NCBI RefSeq assembly: GCF_016863115.1
Contig: NZ_BOOG01000038.1
Span: 1 to 64,000, forward strand
Origin: Sphaerimonospora thailandensis
GTDB taxonomy: Bacteria > Actinomycetota > Actinomycetes > Streptosporangiales > Streptosporangiaceae
Length of the DNA: 64,000 nt
Direction of reading: 5' to 3'
The position numbers and the translations under genes are program-made. Positions 1-64,000 of the stretch are shown here, piece after piece (within the stretch, counting starts at the first letter, position 1; each line of letters starts with the position of its first letter). The notes under the pieces are model-generated. The model was not told the DNA's origin, did no database searches, and saw only the letters and a program-made list of their open reading frames with translations.

Positions 1-107
1 CCGATGCTCTCGCCACTACCGTCGTACGACCGAAGTGTCACGTTCGCTATACGGTTCCAGGCTCTTGAGTACGCCCGCCTGGCTGGCCGGATTCCGAGGA
101 GGGGTGC

Positions 108-233
108 ATGCCGGAGTTCGAGTCACCCAAATCCGAAGATTCCCAACAGGGGGAATCTGCGACTCAGCCGGTAGTGCCTAACCTCGCGACAGCATCCACC
201 GCATACAACTTGCCGTCATCGCTACCGACATAG
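108..233 (+). CDS. possible truncated small ORF at left edge
   Basis: A 41-codon reading frame starts at an ATG (108) with a good ribosome binding site (GAGGAGGGG, ending 3 nt before it). The first 20-odd residues are hydrophilic and acidic, like a real N-terminus. The rest runs antisense through a beta-propeller gene fragment and hits a stop at 231-233. I do not recognise it. The likeliest reading is the surviving 5' end of a gene whose body was lost by recombination. Confidence 0.2.
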   Translation: MPEFESPKSEDSQQGESATQPVVPNLATASTAYNLPSSLPT

Positions 234-292
234 ACCACCCCATCGACAACCGTCGGAGACGACCGGGTCGGGAGCGCTAGACCTCCAGACAA
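164..292 (-). pseudogene. C-terminal fragment of a PQQ-like beta-propeller protein
   Basis: Read on the minus strand, about 40 codons encode SSPTVVDGVVYVGSDDGK followed by LYAVDA and then a stop (164-166). This is the consensus of a PQQ-binding-like (WD40-like) beta-propeller blade. Only one blade survives. A TGA at about 293-295 interrupts the frame on the 5' side, and the upstream frame does not resemble the family. Such repeats occur in extracytoplasmic beta-propeller proteins and in the sensor domains of some actinobacterial Ser/Thr kinases. Which parent it came from cannot be told. Confidence 0.55.
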
Positions 293-294
293 TC

Positions 295-866
295 ACGCTC
301 TCGGGTACATCTTCCCCGCGCGGTTGGCGACGCGAACTGCCGGGGTAGCGGGCGTTCTCGGCCTTCCGGTGAGTCGTCCGGCCGCTCGTCCGCGCTGAAG
401 GCCTGGCGACAGCCGGTCATGGCCTGTGAGCTCGACTGCGAGCGTCCGAGGTGGACGACGAAAAAGTCCCCAGGCGCCACGTTGCACAGCTGTTCAGGAG
501 CGCCTTGCGAGGCCCGGTATCCACGTGGAACTTCCGAAAAGGATACATATCTACACCTCCAGCCCCCACATCTCTCCGTGATCTTTCAGTTGCTTTCACG
601 CGCCCCGCTCGGTCATCGCAGAGGCTCTCGGTGATCTTGTAACCTCTTGCGAGGTTCCTGGCCGACCTGGGCGAATTTCCTCCGTTATCTTTCATCGCGA
701 TACCGTGGTCCGCATTTCCGACATCACGAGTATTTGCGGCAATCAACGTTTACTTCTCATATTTTTCTGCGGATTCATTGCCGAAAAGCATTGCTATTCC
801 CTGGCTGATCGTGAGAGTATTCAGACAGGTTTTCGAAACAGTCGAGATTTGCAGGAAGGGGGGCCG
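295..866. other. gene-free region upstream of the DUF222 pseudogene
   Basis: No reading frame here has convincing coding character. From about 540 the DNA is distinctly less GC-rich than the rest of the window, with runs of T and A around 690-850. That suits the promoter and leader of the downstream DUF222 gene or acquired DNA. The AGGAAGGGG just before 867 is the ribosome binding site of that gene. Confidence 0.4.
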
Positions 867-3339
867 ATGCGGCAGGCAACGCCGATGGAGTCGACAAAGC
901 CTGCGGACCTGTTCGATCCGGAGCTGTCGCGTCCTCAGGTCCCGCCGATGCTGGGTCCCGAATGGTGGGCCGAGGTGAAGGCTGAGGCGGCGGCGCGTGC
1001 CGCTGCCCGAACCTCTGGCCGTTCGGTTCGCACCCCGCTGCGGCCCGACTGCCCCGCTCCAGCTCCCAGCGTTTCCCTGAACGGCACTCCCGCGGACGGC
1101 TCCGCAGCTGGTTCTGCAGCTGGTTCTGCAGCTGGTTCTGTACGCGGGGGCGAGGGCGACTGCGGAGGTGGCCCCGGTGATGGCTTCGCCGGCGGTCCTG
1201 TGGCTGATCCTGTGGCTGGCCCCGCAGACGATCGCCCGGATGATCAAGTGGGCGACCGCGTGGACGATGCCGCAAGTGATCGCACGGGTGATCACACGGA
1301 CGGCTGCGTGGGTGACCGGGCAGACGTCGACGAGAATGCCTCGGCAGACGGCCGTGACAAGGAGGCCTGGAGCGCCGGGGCTGGGGGTGTCGGGGCTGGG
1401 GACGGCTCCGCCGGTATGAGTGAGGGCACCTCTTGGCAGTTGGTGACCACCCTGCGGGAGACCGCCCAGGCGTTGGCGCTGGCCCTGACGCCCGATTCGC
1501 CAGTGGAGTGCCTGGGCGAGCTGGAGGGGTTGGTGTTCGCGCGGGATAGGCTGGAGGCGGCGATCACGGTACGGGCGCAGCGGGTGCACGCCGCCGGAGT
1601 TGTCCGTGAGCGTGGGCATGCGTCGACGAAGACGTGGTTGCGGTCGGTGTGCGGGATGAGCCGGCGTGCCGCCAACCGGACCGTGGCGCTGGGGATCGAG
1701 TTGGAGCGGTTGCCGCAGGTGCGGGAGCGGTTCGCCGCGGGGAGTCTGGCGGAGGGGGTGGTGACGGCGATCTGCGCCGTCACCGCCGGGTTGAGTGACG
1801 AGGACGCCGCCAAAGCCGAGCAGATTCTGCTGGAGCTGGCCGAGGCGGCCGGTCCGGATGAGATCGCAAAGGCGGGGCGGTACCTACGGGCCGTTCTGGA
1901 CCCCGATGGGGAGATCAAGGACGCGAACGCCGACTACGACTCCCGCTTCCTGCTGATCCGGGAGACCGGCACGGGCGGGCTGGAGGGGGAGTTCCGTCTG
2001 CCGAGGGAGGCCGCGCCCGCCTGCGAACGCTTCTCGACGCGTACGCCAAGCCCAAGGCCAAGGGTGATGACCGGCCGCTTCGGGTCCGCAACGCCGACGC
2101 GCTGATCGCGCTGCTGCAGCAGCAGATCACAGCGGAGTTGCTGGTGTTGGTGAACGCCGAATCCCTCCCCGACGACGCCGCGCCCAACGATGCCGCCCCC
2201 ACCGACGACCCTGTCCACGCCTCCGACAACGCCTCCGACAACGGCTTCGACAACGCCCCGGGGACTGGGGCGTGTGGTGGGGACGGCCTCGCCACCGGTG
2301 ACCATGCTGCTGAGGCTGACACCGGCGGCACTCCCGACGACGCTGCTGTAAGCGGGGACCACCCGACGGTGGGAACTCGTGAGGGTGATGGCACTCCCAG
2401 CGTCCCGATTCTTGGCGACCCGACCCTCGGCGACTTCGCGGGGAGGCCGGTGAAGGTGACGGCCCCGGCATGGATGATTCAGCCACCGGTGACTCCGGCC
2501 ATACTGGCGGCGCCTCTAGGGACAGCACTGCGAGCGGAATCTGGAACGCTGGCGCTCCAGAGGGATGCGCGGAGCAGGACGGGGACGGTGCGGACAGCGA
2601 CACTACCGATCCCGTAGACGCCGCAGTGGTGGCAGGCCGGGCTGAGGAGGCTTCCACGCCCGCACGCGCTGAAGAGGAGCACGAGCACGGTGGCGGCGGC
2701 GAGATAGATGATCACGAGACAGGAGATCATAAGGCCGGTCATGACGGCACCGACGACATCCCGCCAAGGGACGACGGCGGAGGTGTCCTACCCGGCCCGG
2801 ACTGCGGCGGGCCCGGCAACCAGGGTGGTGGCCAGGAAAGGAACGGTAACCGTGGCAACGGGAACCCGGGCGGGATCGGTGACCGGGACGGCGTGACGGA
2901 CTGGCGGTGGCAGGCCGCGCTGCGGACCCTGCCCGGGCTGCTGCTGTCCACCGGACACCTGCTGCCGATCACTGACATCCAGCGCCTGGCCCGCACCTCC
3001 ACCCTCATGCGGCTGGTCATGAACGCCGAGGGCCAGGTCCTGGACATGGGCCGCAAAGTCCGGCTGGCCACCCCCGCCCAGCGCCGCGCCATCGCCGCCC
3101 GCTACGACACCTGCTGGGTCGACGGCTGCCCCCTCCCGGCGAGCATGTGCCAGATCGACCATCTGGACAACTGGAGCGAGGGCGGCCTGACCGACCTGGC
3201 CAAACTCGGCCCCGCCTGCCAATGGCACAACAGGGACCGCTACCTGCACCCCGACCGCTACAAACGCCGCCAGATCGGGCCCGACCGATGGGCCTTCACC
3301 TACATAGGCCCCTACAGCAGCACGCCTAGACGTACATGA
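867..3339 (+). pseudogene. DUF222 / HNH endonuclease gene with two frameshifts
   Basis: The gene starts at ATG 867 behind AGGAAGGGG. The first frame carries a low-complexity Ala/Gly/Asp linker, including a 12-nt tandem repeat near 1100-1140 coding SAAG, then the helical DUF222 domain to about 2010. There one base appears to be missing: the next frame resumes with the expected RLRTLLDAYAKPKAKGDD. A second shift of the same sign lies between about 2470 and 2617, inside another Asp/Gly-rich linker. The third frame ends with the HNH nuclease, whose CQIDHLDNWSEGG and GPACQWHNR carry the catalytic His and the metal-site His and Asn. Together the frames give a full-length member of this multicopy actinobacterial family. 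The two shifts are both single-base losses, so they do not cancel. This is either a decayed gene or assembly error in a repetitive region. Confidence 0.75.
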
Positions 3340-3361
3340 CTTCCGACCGCGCGTACAGGTT

Positions 3362-4255
3362 TCACAGGCGGGGGCGGGCGCCGAGGTTGGAGATGCATTT
3401 GGCGGCCAGGGCGTTGCCCGCCGCCAGGGCCTCGGCCGGTGGCTTGCCCGCCAGCCAGGACGGCAGGAAGCCGGCGGTGAAGGCGTCTCCGGCGCCGGTG
3501 CCGTCCACCACACGGTCGACGGTCTCCGCGGCCGCTCGGACGGGCTCGGCGCGGCTGTTGGTGTACCAGAGCGCGCCCTCGGCGTTGAGCTTGATCACGA
3601 CCTGGGGGAACCAGGCGGTGAGGACCTTCGCCGCGGCGGTCGGATCGTCCCGGCCGGTCAGCACCTTGGCCTGGTCGATGTTGGCGAACAGCAGCTTGGC
3701 GCCGTGCGTCCACTCCAGGAACGGCTCGGCGCCGGTCCGCTCGACCGGGGCGGCCGAGGCGCAGTCCACCGAGATCGACATGCCGGCCCGCCGGGCCAGG
3801 TCGAGCGCGGCCAGCCCGGCGTCGCGCGAGCCGTCGTTGAGCAGGGTGTAGCCGGACACGTGCAGGTGGCCGCCGCCGGCGAAGAGGTCGCGGGGCAGAT
3901 CCTCGGGGGACAGCGCCGCGTTGGCGCCCGGGTCCGACAGCATCGTCCGCTGGCCCTTGTGGGTGACCATGACCACGCAGGTGCCGGTGGGCCGCTCCGG
4001 ATCCATCACGAGGCGGGCGTCGACCCCGTAGCCCATGAGTTCCATGTCGCGGTTCCGGCCGGTGATGTCGGCGCCGCGTCGCCCGACGAAGGCGACCTCG
4101 GACCCCTCGACCGCCAGCCAGGAGGCGACGTTCGCCCCGGAACCGCCACCGTGCATGGTCACGACGGCCGGGGTGTCGCTCGCCCTGGCGAGCGGGAACT
4201 TGGCGCGGGCGAGCGCGTCAGTCATGAGATCGCCCACCACGACGACCCGCGTCAT
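3362..4255 (-). CDS. PfkB family carbohydrate kinase
   Basis: A 297-residue ATP-dependent kinase of the ribokinase/PfkB fold, predicted to phosphorylate a sugar or nucleoside. Seen directly: the N-terminal glycine-rich substrate motif GGGSGANVASWLA and the C-terminal PfkB signature DGTGAGDAFTAGFL, whose Asp is the catalytic base and whose GAGD forms the anion hole. The start chosen is the ATG at 4255 behind AAGGTGGTG. A longer frame extends upstream but lacks family similarity. The substrate cannot be set from sequence; ribokinase-, fructokinase- and pseudouridine-kinase-like activities are all possible. It ends 22 nt from the convergent DUF222 pseudogene and is otherwise monocistronic. Confidence 0.85.
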   Translation of the reverse strand: MTRVVVVGDLMTDALARAKFPLARASDTPAVVTMHGGGSGANVASWLAVEGSEVAFVGRRGADITGRNRDMELMGYGVDARLVMDPERPTGTCVVMVTHKGQRTMLSDPGANAALSPEDLPRDLFAGGGHLHVSGYTLLNDGSRDAGLAALDLARRAGMSISVDCASAAPVERTGAEPFLEWTHGAKLLFANIDQAKVLTGRDDPTAAAKVLTAWFPQVVIKLNAEGALWYTNSRAEPVRAAAETVDRVVDGTGAGDAFTAGFLPSWLAGKPPAEALAAGNALAAKCISNLGARPRL

Positions 4256-4503
4256 GATGTCACCACCTTGCCAACATGCGATGAGGCCGACCCAAAGAAA
4301 CCTAACAGCTCCCTGCCTTGTCATGGGAGGTGGATCAGACAGCCGGGCAGAGTCGATGCACAAGCGTTGCCCAATTCGCCCCAGCATGGGCGGTAGATCC
4401 CGTACCGTAGCCGCCTACGCTCCCCGAAGCCGAGGTGGTCCCCGCTCGCGCGAGATCTCCTGGCGGTAAGGAACATCTCAACCCATACCAGGCCAGGCGC
4501 CGC

Positions 4504-4509
4504 TAACCT
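4504..4509 (+). promoter_or_regulatory. candidate -10 box of a leaderless transcript
   Basis: TAACCT lies 7 nt before the GTG start at 4517, and no Shine-Dalgarno sequence is present. A TANNNT box 6-8 nt before the start codon is the usual actinobacterial leaderless arrangement. Confidence 0.4.
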
Positions 4510-4516
4510 CGGGACC

Positions 4517-7153
4517 GTGCGACATCAGTACCCCGCCCACTGGGAGGCGGACGTCGTGCTGTCCGACGGCGGCACGGCACACCTGCGCCCGATCAGACCG
4601 GACGACGCCGGCCTGCTGCGCTCCTTCTACTCACGCCTGTCCGCTGAGTCGATCTACTTCCGCTACTTCGGCCCCCGCCCTCACCTCACCGACCGGGACG
4701 TCACCTGGTTCACCAACGTCGACTACGACAACCGGGTGGCGCTGATCGCGACGATCGGCGCGGAGATGGTGGCGGTCGTGCGGTACGACCGGATGGAGCC
4801 GAAGGACCACGCGGAGGTCGCGTTCCTGGTCGAGGACGCCCATCAGGGCAGGGGCGTGGCCGCGGTGCTGATGGAGCACCTGCGGGCGGCGGCGCGCGAG
4901 CGCGGGATTCGGACGTTCATCGCCGACGTGCTGCCCGGCAACCTCCGCATGCTCCGGCTGTTCCGCCAGGCCGGATACACGGCGCAGAGCCAGTTCGAGG
5001 ACGGCGTGGTCCGGATGACCCTCGACCTGACCAGCACCGAGACCGCCCTGGAGGTGCGGCTCGCCCGCGAGCACCGCGCCGAGGCCCGCTCGATCGCCCG
5101 CCTGCTGACGCCCGAGTCGGTCGCGGTCATCGGGGCGAGCCGGGAGCCGGGCGGGATCGGGCAGACCGTGCTGCGCAACCTGCTCGCCGCCGACTTCACC
5201 GGGCCGGTCTATCCCGTCCACCGGCAGGTGCGGGCCGTCGCGGGAGTCCGGGCCTACCGGAGCGTCTCCGCGATCGACGGGGAGGTGGACCTGGCGGTGC
5301 TGGCCGTCCCCGCCGAGGGCGTGCTCGAACTCGTCGAGGAGTGCGCGGAGAAGGGTGTCAAGGGCCTGGTCGTGGTCTCCTCCGGGTTCGGTGAGACCGG
5401 CCTCGAGGGCCGTGGCCGCCAGGAGGAACTCGTCCGGATCGCCCGGGCGTACGGCATGCGCGTGGTGGGCCCCAACTGTCTGGGCGTCGCCAACACCGAC
5501 CCTGCCGTACGGCTCAACGCCACCCTCGCCGCGACCCTGCCCGGGCGGGGGCGGGTCGGCTTCTTCAGCCAGTCGGGCGCGCTCGGCACCGCGCTGCTGC
5601 AGCGTGTCGCCCAGCGGGGCATGGGCATCTCGACGTTCGTCTCGGCCGGCAACCGGGCCGACGTGTCCGGCAACGACCTCCTCCAGTACTGGGAGGAGGA
5701 TCAGGCGACCGACGTCATCCTGCTCTACCTGGAATCCATCGGAAACCCGCGCAAGTTCACCCGGCTGGCCCGCCGGATCTCGCGGCGCAAGCCGATCGTC
5801 GTCGTCAAGAGCCGCGGAGCACCCGACGGCCACGCCGCCCCCGTGCTCGGCCTGCCCGAGACCGCGCAGCGCTCGCTCTTCGAGCAGGCGGGGGTCATCC
5901 GGGTCGACGACCTCACCCAGCTCTTCGACGTGGCCCAGCTCCTCGCCCACCAGCCGCTGCCGTCGGGGCCCACGGTGGGCGTCGTGAGCAACTCCGACGC
6001 GCTCGCGCTGCTGGCGGTGGACGCCTGCGCCGGCGCGGGGCTGGAGCCGCGTTCGCCGGTGAACCTGGGCGCCCGGGCGGGGGCGGCCGAGTTCGCCGCG
6101 GCGCTGGCGGACACGCTCCCCGAAGTGGACGCGGCCGTCGTCGTCTACATGCCGCCGATCCCGGGCGACGCCCAGCGGGTGGCGGCCGAGCTGGTGCGGG
6201 TGGCGCGCGACTGCGGCAAGCCCGTGCTGGCCACCTTCCAGGGGGAGATGGGCATGCCGCCGGAGCTCCGCGTCGACGGTGACGCCTCGCCGGGGCGCGG
6301 CTCCATCCCGTCCTACCCCGCGCCCGAGGAGGCGGTCCGGGCGCTCGCTCACGTCGTCCGCTACGCCTGCCGGGGCCGGGAGCCGGCGGGCGTCATCCCC
6401 TCGCCCCCGGGAGTGGACGTCGCCGGAGCCCGCCGGTTCGTGGCCGACGCCCTCCGGAAGAACGGGCACGACGAGCACGACGAGCGGGACCTGGAGATCG
6501 ACGCCACCGAGTTGCTCGCGTGCTACGGGATCGAGGTGTGGCCGGCGCAGCCGGTGGCCTCGGCCGATGAGGCGGTGGCCGCGGCGAACGGCCTCGGGTC
6601 GCCCGTGGTGCTCAAGTCCGCCGACCCCGCGGACTCCAGCCGGGCCGGCACGGTGCGCATGGGGCTCACCGAACCGGTCGCGATCCGGCAGGCGTACGCC
6701 GACCTGGCCGCTCTCCTCGGGCCGGGCGCGCGGCTCGCCGTCCAGCGCATGGCCCCGCAACCGGCGGTGCCGACCATCGTCGGCGTCGTGCAGGACCGGC
6801 ACTTCGGCGGCGTCGTGTCGTTCGGGCTCGGCGAGGTCGCGGCCCGCCTCCTCGGAGACCAGGCATATCGGCTCGCCCCGCTCACCGCCGAGGACGCGTC
6901 GACCCTCGTGCGGTCGGTACGCGCGGCGCCGCTGCTGCTCGGGCGGTACGGCTACCAGCCGGTGGCGGTCGAGGCGCTGGAGGATCTTCTCGTCCGGGTC
7001 GGGCTGCTGGCGGACGCGCTGCCCGAGGTGGCCAGGATGGAACTGGACCCGGTGCTGGTCGGCGCGTCCGGCGTGGTGGTGCTGGGCGCACGCGTGGTCC
7101 TGCGGCCCGTCACCGGGCCGCGTCCGGACGTCGGGCCCCGCCGCCTGCGCTGA
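4517..7153 (+). CDS. GNAT N-acetyltransferase fused to acyl-CoA synthetase-like protein (Pat type)
   Basis: An 878-residue fusion. Residues about 1-170 are a GNAT acetyltransferase, with the acetyl-CoA loop seen as VEDAHQGRGVAAVLMEHL. Residues about 190-320 are a CoA-binding Rossmann domain (VAVIGASREPGGIG). A succinyl-CoA-ligase-like flavodoxin domain follows, and from about 650 an ATP-grasp domain (VVLKSADPADSSRAGTV). This resembles the protein acetyltransferases that modify acyl-CoA synthetases in response to acetyl-CoA, but with GNAT at the N-terminus rather than the C-terminus as in enterobacterial Pat. The usual SHTGALAG phosphohistidine motif of true NDP-forming ligases is replaced by a degenerate GHAAPVLGL, so the ligase half is probably regulatory. 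The GTG start is supported by an apparent leaderless promoter. In actinomycetes it commonly neighbours the DUF5998 and phosphatase genes that follow here. Confidence 0.85.
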   Translation: MRHQYPAHWEADVVLSDGGTAHLRPIRPDDAGLLRSFYSRLSAESIYFRYFGPRPHLTDRDVTWFTNVDYDNRVALIATIGAEMVAVVRYDRMEPKDHAEVAFLVEDAHQGRGVAAVLMEHLRAAARERGIRTFIADVLPGNLRMLRLFRQAGYTAQSQFEDGVVRMTLDLTSTETALEVRLAREHRAEARSIARLLTPESVAVIGASREPGGIGQTVLRNLLAADFTGPVYPVHRQVRAVAGVRAYRSVSAIDGEVDLAVLAVPAEGVLELVEECAEKGVKGLVVVSSGFGETGLEGRGRQEELVRIARAYGMRVVGPNCLGVANTDPAVRLNATLAATLPGRGRVGFFSQSGALGTALLQRVAQRGMGISTFVSAGNRADVSGNDLLQYWEEDQATDVILLYLESIGNPRKFTRLARRISRRKPIVVVKSRGAPDGHAAPVLGLPETAQRSLFEQAGVIRVDDLTQLFDVAQLLAHQPLPSGPTVGVVSNSDALALLAVDACAGAGLEPRSPVNLGARAGAAEFAAALADTLPEVDAAVVVYMPPIPGDAQRVAAELVRVARDCGKPVLATFQGEMGMPPELRVDGDASPGRGSIPSYPAPEEAVRALAHVVRYACRGREPAGVIPSPPGVDVAGARRFVADALRKNGHDEHDERDLEIDATELLACYGIEVWPAQPVASADEAVAAANGLGSPVVLKSADPADSSRAGTVRMGLTEPVAIRQAYADLAALLGPGARLAVQRMAPQPAVPTIVGVVQDRHFGGVVSFGLGEVAARLLGDQAYRLAPLTAEDASTLVRSVRAAPLLLGRYGYQPVAVEALEDLLVRVGLLADALPEVARMELDPVLVGASGVVVLGARVVLRPVTGPRPDVGPRRLR

Positions 7154-7258
7154 CCGCACGCCGGGACGAGCCGGTCGGGATGGGTGGTCTGCCGCCGATG
7201 TGGAAAACCATCCGGTCCGGATGTGAAACAGGTGTCCCTTACAGGGCAGGATGGACCC

Positions 7259-7849
7259 ATGAGGGAAACCCGAGTCTCGGCCGCGGGCATGCGCGAGGCC
7301 ATCGACCGCAGCGGCTACTACCCGGACCTGGTCGCCGACGCCGTCGACACCGCGCTCGGCAGTGAGCAGGTCATGGCGTACGTCGTGCATCACGAGGCCA
7401 CGTTCGACCCCGCGATGGAGGTGCGCAGGCACGTCACGGTGCTGGTGCTGTCGCCCACCCGGCTGATCGTCTGTCACACCGACGAGCACCCGCCCGCCGA
7501 GGGCATGCCGGCTTCGCACGCCTCCACCACGACCGAGGCCGTACGGCTGAACCGCATCCAGTCGATCGCCGTCACGCGGGTGGTTCCCGACCCGGCGGCG
7601 TACGTGCCCGGGGTTCCTCCGGTCGAGGCGACTCTCACGATCGGCTGGGGTGCGATCTCCCATGTCGACCTCGAACCCGCCACGTGCGGCGACGAGAACT
7701 GCGAAGCCGATCACGGCTACACCGGCGCGATCACCGCAGACGATCTGTCCCTCCGGGTGAGCGAGGCGGCCGACGGGCCCGAGGCGGTCGGTCACGTCCT
7801 GACCTTCGCCAAGGCGCTGTCCGAGGCGACCGCCCGCGCCGCGTCCTGA
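7259..7849 (+). CDS. DUF5998 family protein
   Basis: A 196-residue soluble protein of an actinobacterial family of unknown function. It has no signal peptide or membrane segment. The N-terminus is helical (MREAIDRSGYYPDLVADAV) and the remainder mixed alpha/beta. A small cluster, CGDENCEADH, near residue 142 could bind metal, but this is only a suggestion. The ATG at 7259 follows AGGGCAGGA; an earlier in-frame start would lie within this leader. The next gene begins 20 nt downstream on the same strand, so co-transcription with the alkaline-phosphatase-superfamily gene is likely, an association I recall from other actinomycetes. Confidence 0.75.
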   Translation: MRETRVSAAGMREAIDRSGYYPDLVADAVDTALGSEQVMAYVVHHEATFDPAMEVRRHVTVLVLSPTRLIVCHTDEHPPAEGMPASHASTTTEAVRLNRIQSIAVTRVVPDPAAYVPGVPPVEATLTIGWGAISHVDLEPATCGDENCEADHGYTGAITADDLSLRVSEAADGPEAVGHVLTFAKALSEATARAAS

Positions 7850-7868
7850 AATCCCAGCCGGAGGCGAT

Positions 7869-9053
7869 GTGATCGACCCCGACCCCGCCGGGCCGGCCGT
7901 GCCGGAGAGCATGCCGGAAGCGCCGGCCGAAACCCTGCTCGACGCCGTGCCGTTCGTGCCCGCGTACGGCGAGGCGTCGCTGGCGGATCTCCCGGGATCG
8001 CTGCTCGCCTCGCTCGGCGTGCCGACGGGCAACACGCTCGGCCTCGACCCGGCGCGGCGGGTGTGTCTCTTCCTCGTCGACGGCCTGGGCGCGGATCTGC
8101 TGGCCGCCCATCCGGACGTGGCGCCGTTTCTGTCCGCGCATTCGCGGCGGACGCTCACCGCGGGCTTCCCGTCCTCGACGCCGACGAGCCTGGCCACGCT
8201 CGGCACCGGAGCGCCTCCCGGGGAGCACGGCATGGTGGGCATCCAGATGGCCGTGCCAGGTGAGGGCAGGCTGTTCAACTGCCTGCGCTGGACCGCGCCC
8301 GGACTGGCCATCGACCCCGACGTGTGGCAGCCGGCCGAGACCGTCTACGAACGGATGGCGGCTCTCGGCGTCGACCCCGTCTACGTGGCGCCGGCCTTGT
8401 TCGACGGCAGCGGGCTCACCCGTGCGGTCTACCGGGGCATGCGCTACTGGTCGGCGGAGACGGCGGACGAGCGGATCGAGGCGGCACGGCACGCGCTTCG
8501 GGAAAGCTCGTACGTCACCGTGTATTACGGCGATGTCGACCACATGGGCCACCTGAAGGGCTGGGGCAGTCCCGAGTGGCTGGACCGGCTCGCGGTAGTC
8601 GACCGGATGGCCGAGGCCATCGCCGAGGCGCTGCCGCCGGGGTCGGCGCTCTACGTGACCGCGGACCACGGCATGATCAACGCCGGGGACAAGGTCGACT
8701 TCGACCGCAGACCCGACCTCCGGGAAGGCGTGGTCATGCTCGGCGGCGACGGCCGGGCCCGGCATCTCTACACCGCGCCGGGTGCGGCGGACGCCGTACT
8801 CGAGACCTGGCGTGAGGAGTTGCGCGGCCGGGCCTGGGTGGTCACCCGGGAGGAGGCGGTCGACGAGGGCTGGTTCGGCCGCGCCGTCCGTCGTGAATGG
8901 CTCGGGCGGATCGGCGACGTGCTGGCCGTGCCGTACGGCGACTGCGTGATCGTCGCCTCCGAGGCGGAGCCGTTGGAGGCCTCCCTGATCGGCTGCCACG
9001 GCTCGCTCACCCCGGCGGAACAGAACGTGCCCTTGCTGGAGATCCGCCCGTGA
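7869..9053 (+). CDS. alkaline phosphatase superfamily nucleotide pyrophosphatase/phosphodiesterase
   Basis: A 394-residue type I phosphodiesterase/nucleotide pyrophosphatase-like enzyme that should hydrolyse a phosphodiester or pyrophosphate using two metals. Visible motifs: LFLVDGLGADLL (first metal-binding Asp), FPSSTPTSLATLGTG (the Thr nucleophile), YYGDVDHMGHLKGW (Asp and His ligands) and VTADHGMI (Asp-His ligands). These cover the full catalytic set. There is no signal peptide, so it is probably cytoplasmic, unlike secreted NPPs. GTG 7869 is chosen because GGAGG ends 4 nt before it. It sits between DUF5998 and a sulfurtransferase on the same strand, an arrangement I recall from Streptomyces and relatives. 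Confidence 0.85.
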   Translation: MIDPDPAGPAVPESMPEAPAETLLDAVPFVPAYGEASLADLPGSLLASLGVPTGNTLGLDPARRVCLFLVDGLGADLLAAHPDVAPFLSAHSRRTLTAGFPSSTPTSLATLGTGAPPGEHGMVGIQMAVPGEGRLFNCLRWTAPGLAIDPDVWQPAETVYERMAALGVDPVYVAPALFDGSGLTRAVYRGMRYWSAETADERIEAARHALRESSYVTVYYGDVDHMGHLKGWGSPEWLDRLAVVDRMAEAIAEALPPGSALYVTADHGMINAGDKVDFDRRPDLREGVVMLGGDGRARHLYTAPGAADAVLETWREELRGRAWVVTREEAVDEGWFGRAVRREWLGRIGDVLAVPYGDCVIVASEAEPLEASLIGCHGSLTPAEQNVPLLEIRP

Positions 9054-9090
9054 CGGGCGCGGCCGGCATGACGACTTCACGGAGGTGTCG

Positions 9091-9924
9091 ATGAGCCCGC
9101 ATTCTTCGAGCCCGCTGATCCGGCCGGAGGAACTGGCCGCGATCGACGGCGACGTCACCATCCTCGACGTGCGATGGCGCCTCGCCGGCCCTCCGGGCAT
9201 CGAGTCCTACCGGGAGGGGCACATCCCGGGCGCCGTCTTCTGCGATCTCAACGCCGATCTCGCCGCCCCGCCGGGACCGGACGGGCGGCATCCGCTGCCG
9301 CCGGCCGCCGCGTTCGAGTCCGCGATGCGCCGTCTCGGCGTGTCGGACGCCCGTCCGGTGGTCGTCTACGACGACGCGGACTCGACCTCGGCGGCCAGGG
9401 CCTGGTGGACGCTGCGCTACTTCGGCCACCGCGACGTGCGGGTGCTCGACGGCGGGATGCGCGCCTGGACCCGGGCCGGCCTCCCCGCGGCGAGGGACGA
9501 CACACAGGCCGGGGAGCCGGGCGACTTCACGGCCGAGCCCGGCGGCATGCCGATGCTGGACGCCGACCGGGCGGCCGAACTGGCCGGCCGCGGAGTGCTC
9601 CTCGACGCCCGGGCCCCGGAGCGATATCGCGGCGAGGTCGAGCCCGTCGACCCGGTCGCCGGTCACATTCCGGGGGCCGTCAACGCCCCCACCACACAGA
9701 ACGTCGAGCCCGACGGCCGGTTCCACAGCAGGGAGTTCCTACGGGAGCGGTTCGACGCGCTGGGCGCGGTCGAGGGCGTCCCGGTCGGCGCCTACTGCGG
9801 TTCCGGGGTGACCGCCGCCCACGAGGTGCTCGCCCTGGAGATCGCCGGGCTGCCCGCCGCGCTCTACGTCGGCTCGTGGTCCAACTGGGTGGCCGGCCCG
9901 GACCGGCCGGTCGCCACCGGATAG
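9091..9924 (+). CDS. sseA: thiosulfate/3-mercaptopyruvate sulfurtransferase (two rhodanese domains)
   Basis: A 277-residue tandem rhodanese. Residues about 10-130 are a non-catalytic rhodanese domain and 150-275 the catalytic one. The active-site loop CGSGVTA has Cys236 as the persulfide-carrying residue. The CGSGVT type is typical of SseA-like mercaptopyruvate/thiosulfate sulfurtransferases. The ATG at 9091 is preferred over the in-frame GTG at 9085 because GGAGG (9081-9085) lies 5 nt before it and overlaps the GTG. The enzyme transfers sulfane sulfur to cyanide or thiols in the cytoplasm. It ends 7 nt from the convergent CHAT gene. The symbol is by family resemblance. Confidence 0.85.
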   Translation: MSPHSSSPLIRPEELAAIDGDVTILDVRWRLAGPPGIESYREGHIPGAVFCDLNADLAAPPGPDGRHPLPPAAAFESAMRRLGVSDARPVVVYDDADSTSAARAWWTLRYFGHRDVRVLDGGMRAWTRAGLPAARDDTQAGEPGDFTAEPGGMPMLDADRAAELAGRGVLLDARAPERYRGEVEPVDPVAGHIPGAVNAPTTQNVEPDGRFHSREFLRERFDALGAVEGVPVGAYCGSGVTAAHEVLALEIAGLPAALYVGSWSNWVAGPDRPVATG

Positions 9925-9931
9925 AGGACTG

Positions 9932-12655
9932 TCACCCGTACGGGTCGCCGAAGCAGACGAAGCCGCTGACGGTGGTCTTGGCGGCCGCGGCGGCGAGGGC
10001 CTCGGCGGGGGAGCGGCCCTCGGCCAGCACGGCGTGGAAGACCGTCATGAGCGCCAGGGCCTCGTCGTCCCGCACCGGCACCACACCGGCGATCACGCAG
10101 GCGGCCCCCCGGTCGAGGAAGGTCCCGGCCAGGCCGAGCGCGGCGCCGTCCACGGGGGCGTGGGCCATTCCGGCGTCGCACGCGGACAGCACGACGAGCC
10201 GTGGCATCCGTCCGGCTCGCAGCAGGTCGTAGGCCATGAGCGGTCCGTCTTCCAGCGTGAGGCGGGACAGCATCGGGCTACGGGGGGAGGACATCCCGTG
10301 CGCCGCGATGTGCAGCACGTCGGCGCGCTCCAGCGTGGCGAGCACCTCTCGCCGGGTCGCCTCGATCCGCTCGGCCCGGGCGTGGGTCGTGACGACCATG
10401 TCCGCCTCGGCGCGGGCGTGCCGCAGCCCCGGCCCGGCGACCGCGACGACCACCGGCCGGTCCGCCTTCCCCGGGCCTGGCGGACCTGCTGGCGGACCTG
10501 CTGGCGGACGTTCCGGCGGCCGCTTCGACGAAGCCCAGGCGGTGGCGTCGGGGGCGACGGACACCGGTCGGCCGGCCAATGCGGGCAACAGCGGCCAGGG
10601 AAGCGTGCACAGCGCGCCCGTGGGCACGATCACCACCGGGCCGTCTGCGAGGCGGCCCGAGCCGTCGGGCCGCCCCAGATCGAACGAACCGAGACCGAAC
10701 GGACCGAGCAGCTGTTCGCCGAGCGCGGCGAGCTCGGCGTCCATCATCTCCGGGGCGGCGCCCGCGCCGCGGTCGACGAGATCTCGCAGGTTCCGCCGGC
10801 GCAGGCCGTACCGTATGCGCACCGTCGCCTCGGCCGCCGCCCGGTAGGAGCCGAGCGGCCGGAGCAGGCACCGCACGCCGCCGGTCGATGCGCCGCCGGT
10901 GCTTGCCGGGGCGACGAGGACGCCCCACAGCTCGTCCCCGCTGCGCACCAGCTCGATCAGCGTGCCCGGCCCGTTTCCCGGGATGCCTCCCGCCGGGTTC
11001 CGGGAGTCGCGGGGGTCGAAGGGGTCGAAGGGGGTGGGGTCGGCGCGGACGGGGGCCGCTCTGCCTCGCGCCAGTGCCCGGTAGCGCTCGGCCCAGTCCA
11101 GGACCATCCAGCCGTCCCCGGTTTCCAGCGCGAGCTCCAGGCCGAACGCGGCGAGGTCCTCGGCCGGGCGGACGGTGTGCGCCCTGAGCTCCGCGTCGCG
11201 CTCCGCCCGCGTGGCGGCGAGCGTTTCCACACCCTCACGGGCCGATTCGAGGGCGCCGGACAGGTCCCCGTCCAGCCGCCGGATCATCGCCAGGGCGTGC
11301 TGCCTGACCAGCGGCCGGGCGAGGGGCTCGGCCAGGACTTCCAGCTGTGCCCGTGCGACGGTGCGATGCCCGGCCAGCAGGGCGGCGCGGGCGGTCGTGA
11401 GCCGCAGCTCGGCCGCGGCTCCCGGTCGGCCGTGCCCGTCCAGGTCTGCCGCACAGGACAGCAGGTGGGGCAGCAGAGCCGCCACTTCGGCGGCGGTCGG
11501 TGTCGGTGAGGTCTTGGCGAGCCGGGCACGCAGCACCACCTCGGTGGCCAGCGGAGCCGAGGCCGCCCTGCCCTGCTCCAGCAGCTCCGTCAGCGCGGTC
11601 TGCGCCGTCGCCGCGGCCTGCCCGGCGTCGCCGGCGAGCAGTTGGGCCTGGGCGAGCAGCAGCCGCGCGTCGGGGATCGCCGCGTGGGCTCCGCCGGCCG
11701 TCAGATCGGGCAGGGCCTGTTCCAGCATCGCCCGGGCCTCTCCCGGCAGGCGGGCGGCCACCAGCGCCTCGGCGAAGTCCGCCCGCATCGCGGCCAGCCG
11801 CTCCGGATAACCGGCCATGCCCGCCTCCGCCACCTCATAGCTCGCGAAGGCGGTCGCGATGTCGCCGCGCCGGGCCGCCACGAACGGCAGGTTGCCCTCC
11901 GCGAGCATGGCGACGTGATCGAGACCGGCCGCCCGGGCCAGCCTCGCGCACTCCGACAGGTCCGCCTCGGCCGCGCCGTACTCTTCCAGGTAGGTCCGGG
12001 CGACCCCGCGGTTGAGCAGGCCGCCGGCCTGGAACCAGGGGTCGTCGCCGAGGCGGTCGACGGCCCGGTCGCAGTGGCGTACCGCGTCCCGATGCCGGCC
12101 GAGCACGTTCAGCGCGACCGAGCGCTGCACGTCCAGCCGGGCCAGATCGGTGCCGGTGAGATGTCGTTCGGCCAGTTCGGCGAGGCGCAGGGCGCCTTCG
12201 GGATCGCCGAGCTGTGTCCGGACGGCGACCAGGGACATCCTCGCCTGCGCCACCCGTGGCGGAAACCGGGATCCGGCCTCGACGGCCTCACGCAGCCTTT
12301 CATCGGCCAGGTGCAGGTCGCCGAGTTCGCGTGCGGCCAGGGCGGACGCACGCAGTGCGACGGAAAGCGCCTCGCCGTACGGCTCGCCCTCCCGGCCGGC
12401 GGCTTCCATCCCGGCTCTGGCCTCGGCCAGTACAGCCCGGGCCCGGGTGAGCGCCAGGCGGGGATCGGCCCCCGACAGCCGCACGGCCGCCTCGGCCCGG
12501 GTGACGAGGACGGCGGGCGGTCGCGGGGTCGGCGTCGAAGGCGGCGTCGAAGGCGGCGTCGAAGGTGGGGTCGAGGGCGAGGTCAAGGGCGTACGTGCAG
12601 CCAGCGGGTGAACACGGGCGGGTGGCCGGGCCGATGGCAGACCACGCTGATCCAT
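9932..12655 (-). CDS. TPR repeat protein with C-terminal CHAT protease domain
   Basis: A protein of about 907 residues. The N-terminus begins with a Pro/Ser/Thr repeat (PSTP units from a 12-nt tandem repeat near 12535-12575), followed by a long alpha-helical TPR-like array (about 60-560). The C-terminal third is a CHAT (caspase HetF-associated with TPRs) peptidase: HIAAHGMSSPRSP supplies the catalytic His, VLSACDAGMAHAP the catalytic Cys, and the domain ends FVCFGDPYG as CHAT domains commonly do. There is no signal peptide or membrane segment, so it should act in the cytoplasm. It is the last gene of a subtilase, sigma factor, small protein, CHAT cassette and overlaps the preceding gene by 73 nt. 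The ATG at 12655 has no clear ribosome binding site; a TTG overlapping the upstream stop near 12584 is an alternative start. The substrate is unknown. Confidence 0.8.
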   Translation of the reverse strand: MDQRGLPSARPPARVHPLAARTPLTSPSTPPSTPPSTPPSTPTPRPPAVLVTRAEAAVRLSGADPRLALTRARAVLAEARAGMEAAGREGEPYGEALSVALRASALAARELGDLHLADERLREAVEAGSRFPPRVAQARMSLVAVRTQLGDPEGALRLAELAERHLTGTDLARLDVQRSVALNVLGRHRDAVRHCDRAVDRLGDDPWFQAGGLLNRGVARTYLEEYGAAEADLSECARLARAAGLDHVAMLAEGNLPFVAARRGDIATAFASYEVAEAGMAGYPERLAAMRADFAEALVAARLPGEARAMLEQALPDLTAGGAHAAIPDARLLLAQAQLLAGDAGQAAATAQTALTELLEQGRAASAPLATEVVLRARLAKTSPTPTAAEVAALLPHLLSCAADLDGHGRPGAAAELRLTTARAALLAGHRTVARAQLEVLAEPLARPLVRQHALAMIRRLDGDLSGALESAREGVETLAATRAERDAELRAHTVRPAEDLAAFGLELALETGDGWMVLDWAERYRALARGRAAPVRADPTPFDPFDPRDSRNPAGGIPGNGPGTLIELVRSGDELWGVLVAPASTGGASTGGVRCLLRPLGSYRAAAEATVRIRYGLRRRNLRDLVDRGAGAAPEMMDAELAALGEQLLGPFGLGSFDLGRPDGSGRLADGPVVIVPTGALCTLPWPLLPALAGRPVSVAPDATAWASSKRPPERPPAGPPAGPPGPGKADRPVVVAVAGPGLRHARAEADMVVTTHARAERIEATRREVLATLERADVLHIAAHGMSSPRSPMLSRLTLEDGPLMAYDLLRAGRMPRLVVLSACDAGMAHAPVDGAALGLAGTFLDRGAACVIAGVVPVRDDEALALMTVFHAVLAEGRSPAEALAAAAAKTTVSGFVCFGDPYG

Positions 12656-13080
12656 CCGAGGGGCAGTCCGGTGACGACGAAGCGTCCGTCCTCGGCAGGC
12701 ACGCGACCGGCGGTGATGCGCGGCGTCCGCACCTCGACCAGCGATTCGACGCCGGGGGCGGGAGAGACCTGGCCGGCCACGTCCACCCGGCCGGCCATGA
12801 CGACGGGCTCGACGTCGATCGTGAGGCCCGCGGCCGCGTAGCGGTGCGCCGCGGGCTCGCCGTGCTCCTCGTATGCCGTCGACCGGACGCCCGCTCCGGT
12901 GGCCTTCTCCATCGCGGTCGTCTCCATCGCGGTCGTCTCCATTGGGGCGGCGGCGATGCCGCCGGGCAGGCGGAGCGCGAACGCGGCCCTCGCGTCGGCG
13001 GAGACGCGCCCGGGCACGGGGTCGGCCCCGGCCGCGATCCGCAGCGCGGCCAGCAGGTATTCGTCAGCGGGGGCTGTCAT
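12583..13080 (-). CDS. unrecognised small protein of the sigma-CHAT cassette
   Basis: A 165-residue protein. The N-terminal 40 residues are helical and begin MTAPADEYLLAALRIAAGADP. A variable linker holds three near-repeats of METTA. Residues about 80-165 are strand-rich (LTIDVEPVVMAGRVDVAG...FVVTGLPLGWISVVC) and look like a small beta-sandwich of the carboxypeptidase-regulatory or Ig type. No zinc anti-sigma motif or membrane segment is seen, so a cytoplasmic anti-sigma or adaptor role is only a guess. ATG 13080 lies 17 nt inside the sigma gene, and the 3' end overlaps the CHAT gene. Translational coupling across all three is likely. Confidence 0.65.
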   Translation of the reverse strand: MTAPADEYLLAALRIAAGADPVPGRVSADARAAFALRLPGGIAAAPMETTAMETTAMEKATGAGVRSTAYEEHGEPAAHRYAAAGLTIDVEPVVMAGRVDVAGQVSPAPGVESLVEVRTPRITAGRVPAEDGRFVVTGLPLGWISVVCHRPGHPPVFTRWLHVRP

Positions 13081-13648
13081 GGACGTTTTCCTCCAGCAGG
13101 GCTCTGAGCCGGGACACGCAGCGGGCGCGGGTGGGGCCGATGCTGCCCACGGGCAGGTCCAGGCGCAGGGCGATCTGGGTATATCGGGCGTCCGGATGGA
13201 GCGCGTAGAGGCGCAGCAGCGACCGGCACGGCTCACCGAGGAGGTCGAGCCGTCCCCACACGTGTCGGCCGTAGTCGGCGTCGACCACCGCGGCGGCCGG
13301 GTCCGGCGCGCCGAGGTCCGGGATGTCGTCGGGGACGTCGGAAACCGCGGATCCCGATCCTGTCCGGGACCGGCTCAGCCGGGCCGCCTCGTTCTTCGTC
13401 GTGGTGATGAGCCAGGATCCGATCCGATCGGGGTCCCGGATGGCGTCGAGACTTTCGACCAGGCGCAGCCAGGCGCCCTGGACGGCGTCGGCCGCGTCGG
13501 CCGGGCCCAGCCCGAACGCCCGGGCGACCGCCCACATCCGGCCGTCGAACCGCGCGACGAGGTCGTCCCATGCGGCCTGGTCGAGAGGCGTCGGCCGCTC
13601 GAGACGGGTGGGGCCCAACGGCGGCCCGGGTGAGGTGTCATCCAACAT
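13064..13648 (-). CDS. ECF-like sigma-70 family RNA polymerase sigma factor
   Basis: A 194-residue sigma factor with two domains. Region 2 is about residues 25-95 (LVARFDGRMWAVARAFGLGPADAADAVQGAWLRLVESL) and region 4 about 125-185 (ARYTQIALRLDLPVGSIGPTRARCVSRLRALL). Region 1.1 and most of region 3 are absent, as in ECF factors. It sits between a subtilase gene (upstream, 56 nt gap) and the small protein/CHAT pair, all minus strand, and probably directs transcription of the cassette. No classical membrane anti-sigma factor is encoded nearby. The start ATG 13648 has a weak ribosome site, AGGAAC about 14 nt upstream. Confidence 0.85.
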   Translation of the reverse strand: MLDDTSPGPPLGPTRLERPTPLDQAAWDDLVARFDGRMWAVARAFGLGPADAADAVQGAWLRLVESLDAIRDPDRIGSWLITTTKNEAARLSRSRTGSGSAVSDVPDDIPDLGAPDPAAAVVDADYGRHVWGRLDLLGEPCRSLLRLYALHPDARYTQIALRLDLPVGSIGPTRARCVSRLRALLEENVHDSPR

Positions 13649-13684
13649 GTCGATTACCGAGAGTTCCTATGCAATCACTTTACG

Positions 13685-13703
13685 TGATCGACACTCTATC
13701 GAT
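13685..13703. repeat. inverted repeat between subtilase and sigma genes
   Basis: GATCGA-CACTCTA-TCGATC: perfect 6-bp arms around a 7-nt spacer, with near-matching flanks (GTG/CAC). It lies just upstream of the sigma factor gene and overlaps the subtilase stop codon region by a few bases beyond. It could be an operator or a weak terminator. Confidence 0.4.
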
Positions 13704-13704
13704 C

Positions 13705-14742
13705 TCACGCGATGGACACCCCGAGATCGGGGATTCGCCGGCCGTCGGAGAGCAGGTGCCGTACGGCCTGCGTGGGCGGCAGTTCGCGGCACAGCCGGGC
13801 GAGGGCTCCCACCACCGTGGCGCAGGCGAAAGAGCTGCCGCTCCACGTGGCGTAACCGTGGAACTCCCCGAACTCGACGAAGCTGCTCGCCAGGCCGACC
13901 CCCTGGGCGCAGGCGTCGACCCATGGGCCGTATGCCGAAAAGGACGCCCTGACGTTCCCGTCCAGCGCGCCCACGGCGACGATGCCGGGAAGGGCCGCCG
14001 GCCAGAACGGGCGGGAGCGCCCGGTGTTGCCGGCGCAGGCCACCACGGCGGGAAAGCCGGCCAGCGCCTCGGCCAGCCCCAGCGGCGGCCGGTCGTCGAA
14101 GGTGTAACCCCCGAAGGACAGGTTGAGGATGTCGACGCGTTCGGCGCAGAGCCGGGTGAGCGCGCGCAGCAGCGCCGCCTCGTCGGCGACGCCGTCGCTG
14201 TCCAGGAGTCGCACGGCACGCAGCCGCACCCCGGGGTCGCGCCGCAGGATCAGCCCGCAGACGAACGTGCCGTGCCCCGCCTGGGTGTCGAGGCCGCCGT
14301 CGCCGTCCGCGTCGGGGGTGTCGGCAGCGTCGTCCCGATACCAGGGCATCAGCCACGGATGGGGGACGACCCCGGTGTCCAGCACTGCGATCGTCACCCC
14401 GGAGGGCGGGCCCGGCTCGTACGGCACTGCCGGAGCGGGTGACGGCGCGCCCTGCGGGCCGCCGAAGTACAGCGGCTGCCCGGCGAGCACATGGTTGGGC
14501 GAGGCCGGGTGGCCGCGGTCGCGCAGCGTGGTGACCAGGTCGAGCACGTCCACGCCGGGCGAGAGCCGGACGTGATGGACCGCGCGTGCGTGCCGGGTGG
14601 GGCGGGTGTGCTGGGTCGGAGGGTGCACGGGGGAGGCGGAGAGTGTCCATCGGGCGACCGCGGCCGGGGCGGTGGTGAGCAACTCGGCGGGCCGGATGAG
14701 GGCGGGCCTGTCCGGGAGAGGCTCCACCAAGCGTGCGCGCAT
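13705..14742 (-). CDS. S8 family serine peptidase without signal peptide
   Basis: A 345-residue subtilase with a complete catalytic set: Asp122 (AVLDTGV), His157 (QAGHGTFVCGL), oxyanion Asn239 (ACAGNTG) and Ser304 (WSGSSFACATV). Residues about 1-95 precede the catalytic domain and end in an I9-like segment (VLDLVTTLRDRGHPASPNHVLAGQPLYF). There is no signal peptide or transmembrane helix, so the enzyme is predicted to be intracellular, unusual for this family. ATG 14742 is chosen because GGAAAGG lies 7 nt before it; GTG 14745 is in frame directly upstream. It is the first gene of the sigma/CHAT cassette and divergent from DUF3145. The intervening 195 nt, less GC-rich than the flanks, must hold both promoters. 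Confidence 0.85.
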   Translation of the reverse strand: MRARLVEPLPDRPALIRPAELLTTAPAAVARWTLSASPVHPPTQHTRPTRHARAVHHVRLSPGVDVLDLVTTLRDRGHPASPNHVLAGQPLYFGGPQGAPSPAPAVPYEPGPPSGVTIAVLDTGVVPHPWLMPWYRDDAADTPDADGDGGLDTQAGHGTFVCGLILRRDPGVRLRAVRLLDSDGVADEAALLRALTRLCAERVDILNLSFGGYTFDDRPPLGLAEALAGFPAVVACAGNTGRSRPFWPAALPGIVAVGALDGNVRASFSAYGPWVDACAQGVGLASSFVEFGEFHGYATWSGSSFACATVVGALARLCRELPPTQAVRHLLSDGRRIPDLGVSIA

Positions 14743-14937
14743 CACGACACCTTTCCGATCTCCCGTTTACGGACCGTATCTTTCCCGATGCATTACGTTG
14801 CCATGCGTCAATCGGTATGACCCTGCTCTGGTGTCGCGTTACGACGGACGGTAGTCTCTCCTACTAGTCACGCAATCGTGATCATCCCTACATGAGGCCG
14901 TTGGGGAAGGCGCACCTCATGCGAATTGGGAGGTCCG

Positions 14938-15435
14938 GTGGCTGCTGCTCGTGGCGTCCTGTACGTCCACTCGGCTCAGCCTGCGCTGTGCCCGCACATC
15001 GAGTGGGCCGTCGCAGGCGTTCTTGGCGTGCCCGTCGACCTGACGTGGACCCCTCAGCCCGCCGCGCCCGGGACCCTGCGGGCCCAGGCCGAGTGGGAGG
15101 GCCGTCCCGGTACGGCGGCGGCGGTCACGTCTTCTCTCATGGGCTGGCAGCGCATCCGCTTCGAGATCACTGAAGACGCCTCGCCCGGCGTCGACGGGTC
15201 CCGACATGCCTACACGCCCACGCTGGGCGCGTTCACCGCCGTCGTGGGCGCGAACGGGGACATCCAAGTCCCCGAGGATCGGCTGCGCAATGTGATGCTG
15301 ATGGCCGCGCAGGGCCGGGTCGTCCTGGAGGAGGAGCTCGACCGCCTCCTCGGCAAGCAGTGGGACGAGGAACTGGAGTCGTTCCGGTATGCGGGGGAGG
15401 GCGCGCCGGTCCGCTGGCTGCACGCCGCCGTCTGA
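14938..15435 (+). CDS. DUF3145 family protein
   Basis: A 165-residue protein of a conserved actinobacterial family of unknown function. The hallmark N-terminus ARGVLYVHSAQPALCPHIEW is present, followed by an alpha/beta body and a C-terminal helix (EEELDRLLGKQWDEELESFRY). No signal or membrane segment is seen. GTG 14938 is chosen because GGGAGG ends 4 nt before it; a TTG at 14926 is in frame but overlaps the ribosome site. It is probably monocistronic, facing the accD gene across a terminator. Confidence 0.85.
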   Translation: MAAARGVLYVHSAQPALCPHIEWAVAGVLGVPVDLTWTPQPAAPGTLRAQAEWEGRPGTAAAVTSSLMGWQRIRFEITEDASPGVDGSRHAYTPTLGAFTAVVGANGDIQVPEDRLRNVMLMAAQGRVVLEEELDRLLGKQWDEELESFRYAGEGAPVRWLHAAV

Positions 15436-15487
15436 GCTGCCGCCATCTGAGCCGCCGCCATCTGAGCCGCCGCCATCTGAGCCGTGG
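15431..15487. repeat. 15-nt tandem repeat at the DUF3145 stop codon
   Basis: The unit TCTGAGCCGCCGCCA occurs 3.8 times (15431, 15446, 15461, 15476). The first copy contains the TGA stop of DUF3145, so the gene's stop is reiterated in every unit in the same frame. The array looks like recent slippage downstream of the coding region. Confidence 0.8.
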
Positions 15488-15525
15488 CCTCCGGGTGCCG
15501 GCCCGTCTGTCACCGTGAACGCGAA

Positions 15526-15553
15526 AAGCGCCGGTCCCGGGGGGCCGGCGCTT
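15526..15553. terminator. bidirectional hairpin terminator between DUF3145 and accD
   Basis: Nine-bp perfect stem AAGCGCCGG / CCGGCGCTT around a 10-nt C/G loop. On the minus strand the 3' arm is followed by TTTT, giving an intrinsic terminator for the fatty acid synthesis operon. On the plus strand the run is CTTCTTC, weaker but plausible for DUF3145. Confidence 0.7.
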
Positions 15554-15578
15554 CTTCAGCGACTCTTCAGGCGACTCG

Positions 15579-17000
15579 TCAGAGTGGGATGTTGCCGTGG
15601 GCGCCGCGGGCCGGCGTCGCCTGGGCGATGACCCTGGCGATGGCGCCGCGGGTCTTCGCCGGTTCGATCACCTCGTCGACGACCCCGAGGTCGACGGCTC
15701 TGTCGAGCCCGCCGGCGACCTTCTCGTGCTCCTCGGCCAGCCGGGCCTCGATCGCGGAGCGTTCCTCCTCGGGGGCGGCCGCCAACTCGCGCCGCTTGAG
15801 GATGCGGACGGCCGCGACCGCGCCCATCACGGCCACCACCGTGGTCGGCCAGGCGAACACCCGGGTGGCGCCCAGCGACCGGGAGTTCATCGCGATGTAG
15901 GCGCCGCCGTACGCCTTGCGGGTCATCAGCGTCACCCTCGGCACCGAGGCCTCGGCGAACGCGTGCAGCAGCTTCGCGCCGCGCCGTACGATGCCGTCGT
16001 GTTCCTGGCCGACCCCGGGAAGGTAGCCGGGGACGTCGACCAGGACCACCAGCGGCACCCCGAAGGCGTCACACATCCGGACGAACCGGGCGGCCTTCTC
16101 CGCCGAGGTGGAGTCGAGGCAGCCGCCGAGGCGTAGCGGATTGTTGGCGATGACCCCGACCGTGCGGCCGCCGAGCCGGCCCAGCGTGGTGACGATGTTC
16201 GGCGCCCACTTGGCATGGAGCTCCACACCGGGCTCGTCCAGCAGGCCGTTCACCAGTGGGTGCACGTCGTAGGCGCGGCGCGGGTTGTCGGGGAGCAGGC
16301 TGCCGAAGTCGACCTCGTCGATGTCGCCGCGCATCCGGCCCTGGTGGCCGAGCAGGACGGCGAGCTGACGGGCCCTGAGCAGGGCCTCGCCCTCGTTCTT
16401 GGTGGCGATGTGGACGACGCCACTGCGCTTGCTGTGCGGCTCGGGCCCGCCGAGCGAGGCCATGTCGGTCTCCTCGCCGGTCACGCTGCGCACGACGTCG
16501 GGCCCGGTGACGAAGATGCGGCCGTTGTCGGCGAGGATCACGATGTCGGTCAGGGCCGGGCCGTACGCGCCGCCGCCGGCCACCGGGCCGACCACGACGG
16601 AGATCTGCGGCACCACGCCGGAGGCCTTGGTCATGGCGGCGAACACCCGGCCCACCGCGTGCAGGGACTCCACGCCCTCGGCCAGGCGGGCGCCGCCCGA
16701 GTGCCAGACGCCGATGACGGGGACCCGCTCGCGGACGGCGACGTCGTAGGCGTGCACGATGTGCTCGCAGCCCTCGCCGCCCATCGCGCCGCCCTGGACG
16801 CGGGCGTCGCTGCAGAACGCCACGACCGGCACGCCCTCGACGCGGCCGGTCACGGCCAGCACGCCGCTCTTGTCCTCAGGGGTGATCAGTCGGATCGAGC
16901 CCTCGTCGAGGAGATGCCCCAGGCGTACCCGGGGGTCCCTGGGATCGACGGCCTCCGCATCGGAGGCGTCGTTCACCACCCGGTTGTCAAGCACGGTCAT
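15579..17000 (-). CDS. accD: acyl-CoA carboxylase carboxyltransferase beta subunit
   Basis: A 473-residue carboxyltransferase that moves the carboxyl group from biotin to acetyl- or propionyl-CoA to give malonyl- or methylmalonyl-CoA. Crotonase-fold oxyanion motifs are visible in both halves: GGARLAEGVESL with GPVAGGGAYGPAL in the N-terminal half, and VPGYLPGVGQEHDGIVRRGAKLL with RKAYGGAYIAMNS in the C-terminal half. It is somewhat shorter than the 520-530 residues of PccB. It is the last gene of the fabD-fabH-acpP-fabF operon, the same position as mycobacterial accD6 after the kas genes. That implies a role in malonyl-CoA supply for fatty acid synthesis. It starts 12 nt after the fabF stop and ends before a strong hairpin. 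Alpha and epsilon subunits are not in the window. Confidence 0.9.
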   Translation of the reverse strand: MTVLDNRVVNDASDAEAVDPRDPRVRLGHLLDEGSIRLITPEDKSGVLAVTGRVEGVPVVAFCSDARVQGGAMGGEGCEHIVHAYDVAVRERVPVIGVWHSGGARLAEGVESLHAVGRVFAAMTKASGVVPQISVVVGPVAGGGAYGPALTDIVILADNGRIFVTGPDVVRSVTGEETDMASLGGPEPHSKRSGVVHIATKNEGEALLRARQLAVLLGHQGRMRGDIDEVDFGSLLPDNPRRAYDVHPLVNGLLDEPGVELHAKWAPNIVTTLGRLGGRTVGVIANNPLRLGGCLDSTSAEKAARFVRMCDAFGVPLVVLVDVPGYLPGVGQEHDGIVRRGAKLLHAFAEASVPRVTLMTRKAYGGAYIAMNSRSLGATRVFAWPTTVVAVMGAVAAVRILKRRELAAAPEEERSAIEARLAEEHEKVAGGLDRAVDLGVVDEVIEPAKTRGAIARVIAQATPARGAHGNIPL

Positions 17001-17012
17001 GTGAGACTCCTG

Positions 17013-18245
17013 TCACACAGTGGTGAAGGCCACGGCGACGTTGTGTCCGCCGAACCCGAACGAATTGTTGATCGCGGCGAGCTGGTCGCCGTCGAGCTTC
17101 CGGGGTTCGCCGCGCACGAGGTCGACCTCGATGCCGTCAGCGGGATCGTCGAGGTTGGCGATGGCGGGCACGATCCGTTCGTGCAGCGCGAGAATGGTGA
17201 AGATCGACTCGATGCCGCCCGCGCCGCCGAGGAGGTGACCGGTCATCGACTTGGTCGCGGTGACGGTCGCGTGACCGCCGATGGCCTCCTTGATCGCGTG
17301 CGCCTCGATCTCGTCGCCCACCGGGGTCGAGGTGGCGTGGGCGTTGACGTGCACGACGTCCGCCGGAGCGATCCCGGCGTCCCTGATCGCGCGCGACATG
17401 GCCGCCTGGCCGCCCACACCCGTCGGCTCCGGGGCGGAGATGTGGAAGGCGTCACTGGAGTAGCCCACACCCGCCGCCACGGCGTAGATGCGGGCGCCAC
17501 GCGCCCGGGCGTGCTCCTCCGACTCCAGCACCACGATGCCCGCGCCCTCGCCGAGCACGAAGCCGTCGCGGCCCTTGTCGAACGGGCGGGAGGCACGCTC
17601 CGGTTCATCGTTGCGGGTGGACATGGCGCGCATCGAGGCGAACGACGCAAGGTTGAGGCCATGGATCGCCGCCTCGGTGCCGCCCGCGACCACCATGTCG
17701 GCCCGGCCGGAGCGGATCATGTCGATGCCGTAGCCGATGGACTCCGCCCCGGTCGCGCAGGCGCTGACCGTGGCGTGCGCCCCGGCCTTGGCGCCAAGAT
17801 CGATGCTGATCCAGCCGGCGGAGCCGTTCGGCATGAGCATGGGCACGGTGAAGGGTGAGACCCGGTTCCAGCCCCTCGACCGGTAGAGGTCGTAGGCGGA
17901 CAGGATCGTCCCGATGCCGCCGATGCCGCTCCCGACCACGACGCCGAGACGCTCGCCGTCGATCTCGGGGGCGCCCGCGTCCTGCCAGGCCTGCCTGGCG
18001 GCGATCAGGGCGAACTGCTCGGCGCGGTCGAGCCTCCTGGCCTCGGGCCGGGGGAGCACCTCACCGGGGTCGACGGCCGCCACGCCGGCGAACTTCACCG
18101 GTACGGTGTCGACCCAGTCCTCGGTGAGCGTCCGGATGCCCGACCGCCCGTCGAGGAGCGCCGACCAGGTGGATGCGACATCTCCACCGAGGGGCGTCGT
18201 CGCGCCGAGCCCGGTGACGACGACACGTACCCGGTCCTTACTCAC
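17013..18245 (-). CDS. fabF: beta-ketoacyl-ACP synthase II
   Basis: A 410-residue elongating condensing enzyme that joins malonyl-ACP to acyl-ACP. The Cys-His-His triad is intact: Cys163 (VSACATGAE), His303 (NAHATSTPVGD) and His337 (MTGHLLGGAGG). The C-terminus carries the usual NNSFGFGGHN glycine-rich loop. It follows acpP by 62 nt and precedes accD by 12 nt in the minus-strand fatty acid synthesis operon. Length and motifs are those of a primary-metabolism FabF/KasA rather than a polyketide ketosynthase. Confidence 0.93.
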   Translation of the reverse strand: MSKDRVRVVVTGLGATTPLGGDVASTWSALLDGRSGIRTLTEDWVDTVPVKFAGVAAVDPGEVLPRPEARRLDRAEQFALIAARQAWQDAGAPEIDGERLGVVVGSGIGGIGTILSAYDLYRSRGWNRVSPFTVPMLMPNGSAGWISIDLGAKAGAHATVSACATGAESIGYGIDMIRSGRADMVVAGGTEAAIHGLNLASFASMRAMSTRNDEPERASRPFDKGRDGFVLGEGAGIVVLESEEHARARGARIYAVAAGVGYSSDAFHISAPEPTGVGGQAAMSRAIRDAGIAPADVVHVNAHATSTPVGDEIEAHAIKEAIGGHATVTATKSMTGHLLGGAGGIESIFTILALHERIVPAIANLDDPADGIEVDLVRGEPRKLDGDQLAAINNSFGFGGHNVAVAFTTV

Positions 18246-18307
18246 TTGTCCGCACTCCTCTTGGTTGTTCTCAGTGACCCGCAGTGGTCCGGGGAACCCA
18301 GGGCCGC

Positions 18308-18547
18308 TCAGGCCTGGATGAAGTTGATGACGTCCTTCACGGTCTTGAGGTGCTTGAGCTGGTCGTCGGGAATCTCGACGCCGAACTCGTCCTGCGCGGC
18401 GACGGCGATCTCGACCATGGAAAGCGAGTCGATGTCAAGGTCGTCCACGAAGCTCTTCTCCGGGGTGACCTCCGCGGCAGGGACGCCGGTGATCTCGTTG
18501 ACGATCTTGCCGAGGCCGGCGAGGATCTCCTGCTCGGTCATAGCCAT
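18308..18547 (-). CDS. acpP: acyl carrier protein
   Basis: A 79-residue acidic four-helix carrier. Ser41 in DIDSLSMVEIAV is the 4'-phosphopantetheine attachment site; the usual DSL signature is intact. It carries growing acyl chains between FabD, FabH and FabF, whose genes flank it. The ATG at 18547 is chosen behind AAGGAG; a second ATG two codons on (18541) is also possible. A gap of 132 nt separates it from fabH upstream, the largest in the operon, so an internal promoter or processing site there is possible. Confidence 0.93.
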   Translation of the reverse strand: MAMTEQEILAGLGKIVNEITGVPAAEVTPEKSFVDDLDIDSLSMVEIAVAAQDEFGVEIPDDQLKHLKTVKDVINFIQA

Positions 18548-18679
18548 GTCGCGACTTCTCCTTGGTTTCTCTGATTTACCAATGCTCCGGATCATTCATC
18601 CGGCCTTGTGCGGTAAGCCGTACAAGTGTGGGTAGTGCCCCGTGGATTCCCCGTCATGGCGAAGACCCACGGACGCGTA

Positions 18680-19636
18680 CTAAGGGATCTCGATCACCTG
18701 AGAGGCGTAGGTGAGACCGGCGCCGAAGCCGAGCAGCAGCGCGAGGCCACCCGACGGCACCTCACCGCGCTCGATCATCCGCGACAGCGCGAGCGGGATC
18801 GACGCGGCCGAGGTGTTGCCGGCGAGGACGATGTCCCGGGCGATGACCGCGTTGACCGCGCCGATCCTGCGGGCGATCGCCTCGATGATCCGCAGGTTCG
18901 CCTGATGCGGGACGAAGGCCGCCAGCTCGGCGGGGTCGACACCGGCCCGCTCGCACGCCAGTGCGGCCACCGGGTGAAGTGCGGTGGTGGCCCAGCGGAA
19001 CACGGACTGGCCCTCCTGGTACAGGAAGGAGTGCCGGTTCTCGATGGCGATCACGTCGGCCTTGTCGCCGGCGCTGCCCCACACGACGGGCCCGATGCCG
19101 GGCGTGTCGGACGGGCCGACGACGGCGGCGCCCGCGCCGTCGGCGAAGATGACGGCGGTGGCCCGGTCGTCCCAGTCGATCCACTGGCTGAGCTTCTCGG
19201 TGCCGACGACCAGCACGTGCGTCGCCGAACCGGCCCGGATGGCGTCACTGGCCGCGGCCAGCGCGTAGCAGAACCCGGCGCATGCCGCGTTCACGTCGAA
19301 CGCGCCGGGGGCCTGGATGCCGAGCCGGTGGGCGACCCGGCCCGCCGCGTTGGGGATCGGCGCCTCCATCGTGCACGTGGCCACGATGACCAGGTCGATG
19401 TCGGCGCTGGACAGGCCGCTCGCGGCCAGGGCCTTGCCGCCCGCCTGGACGGCGATGTCGATCTCCGACTCGTGCGGCCCCGCGATGCGGCGTTCCTGGA
19501 TGCCGACGCGGCTTCGGATCCACTCGTCGTTGGTGTCCATCCGCTTGGACAGGTCGTCGTTGGTCACGACCTCGGCGGGCTGGTAGCCGCCGAACGCGAG
19601 CACCTTCGCGCCCGGGGAGCCTTGGCTGAGCCTCAC
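18680..19636 (-). CDS. fabH: beta-ketoacyl-ACP synthase III
   Basis: A 318-residue initiating condensing enzyme, using acyl-CoA primer and malonyl-ACP. The Cys-His-Asn triad is intact: Cys119 (VNAACAGFCYAL), His244 (VPHQANLRI) and Asn274 (LAGNTSAASIP). In actinomycetes this enzyme usually accepts branched-chain CoA primers; that preference is inferred from the group. The GTG start at 19636 overlaps the fabD stop as GTGA, giving translational coupling. A longer frame runs upstream through fabD but is only its shadow. Confidence 0.93.
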   Translation of the reverse strand: MRLSQGSPGAKVLAFGGYQPAEVVTNDDLSKRMDTNDEWIRSRVGIQERRIAGPHESEIDIAVQAGGKALAASGLSSADIDLVIVATCTMEAPIPNAAGRVAHRLGIQAPGAFDVNAACAGFCYALAAASDAIRAGSATHVLVVGTEKLSQWIDWDDRATAVIFADGAGAAVVGPSDTPGIGPVVWGSAGDKADVIAIENRHSFLYQEGQSVFRWATTALHPVAALACERAGVDPAELAAFVPHQANLRIIEAIARRIGAVNAVIARDIVLAGNTSAASIPLALSRMIERGEVPSGGLALLLGFGAGLTYASQVIEIP

Positions 19637-20529
19637 TTGAGCACCTCTCGGGCGGTCTCCAGATGGTCCGGGGTCTTCAGGGCCACGGTCTTCACACCGG
19701 GCAGGCCACGCCGGGCCAGGCCGGTCAGTGTGCCGCCGGGCAGCAGTTCGACCATCGCGGTCACGCCGCGCTCGGCCATGGTCGCCATGCAGGCGTCCCA
19801 CCGTACCGGGTTGGCGACCTGACCGACGAGCCGGTCGACGAACTCGGCGCCCGTGGCGACGGCCACGCCGTCCGCGTTGGACAGCACCGTGATCTCCGGG
19901 TCGCGGGGTGTGAGGCCGGCGGCCTCGTCCCGCAGGTGGTCGACGGCCGGGGCCATGTGCACGGTGTGGAAGGCCCCCGCGACCGACAGCGGGCGCAGGC
20001 GCGCCCCGGGCGGCGGCGCCGCTTTGAAGGCTTCGATCTGCTCCAGTGTGCCGCCCGCCACGATCTGGCCGGCGCCGTTGATGTTCGCGGGGGTGAGCCC
20101 CTGCGCGTCGATCGCGGCGAGGACCTCGTCCTCGGTCCCGCCCAGCACCGCGAGCATCCCGGTCTCGGTCACCGAGGCGGCCTTGGCCATCGCCCGGCCG
20201 CGCTCCCGCACCAGGCCGAGGGCCTCCTCCGGGGCCAGCACTCCGGCGATCGCCGCCGCGGCCAGCTCTCCCACGCTGTGTCCGGCGACGAGGTCGGGCC
20301 GCACGCCCAGCGCCTCGTAGGACGCCAGGGCGGACGCCACCAGCAGGGGCTGCGCGACGGCCGTGTCCCGGATCTCGTCGGCGTCGGCGGTCGTCCCGTA
20401 CGCGACGAGGTCGAGCTCCACTATGTCGGACCAGGCGGACAGCCGGTCGCGGAATCCGGGGAGTTCGAGCCACGGAGTCAGGAAACCTGGGGTCTGGGCG
20501 CCTTGGCCCGGAGCGACGATGACGAGCAC
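19633..20529 (-). CDS. fabD: malonyl-CoA:ACP transacylase
   Basis: A 298-residue acyltransferase that loads malonyl groups onto ACP. Motifs: VAPGQGAQTPGF at the N-terminus, the nucleophile Ser85 in GHSVGELAA, and AFHTVHM with the catalytic His. First structural gene of the operon and directly downstream of fasR. GTG 20529 is chosen because AGGGCAGGG precedes it and the product then begins MLVIVAPGQG, as in homologues. Its stop overlaps the fabH start. Confidence 0.92.
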   Translation of the reverse strand: MLVIVAPGQGAQTPGFLTPWLELPGFRDRLSAWSDIVELDLVAYGTTADADEIRDTAVAQPLLVASALASYEALGVRPDLVAGHSVGELAAAAIAGVLAPEEALGLVRERGRAMAKAASVTETGMLAVLGGTEDEVLAAIDAQGLTPANINGAGQIVAGGTLEQIEAFKAAPPPGARLRPLSVAGAFHTVHMAPAVDHLRDEAAGLTPRDPEITVLSNADGVAVATGAEFVDRLVGQVANPVRWDACMATMAERGVTAMVELLPGGTLTGLARRGLPGVKTVALKTPDHLETAREVLK

Positions 20530-20664
20530 GAGTCCACCCTGCCCTGTAGGAGTTCGCCACACTGATGGTGATCCGAACGAACTTTGCCGCCGAGAGTTTG
20601 TGCGGTCCCTACAGTTTCGGTGTCGCCGAGGTTACGGCAGCCCGGAAGGGCTCGCGGACACCCA
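20530..20664 (-). promoter_or_regulatory. fabD promoter region between fasR and fabD
   Basis: This 135-nt gap carries the leader of fabD and, by homology with Streptomyces coelicolor, is where the FasR activator should bind. On the minus strand an imperfect inverted repeat, AACT...AAGTT, sits around 20580-20600. I cannot confirm it as the operator, and no clear -10/-35 pair stands out. Confidence 0.35.
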
Positions 20665-21837
20665 CTAGCCGACCGACAGACGGCCGAGGATGAGCCCCAC
20701 CTGGAGGGTGAACGCCGAGCGTCCCTCGGTGGGCTGGTACCCGGTGAGTTCGGTGATCTTCCGTAGTCGATATCTGACCGTGTTGGGGTGAACGAACAGC
20801 AGCCGCGCGGTGGCCTCGAGCGAGGTCCCCTGCTCCAGGTAGGTGGCCAGCGTGTCGAGCAGCGGCGTCCCGGCGAGCGGTTTGTAGACGTTCTCCACGA
20901 GCTGGGCCCTGGCGTCATCGTCCCCGTCCAGGGCCCGCTCGGCCAGCAGGTCCTCGGCGAGCACCGGCCGCGGCGCGTCCGGCCAGGCCGAGGCGGCGCG
21001 CAGACCCGCGATGGCGGCGCGGGCCGAGCTGGCCGCCGCGTGCAGATCGGAGACCTCGGGGCCGATGACGATCGGTCCGGGTCCGAAGCGCGGCACGACG
21101 AGCCGGGCGGCGTCCTTGATGCTGTCGGCTCCTCCCACGATCACGATCAGCCGGTCGCCCTGCACACCGGCGAGCAACTCGTGCCCGACGCGGCGGCCCT
21201 TGTCACGTAGCCCGTCGATGATGCTCTGCGGGTCATCGTCGGAGGTGTGGCCCGCGAAGACCACGACGGGCGCGGACGTCCAGCCGAGCGCCGCCGCCCA
21301 CGAGTGCAGGCCGTCGTCGACCTGGCCGCGGACGAGCGCGTCCACGATGAGCGCCTCCAGCCGGGCGTCCCAGGAGCCCCGCGCCTCGGCCTCTCTGGCG
21401 TACACCTGGGCGGCGGCGAACGCCACGTCCCGGGTGTAGCGGAGCATCGCGTTGCGGAGCAGGTCCGCGCCGCCGGGCGCGGCCAGATCGTCCACCTGTG
21501 CCTCCACCACCTCGACCACGATGCGGACCAGGTCGACGGTCTGCTGGAGCGACACGCTGCGCTTGAGCTCCCGCGGGGCCGTTCCGAAGAACTCGATGCT
21601 CGGCGTCGGCCGCCCCGCGCCGGCGTGCCCGAACCACTCCACGAACGCCGCTATGCCCGCCTGGGCGACCAGGCCGACCCATGACCTGTCCTCCGCGGAC
21701 AGCGCGCGGTACCAGGCGAGCCGCTCCTCCATGCGGGTCATCGCCGCTGTGCCAAGGCTGCCCATCGCGCGATCCAGCCGCCGCGCCGTGTCCTCCCGGA
21801 TCTTGTCGCCGATCCGATCTGTGCCCCGCTCACTCAC
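20665..21837 (-). CDS. fasR: PucR-family regulator of fatty acid synthesis (FasR-like)
   Basis: A 390-residue regulator. The C-terminus holds the PucR/CdaR helix-turn-helix: TLATYLEQGTSLEATARLLFVHPNTVRYRLRKITELTG. The region upstream is an effector-sensing domain without a recognisable PAS or GAF motif. Its position directly before fabD matches FasR of Streptomyces coelicolor, which activates the fabDHPF operon; the role here is inferred from that synteny. Start is GTG 21837. A 14-nt tandem repeat array lies just upstream. Confidence 0.85.
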   Translation of the reverse strand: MSERGTDRIGDKIREDTARRLDRAMGSLGTAAMTRMEERLAWYRALSAEDRSWVGLVAQAGIAAFVEWFGHAGAGRPTPSIEFFGTAPRELKRSVSLQQTVDLVRIVVEVVEAQVDDLAAPGGADLLRNAMLRYTRDVAFAAAQVYAREAEARGSWDARLEALIVDALVRGQVDDGLHSWAAALGWTSAPVVVFAGHTSDDDPQSIIDGLRDKGRRVGHELLAGVQGDRLIVIVGGADSIKDAARLVVPRFGPGPIVIGPEVSDLHAAASSARAAIAGLRAASAWPDAPRPVLAEDLLAERALDGDDDARAQLVENVYKPLAGTPLLDTLATYLEQGTSLEATARLLFVHPNTVRYRLRKITELTGYQPTEGRSAFTLQVGLILGRLSVG

Positions 21838-21868
21838 GCCCTCTAGCGTGCCAGGTCATCGTTGTGGT

Positions 21869-21924
21869 CGCGCTTTCCGCACCGCGCTTTCCGTACCGGG
21901 CTTTCCGCACCGCGCTTTCCCGCA
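21869..21924. repeat. 14-nt tandem repeat upstream of fasR
   Basis: Four copies of a CGCGCTTTCCGCAC-type unit (21869, 21883, 21897, 21911), with one or two changes each, lie between the fasR start and the end of the DUF350 gene. The array would fall in the fasR promoter or leader and could act as a multi-site operator, or could be neutral slippage. Confidence 0.75.
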
Positions 21925-21975
21925 TGTGCGGCCCCGCGGCCCGGCATGGCTCCGTACGGCGGAGCCGTACGCGGG

Positions 21976-22449
21976 TCAGATGACCGCGACGGCGGTGATG
22001 AGGCCGATCACGAAACGGGTGACCGACAGCAGGATCGCCGCAGGCTGCAGGGCGGGCTCGCGGACGAGCTCCCGGACGGAGAACCCGGTGACCTTGTCGA
22101 AGGCGAACATGCAGAGCGTCTGCGCGGCGATGCCGACCAGGCCGAACACCAGCGTGACGAGCAGTCCCTCGCGCAACGCCCCGCCGGAGGACCAGATGGA
22201 CGCCGCGACGATGAGGCCGACGCCCGCCACGCCCGAGGCGGCGACCACGGTCGCGTTCGGGTTGCGGTCGGTGCGGATCACCTTGCTGAGCCGGCCGGGT
22301 GTGGCGAGGTCGACCACGTAGAACCCGGCGACCAGCAGCAGCACCCCCAAGATCGCATAAGCCATGATCGCCAGTGCGCCGTTGCCGAGCACCTCGGCGA
22401 GGGTGATGGTGTCAGCGGTGTTCATGCCGGAGTTCATGCCGGTGTTCAC
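21976..22449 (-). CDS. DUF350 family membrane protein
   Basis: A 157-residue integral membrane protein with four hydrophobic segments, at about residues 23-45, 62-82, 88-110 and 132-155. Two adjacent blocks resemble the duplicated DUF350/YjfL fold. GTG 22449 is chosen behind GAAGG; ATGs at 22437 and 22425 lie in a short repeat of the first codons (MNSG, MNTA) and are alternatives. It begins 8 nt after the glutathionylspermidine-synthase-like gene. In enterobacteria DUF350 (YjfL), a GspS-like ligase (YjfC/YgiC) and a DUF1190 protein (YjfM/YgiB) are similarly grouped. Function is unknown. Confidence 0.8.
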   Translation of the reverse strand: MNTGMNSGMNTADTITLAEVLGNGALAIMAYAILGVLLLVAGFYVVDLATPGRLSKVIRTDRNPNATVVAASGVAGVGLIVAASIWSSGGALREGLLVTLVFGLVGIAAQTLCMFAFDKVTGFSVRELVREPALQPAAILLSVTRFVIGLITAVAVI

Positions 22450-22457
22450 AGGGACCT

Positions 22458-23621
22458 TCAATCGTGGATTCGGTGGGGGACGAAAGAGGAGGTGTCGTCG
22501 GTGATGAGGCCGGAGGTCTCGCGGATGCCGAGCCCGGCGGACTCGTCGCCGACCATCCAGGCGCCGAGCACCGGATGCCAGCCGTCGAAGTCGGGGAGCG
22601 GGGCGAACTCCTGGTGGACATAGCCCTCCGCGCCGTACCCGCCCTCGGTGCTCACCTCGACGCCGGGCGCGACGATGCGCATGGACGCCCCTTCGCGGCC
22701 GAGTAGCGGCTTGCTGATGTAGCCGGAACCGTCGGCCAGCTCGCGCGGGCCGTCGAGGTAGGCGGGAAGCAGGTTCGGATGCCCCGGATACAGCTCCCAC
22801 AGGATCGCCAGCAACGCCTTGTTGGACAGCAGCATCTTCCACAGGGGTTCGATCCAGGCCATCGACACCTGCTGGGCGAGGGCGTGCCGCCCGAACGGCT
22901 CGGCGACGATCCACTCCCACGGATACAGCTTGCACAGCGTCCTGACGACCCGCTGCTCCATGTCCACGAAGCGCCGGTTGAGCACGTCCCAGCCGATGTC
23001 CTCCATCGCGATGGCGACCGTGGCCAGACCGGACTGCTCCGCGGTCTCCTGCAGGTACCCGATCGTCATCGCCTCCTCGCCCGTCTCGTCGGCGCTGGTC
23101 CAGCCGAAGTGGACCGGGCCGGTCGGCAGCGTGAACGACTTCCAGCGGTCGATCAGCCGCTCGTGCAGGGAGTTCCACTGGTCGTCGCCGGGATGGACGT
23201 CCTGCAGCCAGAACCACTGCACGACCGAGCTCTCGACCAGGCTCGTCGGGGTGTCGGCGTTGTACTCCAACAGCTTGACCGGGCCGGTCCCGTCGTAGTG
23301 CAGATCGAACCTTCCGTACATGTGCGGGTCTCGCCGCCGCCACGACTCGGCGACGGCCGTACGGCAGGCCGGCGAGATGGCGAGGTCGGCGAAGCGGTTC
23401 TCGGCGACTATGTGGTCGGCCGCCGCCAGGCACATCCTGTGCAGTTCCTCGACCTGGGCCTCCAGCTCCAGCACCTCGTCCATCGTGAACACGTAGTGGA
23501 CGCTCTCGTCCCAGTACGGCCTGGCCAGGCCCTCCGGGTGGGCGGAGCGGTGGAAGGCGAGCCCCTGCGACTCCACGATGGCAGACCAGCCTTCGCGAGC
23601 CTGAGACGTCTCCCTGCGCAT
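22458..23621 (-). CDS. glutathionylspermidine synthase family ATP-grasp ligase (YgiC/YjfC-like)
   Basis: A 387-residue ATP-grasp enzyme homologous to the synthetase half of glutathionylspermidine synthase. Typical stretches are RFDLHYDGTGPVKLLEYNADT (substrate/metal residues), LSNKALLAILWELYPGHPNLLPA, and SGYISKPLLGREGASMRI (nucleotide-binding Lys). Actinomycetes use mycothiol rather than glutathione, so the true substrate is unlikely to be glutathione plus spermidine. Ligation of some peptide or protein to an amine is the family-level expectation. It lies between a DUF350 gene and a small membrane protein gene, spaced 3-8 nt, in one operon. Confidence 0.85.
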   Translation of the reverse strand: MRRETSQAREGWSAIVESQGLAFHRSAHPEGLARPYWDESVHYVFTMDEVLELEAQVEELHRMCLAAADHIVAENRFADLAISPACRTAVAESWRRRDPHMYGRFDLHYDGTGPVKLLEYNADTPTSLVESSVVQWFWLQDVHPGDDQWNSLHERLIDRWKSFTLPTGPVHFGWTSADETGEEAMTIGYLQETAEQSGLATVAIAMEDIGWDVLNRRFVDMEQRVVRTLCKLYPWEWIVAEPFGRHALAQQVSMAWIEPLWKMLLSNKALLAILWELYPGHPNLLPAYLDGPRELADGSGYISKPLLGREGASMRIVAPGVEVSTEGGYGAEGYVHQEFAPLPDFDGWHPVLGAWMVGDESAGLGIRETSGLITDDTSSFVPHRIHD

Positions 23622-23624
23622 CCG

Positions 23625-24038
23625 TCAGCCCCCGCCGCCGGAGTGGAAGCCGAACCCGCCGCGCTGGATGACCCGGCCGGACCTGCTCGTGATCCGCGAG
23701 TCGGGCGGCCGGGCCGTGGTGCCGCTCCGGACCCGGTCTCCGACGCGGTTCCCGCCGTAATACCAACGGTAGGCGCCGTGTGTCCCGTGGTAGTGGCCGT
23801 CGTCATCGCAGTAGTCGTCATCGATGACTGCGTAGGACCCATCCGGCTGGGTGCTGGACATGTCGACGCAGTCGGCGTCGACATCCTCGCTCTCCTGCGC
23901 CGCGCAGAACCCGACTACCAGGACCGAGAGCACCCCCAGAGCGCCCAGCTTGACCACGGTGGACGACTTCGGGCCCTGCCTCGGCGGTGGCGGTGGCGGT
24001 GGCGGCGGTGGCGGCGGGGTACGCTCCGGGTCGGCCAT
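23625..24038 (-). CDS. small proline-rich membrane protein (YgiB-position)
   Basis: A 137-residue protein. A run of 12 prolines (residues 8-19) precedes a single membrane segment (about 30-48, VVKLGALGVLSVLVVGFCAA). The extracytoplasmic part has paired Cys in DADCVDM and DDDYCDDDGHYHG and ends in a Gly/His/Arg-rich tail. It occupies the place of the DUF1190 protein in enterobacterial YgiB-YgiC loci, but I cannot show homology by eye. ATG 24038 follows AGGAG. It is the first gene of the three-gene operon, divergent from a WYL regulator. Confidence 0.7.
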   Translation of the reverse strand: MADPERTPPPPPPPPPPPPRQGPKSSTVVKLGALGVLSVLVVGFCAAQESEDVDADCVDMSSTQPDGSYAVIDDDYCDDDGHYHGTHGAYRWYYGGNRVGDRVRSGTTARPPDSRITSRSGRVIQRGGFGFHSGGGG

Positions 24039-24151
24039 CGGGCTCCTGATGTCAGAATTCGGGCAAGGGCACAGCCGACAGTCCGATCGACTATGTCCGG
24101 CTAAAGGTTACCTATGCGGTGATGACGGTGTGACGGGCGAGATAGGGGATG

Positions 24152-24168
24152 CAGGGATTTCATTCCTG
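24152..24168. promoter_or_regulatory. inverted repeat in the divergent promoter region, possible operator
   Basis: CAGGGAT-TTC-ATTCCTG has 7-bp arms with a single G/T mismatch. It sits between the divergent membrane-protein operon and the HTH-WYL gene, 24 nt before the latter's start. It is a natural candidate for autoregulation by that protein. Confidence 0.4.
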
Positions 24169-24191
24169 GATCTTCGGCGTAGTTTCGAATC

Positions 24192-24650
24192 ATGGAACGC
24201 CGTGACGCGCTGGTGGAGGAGATCCGGAACGGCGGACGCCTGTCCGCCCGGCAGTTGGCGTCCCGGCTCGGGGTCAGCAAGAGCACCATCCTGCGCGACG
24301 TGGCGAAGCTCCGGGAATCGGGCGTGCCCATCCGGCTTGGCCGGGCCGGGTATGCGCTGGACGGACCCGAGGCGGTGCGGCGGGAGATCGACCGCGCGCT
24401 GCTCGACCGGCGGGTACTGCGGATCGAGTACCGGGGCTCCGATGGCGCCTCGACCTCCAGGGAGGTCGAGCCGAGCATCTGCCTGGGGGGCCGGGGCGGT
24501 CGCTGGTACCTGGTCGCCTGGTGCCGGCTGCGTGACGACGTACGCGTCTTCCGGCTCGATCGGATCGTGTCGGCCGCCATCACCGACGAGCGCCACCCGG
24601 AGCCGGAACAGGGCCCCCTGGAGATGCTCGCCGGGATCGCGGAAGGCTGA
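24192..24650 (+). CDS. HTH domain and WYL domain transcriptional regulator
   Basis: A 152-residue regulator. Residues 1-55 form a DeoR-type winged helix-turn-helix (LSARQLASRLGVSKSTILRDVAKLRESGVPI). Residues about 70-140 are a WYL-like ligand domain with GGRWYLVAWCRLRDDVRVFRLDRI. It lacks the C-terminal WCX extension of full-length WYL regulators, so it is about half the usual size. WYL domains typically sense nucleotides or nucleic acids. Divergent from the DUF350/ATP-grasp operon, which it may control. Confidence 0.8.
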   Translation: MERRDALVEEIRNGGRLSARQLASRLGVSKSTILRDVAKLRESGVPIRLGRAGYALDGPEAVRREIDRALLDRRVLRIEYRGSDGASTSREVEPSICLGGRGGRWYLVAWCRLRDDVRVFRLDRIVSAAITDERHPEPEQGPLEMLAGIAEG

Positions 24651-24683
24651 CGGTCAGGCCGGGCCGGTGTCGACGGGGCGGTG

Positions 24684-26546
24684 TCACGCACCAGGCGGGC
24701 GCTGCTCCAGTCGGCGGCGCAGTTCGGCGATCTCCTGTTCGAGCGCCGCCACCGACGGGGGCTGAGCCCCTGCCTGCGGATTGACGGGCTGCGGATTGAC
24801 GGGCTGCGGATTGACGGGCTGCGGATAGCCGGCCTGCGAGTTGAGCGGCTGGGGATTGAGAGGCTGCGGGTAGCCGGGCTGGGGCATCGCGGGAGAAGCC
24901 TGCGGGTTCCCCGGCTGCGGGTAGTTGGGCTGGAAACCGGGCTCCACGTGCTGGGGCTGCTGCGGTTGCTGCTGCGATCCCTGGGCGTTCTGCTGCTGCC
25001 ACGCCTGGTTCCCCTGCTGCCAGTCCTGGGCGGGAGCGTTCGTCTGCTGCCACGCCTGGTTCGTCTGCTGCCAGCCCTGAGCGGTCGCCTGCGATGGTGT
25101 CTGGACGGCTGCCGCCTGCGGCCCGGCCTTGCGGCGACGCAGCATCAGCACCGCCACCACGACGCCCGCGACCACGACGAGACCGCCCGCGCCGATCGCG
25201 ATCCATACCCAAAGCGGCTGCGGGGTCTCGTCCTTGCCCGACGAGATGGCCTGCTGGGAGTCGGTGATGTACTTCGCGACGTACGGATGGTTCGGGTGTA
25301 GCGCCTGGACCTCCCGGAACTTGGGCAGCGCGTTCTTGTAGTGCCGCAGGAAGAAGTCGTTCAGCGCCTCGTCGTACTTGGTGGTGGTCAGCGACTGCGC
25401 CGGCTTGATGTTCTTCTCGTTCAGCTTCTCCATGATGATCGAGACCGGCAGCACGAAGCTCTCGCTCTCCGACGCCTCACCGCCCTCGCTGACGGTCCCG
25501 GCGATCAGCATGCCGATCACCTTGCCGTCCTTGCTGAACACCGGCCCGCCCGAGTTGCCGTGGTACGACGGCGCCTGCGTCTGGATGTACGGCACGCCCT
25601 CCTGCGTGGTCCGCTTCGCGTTGTACGGCCCCTCGGTCAGCGCGGGTTCGAGCTTGGACTCGAGGCTGAAGAACGGGGTGTTCGTCACCAGGCCGGGGAA
25701 CCCGCTGATGTAGAGCGTGCTGCCGGTCTGGACGTCGGAGTCGTCGCCGAGCGGGACCGTCGGAAGGTTCTGCTGGCCGTTGACCTTGAGCAGTGCGAAG
25801 TCCTTGCCCGGGTAGTTCTCGCCCACCGACACCAGCTCGGCCGGGACCGGCTTGGCCGTCTTGTCCACGCCGCCGCCCGGCAGGCTCTGCACCACCGAAA
25901 GGCTCTTGTTCAGGCCTCGGATCTGCAGATGGCCGCTGTTGAAGTTCACGTACACCTGCTGGGCGAGCTGGATCAGCTCGGCGTCCGCCTCGATGCCGCG
26001 CAGCCCCTTGATGATCTCTTTGGCGTCCTGCTTGTTGAGCTTTGCCAGGGCCTGCTGGGCGAACACTTCGGTGAGCTCCCGGTCGCTCATCTGGACGCAG
26101 TGCGCACCGGTGACCATGTAGCCGTCCGGGGTCACCCACCAGCCGGTGCACAGTCCGCCGACCTCGGCCTTGACCTTGCGTTCCGGGCCGGTCGGCTTGA
26201 GGTAGCGGTCGACGTCGGCGGCCATCCGCTGGAACAGGTACTTGGCGATGCTCCGCTCGTCGGAGGAGATCTTGCCGTCGAGCACGGCCGCGGTCGCCTG
26301 CTGGACGAGTTCGTTGAACGGCCCCTCCTTGATCGTGCCGGTCGGGACGACGACCTGGCCCGAGTAGGTCAGGCTGGTGAGCTGCACGGCCGGATGGGTG
26401 CGCGCGGCCAGGCGGGTTCCGACGGAGACGTCGTCGCCGGGTTCGGCCGACGCGGGGGAGGCGGGAGACGCGGCGAGTGCCGCCAGGGCGACCGCGGCGG
26501 CGGTCAGCGTCCCACGTATGCGATATTTCCTAAATCTTCCATTCAC
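24684..26546 (-). CDS. secreted membrane-anchored trypsin-like serine protease with Gln/Pro-rich tail
   Basis: About 620 residues. A signal peptide (residues 1-34, positive start then TAAAVALAALA, cleavage near ASA) leads to a chymotrypsin-fold domain with the catalytic His in VTGAHCVQ, an Asp in KDFALLKV and the Ser in YHGNSGGPVF. A helical, TPR-like stretch follows (FFLRHYKNALPKFREVQ), then a membrane helix (LWVWIAIGAGGLVVVAGVVV). The cytoplasmic tail is rich in Q, N and P, with repeats such as PVNPQ and WQQTNQA, and ends in a short coiled coil (SVAALEQEIAELRRRLE). GTG 26546 is chosen because it gives a proper signal peptide; ATG 26606 is possible but lies by a hairpin and adds residues ahead of the signal. 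Confidence 0.8.
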   Translation of the reverse strand: MNGRFRKYRIRGTLTAAAVALAALAASPASPASAEPGDDVSVGTRLAARTHPAVQLTSLTYSGQVVVPTGTIKEGPFNELVQQATAAVLDGKISSDERSIAKYLFQRMAADVDRYLKPTGPERKVKAEVGGLCTGWWVTPDGYMVTGAHCVQMSDRELTEVFAQQALAKLNKQDAKEIIKGLRGIEADAELIQLAQQVYVNFNSGHLQIRGLNKSLSVVQSLPGGGVDKTAKPVPAELVSVGENYPGKDFALLKVNGQQNLPTVPLGDDSDVQTGSTLYISGFPGLVTNTPFFSLESKLEPALTEGPYNAKRTTQEGVPYIQTQAPSYHGNSGGPVFSKDGKVIGMLIAGTVSEGGEASESESFVLPVSIIMEKLNEKNIKPAQSLTTTKYDEALNDFFLRHYKNALPKFREVQALHPNHPYVAKYITDSQQAISSGKDETPQPLWVWIAIGAGGLVVVAGVVVAVLMLRRRKAGPQAAAVQTPSQATAQGWQQTNQAWQQTNAPAQDWQQGNQAWQQQNAQGSQQQPQQPQHVEPGFQPNYPQPGNPQASPAMPQPGYPQPLNPQPLNSQAGYPQPVNPQPVNPQPVNPQAGAQPPSVAALEQEIAELRRRLEQRPPGA

Positions 26547-26651
26547 GTACGCAATAGTGCACTTGTAGTCTTGTCTGTTACTTGGGACTGACTTGAATCG
26601 TTCCATGCCGCCTGACCAGGCGGTACGCCATGCCGTACGGGCCATATGCGT

Positions 26652-26688
26652 GGAAGGGGCGGCGCCGGATCCCGGCACCGCCCCTTCC
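26652..26688. terminator. hairpin between aceE and the serine protease gene
   Basis: Perfect 11-bp stem GGAAGGGGCGG / CCGCCCCTTCC with a 15-nt loop, 12 nt past the aceE stop. No U tract follows, as is common for actinobacterial terminators. A smaller 6-bp hairpin (26608-26623) follows downstream. Confidence 0.65.
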
Positions 26689-26699
26689 GATCGGGTCGA

Positions 26700-29495
26700 T
26701 CAGACGCCCATCGACTGGGTGTCGTTGGTCTCGGGCGTGGCCCGCCCGGCGACCTCGGTCACGCCGTTCTTCAGGTGGTAGCGGGAGACGGCCTCGTGAA
26801 GCACCTCGGACCTGAGCTCGCCCCGCTTCACAAGCTGGGTGAGCACCGCCAGGGTGATCGAGGCCGCGTCCACGTGGAAGTGGCGGCGCAGCGCCGAGCG
26901 GGTGTCGGACAGGCCGAACCCGTCGGTGCCCAGCGAGGTCCAGTCACCCGGCACCCATTGGGCGATCTGGTCCGGCACGGCCCGCATGAAGTCGCTGACG
27001 CCGACGAACGGTCCGTGGGCCCCGGACAGCTTCGCCGCGACGTACGGCAGGCGCGGCTCGGCGTCGGGGTTGAGCAGGTTGTGCTCCTCGGCGGCGAGCG
27101 CGTCCCTGCGCAGCTCCGACCAGGAGGTGGCCGACCAGACGGCGGCCGACACCCCCCAGTCCTCGGCGAGCAGCCGCTGCGCCTCCAGCGCCCACAGGCC
27201 TGCCACACCGGAGGCCAGGATGTTCGCCTTCGGCCCGCCGCCGGCGGTGTCGGCGGCGGGGGCGTAGAGGTACAGGCCCTTGAGGATGCCCTCGACGTCG
27301 ACGCCCTCGGGTTCGGCCGGCTGCTGGTAGGGCTCGTTGTAGACGGTCAGGTAGTAGAAGACGTTCTCCGAGTCCTCCCCGTACATTCGGCGCAGGCCGT
27401 CCTTGACGATGTGCGCGATCTCGAACGCCCAGGTCGGGTCGTAGACCACGCAGGCCGGGTTGGCCGAGGCGAGCAGCGGGCTCTGGCCGTCCTCGTGCTG
27501 CAGGCCCTCGCCGTTCAGCGTGGTGCGACCGGCGGTGGCGCCGAGCAGGAAGCCGCGGCCCATCTGGTCGCCGAGCTGCCACATCTGGTCGCCGGTCCGC
27601 TGGAACCCGAACATCGAGTAGAAGATGTAGACCGGGATCATGTGCTCGCCGTGCGTGGCGTACGCGGAGCCGACGGCGGTGACCGAGGCCACCGAACCCG
27701 CCTCGGTGATGCCCTCGTGCAGGATCTGCCCCTCGGCCGACTCCTTGTAGGACAGCAGCAGCTCGCGGTCGACCGCCTCGTAGGTCTGCCCGTGCGGAGA
27801 GTAGATCTTGGCGGTCGGGAACATCGCGTCCACGCCGAACGTGCGGGCCTCGTCCGGGATGACCGGCACGAACCGGGCACCGATCTCCGGGTCCCGCGCG
27901 AGGTCCTTGAGTAGGCGGACGAACGCCATCGTGGTCGCCACGTTCTGCTTGCCGGAGCCCTTGCGCAGCCCGGCGTAGACCGGGTCGCCGGGGAGCTTGA
28001 GCGGCTTGGCGCGCACCACCCGTCTGGGGAGGTAGCCACCGAGCGCCGCCCGGCGCTCCTTCATGTAGGCGACCTCCTCGTTGTCCTCGCCGGGGTGGAA
28101 GTACGGCGGGAGATCGGCCTCGAGGTCCTTGTCCGGAATCGGGAGATAGAGCCGGTCGCGGAACTCCTTGAGCTCGGCCTTGCTCAGCTTCTTCATCTGA
28201 TGGGTGGCGTTCCGGGCCTCGAAGTCCTTGCCCAGCGTCCAGCCCTTGATCGTCTGAGCGAGGATGACGGTCGGCTGGCCGACGTGCTCGCGGGCCGCCT
28301 TGAACGCGGCGTAGACCTTCCGGTAGTCGTGGCCGCCGCGCGACAGTCTGCGGATCTCGTCGTCCGACAGGTGCTCGACCATCTTACGCAGCCGGGGGTC
28401 GCCGCCGAAGAAGTGCTCGCGGATGTAGGCGCCGGACTCCACCGAGTAGGTCTGGAACTGCCCGTCGGGGGTGGTGTTCATCTGGTTGACCAGCACGCTG
28501 TCCACGTCGGCGGCGAGCAACGGGTCCCAGTCGCGGCCCCAGACGACCTTGATGACGTTCCAGCCGGCTCCGCGGAAGAACGACTCCAGTTCCTGAATGA
28601 TCTTGCCGTTGCCGCGTACCGGCCCATCGAGCCGCTGCAGGTTGCAGTTGATCACGAAGGTGAGGTTGTCGAGCTCCTCGCGGGCGGCCACGCCGATCGC
28701 GCCGAGCGACTCGGGCTCGTCCATTTCGCCGTCGCCCAGGAAGCACCACACGTGGCTTCGGCTGGTGTCCTTGATCTTGCGGCTGAGCAGGTAGCGGTTG
28801 AACCGCGCCTGATAGATCGCGGAGATCGGGCCGAGACCCATGGAGACCGTCGGGAACTCCCAGAAGTCCGGCATGAGGCGCGGGTGGGGATAGGAGGGCA
28901 GGCCCTTGAACCCGTGCGACAGTTCCTGGCGGAACGCGTCGAGGTCGACGGTGGACAGCCGGCCCTCGAGGAACGCGCGGGCGTAGATGCCGGGGGACGC
29001 GTGGCCCTGGATGAAGACCTGGTCGCCCGATTCCCCGTGGTCCTTGCCGCGGAAGAAGTGGTTGAAGCCGACCTCGTAGAGCGACGCGGCGGAGGCGTAG
29101 GTGGCGATGTGGCCGCCGACGTTGGTCCGCGCGTTGGCCCGGTGCACCATGACCGCCGCGTTCCACCGGATGTAGGCCCGGATGCGGCGTTCGACGTACT
29201 CGTCCCCGGGGAACCAGGGCTCGTGCTCGGGCGGGATCGTGTTGATGTAGTCGGTGCTGCGCAGGCCCGGAACTCCGACCTGTCGTTCCCGGGCGCGTTC
29301 GAGCAGTCTGAGCATCAGATAGCGGGCGCGGGTGCGCCCCTCGGTCTTGATGACGTTGTCGAGCGATTCGAGCCATTCCTGGGTCTCGCTCGGATCGACA
29401 TCAGGCAACTGGCTGGGTAGGCCGTCACTGATGATCGAAAAACGCTGGCGTCCGGAAGCCACTGGGTCTCGCCTTCCGAGATTGGACATGGTCAC
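26700..29495 (-). CDS. aceE: pyruvate dehydrogenase E1 component, homodimeric type
   Basis: A 931-residue thiamine-diphosphate enzyme that decarboxylates pyruvate and acetylates the lipoyl group of the E2 subunit. The ThDP motif [13 protein letters not shown] begins near residue 253 with the following Asn in [25 protein letters not shown] and [17 protein letters not shown] are typical of the alpha2-type AceE. Length matches the family. The GTG at 29495 and the ATG two codons later (29489) are both possible; neither has a strong ribosome site. It faces away from the DUF1918-YjbQ-DUF3052-ahpE genes, a neighbourhood I recall as conserved in actinomycetes. E2 and E3 are not in the window. Confidence 0.93.
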
Positions 29496-29915
29496 GTCGG
29501 TCTGATGGGTCTTGCCTGTGGGCTGCGTCCTGCCGGAACGCGGTGTCTGGTCGGGTGTCCTGTCGGGTGTTCTGGTCGTCTTCCATCCTGTCTCTTCGCA
29601 CCGGAAAGTGCATCTCTACTCCTCGGTAACCAGCGGGTCTCCGCTGGCAGCGGATTTTCTCCGGAGTAGACCTCCAATCATAGGACGACTGGGATCTCCA
29701 TGTTCATACCAGGGGGTGCGGCAGTCGGCCCCGCCCGTTTGGCCTGGTGAGGCATGCCCTCCCCGACCGCCTCGGTAACCACCCGCGCACCGGTGATCCC
29801 GCGGTGATCCGCCGGTAACGTTTTGGTATGAGTTGTCCCTTCCTCTGCCGGGAGAGGGGTTTCTCCTCCCCTCATCGGGCGATAGCCGTACCAGGCTCTG
29901 AGAGGAGGGATCGAG
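29496..29915. other. 420-nt divergent intergenic region between aceE and DUF1918
   Basis: No convincing gene. It contains a 7-bp stem-loop (CCAGCGG-GTCT-CCGCTGG, 29630-29647) that would lie in the aceE leader transcript, and the ribosome site GAGAGGAGGG before DUF1918. The stretch 29800-29880 holds runs of T and A that would suit promoters. I could not identify a riboswitch. Confidence 0.4.
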
Positions 29916-30110
29916 ATGCACGCTGCGGTAGGCGACCGGCTCGTGGTGCACGGGACCGTCGTGGGGGAGCACGACAAACAGGGCGAGATCATCGAGGTGC
30001 GCGGACCCGGCGGTGAGCCGCCGTTCATGGTCCGCTTCGAGGATGGACACCAGGCGCTGGTGTACCCGGGCCCCGACGCGGTCGTCATCCCCGCTCGCGG
30101 AGGCTCGTAG
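29916..30110 (+). CDS. DUF1918 domain protein
   Basis: A 64-residue protein, nearly all beta strand: VGDRLVVHGTVVGEHDKQGEIIEVRG, then FMVRFEDGHQALVYPGPDAVV. This is the SH3-like small barrel of the DUF1918 family, common in actinobacteria and of unknown function. Start ATG 29916 has the strong ribosome site GAGAGGAGGG 7 nt upstream. The stop codon overlaps a putative -10 box for the next gene. Confidence 0.85.
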   Translation: MHAAVGDRLVVHGTVVGEHDKQGEIIEVRGPGGEPPFMVRFEDGHQALVYPGPDAVVIPARGGS

Positions 30111-30113
30111 TAT
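30108..30113 (+). promoter_or_regulatory. candidate -10 box overlapping the DUF1918 stop
   Basis: TAGTAT spans the TAG stop of DUF1918 and lies exactly 6 nt before the GTG of the YjbQ gene, which has no Shine-Dalgarno sequence. It is a good match to a leaderless actinobacterial promoter. Confidence 0.5.
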
Positions 30114-30119
30114 CGCGCT

Positions 30120-30527
30120 GTGAAATCGAGGGAGATCGAGGTGCGCACCGGCTCACGCGAGCGGGTGCACGACCTGACCCAGGAGTGCGCCGATTTCGTG
30201 CGGGAGTGCGGGGGAGACGGCCTGCTGCACGTGTTCGTGCCGCACGCCACGGCGGGCATCGCGCTGATCGAGCTCGGCTCCGGCAGCGACGACGACCTGC
30301 TCGCGGCCCTGGGGGAACTGCTCCCGGCGGACGACCGGTGGCGGCACGCGCACGGGTCGCGCGGCCATGGCAGAGCACACGTCATGCCCGCGCTGATCCC
30401 CCCGTACGCCACGGTGCCGGTGCTCGACGGAAGGCTCGCGCTGGGGACGTGGCAGTCGGTCGCGTTGGTCGATCTGAACGTCGACAACCCGGACAGGCGC
30501 GTGCGTTTGTCATTTTTGTCCGATTAG
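30120..30527 (+). CDS. YjbQ family (UPF0047) protein
   Basis: A 135-residue single-domain protein. Conserved family residues are visible: VPHATAGIALIELGSGSDDDLLAAL, then RHAHGSRGHGRAHVMPALI, and LGTWQSVALVDLN. The His residues and the acidic pair line a metal- or phosphate-binding pocket in known structures. Some members have weak thiamin-phosphate synthase activity, giving the common database name, but the physiological role is not settled. GTG start 30120 without ribosome site; see the -10 box above. Confidence 0.87.
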   Translation: MKSREIEVRTGSRERVHDLTQECADFVRECGGDGLLHVFVPHATAGIALIELGSGSDDDLLAALGELLPADDRWRHAHGSRGHGRAHVMPALIPPYATVPVLDGRLALGTWQSVALVDLNVDNPDRRVRLSFLSD

Positions 30528-30665
30528 CAGATAACGGTGCGGGTCCCTGGTCGTGGCGACCGTTGACGACGGTGGGTCGCAGCGTGTGGACTGTGCCGAA
30601 ACATGGCTCTCCGGAGCTAGACAACCGCGAATATTGGCGGGGTCACCCGAGCAGGAGGGATGAAC

Positions 30666-31094
30666 GTGAGCGCGACCGCGGGCCAGGCGCAAGGTGAGCG
30701 CGGCCTGGCCGAACGACTCGGCCTCAAGGCTGGTCAGGTGGTGCAGGAAGTCGGCTGGGACGAGGACTGCGACGAGGCGCTGCGCGAGTCCATCGAAGAG
30801 CTGACCGGCAACGAGCTGGTGGATGAGGACTACGACGAGGTGGTCGACGTGGTCCTGCTGTGGTGGCGCGACGGGGACGGGGACCTGTTCGACGCGCTCA
30901 GCGACGCGATGACCGCGCTCGCCGATGGAGGCCAGATCTGGCTGCTGACGCCCAAGGCGGGGCGTGACGGCCATGTCGAGCCCAGTGACATCGGAGAGGA
31001 CGCGACCACCGCGGGGCTGTCTCAGACGAGCAGCATCAGCGCCGCCAGGGACTGGTCGGGGACGCGGCTCGTCGCGCCCAAGGCCCGTCGCTGA
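30666..31094 (+). CDS. DUF3052 family protein
   Basis: A 142-residue actinobacterial protein of unknown function. It begins with GLAERLGLKAGQVVQEVGWDEDCDEALRESIEELTG and has a strand-rich core (VVDVVLLWWRDGDGDLFDALSDAM). The GTG at 30666 is preferred because the ribosome site AGGAGGG is 6 nt upstream; the ATG at 30660 abuts it directly. In actinomycetes this gene typically lies between aceE and ahpE, as here, suggesting a link to pyruvate metabolism or redox defence. That is inference from gene order only. Confidence 0.85.
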   Translation: MSATAGQAQGERGLAERLGLKAGQVVQEVGWDEDCDEALRESIEELTGNELVDEDYDEVVDVVLLWWRDGDGDLFDALSDAMTALADGGQIWLLTPKAGRDGHVEPSDIGEDATTAGLSQTSSISAARDWSGTRLVAPKARR

Positions 31095-31217
31095 ACATCC
31101 GGGGCCGCTGGGCGCTGTCCAGGTCTGATCTGCTGATCCGTTCCCCTGCCGTACGGCTCGGCCGTGCCGTACGGCAGGATGGTGCGCGGACCCGAACCGG
31201 GAAGGACTTGACTGCTC

Positions 31218-31700
31218 ATGGCGGTGGAGGCGGTGGAGGCGATGGAAGCGGCGCGGATCGGCCGGCCGGCTCCCGGCTTCGAGCTCAAGGACCAGCACGG
31301 CACTCCGGTCAGGCTCGCCGATCACCGGGGGAGGAAGGTCGTGCTCGTCTTCTATCCCCTGGCGTTCAGCCGTGTCTGCCACGGCGAGCTGAGCGCCATC
31401 CGTGACGAGTTCGTCCCTTCGGCGCCCGAGGACGTCCAGGTGCTGGCGGTCTCGGTCGACTCGATGTTCGGCCAGCGCGCCTGGTCCGATCAGGAGGGCT
31501 TCACGTTCCCGATGCTGGCGGACTTCTGGCCGCACGGCGAGGTCGCCCGGGCGTACGGTGTGTTCGACGAGGAGAAGGGCGTCGCCCTCCGGGGCACGTT
31601 CATCATCGACGGCGAGGGCGTCGTACGGTGGAAGGTCGTCAACGAGATCGGGTCGGCGCGGGACGTCGACGAATACCGCAAGGCGTTGGCGCAGCTCTGA
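31218..31700 (+). CDS. ahpE: one-cysteine peroxiredoxin AhpE
   Basis: A 160-residue thioredoxin-fold peroxidase that reduces hydroperoxides. The peroxidatic Cys54 lies in FYPLAFSRVCHGEL; the family's usual residue after this Cys is Thr, Gln or similar, here His. No second resolving Cys is present in the protein, matching the 1-Cys AhpE type that is recycled by mycothiol/mycoredoxin. ATG 31218 has a loose ribosome site (GAAGGA, 11 nt upstream); ATG 31242 is an alternative giving a start nearer to homologues. Likely its own transcript, with 123 nt upstream free of genes. Confidence 0.87.
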   Translation: MAVEAVEAMEAARIGRPAPGFELKDQHGTPVRLADHRGRKVVLVFYPLAFSRVCHGELSAIRDEFVPSAPEDVQVLAVSVDSMFGQRAWSDQEGFTFPMLADFWPHGEVARAYGVFDEEKGVALRGTFIIDGEGVVRWKVVNEIGSARDVDEYRKALAQL

Positions 31701-31772
31701 TGTTTCCGCCCACTGGCTGGGCGCTGACATATCCCTACCTGTCCATCCCGATCTGCCTTCAGGGGAGGGGAG

Positions 31773-32126
31773 ATGCCCTGCTACCGATGCGGGGCCCGGC
31801 AGACCGACCCCGTCCGCGGCGCCAGCCCGTGGAAGCGTGGGGTGCGCCACGAGGCGCAGGTCCTGGTCTGCCCGGACTGCCAACGCGCGCACGACCTCGA
31901 TCTGGACACCTGCGCATCCTGCGGCTCCGTGGCGCTGATCTGCCGCCTCGGCGAGGTCGAGTGCCGCTCCTGCGGAGCCGTACGGCTCGCCCGGTCCAAT
32001 GACCCGCTGGTCCCGGCGGGCCGGCCCGATCCGGCCGGCCGGCCGGGCTCTTCCGGCCAGACGAGCTCGCCCGGCCTGGCGGCCGAGGTGGAGGCCGCGC
32101 TCAACCGTGTCCTGGGCCGCTCGTGA
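31773..32126 (+). CDS. zinc-ribbon protein
   Basis: A 117-residue protein with four CxxC pairs: CYRCG (res 3), CPDC (33), CASCG (47) and CRSCG (65). These should form two zinc ribbons. The C-terminal 50 residues are a Pro/Gly/Ser linker and a short helix (LAAEVEAALNRVLG). It may bind nucleic acid or protein, but no specific role is known. A strong ribosome site GGGGAGGGGAG precedes ATG 31773. Its stop overlaps the GTG of the ROK gene (GTGA), inside a 27-nt tandem repeat. Confidence 0.7.
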   Translation: MPCYRCGARQTDPVRGASPWKRGVRHEAQVLVCPDCQRAHDLDLDTCASCGSVALICRLGEVECRSCGAVRLARSNDPLVPAGRPDPAGRPGSSGQTSSPGLAAEVEAALNRVLGRS

Positions 32127-32187
32127 GCGCGCGTCGTCCTGGGCCGCTCGTGAGTGCGCGTCGTCCTGGGCCGCTCGCGAGCGCGCA
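32109..32187. repeat. 27-nt tandem repeat across a gene junction
   Basis: Three units begin at 32109, 32136 and 32163, each starting GTCCTGGGCCGCTCG. The array duplicates the end of the zinc-ribbon gene, its stop and the GTGA start of the ROK gene. Units 1 and 2 each carry a GTG (32123, 32150); unit 3 has GCG instead. In the ROK frame the repeat adds the 9-residue unit ARRPGPLVS twice. Confidence 0.85.
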
Positions 32188-33151
32188 TCCGCGGTACGTG
32201 GTCGCGCTCGACGTGGGCGGGACGTCGATGAAGGGCGGCCTGGTCACCCGGGGCGGTGAGGTGACCGCTCTGGAAGGTCGCCCCACCGGCCGCGAGAGCG
32301 GCCCCGAGACTGTGGTGGCGGCCATTCGCGCCTACGTCGACGAACTGGTGGATCTCGGCTCCTCCCGGTACGGCGCGCCGCCCGACGGGATCGGCCTCGC
32401 CGTGCCGGGCATCGTGACCACCTCCACGGCCGTCTACTCGGCGAACATCGGCTGGTACGACGTGCCCGTCTCCGCGTTCGTCCCGCCGGGGATCCCGGCC
32501 AGGCTCGGGCACGACGTGCGGACCGGCGGCCTGGCGGAGAGCGTGCTCGGCGCCGGGCGCGGCGTGGCGGACTTCCTGTTCCTGGCCATCGGCACCGGCA
32601 TCGCCGGCGCGGTCGTGATCGGCGGCGAGCCGTACGGCGGCGCCGAGGGCTCCGGCGGCGAGATCGGCCACGCGCCCGTGTGGCCCGCCGGGGAGAAGTG
32701 CGCCTGCGGCCAGATCGGCTGCCTGGAGACCTACGCCTCGGCCTCCGCCCTGGTGCGGCGGTACGAGGCCAGGTCGCCGAGCCGTACGGCGGCCACCGCC
32801 AAGGACGTCGTGTCGCTCGCCGTCGCCGGAGAGGCGGTGGCCGGGGAGGTGTTCGACGAGGCGGTCGAGGCCCTGGCGATCTCGCTGGCGTCGTACGTGA
32901 TGCTGCTCGACCCGGCGGCGATCGTGATCGGCGGCGGCCTCGCCGAGGCGGGCCAGACGCTGTTCCTGCCCTTGGAGGAGCGGCTGTCGGCCAGGCTGAC
33001 CTTCCGCGAGCGGCCCCCGCTGCTCCCGGCGGCTCTCGGCATGCGAGCCGGTATGCTCGGCGCCGCCCTGCTGGGGTGGCAGGCCGCCGGCGTGCCCGAC
33101 GTGGGGCGCGACTGGTCGCTCGATGTGCTGAGAAGGGGCGCTGTGCCGTAA
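32123..33151 (+). CDS. ROK family sugar kinase (glucokinase-like)
   Basis: A 342-residue ROK protein. After a repeated N-terminus (ARRPGPLVS x2), residue ~25 begins the phosphate-binding DVGGTSMKGG. The middle has FLFLAIGTGIAGAVVIGG (second phosphate loop), GHAPVWPAGEKCACGQIGCLETYAS (zinc-binding CxCGxxGCxE) and ALDPAAIVIGGGL-like IVIGGGLAEAG near the end. No DNA-binding helix-turn-helix precedes it, so it is a kinase rather than a NagC/XylR repressor. The likely substrate is glucose or a related sugar. The start could equally be GTG 32150, the copy in the second repeat unit; homologues usually begin near YVVALDVGGT. Confidence 0.88.
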   Translation: MSARRPGPLVSARRPGPLASAHPRYVVALDVGGTSMKGGLVTRGGEVTALEGRPTGRESGPETVVAAIRAYVDELVDLGSSRYGAPPDGIGLAVPGIVTTSTAVYSANIGWYDVPVSAFVPPGIPARLGHDVRTGGLAESVLGAGRGVADFLFLAIGTGIAGAVVIGGEPYGGAEGSGGEIGHAPVWPAGEKCACGQIGCLETYASASALVRRYEARSPSRTAATAKDVVSLAVAGEAVAGEVFDEAVEALAISLASYVMLLDPAAIVIGGGLAEAGQTLFLPLEERLSARLTFRERPPLLPAALGMRAGMLGAALLGWQAAGVPDVGRDWSLDVLRRGAVP

Positions 33152-33166
33152 GGTGTAGTCCCGTCC

Positions 33167-33241
33167 GGGCGGTTAGCTCAGCGGTAGAGCACTCGCCTTA
33201 CAAGCGAGGGGTCACTGGTTCGAACCCAGTACCGCCCACCA
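33167..33241 (+). tRNA. tRNA-Val (anticodon TAC)
   Basis: A complete cloverleaf: acceptor GGGCGGT (33167-33173) pairs ACCGCCC (33231-33237), followed by A and an encoded CCA (33239-33241). The anticodon stem CTCGC/GCGAG flanks the loop CTTACAA, anticodon TAC, decoding Val GUA/GUN. The T arm contains GGTTCGAACCC. Its 3' end is the left copy of an att-like direct repeat. Confidence 0.95.
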
Positions 33242-33256
33242 GCCAAAACGCCCCGT
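33205..33256 (+). repeat. left att-like repeat (tRNA-Val 3' end)
   Basis: These 52 nt span the 3' part of tRNA-Val, its CCA and the first arm of the terminator. 47 of 52 positions match 35058-35109, exactly 1,853 bp downstream, with 20 identical in a row (33221-33240). Such duplications arise when a tyrosine-recombinase element integrates at a tRNA 3' end. Confidence 0.75.
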
Positions 33257-33278
33257 CTCCAAGATCATGGAAACGGGG
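33251..33278 (+). terminator. tRNA-Val terminator hairpin
   Basis: CCCCGT (33251-33256) pairs with ACGGGG (33273-33278) just after the tRNA. A matching, cleaner hairpin (CGCCCCGT / ACGGGGCG, 35102-35131) follows the right repeat copy. Confidence 0.6.
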
Positions 33279-33376
33279 GGCGCGATCAACTCAGCGACCT
33301 GGCCGTCTCACGGCGTGGCGCCGCTTGACCTTGACACAGTGACAAGGTCTTCACTGGGGCCAAGGAGGTGGTCCGG

Positions 33377-34046
33377 ATGACCATGCCGAAACAGGACCTG
33401 GACACGATTCGGGCTTTCCAGGGGTTGGAGGACGGCCGCTCGCCAGTGCGGCTGCAGGCCGCGCTGGCGGTCGGCACGACCCCTGATCCGCGGTTCATCG
33501 ACAAGCTCATCGAACGATGCGCGGTCGAGCCCGATTTTTACGTACGCGACATGCTTACGTGGGCACTCACCCGCCACTCGGCATCGATGACGGTCCCGAA
33601 GCTCATCGATGAACTTCGCTCGGCACGTGTGCAGGCACGAAGTCAGGCGTTGCACACGCTTGTCCAAGATCGGAGACCGGCAAGCATGGCCGGCGATCAC
33701 GCGGGCGCTTCTGACCGACGCCGACGACGAGGTGGCGCGGAGCGCCTGGCGAGCAGCGGTCATACTTGTGCCCGAAGGTGAAGAGCCCGAGTTGGCCGGA
33801 GTGCTGGCGACACAGCTCGGGCGCGGCGAGCGTGAGACGCGGTTGAGTCTCAGCCGGGCGTTGATCGCGCTCGGTGAGGTGATCATGCCGACCCTGCGCG
33901 CCGCGATGACGGACCTCGACCCTCGCGTGCGTCAGCACGCGATCGCCACGGAACGGCTGTCGCGCGACCCGGATGCCGGATTCGAGTTCGCGATCGAGGA
34001 GGCGAAGCGCATCGTAGCCCTCGGCACGACCGGACAGGAGGGGTGA
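33377..34046 (+). pseudogene. HEAT-repeat protein gene with one frameshift
   Basis: Starting at ATG 33377 behind AAGGAGGTG, the first frame encodes two HEAT-like helical pairs (SPVRLQAALAVGTTPDPRFIDKLIERC) up to RSQALHTL near 33660. There a single extra T in ACGCTTGTCC shifts the frame; the expected continuation SKIGDRQAWPAITRALLTDADDEV lies in the next frame and runs to 34046. Rejoined, the product is about 222 residues of HEAT repeats. The MerR-HEAT regulator follows by 6 nt, and the pair sits in the island between the tRNA-Val repeats. The frameshift may be real decay or a sequencing error in the single T. Confidence 0.7.
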
Positions 34047-34052
34047 CAGGCG

Positions 34053-35057
34053 GTGTTGATCGGTGATGTGGCACGGCGGTCCGGGGTCAGCGCCCGCATG
34101 CTCAGGCATTACGATTCGCTCGGCCTGCTGCGGCCGACAGGTCGTACCGAGGCCGGCTATCGGGAATACTCCAGCGAGGACATCCGGCGAATCTTCCATA
34201 TCGAGAGCCTGCGGTCCTTGGGGTTGTCGCTGCACGAAGTCGGCCGCGCGCTCGATGATCCCGGTTTCACGCCCTCGGAGCTCGTCGACGACCTCATCCG
34301 CCAGACGCGAGAACGCATTGCCGGTGAGACGGAGCTGCTCACCCGACTCCGTCGGATCGCGGCCGCGGAACCCGCCGACTGGGAGGACGTCCTCCGGATC
34401 GTGGCACTCCTCCAGGCCTTGGGGTCGGAGAGCGCTGGGAAGCGCCAGCGCGCGGCGTTGTCCTCAGTCGAAGAGGTTCCGGTGCAAGTGGAGGCTCTGG
34501 TCGAGGCGGCGCTGAGCGAGACGGACCCGAATGTCGCCGGAGCACTTCGATGGGCTCTGGCGCAATCGGGCGAGGGCGGATCGGCACTGCTGGCGGAGGG
34601 CCTCGGCTCGCCGGCAGCCGAGGTGCGGAAACGTGCCGTCCAGTCCATCGCCGAGCTTCCGAACGGTGAGGCGACCGCGCTGCTGCGGGACGCCCTCACG
34701 AACTCCGACCTGGTGGTCCGCAGGTATGCGGCTCTGGCGCTCGGGGCGCGTGGAGTGGCCGACGCGGTCCCGACGCTCATCGACATGATCGTCCAGGGGG
34801 TGGACGACGCCGATGCGGCCGACGCGCTGAGCGTGCTGGCGGGTGATTCCGTGTTGGCGGATCAGATCGCCGGCAGGCTCGTTGGCTGTCTCGCCCGTGG
34901 CACCATCGAATCGTCTGCACGCCGGCGGCTGACGCAGGCGCTCGCGGACATCCCGGGGATCACGGCGTCACGTGCCCTCGCAGATCTGTCACATGACGAG
35001 GACCGTGCCGTCGCACTCACCGCGGCATACATCCTCAAGCTACGCGACACGCGATAA
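34053..35057 (+). CDS. MerR family regulator fused to HEAT repeats
   Basis: A 334-residue protein. Residues 1-70 are a MerR winged helix (LIGDVARRSGVSARMLRHYDSLGLLRPTGRT, then SLRSLGLSLHEVGRAL). Residues about 75-110 form the dimerisation helix. Residues 140-330 are HEAT-like repeats (EVRKRAVQSIAELPNGEATALLRDALTNSDLVVRRYAALAL). No Cys-rich metal loop is seen. The HEAT portion may hold the partner protein from the preceding gene. The GTG at 34053 and the adjacent TTG 34056 are alternative starts. The last codons run into the right att-like repeat. Codon third positions look less GC-biased than in flanking genes, consistent with acquisition. Confidence 0.82.
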   Translation: MLIGDVARRSGVSARMLRHYDSLGLLRPTGRTEAGYREYSSEDIRRIFHIESLRSLGLSLHEVGRALDDPGFTPSELVDDLIRQTRERIAGETELLTRLRRIAAAEPADWEDVLRIVALLQALGSESAGKRQRAALSSVEEVPVQVEALVEAALSETDPNVAGALRWALAQSGEGGSALLAEGLGSPAAEVRKRAVQSIAELPNGEATALLRDALTNSDLVVRRYAALALGARGVADAVPTLIDMIVQGVDDADAADALSVLAGDSVLADQIAGRLVGCLARGTIESSARRRLTQALADIPGITASRALADLSHDEDRAVALTAAYILKLRDTR

Positions 35058-35109
35058 CGAGAGGTCACCGGTACGAACCCAGTACCGCCCACCGGCCAGA
35101 ACGCCCCGT
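35058..35109 (+). repeat. right att-like repeat (partial tRNA-Val copy)
   Basis: Matches 47 of 52 positions of 33205-33256, starting within the T-arm/variable region of tRNA-Val and including ACCGCCCACC. It lacks the 5' half, so it is not a tRNA gene. It begins immediately after the stop of the MerR-HEAT gene and is followed by a perfect 8-bp terminator hairpin (35102-35131). Confidence 0.75.
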
Positions 35110-35143
35110 ACCCGCTCAAGGAAACGGGGCGACTGCGACTCAC

Positions 35144-35722
35144 TTACCGCCGCGCGACGGTGGCGAATACGCCCCGTGCGTCCGTTCCGTCCGGCCAGGT
35201 CCAGCCGGCGACGAGGCGTCCGGATGACCCCTCCACGGCCTCGGCCGGCCGCAGGACACGGTTGACCTGTACGTCGAGCCCGTCGGCAGGGCCGATTCCG
35301 TGCACGGTGACGGTCGGGTCCGGGGTGTCGCTCGTGCTCTGGTGCTGCGGCACGGCCTCGCCGCGCAGGAGTGCGCGCAACTGTGCCGTCACCACCGGGT
35401 CGTGGACACCGTCATAGATCCACCGGGGGCCGAGGACCCCATGCTCAGAGGTGCCGATCAGCGCCTCGCCGGGGACGCCCTCGAGAGCCGCACCGCGGTA
35501 GCTCATCGGCGCCAGGTACGCCACCGGCTCCTGCGCGGTGGTGTCCACCACGACCATGAACTCGATCCCGACCTCGCCCTCCGGATCGTCCAGCCGGAAC
35601 CCGCCGGCCTTGACCAATTCGGGCGTTCCCGCCTCGCCCACGTACCAGCTCTGCTTCGGCAGCCACTCGGTGAGCAGCTCCAGCTTCGTGGGCGTCAGGG
35701 TGGTGCGGTGGATGTAGGCCAT
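35144..35722 (-). CDS. maltokinase N-terminal cap-like domain protein
   Basis: A 192-residue stand-alone protein resembling the N-terminal cap domain of maltokinase (Mak/Pep2) and its actinobacterial CG0192-type relatives. Telling stretches are KLELLTEWLPKQSWYVGE, VGIEFMVVVD, PVAYLAPMSYRGAALEG and LIGTSEHGVLGPRWIYDGVHDPV. The kinase domain itself is absent. The cap resembles a cystatin fold and may modulate substrate binding. ATG 35722 follows AAGGGAG. No trehalose or glucan genes adjoin it, so its partner must act from elsewhere. Confidence 0.65.
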   Translation of the reverse strand: MAYIHRTTLTPTKLELLTEWLPKQSWYVGEAGTPELVKAGGFRLDDPEGEVGIEFMVVVDTTAQEPVAYLAPMSYRGAALEGVPGEALIGTSEHGVLGPRWIYDGVHDPVVTAQLRALLRGEAVPQHQSTSDTPDPTVTVHGIGPADGLDVQVNRVLRPAEAVEGSSGRLVAGWTWPDGTDARGVFATVARR

Positions 35723-36129
35723 GTGAACTCCCTTACAGGCGGGACTGGGTCGGTCTCCTGAGGAGCTTGAACCAACAGGGGCCGGCGATGCTTCCCAGGA
35801 CGCCTGCGCGCCGTTCCCGCATGCGCGCCGTTCCCACATGCGCTGCCCGTTTCAGGCGCGGCATCGGTCGCTCCGGCTCCTGACGGCGGAAACCTCGATG
35901 TCATCGCGTACGCCGGAGGCTCCGGAGCGGGTGCCGCGTCGGATCGGACTGGCGTTCGGCATCGAGCGCCTGTCATGATCTCTCATCATGGGTGTGGCCG
36001 CGGCTCATCCGTACGGGTCCGCGGAAGGGGGGGACCGGTCCGACGGATCGGCCCTGCCGGAAATCGGAAGGACGTACGGAGGCGGCGTACCGTACGGCGG
36101 GGCCGACAGGTGCGAGAGGAGAGCGGCAC
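35723..36129. other. divergent intergenic region
   Basis: 407 nt between the cap-like gene and the mannosyltransferase gene. It includes a 17-nt tandem duplication (TGCGCGCCGTTCCCGCA at about 35805 and 35822) and the ribosome site GAGAGGAGAG (36113-36122). I see no gene or RNA structure otherwise. Confidence 0.4.
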
Positions 36130-37383
36130 GTGACGGCTTTCGTTCGGGAAACTGAGCGCGACCCGGAACGCGGGGAGTCGACCGGGCCGGACCAGGAGGC
36201 CACCGGGGAGGCCGCAAGGGAGGCCGTCGAGCGCGGGGATATGAGTCCTCCGCCCGGCGAGACCACCGCTGAACCGGTGGGACGGGGCGCCGCCACCCGG
36301 GACGCGCTGCTGCTGTGGGTCGGCACCAGGGCCGGCATGCTCCTCGTGGCGATCTACGGAGTCCTGATCGTCTCCGGCCAGAACCAGGCACCGCTGCTGG
36401 AGCGCTGGAAATCCTGGGACGCCGACCTGTTCCGGAAGATCGCCGAGTTCGGGTACGACGGCGACCCGAGCCTGGATCCCGATCCCGGGCTGCCCGCCTT
36501 CTTCCCCGGCCTGCCGCTGGCACTGCGCCTGGTCCATTCGGTCGTCGGCGACTGGACCCTGGCCGGACTGATCATCTCGTTCGTCGCCGGCGCGGTGGCC
36601 GTGGTGGCGCTGGCCCGGCTCGCCGACCTGGAAGGACCCGTCGGCTCGGGCCGCTGGGCCGTACTGGCCCTGCTGTTATGCCCCCCGGCGGTCTTCCTCT
36701 TCGCCGGCTACTCTGAGGCGCTCTTCCTCGCCTTCGCGCTGCCCGCCTGGCTGGCCGCCCGGCGCCGTGCCTGGCCGCTGGCCTGCGCCCTGGCCGCGGG
36801 GGCCTCCTGTGTACGGATCACCGGCCTGTTCCTGGCCATCGCTCTGATCATCGAGTTCGTCGTGAGCCGGATCCGCAGGGACGGCTGGGCGGGCTGGCGG
36901 CGGGGGGCGTGGTTGGTGCTGCCGTTCGCGTCGATCTTCGCGTACGCCGCCTACCAGCACTCCCGTACCGGCAACTGGCTGGCCTGGAACCACGCTCAGG
37001 AGGTCGGTTGGGGGCGGAGACTGGTCTGGCCCTGGGAGGCGTTCGGCGCCACATGGGACATGACCGCCGACGCCAGCGGGTACGGGCCGATGTTCCGCCT
37101 CGAGATCGCGGCGGCGATCGTGGGGGTGCTGCTGCTCGTCTGGCTGCTGGTCGCCCGACGCTGGGCCGAGTTCGTCTACGTCGGGCTGCAACTGGGCACC
37201 CTGCTCACGTCGACGTTCTATATGTCGGTCCCCCGGGCGGTGCTGCTGTGGTGGCCGCTGTGGGTGCTCATCGGCAGGACGGGCGCCCGCCATCGGTGGG
37301 TGATAATCCTCTACGCCACGGTGATCGGGCCGCTCACGGTGCCGATGCTGATGTCCTTCCTCAACAGCTCCTGGACCGGCTGA
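36130..37383 (+). CDS. mannosyltransferase (PIG-V-like) integral membrane protein
   Basis: A 417-residue polytopic membrane protein. An acidic cytoplasmic N-terminus (about 60 residues) precedes about 8-9 membrane helices, beginning at LLLWVGTRAGMLLVAIYGVL. Between the first helices lies WKSWDADLFRKIAEFGYDG, the conserved acidic loop of GT-C glycosyltransferases of the PIG-V family; LPAFFPGLPLALRLV and AGYSEALFLAFALPAW are also family-like. It probably transfers mannose from a polyprenyl carrier onto a lipid or protein on the outer face. GTG 36130 is chosen for the strong ribosome site 7 nt upstream. Monocistronic. Confidence 0.75.
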   Translation: MTAFVRETERDPERGESTGPDQEATGEAAREAVERGDMSPPPGETTAEPVGRGAATRDALLLWVGTRAGMLLVAIYGVLIVSGQNQAPLLERWKSWDADLFRKIAEFGYDGDPSLDPDPGLPAFFPGLPLALRLVHSVVGDWTLAGLIISFVAGAVAVVALARLADLEGPVGSGRWAVLALLLCPPAVFLFAGYSEALFLAFALPAWLAARRRAWPLACALAAGASCVRITGLFLAIALIIEFVVSRIRRDGWAGWRRGAWLVLPFASIFAYAAYQHSRTGNWLAWNHAQEVGWGRRLVWPWEAFGATWDMTADASGYGPMFRLEIAAAIVGVLLLVWLLVARRWAEFVYVGLQLGTLLTSTFYMSVPRAVLLWWPLWVLIGRTGARHRWVIILYATVIGPLTVPMLMSFLNSSWTG

Positions 37384-37427
37384 GCCATCAACGCGAATCC
37401 GTGAAAGCCACGGACCGGGCGGCAAGG

Positions 37428-38048
37428 CTATCCGCGGTAGAGGCCGGCTTTGTAGCTGTTGATTTTGGGGAGACGCCGGGCCGACTCCTCCGGGTCGTCG
37501 AGCTCCCATTTCTCGTCGTCGGGCTCAGGAGACGCCTGTGGCGCATGGCCGCGACACCGGAGGGCTTCGAACAGCTCGTCGGAGTCCCGGCCGGTCGCTT
37601 TCTCCCACGCCTCGTCGCCGACGTAGTCGAGGCACTCGAATTCCGGCCACTCGTCGTCGGTCCACATCGGCACCCTCATGGCCTCGGCGTCCGACAGCCG
37701 GACCCAATCCCGCCGCCTCACAAGCAGGCGTTGAACCACCGGCAGGTCGACGAGGTCGTCGGGCGCATGCGCCACCCGTTCGAAGGCCTCGCGCCCAAGG
37801 CCGACCAGCCACATCTGGAAATACCAGAAGCCATCGTCGGAGCCGTACCCGAACGAGGCCCGCATGGCGCCCCACATCAACCAGGTGTCGACCTTCTTCC
37901 GCGCCAGCCGCAGCCATTCGGCGAAATCGACGATATCTTCGGCGGAACGCCGTGCCAATTGATTCCGCAGCCATTCCAGGCGAGCGTCCTTCCCGTCGGT
38001 TTCACGGGCGGATCGCTCGATCAAGAACCAGAACTCGTCTACGTCCAT
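37428..38048 (-). CDS. DUF4240 domain protein
   Basis: A 206-residue soluble protein beginning MDVDEFWFLIERSA, the hallmark of DUF4240, with the conserved LRLARKKVDTWLMWGA and GYGSDDGFWYFQMWLVGLG. Many aromatic and acidic residues are present; there is no signal peptide. The family is widespread in actinomycetes and of unknown function. It stands alone between convergent and tandem neighbours. Confidence 0.8.
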   Translation of the reverse strand: MDVDEFWFLIERSARETDGKDARLEWLRNQLARRSAEDIVDFAEWLRLARKKVDTWLMWGAMRASFGYGSDDGFWYFQMWLVGLGREAFERVAHAPDDLVDLPVVQRLLVRRRDWVRLSDAEAMRVPMWTDDEWPEFECLDYVGDEAWEKATGRDSDELFEALRCRGHAPQASPEPDDEKWELDDPEESARRLPKINSYKAGLYRG

Positions 38049-38108
38049 GAAGCGTGATCATGGCAGGTCGGCTGCGGAACGCCAAGAGTCCGACGGCCGG
38101 TTGCCGGA

Positions 38109-38936
38109 TCAGGACTGAACGTCGCGCAGGCCGGCGAACAGGTCGTCCTCCTGGTCGGGGGCGGTCACGCGGGAGATCCGGCGGACGAAGAACTCGGTCG
38201 CGAAGGCCTGGTGCTGCGCGTCGGCGGGCATCCGCAGCAGGAAGATGTTCTCGCCCTGGCTCTCGTGGGCCCGCAGCGCCTTGATCTTGTGTTCGACGTA
38301 CGGCGAGACGTCGACGGCGGTGGTGATCAGCTCGTCCGGGGTGCCGAAGTCGTCAGGCAGCTCCACGTCCTCCGGCGCCATGCCGCTCGACCGCATGAAC
38401 TCGAACATCTGCCGGATCCGCTCCCGCGGCACGGCCGTGTAGTACAGCTTGTCCGGGATCCCGGTCGTCTCGGTCGCCGCCATCGCGATGCGGTGGGCCT
38501 GGATGTGGTCGGGGTGGCCGTAGCCGCCGATCTCGTCGTACGTCACGACCACCTGCGGCCGGTAGCGCTCCATGAGCTCGGCCAGCCGGGCGGCGGCACG
38601 CTCGACCGGGATGTTGGCGAACGCGTCGGGGTGACCATTGCCCGTCCAGCCGTCCATGCCGGAGTCACGGTAGCCGAGCAGCTCCAGGTGATCGATGCCG
38701 AGATGGGCGACGGACTCCCGGAGCTCGGCCAGCCGGCGCTCGGCGACGGCCGCGTCGTCATGGCCGGGCTCGCCCGGCTTGACCCCGCCGGGCCCGTCCC
38801 CCTGCTCGCCGTTGGTGCACGTCACCAGGACCGTACGGATGCCCTCCGCGGCATGCCTGGCCAGGATGCCGCCGGTGCCGATCACCTCGTCGTCCGGGTG
38901 GGCGTGCACGGCCATGACGGTGAGCTCTCGGTCCAT
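38109..38936 (-). CDS. PIG-L (LmbE-like) deacetylase
   Basis: A 275-residue zinc-dependent N-acyl hydrolase. The N-terminal AVHAHPDDE supplies two zinc ligands and the catalytic Asp; GYGHPDHIQAHR supplies the third ligand. The family includes MshB (GlcNAc-inositol deacetylase in mycothiol synthesis) and Mca (mycothiol S-conjugate amidase). This protein resembles the generic group: it lacks the HPDDESSKGA context of Mca. Its substrate is unassigned. ATG 38936 has GGGGGA 4 nt upstream. Confidence 0.8.
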   Translation of the reverse strand: MDRELTVMAVHAHPDDEVIGTGGILARHAAEGIRTVLVTCTNGEQGDGPGGVKPGEPGHDDAAVAERRLAELRESVAHLGIDHLELLGYRDSGMDGWTGNGHPDAFANIPVERAAARLAELMERYRPQVVVTYDEIGGYGHPDHIQAHRIAMAATETTGIPDKLYYTAVPRERIRQMFEFMRSSGMAPEDVELPDDFGTPDELITTAVDVSPYVEHKIKALRAHESQGENIFLLRMPADAQHQAFATEFFVRRISRVTAPDQEDDLFAGLRDVQS

Positions 38937-38996
38937 TCGATCCCCCGTACTCTGGTTTACGAATACTTTTCGAACGACCCTATATCGCCTCTTGAT

Positions 38997-39180
38997 CCCC
39001 TGAGCGGAACGAGCGCGGACTTGTCGCTGCGCGACATCGCACTGGAAGCCGTCGGCGGCGGCCTGCTCACTCCGTTGCTGCGCTCGCTCGTGCCGGGTGG
39101 ACGGCTCGTGGCCCACAGCTCCGGCAGTGGCCAAGGCACACCAGGTCATCGAGGCGCGCGCCAACCAGGCAAGGGGATCC
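38997..39180 (+). pseudogene. remnant of a zinc-binding alcohol dehydrogenase family gene
   Basis: Two fragments of a medium-chain dehydrogenase/quinone oxidoreductase C-terminus. One frame encodes IALEAVGGGLLTPLLRSLVP followed by GGRLVAHSSG, matching the Rossmann-fold strand and helix of that family. About 40 nt on, a different frame encodes VAKAHQVIEARANQ, which matches the last helix (the usual end is ANQGKxVL). The intervening region and start are missing, so the gene is deleted and frameshifted. Confidence 0.5.
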
Positions 39181-39215
39181 CCATCCCTTGACGTATGGAC
39201 CCGACCCGCTGCGGT

Positions 39216-39551
39216 TCAGGCGTCGGCGAACAGCCGGTCGGCATCCTCCAGCGGAGCGACATGCATCACTGCGCGGTCGGTCTCCCAACCGGGCGTCGCG
39301 TCCCCGATCGCGTGGATGGCGGTCCGTAGCGCGCACAGCGCCTTCACCATCGCCTCTGCGGGGTCCTCGGCTTCCACGGTCATCTGGACATCGACGCGCC
39401 CGATGGTGAGGGTGGCGGCCAGATCGGGATCTTCGATGTATGTGTCCTGCTCCGCGAGGTCCAGCAGCGAGTTCATGAGCTCGTCGAGCCGAGCCTCAAA
39501 ACCCGAAAGATCCCCGACGCAAAGCACCTCCTGGATTGTCAGGTACTTCAT
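39216..39551 (-). CDS. small protein paired with HicA-like gene
   Basis: A 111-residue protein. It begins MKYLTIQEVLCVGDLSGFEARLDELMNSL and has a strand-helix pattern (AATLTIGRVDVQMTVEAEDPAEAMVKALCALRTAIHAIG). The beta-alpha unit resembles small HicB-like or ACT-like folds, but I cannot assign the family. A ribosome site GAGGAGGCGGG precedes ATG 39551, and it follows the HicA-like gene by 12 nt. The co-occurrence suggests it is the partner (antitoxin-like) of that protein. Confidence 0.6.
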   Translation of the reverse strand: MKYLTIQEVLCVGDLSGFEARLDELMNSLLDLAEQDTYIEDPDLAATLTIGRVDVQMTVEAEDPAEAMVKALCALRTAIHAIGDATPGWETDRAVMHVAPLEDADRLFADA

Positions 39552-39563
39552 CCCGCCTCCTCG

Positions 39564-39773
39564 TCATCCCAACAGGTCGCTCGGGCGCAACTGGCCGAGC
39601 AGATTCCTCTTGTAGTTGTTTCCCGATGGTGTCAGGTGCACGGTCTTCCGGTGGATCCCACAGGGGCACTTCATCATGAAATACTTCTTCCCCTTGTCCA
39701 CTACCCATCCCTGGCGTTCGGCCTGAGCAAGCACCTCTTCGAGTTCTTTGACCTGGTGTCGCGGTCTGACCAC
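39564..39773 (-). CDS. HicA-like small protein
   Basis: A 69-residue basic protein. Core: VKELEEVLAQAERQGWVVDKG, then KYFMMKCPCGIHRKTVHLTPSGNN-like strands and a last helix (LLGQLRPSDLLG). This matches the dsRBD-like HicA fold, with the conserved His in KTVHL placed where HicA toxins have GHxKHxxxVH-type motifs. The CPCG pair is a variation I recall from actinobacterial versions. GTG 39773 is a tentative start; the frame stays open upstream to about 39995. It precedes the 111-residue gene by 12 nt. Confidence 0.55.
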   Translation of the reverse strand: MVRPRHQVKELEEVLAQAERQGWVVDKGKKYFMMKCPCGIHRKTVHLTPSGNNYKRNLLGQLRPSDLLG

Positions 39774-39949
39774 TTGGCTACCCGTCGTTGGCTGGAGTGT
39801 ACGTTGCGGCCCTGCCCCCGCCCAGGCCGTCCACGGCAACTCTGTCACATTGGGTGCTTTAGGTCTCACTCTTTGCAACTGGGCTGTGGAAAACTCCTTG
39901 GGCTGGCCGGGGACCTGGGGCGGATACGACGGTCGGGCAGGATGGATGG

Positions 39950-40885
39950 GTGATTGGGGTGGTGGATGAGGGGGCCGGAAGCGTGATCGATGCACCGGCC
40001 GGCTCGCCGGGGATGTTCACCGGTCCTCGGTTCCGCGTGCTGGTCGATCTCGTCGCGGACGGCGACGTGGTGATCCTCAGCGGGGCCGGGCTGTCGACCG
40101 AGTCCGGCATTCCGGACTATCGAGGGGAGACCGGCCGCAAACGGCGGGCCGAGCCGATGACGTACCAGACGTTCGTCGGCAGTGCGGCGGCGCGGAGACG
40201 CTACTGGGCACGCAGCCACCTGGGCTGGCGGGAGATCGATCGTGCCCGTCCCAACGCCGGGCACCGCGCCGTCGCGGAGCTGGAGGCCGGTGGGCTGGTC
40301 GCCGGGATCATCACCCAGAACGTCGACGGGTTGCATCAGGCGGCCGGGGCCCGGCAGGTGATCGAACTGCACGGCGCCCTCGACCGCGTTCGCTGCCTTT
40401 CCTGCGGCGAACGCACCTCCCGGCAGTGGCTCGACCAGCGGCTGCGCGCCGCCAACCCGCGCTGGCATGCTCGGATCGACGTGATCAATCCCGACGGCGA
40501 CGCCGTGCTCGCCGACGACCAGGTCGAGGGTTTCAACATCGTGAACTGTGACGCCGACGGCTGCGGCGGCGTGCTCAAGCCCGATGTGGTGTTCTTCGGG
40601 GAGAACGTGCCGCGACCTCGGGTCGAGGAGTGCTACGAACTGGTGGAGCGCGCCGGGATGCTGCTGGTCCTCGGGTCTTCGCTGACGGTGATGTCCGGTT
40701 ACCGGTTCGTACGGCATGCCGCCGAGCGCGGCATCCCCGTCGCGATCATCAACCGGGGTCCGACCCGGGGCGACGCCCAGGCCCTCCTGACCTTCGACGG
40801 GCCTCTCGGCTCGACCCTCACCAGGCTTGTCTCGCGGCTGGAGCCGCCTCGTCGCAGACCATCGGACTCTTCCGCCAGCACGTGA
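39950..40885 (+). CDS. Sir2 family NAD-dependent protein deacetylase
   Basis: A sirtuin of up to 311 residues. NAD-binding GAGLSTESGIPDYRG, the TQNVDGLH catalytic region, the active-site His in VIELHGAL and a four-Cys zinc module (CLSCG ... CDADGCGG) are all present, so it should be active. The GIPDYRG and long zinc insert resemble class II (SIRT4-like) enzymes. It removes acyl groups from lysines using NAD; acetyl-CoA synthetases are typical targets, which may oppose the Pat-type protein at 4517. The GTG at 39950 is tentative. The 3' end runs close to the convergent cation transporter gene. Confidence 0.87.
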   Translation: MIGVVDEGAGSVIDAPAGSPGMFTGPRFRVLVDLVADGDVVILSGAGLSTESGIPDYRGETGRKRRAEPMTYQTFVGSAAARRRYWARSHLGWREIDRARPNAGHRAVAELEAGGLVAGIITQNVDGLHQAAGARQVIELHGALDRVRCLSCGERTSRQWLDQRLRAANPRWHARIDVINPDGDAVLADDQVEGFNIVNCDADGCGGVLKPDVVFFGENVPRPRVEECYELVERAGMLLVLGSSLTVMSGYRFVRHAAERGIPVAIINRGPTRGDAQALLTFDGPLGSTLTRLVSRLEPPRRRPSDSSAST

Positions 40886-40901
40886 GGCGAATGCTCGCGG
40901 G

Positions 40902-42041
40902 TCACTCGCCGCCACGCGGGTCGTGCCGGTGGCCGGCGAGGAGGGCGTGGTGGTCGACGCCGTCGTGCGGGAGGGGATCGGCGTGCACGATCGCGGCGGT
41001 CAGCCGGGGGATGGTGTGGATCAGGCGGTGCTCGGCCTCGACGGCGACCCGGTGCGCCTCCACCACGGTGCAGGCCGGGTCGACGATCACCTCGCATTCG
41101 GCCCGCAGGTGATGGCCGATCCAGCGCAGCCGCACCTGCCCGAGGTCGAGCACTCCGGGCGTCCCGCGCAGCGTCGCCTCGGCTCGGTCCACGATGGCGG
41201 GGTCCACCGCGTCCATCAACCTGCGGTACACCTCGCGGGTGGCCTGGCGGAGCACGGCGAGGATGGCGACGGTGATGAGCAGGCCGACGACCGGGTCGGC
41301 CCGATCCCAGCCCAGTGCGGTCCCGCCCGCGCCCGCCAGCACGGCCAGCGAGGTGAACCCGTCGGTCCGCGCGTGCAGCCCGTCGGCGACCAGCGCGGCC
41401 GACCCGATCTGCCTGCCGACGCGGATGCGGTAGCGGGCCACCAGTTCGTTGCCGGCGAACCCCACCAGCGCCGCGCCCGCGACCGCCCCCAGTTCGCTCA
41501 CCTCCCGCGGGTCGAGCAGCCGGTCGAACGCCGCCGTGGCCGCGAACACCGCGGAGACCGCGATCATCAGCACGATCACGACTCCGGCCAGATCCTCGGC
41601 CCGCCCGAACCCGTAGGTGTAGCGCCGGGTCGGCGGGCGCCGGCCGAGCAGGAACGCGATGCCCAGCGGGACCGCGGTCAGCGCGTCGGCGGCGTTGTGC
41701 AGCGTGTCGCCCAGCAGCGCCACCGATCCCGAGACCGCCACCACCACAGCCTGGATCACCGTGGTCGCGCCCAGCCCGGCGAAGGAGATCCACAGCGCCC
41801 GCATCCCCCGGACCGAGGTCTCCATGGCCGCGTCGACCTTGTCCGCCGTCTCATGGGAGTGCGGCCGCAGCGCATGACGGATTCGGCCGCCCAGAGGCCT
41901 CCACCCGGGACCGTGCCCATGCCCCCCGTGGGTATGCCCCCCGTTAGCGTGGCCGTGTTCGTGGTCGTGTTCGTGCGGGTGGTCGGGACCGTCGCCCTGG
42001 TCGGTGTGCGGGCGGCCAGGACCGGACTCTTCCTCGCTCAT
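40902..42041 (-). CDS. cation diffusion facilitator family transporter
   Basis: A 379-residue divalent-cation exporter. The cytoplasmic N-terminus is His-rich (HPHEHDHEHGH and more). Six membrane helices follow; the metal site shows as DTLHNAADAL (helix 2) and DGLHARTDGFTSL (helix 5), an HxxxD pair as in zinc-transporting CDFs. The C-terminal cytoplasmic domain (ECEVIVDPACTVVEAHRV) is the usual ferredoxin-like dimerisation unit. Zinc is the likeliest substrate. ATG 42041 is chosen as the start of the His-rich region. Confidence 0.88.
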   Translation of the reverse strand: MSEEESGPGRPHTDQGDGPDHPHEHDHEHGHANGGHTHGGHGHGPGWRPLGGRIRHALRPHSHETADKVDAAMETSVRGMRALWISFAGLGATTVIQAVVVAVSGSVALLGDTLHNAADALTAVPLGIAFLLGRRPPTRRYTYGFGRAEDLAGVVIVLMIAVSAVFAATAAFDRLLDPREVSELGAVAGAALVGFAGNELVARYRIRVGRQIGSAALVADGLHARTDGFTSLAVLAGAGGTALGWDRADPVVGLLITVAILAVLRQATREVYRRLMDAVDPAIVDRAEATLRGTPGVLDLGQVRLRWIGHHLRAECEVIVDPACTVVEAHRVAVEAEHRLIHTIPRLTAAIVHADPLPHDGVDHHALLAGHRHDPRGGE

Positions 42042-42159
42042 GGAATCACCATGCCCGAGGAAACGCGCCGCAGCACCTCGACAACAACGCAGCGGTCGTC
42101 GTTGCGACATTCCCGCGAAAGGCAAGGGATCGGGTCGGGGACGGAAGTCCCAGCGCTTC

Positions 42160-45100
42160 TCAGGCGGCTCCGGCGAGCGCACGCAGCAGGGCCGCGCTCC
42201 GCCTCTCGAAATGCCGCAGGCCGAGGCGGCGGTGCAGGTCACGCCCGGCGGCGGCGTGTTCGAGGGCCCCGGCGCCGTCGCCCACGCGGTGCAGGAGCAT
42301 GGCGACGACGTCGTGCAGTGCGCCCCAGGCGACGCCGCCGGTGCCGAGTGTCACCAGTTGGCCGGCGATCGGCCGCAGTTCCGCGAGCAGGCCGTGCGGG
42401 TCGGGCCGGCCGAGCCGGGCCGCGACCAGGCCCCACTGCCAGGTGACGAACTGCCAGGTCCAGTCCCGCTTGAAGCGGACGCCCCAGCAGTCCATCAGGC
42501 GGTGCGCCAGGGCCTCCTCCCCGGCGTCCACGGCGGCGAGTACGGCCGTGGGCCGTACCAGCAGGTGGGATTCGTCGGCCGCCACCTCGACCAGCTCGGG
42601 TAGCAGTTCGCCGTGCCGGCCCCGGCCGCGATCGCAGAAGAACTCCGTGACCAGTCTGAGCGCGTCCGGTCCCCACAGGCTGGTGCGGCGGTGGCTGCCT
42701 GCGGCGAGAGCGGCCAGCCGTTCGGCCTCCGCCCAGTCGCCATCGAGCATCGCCCGCCCGGCGGCCGCGAACGTCACCTGCGTCTCGACTTCCGGCATGC
42801 GGACCTCGCGGGTCAGCCGCAGGCAGCGGGCGAGCTCGTCGTCGTATTCGGTCAGCCGCCCCGACCTGAGCAGCCCGGGCATCCGGTGCATTCGCGCGAT
42901 GACCTCGGTGGCCCGTGGCAGGCCGGGGATGGTGAGGATCTCCTCGGCCGCCCGATAGCGCTCCTGCTCATGCTCCGGGGTCCAGGCGGCCATGACCAGG
43001 TTGTTCAGCGTGCGGGCCAGCAGCCGCGGGTCGCCCGTGCTCCGGGCCAGCTCGACCGCCTCAAGCGCGTACAGCCGCCCCTCGGGCCGGCGTTCCCCGT
43101 AGTACAGCTCGACACCGAGCGTGCCGAGCAGTTCGGCGCGCCTGACGTCCTCCCGCCGGTCAAGCCGGTGGAGCTGGTCCTCCAGCACCCCCACCATCCG
43201 CTCGTCGACCACGCCGTAGGGGCGCCACTGCCACAGAGCGACGCCGCCGAAGACCGCCGCGGCCTCGATCACCGCGTCGTCGTCTCCCAGAGCGGCCGCG
43301 AGCGTCACGGCCTCGTCGAGCGCGGCCCGCGCCCCGTCCACGTCGCCGGTCAACCGCCGTGCCCGGCCCAGCTCTATCAGCAGCGCGCATCTTTCGGAGG
43401 CCTGGCCAGACGTCCGCTCGGCCGCCGAAGCGTCAAGCGCCCGCTCCCAGTAGCCGACCGCCTCGTCGTAGGCGAGCCGGGCGGCGGCCTGCCGGGCCGC
43501 CTGGGCGGCGTACGACATCGCCTTGCCCGCGTAACCGACCCGGGCGGCCAGCCCGAAATGATGGGCCAGCGCCGGCAGCCGTGACACGACGTCGCCCCTG
43601 GCCAGCGCCTCGACGGCCGCACCGACACGGCCGTGCAACTGTGCGCGCTGCCTGCGGTTGAGCCCCAAGTACAGCGCCTCCTGCACGAGCGCGTGCGAGA
43701 AGCGGTAGTCCCATCCGCCGTCCACCTCTGTCAGCAGCCCTGTCGCCACCGCCGGTTCGAGCAGCATCATCAGGCGTGCGCCGCTGATCCCCGTCGCGGT
43801 CTCCAACAGGTCGGCGTCCACGTCCCGGCCGATCACCGCGGCGGCCCGAAGAACGGTCTGGGAGTCCTCGGGCAGCCGCGACACCCGCTGCTTGATGACG
43901 TCGCGCACGCCGTCCGGCACCGCGAGCGAGGCCACGTCGGCCGCCGTCACCGGACCGAGCGCGTGCACGCTGGACAGCAGCCGGAGCAACTCGCCCAGGA
44001 AGAACGGGTTGCCGCCGGTCCGGTCGTGCAGCGCGCGGGCGAGTTCGGCGTCGCAGGCGGCGGCTGATGAGCCGGGGCCGTCGGCCGGAGCGCCCTGATG
44101 GGCGATGCGGTGGTCCGTGAGGTAGTCGGCGATCTCGCCGGGGCTGAGGGGCGCGATGCTCATCCGCTCGGTGCCGCGTTGCCGGGTGAGATCGCCGAGC
44201 GCTTCGGCGAGGGCCTCCGCACACCCTTCCGGGCGCGCCTCCGTGAGCGGCTCCGTGAGCGCCCGCCCGTCTGTCGCCGCGGGGCCGGGCCGTACGGCGG
44301 TCTCGATCGGCATAGTGGTCTCGATCGGCATGGTGGTCTCGAGTGGCGCGGGTGTTTCGAGCGGTACGGGAGCCTCGGGCCGTACGGTGGCGAGCACGAG
44401 CAGCGGCACACGGTGCAGGTCCGCGCCGATGAACGCGAGCAGGCGCAGGGACGCCGCGTCGGCCCAGTGGAGGTCGTCCATGACGATGAGCACCGGCGAC
44501 ACGGCCGCCTGCCGTCCCAGCGCCCGCGCCACCGCGTCGTACAGCAGGAAGCGAGCGGTGTCCGGGTCGCTCTGGTCTCCCAACTGAACCTGGTCTCCGG
44601 AGTGACCCTGCTCGTCCGGGTGGCCCGAGTGGCCGCCGGCCAGGCGGCCGGCGATGTCGGGAAGCTCACCCGGCAGCGCCTGGAGTGCCTGTACCCAGGG
44701 CCAGAACGCGGGAGCGCCGCTCCCTTCCGAGCAGCGGCTCCACGCGACCGCGACGCCGCGCTCGGCCGCCATGGTCGCCGCGGCCTCGGCCAGGCGGGTC
44801 TTGCCGATGCCGGATTCGCCGCTCACCAGGAACACTCCACCGGCGCCGCGGGCCAGGTCGTCGAGCCGCTCCCGGATCCGTCGCAGATGCGGCTCGCGCC
44901 CGACGAGCCGGGACAGCCCCGCGCAGGGCGGCCGGACGGGTTCCGCGATCGCGTCCGTACTTCCCGAGGTGCTCGCGTTCACGCGGCTCACCGTGTTCAC
45001 AGGAACCGTGTTCACAGGAACCGTGTTCACAGGGGCCGCGTTCACAGAGACCACGGAACCCGTGATCCCCGGGCCGGCGGCGGGCCACCGGCCCGCGAGC

Positions 45101-45936
45101 GAGTCGTCCTGGCGGAGGATGGCCTGCTCCAGCCGGCGCAGCTCCGGGCTGGGATCGATGCCCAACTCCTGGCCGAGGAGGGACCGGCAGCGCTGATATG
45201 CGGCCAGGGCCTCAGCCTGTCTGCGATCGCGGTAGAGGGCCCGCATGAGCAGCGCCCACAACCCCTCGCGGTAGGGGTCCTGCTCCAGCAGGCGTTCGAC
45301 CTCGACGGTCGCCTCGGCATGCCGCCCCAGGGCCAGCCAGGCCTCGGCCCGTACGGCGAGGGCCGACGCGCGGAGGTCGGTCAGCCGGGAGACGGTGGGC
45401 CGGGCGAAGGGCTCGTCCGGGAAGTCGGCGAGCGGTGTTCCCCGCCAGGCCGCGAGCGCGGGGTCGAGGATCCGCTCGACGTCCTCGGGTCTGCCCTCGG
45501 CGAGGGCGGCACGCGCGGCCTCGGCGGCCCGGATGAACCGGTTGGCGTCGACCTGGTCGGGGGTGATGTCGAGCAGGTAGCCGGGTTCGCGGGTGCGCAG
45601 GACCCGGGCGGGGGCGCGCGGGCTGCGCCGGGGTTCGAGGACCTTGCGCAGGTGCGAGACGTAGGCCTGAAGCGTTCCTGTGGCGCTTGAGGGCGGTTCG
45701 TCGGCCCAGAGTTGGTCGATCAGCTGGTCGAGCGGGACGATGTGCGGCGCGTTCAGCACCAGCAGGGCCAGCACCGCCCGCTGCTTGCGCGATCCGACGT
45801 CCAGGATGCTCCCTCTGGCGTCCACGACCTCCAGGGAGCCCAGCACCCGGAAGTCGAGACCGGAGACGCCTCCGCCGTTCGATCCGCTTCGCGTGGCCGT
45901 GTCGCCCGTCGTGGTCTGCCTGGCGCCCGCCCGCAT
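42160..45936 (-). CDS. SARP-type transcriptional regulator with AAA ATPase and TPR domains
   Basis: A 1,258-residue AfsR-like regulator. Residues about 28-120 form an OmpR-type winged helix (FRVLGSLEVVDARGSIL), 120-265 a BTAD domain, and from about 360 an ATPase with Walker A GESGIGKTRL and Walker B VLIVMDDLHWADA. The remaining 550 residues are TPR-like helices. Such giant SARPs activate secondary-metabolite or stress genes. The linker 290-330 contains tandem repeats (VNTVP from 15-nt units near 45000; later an ETTMPI repeat near 44310). ATG 45936 has GGGAG 7 nt upstream, and TATGAT on the minus strand (45988-45993) is a possible -10 box. No biosynthetic cluster adjoins it. Confidence 0.88.
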   Translation of the reverse strand: MRAGARQTTTGDTATRSGSNGGGVSGLDFRVLGSLEVVDARGSILDVGSRKQRAVLALLVLNAPHIVPLDQLIDQLWADEPPSSATGTLQAYVSHLRKVLEPRRSPRAPARVLRTREPGYLLDITPDQVDANRFIRAAEAARAALAEGRPEDVERILDPALAAWRGTPLADFPDEPFARPTVSRLTDLRASALAVRAEAWLALGRHAEATVEVERLLEQDPYREGLWALLMRALYRDRRQAEALAAYQRCRSLLGQELGIDPSPELRRLEQAILRQDDSLAGRWPAAGPGITGSVVSVNAAPVNTVPVNTVPVNTVSRVNASTSGSTDAIAEPVRPPCAGLSRLVGREPHLRRIRERLDDLARGAGGVFLVSGESGIGKTRLAEAAATMAAERGVAVAWSRCSEGSGAPAFWPWVQALQALPGELPDIAGRLAGGHSGHPDEQGHSGDQVQLGDQSDPDTARFLLYDAVARALGRQAAVSPVLIVMDDLHWADAASLRLLAFIGADLHRVPLLVLATVRPEAPVPLETPAPLETTMPIETTMPIETAVRPGPAATDGRALTEPLTEARPEGCAEALAEALGDLTRQRGTERMSIAPLSPGEIADYLTDHRIAHQGAPADGPGSSAAACDAELARALHDRTGGNPFFLGELLRLLSSVHALGPVTAADVASLAVPDGVRDVIKQRVSRLPEDSQTVLRAAAVIGRDVDADLLETATGISGARLMMLLEPAVATGLLTEVDGGWDYRFSHALVQEALYLGLNRRQRAQLHGRVGAAVEALARGDVVSRLPALAHHFGLAARVGYAGKAMSYAAQAARQAAARLAYDEAVGYWERALDASAAERTSGQASERCALLIELGRARRLTGDVDGARAALDEAVTLAAALGDDDAVIEAAAVFGGVALWQWRPYGVVDERMVGVLEDQLHRLDRREDVRRAELLGTLGVELYYGERRPEGRLYALEAVELARSTGDPRLLARTLNNLVMAAWTPEHEQERYRAAEEILTIPGLPRATEVIARMHRMPGLLRSGRLTEYDDELARCLRLTREVRMPEVETQVTFAAAGRAMLDGDWAEAERLAALAAGSHRRTSLWGPDALRLVTEFFCDRGRGRHGELLPELVEVAADESHLLVRPTAVLAAVDAGEEALAHRLMDCWGVRFKRDWTWQFVTWQWGLVAARLGRPDPHGLLAELRPIAGQLVTLGTGGVAWGALHDVVAMLLHRVGDGAGALEHAAAGRDLHRRLGLRHFERRSAALLRALAGAA

Positions 45937-46204
45937 TCACAACTCCCGAACGAGCCATACGGCCGCTTCTGGCCGGATTTGCGGGCCATCATAGTGGTAC
46001 GTTCCGGCCGGTCCGCTTTCCTCGGCGAAAACCGGCGTGTTCCAGCAGCCCGCATATCCAGTCGCCGTCCACCTTGAAAGCCTCTTGGGGTCGGCTTGCG
46101 TCCGTTTTGTATCCCGATTCAACTCCGCTTCGCTTCGCGCCCGGCCGCCTTTCGTTGAACGCCGAGTCCCCTGTTCCCCGTCATCTCGCGGTACGGGGAG
46201 ACCC
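45937..46204. other. promoter and leader region of the SARP gene
   Basis: 268 nt, less GC-rich than the genes around it. On the minus strand TATGAT at 45988-45993 is a good -10 candidate for the SARP regulator; no matching -35 is evident. No gene seen. Confidence 0.35.
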
Positions 46205-46963
46205 TCAGGCGAGCACTCGGTCGAGCCAGGAGTTCCAGGCGTGCTCGGCCGTCCGCTCGTCCACGTCGTTGGAGAAGACGTGGTGCCCGAGCACCAGCAC
46301 GTTGCGCCGCGACGGGCCGGAGTGAATGAACCGATACAGGCCATCGCCGGTGCGAACGCCCAGGAAGGACGGGAGGCCGGCGTAGTCCACGACGCCCTCG
46401 ATCGGGGGAAGCCCGTCGAGGGCCAGCCGTACCGGCGCGCCCTCGGTGACCGGGCCGGAGAGCCCGATCGCCGCGGTCAGCGCCGTCCACACCCGGTCCG
46501 GGTCGCCGGTGTTCGGGCGGGCGGCCGAGATGACGGCCCTCGCGGTCCGGCCGGGGAAGTGCGCGAGGTACTGGGCCAGCTTGTGGAGGTACATGTCCCA
46601 GCCCGCCCGCATGGCCTCGTATTCGGTCTCCCAGTCGTCGCCCAGGAAGCCGTTCTGCACGAGGCGCAGGACGGTGCTGCCGCCGTCGCGGCCCTCGATG
46701 AGGTACTCGAAGGCCATGAAAATGCCGTCCGGGTTCTCGTCGCTCCGGTACCCGAAGCGCTTGCCCGGCTCCCAAGCGGTCACCGTGGACTCGTTGACGC
46801 CGCCCATCATGGTGAACCGGCTTCTGCCGCCCTCGTGCGGCTCGATCTCGGTACGTCCCATGAACCAGGAGTCGATCCCCGGGCCGGTGGCGATGGCCTC
46901 CCACACCTGTTCGGGGGTGGCGTCCAGCTCGATCTCCTTGGCCAGCTCGAACTCGTGTGGCAT
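46205..46963 (-). CDS. SRPBCC (AHSA1-like) domain protein
   Basis: A 252-residue protein with an N-terminal START/Bet v 1-like domain of the AHSA1 group: FELAKEIELDATPEQVWEAIATGPGIDSWFMG, then FEYLIEGRDGGSTVLRL. The rest contains a second weaker alpha/beta part. In actinomycetes these proteins pair with an ArsR-type regulator, as here: its ATG is 2 nt after the regulator's stop, with GGAGA upstream. The pair is probably autoregulated by a hydrophobic ligand. Function unknown. Confidence 0.85.
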   Translation of the reverse strand: MPHEFELAKEIELDATPEQVWEAIATGPGIDSWFMGRTEIEPHEGGRSRFTMMGGVNESTVTAWEPGKRFGYRSDENPDGIFMAFEYLIEGRDGGSTVLRLVQNGFLGDDWETEYEAMRAGWDMYLHKLAQYLAHFPGRTARAVISAARPNTGDPDRVWTALTAAIGLSGPVTEGAPVRLALDGLPPIEGVVDYAGLPSFLGVRTGDGLYRFIHSGPSRRNVLVLGHHVFSNDVDERTAEHAWNSWLDRVLA

Positions 46964-46965
46964 GG

Positions 46966-47571
46966 TCAGGTCTCCTGAGTCGGGGGAGCGGTCTGTTTCA
47001 CGGCGGGGTGCACGGCCACGACGACACGGTGCTCGCGTCCGCCCTCGGCCGTCTCGTCGTGGTACTTGCTCACCAGGGCGGTGACCGCCTCGGCGAGTTC
47101 GCCGGCGAAGGCGGCCCGGTCGGCGGCGGAGGCGAAGCGCACCCGCCCGTCGATCGCGAACGTGGCCACCCTCTGGCGGGCCTTGGCCGCTCCGGTGATC
47201 AGTGAGCCCACGTCCCGCACCAACTGGGCGGCCAGGGCCAGCAGCCAGCGGGCTGACAGGTGGTCCGGTGAGCGTGCGGGGTCCGGCGCCACCGAGGCGA
47301 GCGCCACCGGAGAGATCACGAACGATGACGCCACCGCTCGCATCACCCTCTCGGTGACGTTGCCCTTCCTGCGCTCCTCGACCAGTTCCACCAGGCCGTG
47401 GCGTTCCAGCGCTTTGAGGTGGTAGTTCACCTTCTGCCGAGGCAGGCCGACCCGGGCGGCCAACATGGTCGCCGATGCGGGCTCGGCCAGCTCGGCCAGC
47501 AGCCGTGCCCGTACCGGATCAAGTGAGACCTCGGCAGCGGCCGGGTCCTCGATCACCGCCACGTCCATCAT
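46966..47571 (-). CDS. ArsR-type helix-turn-helix regulator
   Basis: A 201-residue regulator. Residues 15-85 form a winged helix (LLAELAEPASATMLAARVGLPRQKVNYHLKALERHGLVELVEERRKGN). The C-terminal half is helical and lacks the Cys motifs of metal sensors. Translationally coupled to the SRPBCC gene. Start at the double ATG 47571/47568; the ribosome site is weak. Divergent from the Gln-rich repeat gene, separated by 175 nt. Confidence 0.82.
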   Translation of the reverse strand: MMDVAVIEDPAAAEVSLDPVRARLLAELAEPASATMLAARVGLPRQKVNYHLKALERHGLVELVEERRKGNVTERVMRAVASSFVISPVALASVAPDPARSPDHLSARWLLALAAQLVRDVGSLITGAAKARQRVATFAIDGRVRFASAADRAAFAGELAEAVTALVSKYHDETAEGGREHRVVVAVHPAVKQTAPPTQET

Positions 47572-47671
47572 GTCGCCAAAGATGCCACCGAAAACAAAAA
47601 TCGTCAAGACAGTGAGAGTGGTCGGCCGCGAAGCGCAAAGTTGATCTTAGAGGAGCATTACGTGAGCAACG

Positions 47672-47701
47672 TTGTGCGGTGAACGTGTCACGCTGTGTAA
47701 T
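47672..47701 (+). promoter_or_regulatory. candidate promoter of the Gln-rich repeat operon
   Basis: TTGTGC (47672-47677) and TGTAAT (47696-47701) are separated by 18 nt, 45 nt before the ATG at 47747. This is the best sigma-70-like pair in the divergent region. Confidence 0.35.
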
Positions 47702-47746
47702 CACAGAGGGCGATGAGCCAGACCTACCTGGTTCGAAGGAGTGACT

Positions 47747-48544
47747 ATGACGTTCACAGCGATGCAACCCTCGTACATGACCGCCGCTCTGGGTTACGCG
47801 ACCCAGCAGCCGGTCTCGCCGCTGCAGCTCGGTCAGCAGCAGGCACTCTCGATCAGCGAGTCGACCCGGCAGGAGGAGCAGATCCACCCGCAGGAGCACC
47901 TGGTGAGCCCGCAGACCTTCTGGGCCAGGATCGCCCGGATCGGCATCCGGCGCGGCGCTCCGGTCGCCAGGCAGGTTCTGGAGACGGTCCTGTACCAGCA
48001 GGTCACCCAGCAGCAGATTGCCGCGCCGCAGCTCTCGCAGCTCGGCATGGCGATGCCGCACCTCGCCGGCCAGCAGGTATCGGTGCTCAACGGGGCGATC
48101 CAGCAGGAGGAGCAGGTCCACCCGCAGGAGCACCTGGTGAGCCCGCAGACCTTCTGGACCAAGGTCGCCCGCATGGCCGTCCGGCACGGGGTTGAGGTTG
48201 CCCGTCAGATCCTGGACGTCCTGCAGACCCAGCACCAGGTCGAGCAGCAGATCCAGGAGCAGGCGATCCAGCAGCAGCTCGCCCAGCAGTACGTTGCGAC
48301 CGCCCAGTACGGCCAGACCCAGTACGGCCAGACCCAGTACGGCCAGACCCCGTACGCCCAGGCGCTCGGTCTGCGGATCGTTCCGCAGATCACGCCCACC
48401 CCGCTGAGCGCGCTGAGCGCGCTGAGCACGCTCGGCGCGGTGCACCAGGCGCAGTACGGCCAGCAGGTGTCCCCGCAGTACGTCAGCCAGCAGCACCAGC
48501 AGGCCGCACACCAGGTGCCGGTCGCAGCCGGTGTCGGATTCTGA
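47747..48544 (+). CDS. Gln-rich protein with duplicated HPQEHLVSPQTFW repeat
   Basis: A 265-residue protein of unknown function. It is about a fifth glutamine. Two 41-residue repeats, residues 42-82 and 120-160, share EEQ(I/V)HPQEHLVSPQTFW, a basic helix, and VARQ(V/I)L(E/D). Between them lies a Gln-rich linker; after them come four QYGQT-type pentamers (residues 188-204) and a Ser/Ala/Leu and Gln-rich tail. No signal peptide, membrane helix or enzyme motif is seen. Composition suggests a self-assembling or protease-cleaved substrate. Start ATG 47747 has GAAGGAG 5 nt upstream. It is followed by a small helical protein gene after 10 nt and then an intracellular subtilase. Confidence 0.75.
   Translation: MTFTAMQPSYMTAALGYATQQPVSPLQLGQQQALSISESTRQEEQIHPQEHLVSPQTFWARIARIGIRRGAPVARQVLETVLYQQVTQQQIAAPQLSQLGMAMPHLAGQQVSVLNGAIQQEEQVHPQEHLVSPQTFWTKVARMAVRHGVEVARQILDVLQTQHQVEQQIQEQAIQQQLAQQYVATAQYGQTQYGQTQYGQTPYAQALGLRIVPQITPTPLSALSALSTLGAVHQAQYGQQVSPQYVSQQHQQAAHQVPVAAGVGF
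47870..48226 (+). repeat. internal direct repeat of the Gln-rich gene
   Basis: The segments 47870-47992 and 48104-48226 (123 nt each) are diverged direct repeats. The best conserved core (about 50 nt from 47871 and from 48105) is nearly identical and encodes EEQxHPQEHLVSPQTFW. A second array, four 15-nt units coding QYGQT, lies near 48305-48355. Confidence 0.85.
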
Positions 48545-48554
48545 GCGGAGGCAC

Positions 48555-48977
48555 ATGGTGGATTCGATGGGCGGAGGAGCTACCTGGCCCGGCGCCGTCT
48601 CGGGCGGAGCCGGCATGGCGCCCAATCCGGCCATGAACCAGGCCATACATCCGGTGGTTAACCCGGCGATGGCCATGACGACCGGTCCGGCGATGGGCAT
48701 GGTGGTCGGCGGTGTCACGGGGACGGCGATGGGGCCGATCCCGGGCCATCCGCCGGCGCTCGTCCCAGCGCAGGTACAGTGCGCGGTGACCCTGCAGCGG
48801 CTTTACGCCTGGCTGCAGATGTCGCTCCCGCAGGCACCCCAGGTCGCGGGAATCATCCCGCTGCTGGTGCAGGCGGTGCAGCTGTACCGGGCCGGACAGT
48901 TCGAGGCGTGCCTGGCGCAGCTCCAGGCGGTCCTCGGCTTCGTCAACAGCGGCCAGCCCACGGTTCCACTCCTGTGA
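48555..48977 (+). CDS. small protein of the Gln-rich/subtilase cassette
   Basis: A 140-residue protein of unknown function. Residues 1-70 are a flexible Met/Gly/Pro/Ala-rich tract (many MAM, VGGV and PAM turns). Residues about 75-133 are an amphipathic helical pair: CAVTLQRLYAWLQMSLPQ, then IIPLLVQAVQLYRAGQFEACLAQLQAVL, like a TPR-type helical hairpin. No signal peptide. It starts at ATG 48555 behind GCGGAGG, 10 nt after the Gln-rich gene, and ends before a 15-bp palindrome. A scaffold or adaptor role is only a guess. Confidence 0.65.
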   Translation: MVDSMGGGATWPGAVSGGAGMAPNPAMNQAIHPVVNPAMAMTTGPAMGMVVGGVTGTAMGPIPGHPPALVPAQVQCAVTLQRLYAWLQMSLPQAPQVAGIIPLLVQAVQLYRAGQFEACLAQLQAVLGFVNSGQPTVPLL

Positions 48978-48993
48978 CGGAGTCCGTATGAAC

Positions 48994-49025
48994 GGCCCGG
49001 ACCGGTCGACCGACCGGTCCGGGCC
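48994..49025. terminator. 15-bp palindrome between small protein and subtilase genes
   Basis: GGCCCGGACCGGTCG pairs perfectly with CGACCGGTCCGGGCC across a 2-nt centre. It lies 17 nt after the small protein's stop. No U tract follows, so it may be an intrinsic actinobacterial terminator or an attenuator that sets the level of the downstream subtilase. Confidence 0.65.
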
Positions 49026-49163
49026 CCTGGGAGTGTTGAAAAAGTGTCGTCCGTCGCGAACTGGGCCGCGCGCAGCAGGACATGACTTTTGAGACACGAC
49101 TTAGTTCCCGTCGAGCCCATAGGTGCGGCGAGACCAGCCTGAGCTGGGGAGAGTCGAGACGTT

Positions 49164-51578
49164 GTGACCAGTAACGACAAGCCCAAGGACGGAAGCGAGT
49201 CGCGCTCACCGGCGTCGAGCAGGGGGAGGCAGCCGACGCGGCAGGTGCCGCATGTGGTGGAGCCGCGTCCCATGCGCTACATGGTGGCCGCGCTGCGGCA
49301 GCCGTACCTGTCGGCGATGGGGGTGAGCGCGACGCCCCTCGACGCCGACAGCCTGTGCGCGCTGCTCGAGAACGACCCCGACGTGACCGTGCGTCGCCGG
49401 CTGCCGGGTCACCCCGGATCGCCGGGGCGCACCGAGCCGCCGGGGCACCGGCAGGGGCCGGTCTCCGTGGGAACCGCCCCTCAGGAGATGGTTCCTCAGG
49501 GGATGGTTCCTCAGGGGATGGTGACGGCCGCGCCGTTCCCAGAGATCCTGATCGTGGAGATGACCGCCGAGCACGCCCTCGAACTGCACATGAAGTATCC
49601 GCAGGTGCTCATCGAGCGTGACCGGCTCTTGACCTACACCGAGGTGCCCGGGCCGCCTCGCAGGCGCCGTACGGCTGCCGCGGTGGTGCCGTCGGGCGTC
49701 GAGAGCACCTTCACGTTCCTGGTCCGCGACGTCGGGTGCAAGCCGGTGCCGGGAGCCACCGTCTTCGTCACCGGGTACGGCTGGCCGGCGCAGGCCGTGA
49801 CGGGCGCGGACGGCAGGGCATCGGTGACGCTCGCCGGCGAGACGCCCGAATCCGTCGTCAGCGTGGTGGTCAAGCCTCGCTCCGGCCACTGGAGCTTCCA
49901 CCTCGACCGTCCGTCCCTGTCCACAAGCAGGGAGAACCTGATCGAACTGGTGAGGCTGTCGGAGACCTTCGAGGACTTCCCGGGGCGCCGGCTCTACGGC
50001 TGGGGGCAGCAGGCGATGAATCTCGACCGGCTGCCGCCGACGTTCCGCGGGGCCGGCGTGAAGGTCGCGATCATCGACTCCGGCGCGGCCATCGACCATC
50101 CCGACCTGCTCAATCGCATCAGCGGAGGTGTCGACCTCACCGAGCGCAAGCCGGACGGCTGGGCGGTGGACACCGCCTACCACGGATCCCACTGCGCGGC
50201 GATCATCGCGGGGGCGGACGACGGCCAGGGCGTCGTCGGCTTCGCCGTCGAGGCCGAGGTGCACGCCTGCAAGATCTTCCCCGGGGGACGGTTCAGTGAG
50301 CTCATCGAGGCACTCGACTACTGCATCGAGCAGCGGATCGACGTGGTGAACCTGAGCCTCGGCAGCAGGCAGCCGTCCCAGCTCGTGGCCGCCAAGATCG
50401 CGCAGGCCCGCGAGGCCGGCGTGGCGTGCGTGGTCGCGGCGGGCAACGACGGAGGACCCGTCGGCTTCCCCGGCAACTTGCCCACCGTGCTGACCGTCGC
50501 CGCGATCGGGCGGGCCGGCACCTTCCCCTCGGGCACCGCTCACGCCGCCGAGATCACTGATCCGTGCACGGCGGAGGGATATTTCTCGCCGAGATTCACC
50601 TGTCACGGGCCGGAGGTCGACGTCTGCGCGCCGGGCGTGGCCGTGCTGTCGGCCGTCCCGTCGGGCGACTACGCCGCCTGGGACGGGACCTCGATGGCCG
50701 TGCCGCACGTCACCGGCCTGGCGGCTCTCGTGCTGGCCCATCATCCGGACCTCTGCGACGGGTACGGCACGCGTGACGCCCGGCGGGTCGAGCGCCTCTT
50801 CCAGATCATCAAGTCGAGTTGCCTGCCTCTCGACCTCGGCGACCCGGGTCGTACCGGAGCGGGCCTGCCCAACGCGCTGCTCGCCCTGGGCCCGGCCCTC
50901 GCGCTCATAGCACCGGAATTCACCGATATCCCGGCCGCCGACATCCGTGTGCTGCTCGACCGGCTCACCACCGAGATGGCCTGGGCCGGCCTGCTCATGC
51001 CGGGTCCGGTGGATCCGGACGCCGTCGGCACGGCGCCAGGGGGTCCCATGCCAGGGGTCCCGATGCCAGGGGGCGTGGAGGTCGGCGGTGTGGGACCGGC
51101 GATGCCGGGTGGACTGGAATTCGCCGACGGCGCGGCCGTCGCCGCCGGGATCGCCGGCGGACCGGCCGCCGCCGAAACGGGGCTGACCGGTCAGCCCGGC
51201 ACGGTCGCTCAGCCCGGCGGTGTCACGCAGGGTGATGTGGTTGCGGGCGGGGTGGCTCAGCCCGGCGGACGTGGTCGCGGGATGACGGGCAAGGGCCGCG
51301 CGGTCAAGGCGCGGGGGGCGGGCGCCGGGGACGCCGGGGGCGATCCCGTGCACACCAACGGGACCACCCCGGGGCAGGGCGCGCTCAACCGTCCGATGGC
51401 CGCCGGAGCGCCGCCCGCCGGTCCGGTGGTGCCGCCTGCCTTCGTGGTGGGAGCGCCGGAAGGCTTCGCTCCGGCGAACGGCGGCGGGAGCGTGGTGCTG
51501 CCCGCGTTCTCCTGGCTGACCGAGGAGATGCGGGCCGCCGGGCTGCTCCCCGGACAGGTGACCCGTCTGTTCGGCTGA
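49164..51578 (+). CDS. intracellular S8 peptidase with regulatory-like beta domain
   Basis: An 804-residue subtilase. Residues 1-130 are a leader with an I9-like end (AEHALELHMKYPQVLIERDRLLTY) and a MVPQG repeat. About 170-240 is a carboxypeptidase-regulatory-like beta domain (LVRDVGCKPVPGATVFVTGYGWPAQAVTGADGRASVTL). The catalytic domain spans about 290-560 with Asp305 (IIDSGAA), His343 (YHGSHCAAII), Asn in AAGNDGG and Ser510 (DGTSMAVPHV). A Gly/Pro/Ala-rich linker follows. A helical motif, LTTEMAWAGLLMPG (near residue 605), recurs at the C-terminus as LTEEMRAAGLLPG (785-797). There is no signal peptide or membrane helix. GTG 49164 is the start. Confidence 0.85.
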   Translation: MTSNDKPKDGSESRSPASSRGRQPTRQVPHVVEPRPMRYMVAALRQPYLSAMGVSATPLDADSLCALLENDPDVTVRRRLPGHPGSPGRTEPPGHRQGPVSVGTAPQEMVPQGMVPQGMVTAAPFPEILIVEMTAEHALELHMKYPQVLIERDRLLTYTEVPGPPRRRRTAAAVVPSGVESTFTFLVRDVGCKPVPGATVFVTGYGWPAQAVTGADGRASVTLAGETPESVVSVVVKPRSGHWSFHLDRPSLSTSRENLIELVRLSETFEDFPGRRLYGWGQQAMNLDRLPPTFRGAGVKVAIIDSGAAIDHPDLLNRISGGVDLTERKPDGWAVDTAYHGSHCAAIIAGADDGQGVVGFAVEAEVHACKIFPGGRFSELIEALDYCIEQRIDVVNLSLGSRQPSQLVAAKIAQAREAGVACVVAAGNDGGPVGFPGNLPTVLTVAAIGRAGTFPSGTAHAAEITDPCTAEGYFSPRFTCHGPEVDVCAPGVAVLSAVPSGDYAAWDGTSMAVPHVTGLAALVLAHHPDLCDGYGTRDARRVERLFQIIKSSCLPLDLGDPGRTGAGLPNALLALGPALALIAPEFTDIPAADIRVLLDRLTTEMAWAGLLMPGPVDPDAVGTAPGGPMPGVPMPGGVEVGGVGPAMPGGLEFADGAAVAAGIAGGPAAAETGLTGQPGTVAQPGGVTQGDVVAGGVAQPGGRGRGMTGKGRAVKARGAGAGDAGGDPVHTNGTTPGQGALNRPMAAGAPPAGPVVPPAFVVGAPEGFAPANGGGSVVLPAFSWLTEEMRAAGLLPGQVTRLFG

Positions 51579-51611
51579 AGCGAAGATCTGTATGAGCGAA
51601 GTCCGGGTGGC

Positions 51612-52583
51612 ATGAGGGGGCTGCCGGCGTACCCGCCGATGACGGGGCAGGCTGCCGGGCGGCTCCCCGAGCCGGGTGAGAACTACGCCTTCGAGATGAA
51701 GTGGGACGGCGTGCGGGCGCTCGCCTACATCGAGGGCGGCCGGCTCCGGCTGATCTCCCGGAACGCCAGGGACATCACGGTGGCGTACCCGGAGACGTAC
51801 GGGCTCGCCGAGGCGGTGGGCGGACACGATCTGGTCCTGGACGGGGAGATCGTCGCGTTCGACCGGCATGGCAGGCCGTCGTTCGAGGCGTTGCAACCGA
51901 GGATGCACCAGCGGCAGGCCGCCAAGATCGCTCGATTGGCGGTCGCCGTGCCGGTGGCGTACCTGCTGTTCGACGTGCTGCACGTCGATGCCGAGCCTGC
52001 GATCTCCATGCCGTACACAACCCGCCGGGAGTTGCTCGAAGAGCTGGTCACGCCCGGTGACCACTGGGACGTGCCGCCGTGCTTCCGCGACGACGGCGCG
52101 CATGTGCTCGCCGAGTCGCGCAGGCTGGGCCTGGAAGGGGTGATGGCCAAACGGCTGGCCTCGCCGTACCGGCCGGGAAGACGGTCGCCTGACTGGGTGA
52201 AGGTGAAGAACTTCCGCACCCAGGACGTCGTCGTGTGCGGCTGGCGGTCCGGCGCCGGTCGCCGCGCCGGCATGATCGGGTCACTGCTGCTCGGCGTTCA
52301 CGACGAGGGCCGCCGCCTCCGCTACGCGGGGAGCGTGGGCACCGGATTCACCGAGGCCACCTTGCGCGAGCTCGCCGTACGGCTGGCGCGACTGAAGCGG
52401 GAGACCTCGCCTTTCGACGAGGAACCGCCACGCGAGGACACGCGGGGTGCTTACTGGGTGCATCCCGTGCTGGTCGGCGAGGTGCGGTTCGGCGAGTGGA
52501 CGGGCGAAGGCCGGCTGCGCCATCCCTCCTGGCGAGGCATGCGGGAGGACAAGAACCCGGAGGACGTCGTGAGAGAGGACTGA
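51612..52583 (+). CDS. ATP-dependent DNA ligase
   Basis: A 323-residue ligase of the LigD-ligase/LigC group. Motif I EMKWDGVRAL carries the adenylated Lys30; motif III appears as LDGEIVAFD, motif IV as LEGVMAKRL, and motif V as PDWVKVKN. The OB-fold domain follows (QDVVVCGWRSGAGRRAGMIGSLLLG) with motif VI-like KRET and the end. There is no polymerase or nuclease domain, so it would be a stand-alone LigC-type enzyme, perhaps used in non-homologous end joining or base-excision repair. No Ku gene is in the window. The ATG start has a weak ribosome site; it follows the subtilase by 33 nt. Confidence 0.88.
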   Translation: MRGLPAYPPMTGQAAGRLPEPGENYAFEMKWDGVRALAYIEGGRLRLISRNARDITVAYPETYGLAEAVGGHDLVLDGEIVAFDRHGRPSFEALQPRMHQRQAAKIARLAVAVPVAYLLFDVLHVDAEPAISMPYTTRRELLEELVTPGDHWDVPPCFRDDGAHVLAESRRLGLEGVMAKRLASPYRPGRRSPDWVKVKNFRTQDVVVCGWRSGAGRRAGMIGSLLLGVHDEGRRLRYAGSVGTGFTEATLRELAVRLARLKRETSPFDEEPPREDTRGAYWVHPVLVGEVRFGEWTGEGRLRHPSWRGMREDKNPEDVVRED

Positions 52584-52663
52584 CACTACTCCGCGGCACA
52601 TGACGCCGCACGTCCGCCGCGTCCTCCGGTGATCTGTCCGCCCCGCGCCTCGAGCCCGAGCCG

Positions 52664-52933
52664 TCAGTGCGTCTCGTAGGCCGGCCCCGCGAGCCGTGCG
52701 ACGTCGTCCGCGCCGTCCCCGAGCAGTTTCGCGGCCAGGTCCGACAGTGCGCGTCCCGCCGCCAGCTCGTCACCGATGTCTGGAACGGGCCGGTCTACCG
52801 GGTTGCGTCGGGCGTGCGCGACGCTTTCGTGCCTTCTGCCGGCGTTGGTGTACAGCACGGCGGTCGCGGTGGTGAGGTCGTCACTGTCGTCTTCGTCGAC
52901 GAAGATCTCGACGTTCCATCTCTTGGATTCCAT
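52664..52933 (-). CDS. DUF1876 domain protein
   Basis: An 89-residue protein starting MESKRWNVEIFVDEDDSDDLTTATAVLYT, with R(R)HESVAHARRNP and the C-terminal DELAAGRALSDLAAKLL. It is a compact alpha/beta domain of the DUF1876 family, found mostly in actinomycetes, also in tandem copies with unknown role. ATG 52933 is chosen behind GAGGAGGTGG; an upstream ATG (52954) adds seven residues. Confidence 0.85.
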   Translation of the reverse strand: MESKRWNVEIFVDEDDSDDLTTATAVLYTNAGRRHESVAHARRNPVDRPVPDIGDELAAGRALSDLAAKLLGDGADDVARLAGPAYETH

Positions 52934-53210
52934 GAGGTCCACCTCCTCTGTCAAGCATCTCTCCGCCGTTCCCCGCTCCTAACGGGGCCCGTCCGCACAG
53001 ACCGGCCCCGGATCGCGGAGATCTTCCTTTGCGGGATGTGGGTTACGCGGTCCGTTGTCTTCCGGGCTCCTCGCCCCTCCACGCACACTCCTGCCCGGCA
53101 GGCGGCGCGGAGGCCGGAGGTCCCCTTCGGTCGGGCCGTTCGGCCGCTGGCCGCGCCGCGGTCAAGGCGATGTGATGGAGTTGTCGGAACTACCCGGGAG
53201 GATTGCGAAC
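52934..53210. other. intergenic region upstream of the universal stress protein
   Basis: 277 nt between divergent genes. It contains the ribosome sites of both (GAGGAGGTGG on minus, GGGAGGATT on plus at 53196-53204). No gene or strong secondary structure seen. Confidence 0.35.
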
Positions 53211-54101
53211 ATGTCCGGTTCGATCGTGGTGGCCGTCGACGGCTCCGAGCAGGCACTGGCGGCGGTGGACTGGGCGGTGGACGACGCCCTGCGGCGCGAC
53301 GCCGCGCTGAAGATCGTGCATGTTCGCGAGCCGTGGGCCAACGAGTATCCCTTCCACGCGGTGGAAGGCTTCAGCGAATCGGTGTCGGACTACTGCGAGG
53401 GCGTGCTCGCCCACGCCCGGGAGCGAGCGGCCGAGCGCGCCGGAGGACGGGCGCCCGGTCTCACCGTGACCACCGATCTCGCCACGGGCACCGTGGTCGA
53501 GCGGCTGACGGATGAGTCGGAGCGGGCCGACCTCCTCGTGATCGGCAGCAGGGGGATGGGGGGATTCGCCGGGCTCGTGCTCGGGTCCGTCGGACTGGGC
53601 CTCGCCGCCCGGGCGGCCGCCCCGCTCGTCGTGGTGAGGGACGTCCGGCACGAGCCGTACGACGAGGTCGTGGTGGGCTTCGACGGTTCCCCGCACAGTG
53701 AGTCGGCGGTCGCGTTCGCGTTCGAGGAGGCCCGGCTGCGCGGGGCTCGAGTGCGTGCCGTGAACGCCTGGCAGCCGCCCATGCTCAGTCCGCTGGCCGG
53801 CGGGTACGGCGCGGTGATGGGTGAGATCTTCGACGCGGAGGCGGAGTCGTTCCGCCGTCGGCTGGCGCCGTGGCGTCAGGAGTACCCCGATGTCCCCCTG
53901 GTGGAGTCCGCCGTGTGCGGGCACCCCATCTCGGCTCTCTCCGAGGCATCCCGGACCGCGGACCTGGTGGTCGTCGGCACCCGCGGAGTCGGCGAGGTCA
54001 AGGGAGCGCTGCTCGGTTCGGTGAGCCACGGCATCCTCCATCGGGCACACTGCCCGATCGCCGTCGTCCGCGCCGAGAAACCCGGGAAGGCGTCCGACTA
54101 G
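53211..54101 (+). CDS. universal stress protein, two UspA domains
   Basis: A 296-residue tandem UspA protein. Domain 1 (about 1-145) starts VVAVDGSEQALAAV and has the ATP motif GSRGMGGFAGLVLGSVG; domain 2 (150-290) starts VVVGFDGSPHSESAV and has GTRGVGEVKGALLGSVS. Both retain the G-x2-G-x9-G(S/T) loop, so ATP binding is expected. Family members respond to hypoxia or stationary phase. ATG 53211 follows GGGAGG 9 nt upstream; longer frames upstream lack ribosome sites. Monocistronic. Confidence 0.9.
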   Translation: MSGSIVVAVDGSEQALAAVDWAVDDALRRDAALKIVHVREPWANEYPFHAVEGFSESVSDYCEGVLAHARERAAERAGGRAPGLTVTTDLATGTVVERLTDESERADLLVIGSRGMGGFAGLVLGSVGLGLAARAAAPLVVVRDVRHEPYDEVVVGFDGSPHSESAVAFAFEEARLRGARVRAVNAWQPPMLSPLAGGYGAVMGEIFDAEAESFRRRLAPWRQEYPDVPLVESAVCGHPISALSEASRTADLVVVGTRGVGEVKGALLGSVSHGILHRAHCPIAVVRAEKPGKASD

Positions 54102-54197
54102 GCCCCACCCGTGATCTTGCAGATACGCGCAGGCGAGCCGTCTGACCTGCTCCTGCGTCATCGCGGGGCTTGATCACGGGACGGGGGTCGGCCGCTG

Positions 54198-54488
54198 TCA
54201 CATCCCGGTCCGGGCGGGCTGCCGGATTTCCGCGCCCTCTTCGTGGAACTCGGGAGTCTCGTGACCCATCTCCTCGCTCAGTTCCTCCATGCGCAGGGCG
54301 ATGCCGAGCGCGAAGCATGTCGGGGCCCACTCGCCGATGAACAGCCCCCAGCGGTCAGCCCGGTCCATTCCTGCGCGCTCGTACTGCTTAGAGACGAACC
54401 ACGAGGCGATCGAAGCACCGATCGACAGGAGGCCGGCCCCGTACATCATGTTGGAGCGCAGCCCCATCTGGTGGAGCATCCTGATCAT
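54198..54488 (-). CDS. small protein with two hydrophobic segments
   Basis: A 96-residue protein. Residues about 15-32 (MMYGAGLLSIGASIASWFV) and 52-68 (IGEWAPTCFALGIALRM) are hydrophobic and may span the membrane. The C-terminus is charged (EELSEEMGHETPEFHEEGAEI). Ribosome site AAAGGGGG lies 5 nt before ATG 54488. I recognise similar small actinobacterial membrane proteins but no function. Confidence 0.6.
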   Translation of the reverse strand: MIRMLHQMGLRSNMMYGAGLLSIGASIASWFVSKQYERAGMDRADRWGLFIGEWAPTCFALGIALRMEELSEEMGHETPEFHEEGAEIRQPARTGM

Positions 54489-54636
54489 CCGGTCCCCCTT
54501 TGTAGGTGTTCATCCGTTTTATTGCTACCCGTCACCAAATGCCGCAATCACCTGGTGGCCTCACACCCGCCACCCCCGGTGTGCGGAAAAACGGATGGCA
54601 GGGCCACGGGGGTGGTTGCCTATCCTTGAGCATGGA

Positions 54637-58590
<3,954 letters not shown>

Positions 58591-58618
58591 GTAGGTTGTG
58601 AAGCAGATGGGGGAGACG

Positions 58619-59275
58619 ATGGTGATCCGCGCGCTCGTGTTCGACGTGGGGGAGACGCTGATCGACGAGACGCGGATCTGGTCGCGCTGGGCCGACCGGC
58701 TCGGCGTGCCGCGCCTGACCTTCATGGGCGTGCTCGGCGGCATGGCCGCGCTCGATCGGGGACACCAGGAGGCTTTCCAGGTGATCCGGCCGGGGCTCGA
58801 TCTGGAGGCCGAGATCGCGGCGTGGCGGCGCGACGACCCGGGCGGCCTGCGGGAGAACTTCGACGCCGGCGACCTCTACCCCGACGTGCGGCCCGCGCTG
58901 GCGGCGCTGCGCGAGGCCGGCTACCAGGTGATCGTCGCGGGCAACCAGCCGCCGCAGGCCTATGACGCGCTCGCCGCGATGGACCTGCCGGTCGACGCGA
59001 TCCACACGTCGGCGGCCTGGGGAGTGGAGAAGCCGGAGCCGGGCTTCTTCGCCAAGGTCGCGGCCGTCGCCGGCCGGGCCCCGCGGGAGATCCTCTATGT
59101 GGGCGACCGGCTCGACAACGACGTGCGGCCGGCCAGGCAGGCCGGGATGCGTACGGCTCTGCTGCGCCGCGGCCCCTGGGGATATCTGCACGCCGCGAGC
59201 CCCGGGGCCGCCGAGGCCGACCTGGTCGCCGACACCCTCACCGACCTGCCCCGCCTCGTCTCCCGGCTCACCTGA
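58619..59275 (+). CDS. HAD family hydrolase
   Basis: A 218-residue HAD-superfamily protein. Motif I is VFDVGETLID (nucleophile Asp; the second Asp of the usual DxDGT is replaced), motif II is VIVAGNQ, motif III Lys in GVEKPEPGFF, and motif IV GDRLDNDVRPA. It has the helical cap of subfamily I (residues about 15-90). Substitution of the second Asp by Gly occurs in some HAD members, but may alter phosphatase activity. ATG 58619 is chosen near GGGGGAG; GTG 58598 and ATG 58607 are longer options. It is 28 nt from hrpA and likely co-transcribed. Confidence 0.85.
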   Translation: MVIRALVFDVGETLIDETRIWSRWADRLGVPRLTFMGVLGGMAALDRGHQEAFQVIRPGLDLEAEIAAWRRDDPGGLRENFDAGDLYPDVRPALAALREAGYQVIVAGNQPPQAYDALAAMDLPVDAIHTSAAWGVEKPEPGFFAKVAAVAGRAPREILYVGDRLDNDVRPARQAGMRTALLRRGPWGYLHAASPGAAEADLVADTLTDLPRLVSRLT

Positions 59276-59288
59276 CCGGCGGCCGCTT

Positions 59289-60101
59289 TCAGTCGCGGAG
59301 GCGGGCGCGCAGGGTCTGGGTGTCGTCGTCGGTCCAGCCGTTGGCGGTGAGCCAGCCGAGCGGGCCGCCGAACCGGCCGTCGAGCCCGGCCAGGAAGCGC
59401 GCCATGTATTCGGCCCGGGGGTGATGCGCGTCCGCCGGTTGCTTGTCCAGGTCGGCCCGGTAGGTCTCACTGGCCCGCAGTCGCGTGAGCACCGCCTCCA
59501 GTCGCATGCCGGTGGCGACATAGTCGGCGACGATGGCCTCGGGGGTGGCCCCGGCCACCGCGAGCGCCAGCGCGCTCACCACGCCGGTGCGGTCCTTGCC
59601 GGCCGCGCAGTGGACCACGGCGGCGCCGTCGTCCGCGGCGAGCACGCGCAGCGCTGCCAGGATCGAGTCGGGCCGGTCACGCAGATAGCCGGTGTAGAAG
59701 CGGGTGACCTGCGGTTCCGCGCTCTCGTCCTCGGCGCCTTCGTCCTCGGCGTGCTCGACCCGCCGGGGCAGCGTCCGCTCGTCGACCGTGTCGGCTCCGG
59801 CGTCGGTGAACCGCCCGCCCTCGGGGAACAGGCTGAGGTGATGGATCCCGACCTCCGCCACCCGGGTCAGCGGGCCGGGACCCTCCAGCCGCACCTCGGC
59901 CACGGACCGCAGGTCCACGACATTCCTCAGTTTGAGGTCTCCGACCAGACGGTCGATGTCGCCGTCGGTCAGCCCCTGCAGGTTGTCTGACCGGAAAATC
60001 CGGCCGGACCGGGTGACGCCGCCGTCGGTGGTCGGCAGCCCGCCCAGGTCCCGTACGTTGACCGCACCGTTCAGTTCTATCCAGCGCTCATGCTCGTTCA
60101 T
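59289..60101 (-). CDS. tyrosine/serine protein phosphatase (DSP-like)
   Basis: A 270-residue phosphatase of the actinobacterial PtpB-like (Y_phosphatase3) family. The P-loop HCAAGKDRTGV contains the nucleophile Cys165 and Arg171. The N-terminus has the family signature NVRDLGGLPTTDGGVTRSGRIFRSDNL. It lacks a signal peptide. Known homologues dephosphorylate phosphotyrosine, phosphoserine or phosphoinositides. An acidic linker, AEDEGAEDESAEP, near residue 118 is a likely surface loop. It is convergent with the HAD gene, 13 nt apart. Confidence 0.88.
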   Translation of the reverse strand: MNEHERWIELNGAVNVRDLGGLPTTDGGVTRSGRIFRSDNLQGLTDGDIDRLVGDLKLRNVVDLRSVAEVRLEGPGPLTRVAEVGIHHLSLFPEGGRFTDAGADTVDERTLPRRVEHAEDEGAEDESAEPQVTRFYTGYLRDRPDSILAALRVLAADDGAAVVHCAAGKDRTGVVSALALAVAGATPEAIVADYVATGMRLEAVLTRLRASETYRADLDKQPADAHHPRAEYMARFLAGLDGRFGGPLGWLTANGWTDDDTQTLRARLRD

Positions 60102-60232
60102 CGCTTCCGAGACTAGACCCAGGAGCCGGTACGGCCCAGCTTGCCCAAGTGGATGGCGCTTTCACGTATGCCACGGGTAAAACTCTCGTAATGTAGGGCC
60201 ACATCATTCGCGATCACATCAGGAGGATGTCG

Positions 60233-61513
60233 ATGCCCCGGCCGGCTCACCGGTTGATGCTCGCGGCTGTCGCCCTCACCGCGGCCACCGCGGCGACGAC
60301 CGTGGTGGTGGTGCTCCCAGCGGCTCCGGCGAAAGCGGAGACACTGCAGGCCGACCGTCAGCCCGACCGTCAGCCCGACCGGAGCGGGGGCCGGAAAGGC
60401 GCGCAGCCCGCCTCCCATCGCCTGGTCGGCACCTGGTCGGCGTCGACCACCCGGCTCGCCGCCGCCCTTGGCGACCAGACGGTCCGGATGGTGGTGCGGA
60501 CCAGCGTCGGCGGCACGGGGATGCGCATCCGCCTGTCCAACCTGTTCGGCTCGGCGCCCGTGACGTTCCGCGGCGTCCACGTCGGCATCCAGGCGTACGG
60601 CGCGGAGATCCTCATGGGCACCAACCGTCCGGTGACCTTCGGCGGGCGCGAATCGGTCACGATCGGCTCCGGGCGCGCCGTCTGGAGCGACCCGATTCCC
60701 GGGAAGATCTCCGGCGGATCCGACGTCGTCGTCAGCTTCCACGTCCCGGGCAACGTCCAGGGTGTGACCGGGCACGAGCGCGCCTACGCGACCACGTACC
60801 TGTCGGAACCGGGAGACTTCGCCGCAGACGAGGCCGCCGACGGCTTCACCTACACCAGCACCCAGTGGTACTTCCTGGACCGCATCGCGGTGGGCGCGCC
60901 GAAGACGACACGCTCGGTCGTCGCGTTCGGCGACTCGCTGACCGACGGCGCGGGGCAGAGCACGGACGCCAACCGGCGCTGGACCGACTACCTCTACCAC
61001 CGGCTCGTCCGGCTGCCGGCGAACCGGCGGATGGGCGTGCTCAACGCCGGCATCGCCGGCAACCGGCTGCTCCACCACGACGCCGGACCGCGCGGCGTGG
61101 GCCGTTTCAGACGCGACGTGCTGACCCAGCCCGGGGTGGGCACGGTCATCGTCTACGAGGGCATCAACGACATCTCCCGGGGCTACTACACCTCGGCCGC
61201 GCCGCTGATCGACGGGTACAAACGGCTGATCAAGATGGCTCACGCCCGGAAAGTGCGGATCCTCGGTGGGACGCTCACCCCGTTCTTCGGCTTCGGCACG
61301 TGGACGGAGGAGCGGGAGGAGATCAGGCAGCAGGTCAACAAGTGGATCCGCACCAGCGGGGCCTTCGACGGCGTCATCGACTTCGACAAGGCCGTCCGCG
61401 ATCCGGAGTTCCCCGAGCAGCTCGCCCCGGCGTACGACATCGGTGATCACCTGCACATGAGCGACGCCGGGCGGCGCAGGCTCGCCTACACGGTCGACCT
61501 CCGTCGTCTCTGA
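60233..61513 (+). CDS. secreted SGNH/GDSL hydrolase
   Basis: A 426-residue extracellular esterase/lipase-like enzyme. The signal peptide (residues 1-37) ends in AAPAKAE. An N-terminal beta domain (about 55-220) precedes the SGNH fold: FGDSLTDGAG (Ser), NAGIAGNRLL (Gly), EGINDIS (Asn) and GDHLHMSDAG (catalytic Asp and His). The four conserved residues are present. The upstream linker contains a QPDR tandem repeat. ATG 60233 is chosen with AGGAGG 6 nt upstream; ATG 60227 abuts that site. It likely deacylates a polysaccharide or lipid outside the cell. Confidence 0.88.
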   Translation: MPRPAHRLMLAAVALTAATAATTVVVVLPAAPAKAETLQADRQPDRQPDRSGGRKGAQPASHRLVGTWSASTTRLAAALGDQTVRMVVRTSVGGTGMRIRLSNLFGSAPVTFRGVHVGIQAYGAEILMGTNRPVTFGGRESVTIGSGRAVWSDPIPGKISGGSDVVVSFHVPGNVQGVTGHERAYATTYLSEPGDFAADEAADGFTYTSTQWYFLDRIAVGAPKTTRSVVAFGDSLTDGAGQSTDANRRWTDYLYHRLVRLPANRRMGVLNAGIAGNRLLHHDAGPRGVGRFRRDVLTQPGVGTVIVYEGINDISRGYYTSAAPLIDGYKRLIKMAHARKVRILGGTLTPFFGFGTWTEEREEIRQQVNKWIRTSGAFDGVIDFDKAVRDPEFPEQLAPAYDIGDHLHMSDAGRRRLAYTVDLRRL

Positions 61514-61541
61514 GCCGTATCCGCCGACGCCTTCGGACCGC

Positions 61542-61547
61542 TATCGT
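61542..61547 (+). promoter_or_regulatory. candidate -10 box of a leaderless kinase transcript
   Basis: TATCGT ends 8 nt before the ATG of the kinase at 61556. There is no Shine-Dalgarno sequence between. Confidence 0.35.
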
Positions 61548-61555
61548 GCGGTCCC

Positions 61556-63127
61556 ATGGTCGCCCCCCTGGACCCCGATGACCCGCGTGCACTGGGTGAG
61601 TTCACACTGAGTGGACGGCTCGGCGAGGGCGGCCAGGGGGTGGTGTTCCTGGGCCGGACGCCGGGCGGGGAACCGGTCGCGGTGAAGGTGCTCAAGTCGG
61701 GGTTCGACTCGGCGGTGAAGGAGCGGCTGGTCCGCGAACTGGACGCGATGCGCGGCGTCGCGCCGTTCTGCACCGCCCGAGTGCTGACCGCGGTGGTCGA
61801 CGGGCGGATGCCGTACGTCGTGAGCGAGTTCATCGACGGGCCGTCCCTGCAGCAGCGGGTCGGCTCCGGCGGCCCGCTGCGCGGCGGTGAACTGGAACGG
61901 CTCGCGGTCGGTACGGCCACCGCCCTGGCGGCCATCCACGCCGCCGGGATCGTGCACCGGGACTTCAAACCCGGCAACGTGATCCTCGGGCCGGACGGGC
62001 CCCGGGTGGTGGACTTCGGCATCGCCAGGCACGGCGCGAGCGACACGATCACCGCCGGCCCCGTCGGCACCCCCGCCTATCTGGCACCCGAGCAGATCGC
62101 CGGACATCCGGCCACCCCCGCAGCCGACGTGTTCGCCTGGGGGGCCACGATCGTCTTCGCCGCCACGGGCCGTGCGGCCTTCGGCGCCGACAGCGTGCCC
62201 GCCGTCATGCACCGGATCCTGACCGCCGAGCCCGACGCATCGGCGCTGCCCGCGTCGTTGCGCGGGGTGGTCGAACGCTGCCTCGCCAAGGATCCGGCGC
62301 GCCGGCCGGCCTCCCGTGACCTGCTGCTGGAGCTCGTCGGGTCCGCCCCCGACCCGCTGCGGGCGGGCGCCGCGGCCGCCACCAGACCGGAGGGGGTACG
62401 GCAGGGCGAGCCGACCGCCATCCTCACCGCGGCCGGGGCGACCCTGCCGGGCTCGGCGGAGGCCACCGAGGCAGGCGGCGAACGGCGGAGTTCACGCACC
62501 GGGATCGTCATCGGAGCCGTGGCGGCCGTGGCCGCACTGTCGGTCACGGCAGTGCTGCTGGCGCCGCGCCTGCTGTCCGATGACAAAGGGTCCACCTCTT
62601 CGCCGTCCGCGGGCGCCACGACGACAGTGTCTCCGACCACCACCTCACCGGTGCTCCCCACCGATGCCACACTCGAAAACGCCGTCACGGACGACGACGG
62701 CACAGCCCAGGACGACGGCACAGCCCAGGACGATCCCGTCACGACTGACGACGAGGCGGGAGACCCGACCGCCACGCCGAAGGCCACCGCCGTGCCGACG
62801 ACCAGGCCCGGGGGGACGGTGCCCACGGCGTTCGCCGGCACCTGGGGCGGCCACATCGAACCGACCGAGTTCGTTGCGGGCTACGACGAGACCGACGTCC
62901 AGATCACGCTGGAGCCGGGCAAGGACACCGGAAGCTGGAAGGACATAACCAGCTCGTGCCAGGCAGACCTGAGGCTGACGCGCAGCTCCGAGACCGCGCT
63001 GGTCTTCCGGATCGACAAGTGCGCGGCCGGCGAGATCGCCCTCGTCCGTACCGACGACGGCCTCTCCTACCGCTGGGACAGCGCAAAGGGCAAGGTCCTC
63101 TTCCAGGGCACGCTCGTCAAGAGCTGA
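61556..63127 (+). CDS. membrane Ser/Thr protein kinase
   Basis: A 523-residue Hanks-type kinase. Residues about 15-270 are the kinase domain: glycine loop GRLGEGGQGVV, VAVKVLK (Lys), HRDFKPGN (catalytic Asp), DFG and APEQ. The APE and DFG loops are intact, so activity is expected. After a linker comes one membrane helix at about 315-338 (GIVIGAVAAVAALSVTAVL). The extracellular part begins with a Thr/Ser/Asp-rich stretch including a DDGTAQ repeat, then about 100 residues of a strand-rich domain (FAGTWGGHIEPTEFVAGYDETDVQITLEPGKDTGSW). This ends with Cys-containing pairs likely to form a disulfide. The domain may sense a cell-wall component. Leaderless start likely. Confidence 0.88.
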   Translation: MVAPLDPDDPRALGEFTLSGRLGEGGQGVVFLGRTPGGEPVAVKVLKSGFDSAVKERLVRELDAMRGVAPFCTARVLTAVVDGRMPYVVSEFIDGPSLQQRVGSGGPLRGGELERLAVGTATALAAIHAAGIVHRDFKPGNVILGPDGPRVVDFGIARHGASDTITAGPVGTPAYLAPEQIAGHPATPAADVFAWGATIVFAATGRAAFGADSVPAVMHRILTAEPDASALPASLRGVVERCLAKDPARRPASRDLLLELVGSAPDPLRAGAAAATRPEGVRQGEPTAILTAAGATLPGSAEATEAGGERRSSRTGIVIGAVAAVAALSVTAVLLAPRLLSDDKGSTSSPSAGATTTVSPTTTSPVLPTDATLENAVTDDDGTAQDDGTAQDDPVTTDDEAGDPTATPKATAVPTTRPGGTVPTAFAGTWGGHIEPTEFVAGYDETDVQITLEPGKDTGSWKDITSSCQADLRLTRSSETALVFRIDKCAAGEIALVRTDDGLSYRWDSAKGKVLFQGTLVKS

Positions 63128-63237
63128 ACTGGTACGGAATCGCCCCGCTGCCTGCGTGACGAACTCGGTCCCGGTCGGAACGGTATCCAGTCGAGTGATG
63201 GAGGTGGTGATTGGTCAACCGCGGCTACGGACTGGGA

Positions 63238-63243
63238 TAGGGT
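63238..63243 (+). promoter_or_regulatory. candidate -10 box of the NYN gene
   Basis: TAGGGT lies 6 nt before GTG 63250, which has no ribosome binding site. A TTGGTC at 63211 is a possible but too distant -35 (21 nt). Confidence 0.35.
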
Positions 63244-63249
63244 GCCCCA

Positions 63250-63984
63250 GTGATGCGTGTCGGTGTGTATGTAGACGGCTACAACCTGTACTACGGGGCA
63301 CGGTCGTTGTGTGGCCGGGGTACGCTCGGCTGGCGCTGGCTCGACATCGGGGCGCTCGCGCAATCCCTCATGCAAGAGCGACACGACTGGCGTGGCGCTC
63401 TGTTGGGGCGGGTGGTCTACTGCACGGCGCGGGTGGACGCGGCCGAGAACCCGTCGAGCTATGCGGATCAGGACGTCTACCTCAAGGCCCTGCTTGCCTC
63501 GAAGAGTGTCGACCACATCGAGTACGGGTACTACGTCGCGCGGGTGAAGGCGGCGCCGCTCGCAGTGCGCCAGCCGAACGGTCGGCCGCGACTGGTCGGC
63601 CCCGGCTGGCCGGTGATGGTTCAGGACAGCGCTGGCTTGGAGGTCAATGACGCGCGGTTCATGGTCTCCGTCGCGCACCGCGAGGAGAAAGGCAGCGACG
63701 TCAATGTCGCGTCCCATCTGCTGCTGGACGTTCTACGTGACAACGTCGACGCGGCGCTGGTGATCTCCAATGACTCCGATCTGCGGTTCCCGATCGAGGA
63801 AGCGCGCAAGCTGGTCCCGGTCGGGCTGGTCAATCCCTCCCCCGGACAGACTGCAGGCGCCCTGCGCGGCCTGCCGACAATGGGAGTCGGCCGTCACTTC
63901 TGGCGCAAGCTGAGCGAGCGGGACATTCGGCATCACCAGCTCCCGAACCCGGTGGGTGGGTATTCGATGCCACCCGGCTGGTGA
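63250..63984 (+). CDS. NYN domain protein
   Basis: A 244-residue PIN-like fold protein. The NYN (N4BP1/YacP-like) signature [17 protein letters not shown] is at the N-terminus; [16 protein letters not shown] (the acidic catalytic cluster) and [13 protein letters not shown] are further conserved acidic sites. These residues would chelate a metal for single-strand RNA cleavage. The protein likely acts on RNA in the cytoplasm, but no substrate is known. GTG 63250 and ATG 63253 both begin the frame. Downstream DNA is cut off by the window end. Confidence 0.82.
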
Positions 63985-64000
63985 TGGGGTACACTTCTTC

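Follow-up and report, generated by a model that had tools for sequence, protein, structure and literature searches.

A conserved cassette of Streptosporangiaceae links a Gln-rich repeat protein and a small helical protein to an intracellular subtilase

Analysis of a 64,000-nucleotide stretch of DNA from Sphaerimonospora thailandensis (the window) revealed three genes that, as judged from their sequences and those of their relatives, almost certainly form one intracellular functional unit, which includes a fourth gene in about 40% of relatives. They encode a Gln-rich repeat protein (REP), a small helical protein (SMALL) and a subtilase (SUB). REP, SMALL and the gene set as a whole belong to no known family and appear in no paper, and a literature search for the REP/SMALL/SUB set yielded nothing; the cassette is thus an undescribed system of soil actinobacteria. 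The original prediction that it has no described counterpart therefore held, given the constant gene order, the confinement of the units to the cassette and the lack of any family, structure or paper match.

All features described here lie on the plus strand. REP (47747–48544, 265 aa), which we characterized from its own sequence and from its relatives, is followed after 10 bp by SMALL (48555–48977, 140 aa) and, after a further 186 bp, by SUB (49164–51578), a subtilase of 804 aa with a GTG start. The genes had been described as closely spaced on one strand; the strand and the first gap agreed with this, whereas the second gap is less tight, suggesting tight coupling of REP and SMALL and looser coupling of SUB. 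Comparison with the nearest relative, a congener, gave dN/dS ratios of 0.51 (REP), 0.57 (SMALL) and 0.23 (SUB). All three genes thus look to be under purifying selection, and the values below 1 indicated that they are real genes. Inspection of the three N termini revealed no hydrophobic signal sequence. The region upstream of REP (47610–47746) contains a conserved CATTACG ... TGTAATCAC element, followed by the 5′-UTR. A scan for consensus sigma-70 promoters returned zero sites. Immediately 5′ of the REP ribosome-binding site, a possible hairpin (GAGCCAG-ACCTAC-CTGGTTC) was noticed, for which the evidence is weak: stability was found in some species only (z 0.4 to −2.1), changes in the stem were one-sided, and an Rfam search of the hairpin region gave no match. 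We therefore do not claim a conserved RNA structure at this position.

REP consists of 21.5% Gln and has conserved ends (N-terminal MTFTAMQP, C-terminal VPVAAGxGF) that enclose a Gln/Tyr-rich linker and two helical units. Copy 1 (47870–48004; QEEQIHPQEHLVSPQTFW...RQVLETVLYQQV), predicted to fold as helix-Gly-helix, and copy 2 (48104–48238; QEEQVHPQEHLVSPQTFW...RQILDVLQTQHQ) begin at residues 43 and 121, a spacing of 78 residues, and agree in 27/45 residues and 104/132 bases. Their core, EEQ[I/V]HPQEHLVSPQTFW, differs at a single position. Two copies with a nearly invariant core in a Gln-rich body, as first described, are thus present in the window, but they are not a trait of the family, since relatives carry from 1 to 5 units and many have only one. 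In distant REPs, between 2 and 5 near-identical amphipathic helices are arranged in tandem. These distant proteins were recognized by their place and make-up, and their homology is carried by the unit profiles only (A8 versus A9, hhalign 91.7%), which relate the tandem unit to that of the window. REP shows a strong codon bias (CAG 56, CAA 1), and A/T at third codon positions was lowest in REP among the genes compared. Neither REP nor its unit gave a convincing match to a known repeat or structural protein in Pfam, NCBIfam or the PDB, so that the unit could not be traced to a characterized structural protein; a clear match of that kind would have spoken against a new system. No conserved cleavage site was seen in the REP linkers among relatives, because these linkers are very variable.

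The description of SMALL as a Met/Gly/Pro-rich tract joined to a helical part proved accurate: the tract varies among relatives, while the helical domain of about 65 aa (LQxLYGWLQ..PQAPQ..GIIPLLVQAVQLYRAGQYEACLAQIQ) is conserved. A search with SMALL found it in 17 of 199 genomes, including that of the window, with SUB at most about 1 kb downstream in all of them, and a sample of 297 genomes from elsewhere in the phylum contained none. No case of SMALL without SUB was found, nor of the REP unit without SUB. Two assignments of SMALL were rejected, namely as a WXG100/type VII protein, for which there was no meaningful profile match, and as a TPR or SRP72-like protein, where the best hit (E 0.0066) was judged to reflect chance or a general likeness of helical hairpins.

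SUB is composed of a disordered N terminus, a propeptide-like domain, a beta domain, the S8 domain and a Pro/Gly-rich tail. The S8 domain (50049–50753) matched Peptidase_S8 (PF00082) at 7.4e-40 and retains the D/H/S triad and the oxyanion Asn. SUB is thus a peptidase of the S8 (subtilase) family, in which the triad is intact in 32/37 loci, and the claim of a subtilase with all catalytic residues and no signal peptide was upheld. The single regulatory-like beta domain proposed to precede it turned out to be two domains. The beta domain itself is present as a beta-sandwich (49680–49960) resembling Big_1 and CarboxypepD_reg; its Big_1 match is weak in SUB, but recurs in 17/17 members (best 6e-7). 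The other domain (49266–49650), interrupted in the window copy by a disordered insert, is predicted to adopt a beta-alpha-beta-beta-alpha-beta fold. AlphaFold2 models of SUB (567 residues) and REP, built from three-row alignments, had mean pLDDT values of 38 and 43. The models were poor because only three alignment rows were usable, and the N-terminal domain of SUB alone was credible (pLDDT about 70–89; elements E5-11, H29-37, E43-48, E96-101, H103-112 and E116-120). In this prediction the order of elements and the position N-terminal to S8 are those of an Inhibitor_I9/subtilisin propeptide. By sequence, neither this domain nor its free-standing paralogue (see below) matched the Pfam family Inhibitor_I9 or any solved propeptide, and a Foldseek search with the N-terminal model, which returned no match at E ≤ 0.001, was discarded. 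The label propeptide-like is accordingly based on predicted fold, position and a distribution linked to catalysis. The tail (50955–51578) is a Pro/Gly-rich linker with two copies of the motif LxxEMxxAGL (LTTEMAWAGL and LTEEMRAAGL), which takes the variant form LRVSMERAGL in two loci (L089, L090). The motif is absent together with SMALL, in the Streptomyces-type clade only; this joint absence, a single event, hints that the SUB tail binds SMALL.

Recurrence of the cassette was examined in 37 loci, comprising the window, 34 stretches around search matches and two Streptomyces plasmid loci. Wherever upstream sequence was available (35 loci), SUB is preceded by a repeat or Gln-rich protein, the two other loci (L048, L090) lying at contig edges, and SMALL adjoins SUB in 34 of the 37. 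The expected recurrence with an S8 gene was thus observed, and the gene order was constant in every relative examined. The three loci without SMALL form one clade (L107 and L108 on Streptomyces plasmids, L092 on a chromosome) and have kept SUB together with a Gln-rich protein at the REP position. Repeat homologues occurring widely without a subtilase, which would have contradicted a joint system, were not encountered: the REP unit had no occurrence outside the cassette in 18 genomes. REP was found in 11/199 related genomes. Searches with the SUB N terminus gave 13/150, 17/395 class-wide and 48/343 in the family, the last count including a few weak hits of short length that are confined to the beta domain. 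Within the family, no more than 15 of the 68 genera gave a match to this terminus, and outside it there were hardly any. As far as these searches reach, the system belongs to the Streptosporangiaceae, and a few other actinobacteria have related forms. In the clade of the window, the flanks are conserved across genera (ArsR and SRPBCC upstream; DNA ligase, universal stress protein and HrpA downstream), indicating that the cassette was inherited vertically. No other gene among the neighbours recurred beside it across deep branches. A viral or phage origin was rejected, as neither a match nor a viral or phage copy was found.

In many relatives the set comprises more than three genes. In 15/37 loci, the window not among them, an extra gene between SMALL and SUB encodes a product of about 75 residues, which is a paralogue of the SUB N-terminal domain (hhalign 98.5%). 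The presence of this gene in more than one deep branch of the tree makes it probable that the gene is old and that the clade of the window has lost it. Its distribution followed catalysis. The triad and the oxyanion Asn are complete in 27/37 SUBs, including the window copy, whereas the triad is broken in five loci (L045, L050, L092, L107, L108) and the oxyanion Asn replaced in five further ones (L041, L043, L044, L096, L104), all of which retain the cassette. These losses fall in several separate branches; L050 sits on a long branch whose position is uncertain. The free-standing gene accompanies 15/27 complete SUBs and 0/10 of those with a lost residue, a pattern with a chance of about 0.002 if loci were independent; they are not, and few independent events stand behind this correlation or behind that between tail and SMALL. 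The distribution hints that the free-standing copy binds and inhibits its cognate SUB. In Plasmodium, a stand-alone propeptide-like gene adjoining subtilase genes encodes a potent inhibitor (PMC6993865).

The helical units on the REP linkers, the motifs on the SUB tail and the helical partner SMALL look like an arrangement of stickers and spacers. We infer from it an assembly with a docked, latent protease whose substrate is REP. In this model REP would be a multivalent scaffold, its amphipathic helix-Gly-helix units, held on flexible Gln-rich linkers, associating with one another and with helical SMALL. SUB would stay latent as long as the propeptide-like domain at its N terminus, joined in many species by the free-standing copy, restrains it. 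Its flexible tail, with the LxxEMxxAGL helical motifs at the end, would dock it to the assembly, most likely via SMALL, and once released it would cut exposed REP linkers, so that the assembly is remodelled or dissolved. That REP is the substrate of SUB is in our view an evenly balanced proposition, and the full model, an intracellular REP and SMALL assembly with a docked, propeptide-restrained subtilase that cuts REP linkers, has somewhat less than an even chance of being correct. The earlier idea, cutting of a precursor or trimming of a polymer, is likewise unproven; it fits the complete SUBs with a propeptide-like gene, but the cassette outlives lost catalysis. Because the cassette persists with catalytically broken SUBs, cutting cannot be its sole conserved job, and the dead SUBs inside it argue that binding matters as well. 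A wider formulation, in which a sticker-and-linker scaffold of REP and SMALL, a tail-docked and propeptide-locked SUB, a free-standing guard copy and, in places, a pseudoprotease that only binds make up a new type of assembly, is offered tentatively, and we would sooner doubt it than rely on it.

Among known systems the cassette would, by analogy, work most like QhpE of quinohemoprotein amine dehydrogenase biogenesis (NF049966), a cytoplasmic S8 protease encoded beside the dedicated partner that it cleaves (PMC7876137). It is nevertheless outside the QhpE family: SUB scored 69 bits where the cut-off is 165, no qhp genes recur beside it, and it has propeptide-like and beta domains as well as a long tail. 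PatA/PatG (TIGR03895), from cyanobactin maturation, are similar in that an S8 protease processes a ribosomal precursor with repeats, but SUB reached only 34 bits against 421 and no cyanobactin modification genes recur. The best NCBIfam match of the S8 domain was to mycosin, the protease of type VII secretion (TIGR03921); at 118 bits against 279, with no signal peptide and no recurrent ESX genes, SUB is not a mycosin either. With Plasmodium SUB1 and SUB1-ProM the likeness is a separate propeptide-like gene adjoining subtilase genes (PMC6993865), a likeness of gene layout and not of compared sequences, across another domain of life and another compartment, and the inhibition is that of the Plasmodium protein. 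IetAS and VMAP/EACC1 likewise place intracellular proteases, some catalytically dead, in actinobacterial multigene systems (PMC7159879 for VMAP/EACC1), but no AAA, STAND or vWA partner recurs beside SUB. The IetS match is partial (22 bits) and no IetA-type ATPase is a recurrent neighbour, which leaves SUB outside that system. A link to EACC1 was rejected both because this is a membrane-helix domain and because only one SUB family member matched it (E 0.6).

Several other explanations were weighed against the assembly model. Processing of a same-operon partner by the intracellular QhpE (PMC7876137), the adjacent subtilase gene and the tandem near-identical helices (2 to 5) of distant REPs would all suit a peptide precursor, from which SUB yields short amphipathic helical peptides, one per unit, for membranes or signalling, in the manner of ribosomal peptide pathways that have a dedicated subtilase. 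We consider this unlikely, since genes for modification, transport or immunity do not recur next to the cassette in different branches, many relatives have a single unit, REP is conserved at both termini in near relatives, which is not the pattern of a simple leader, and catalysis is gone in several lineages. The retention of the cassette in those same lineages would be explained if REP and SMALL built a material abundant inside the cell or associated with spores, and if the S8 domain acted mainly in binding, its proteolysis being of secondary importance or a vestige. The biased REP codon use and the near confinement to one sporulating actinobacterial family point the same way; 27/37 SUBs with triad and oxyanion Asn, 15 of them beside an extra propeptide-like gene, would make little sense without activity, and we regard this explanation as quite unlikely.

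A switch for defence or cell suicide, in which an infection signal frees latent SUB and REP is cut into membrane-active helices, appears improbable. The layout is that of a latent protease, and conflict systems of actinobacteria often include proteases, some catalytically dead (PMC7159879), but the cassette has a fixed, inherited place in the clade of the window, no NTPase or defence partner recurs, the PADLOC matches were limited to a generic subtilase model and, weakly, part of IetS, and the absence of viral or phage copies does not favour it. That the genes are neighbours by descent with no joint work is already contradicted and very improbable indeed: the 186-bp gap suggests that SUB may have a promoter of its own, whereas the same order is kept amid otherwise different neighbours across many genera, in members of other actinobacterial families and, for REP and SUB, on plasmids, with no REP unit or SMALL found apart from SUB.

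REP and SMALL thus represent two protein families without known relatives that are tied to a subtilase in a testable three-gene unit, and the cassette provides a way into the function of proteins that cannot otherwise be assigned to a family. If SUB acts on REP, the cassette would be a compact bacterial example of a scaffold equipped with a locked protease of its own. The relatives further offer a natural series, from an active enzyme with an inhibitor-like gene, through an active enzyme without this gene, to a pseudoprotease, in which the restraint and the loss of intracellular proteases can be compared.

The propeptide-like domain of SUB, the intracellular subtilase, also occurs as a free-standing paralogue of about 75 aa, encoded in the interval between SMALL (the small helical protein gene) and SUB at 15 cassette loci of relatives (L042, L046-L049, L091, L093-L095, L097, L098, L102, L103, L105 and L106). 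Among the loci compared, the clade of the window lacked this paralogue. Some relatives of the Gln-rich repeat protein REP (encoded by the REP-position genes of L042, L102, L105 and L091) contained glycine-zipper-like segments (GGxAGGxxGxxIGG), located beside extra helical units or replacing them.

The window also encodes a large BTAD/ATPase-type regulator (1258 aa; 42160-45936), homologues of which were found near the cassette in several genera. At L092 (reverse strand), a putative IS3-type transposase pair of two genes lay directly upstream of the Streptomyces-type REP.

A possible 5'-UTR hairpin (47717-47738), immediately 5' of the REP ribosome-binding site, was conserved in sequence, while its support as a structure was weak. 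The region upstream of REP (47610-47746 and its equivalents in relatives) displayed CTTAG, CATTACG, ACGTTGTG and TGTAATCAC blocks conserved across genera, within which CATTAC and GTAAT were mutually inverted. The conservation of these sequence blocks suggests that a dedicated regulator or sigma factor may serve the cassette.
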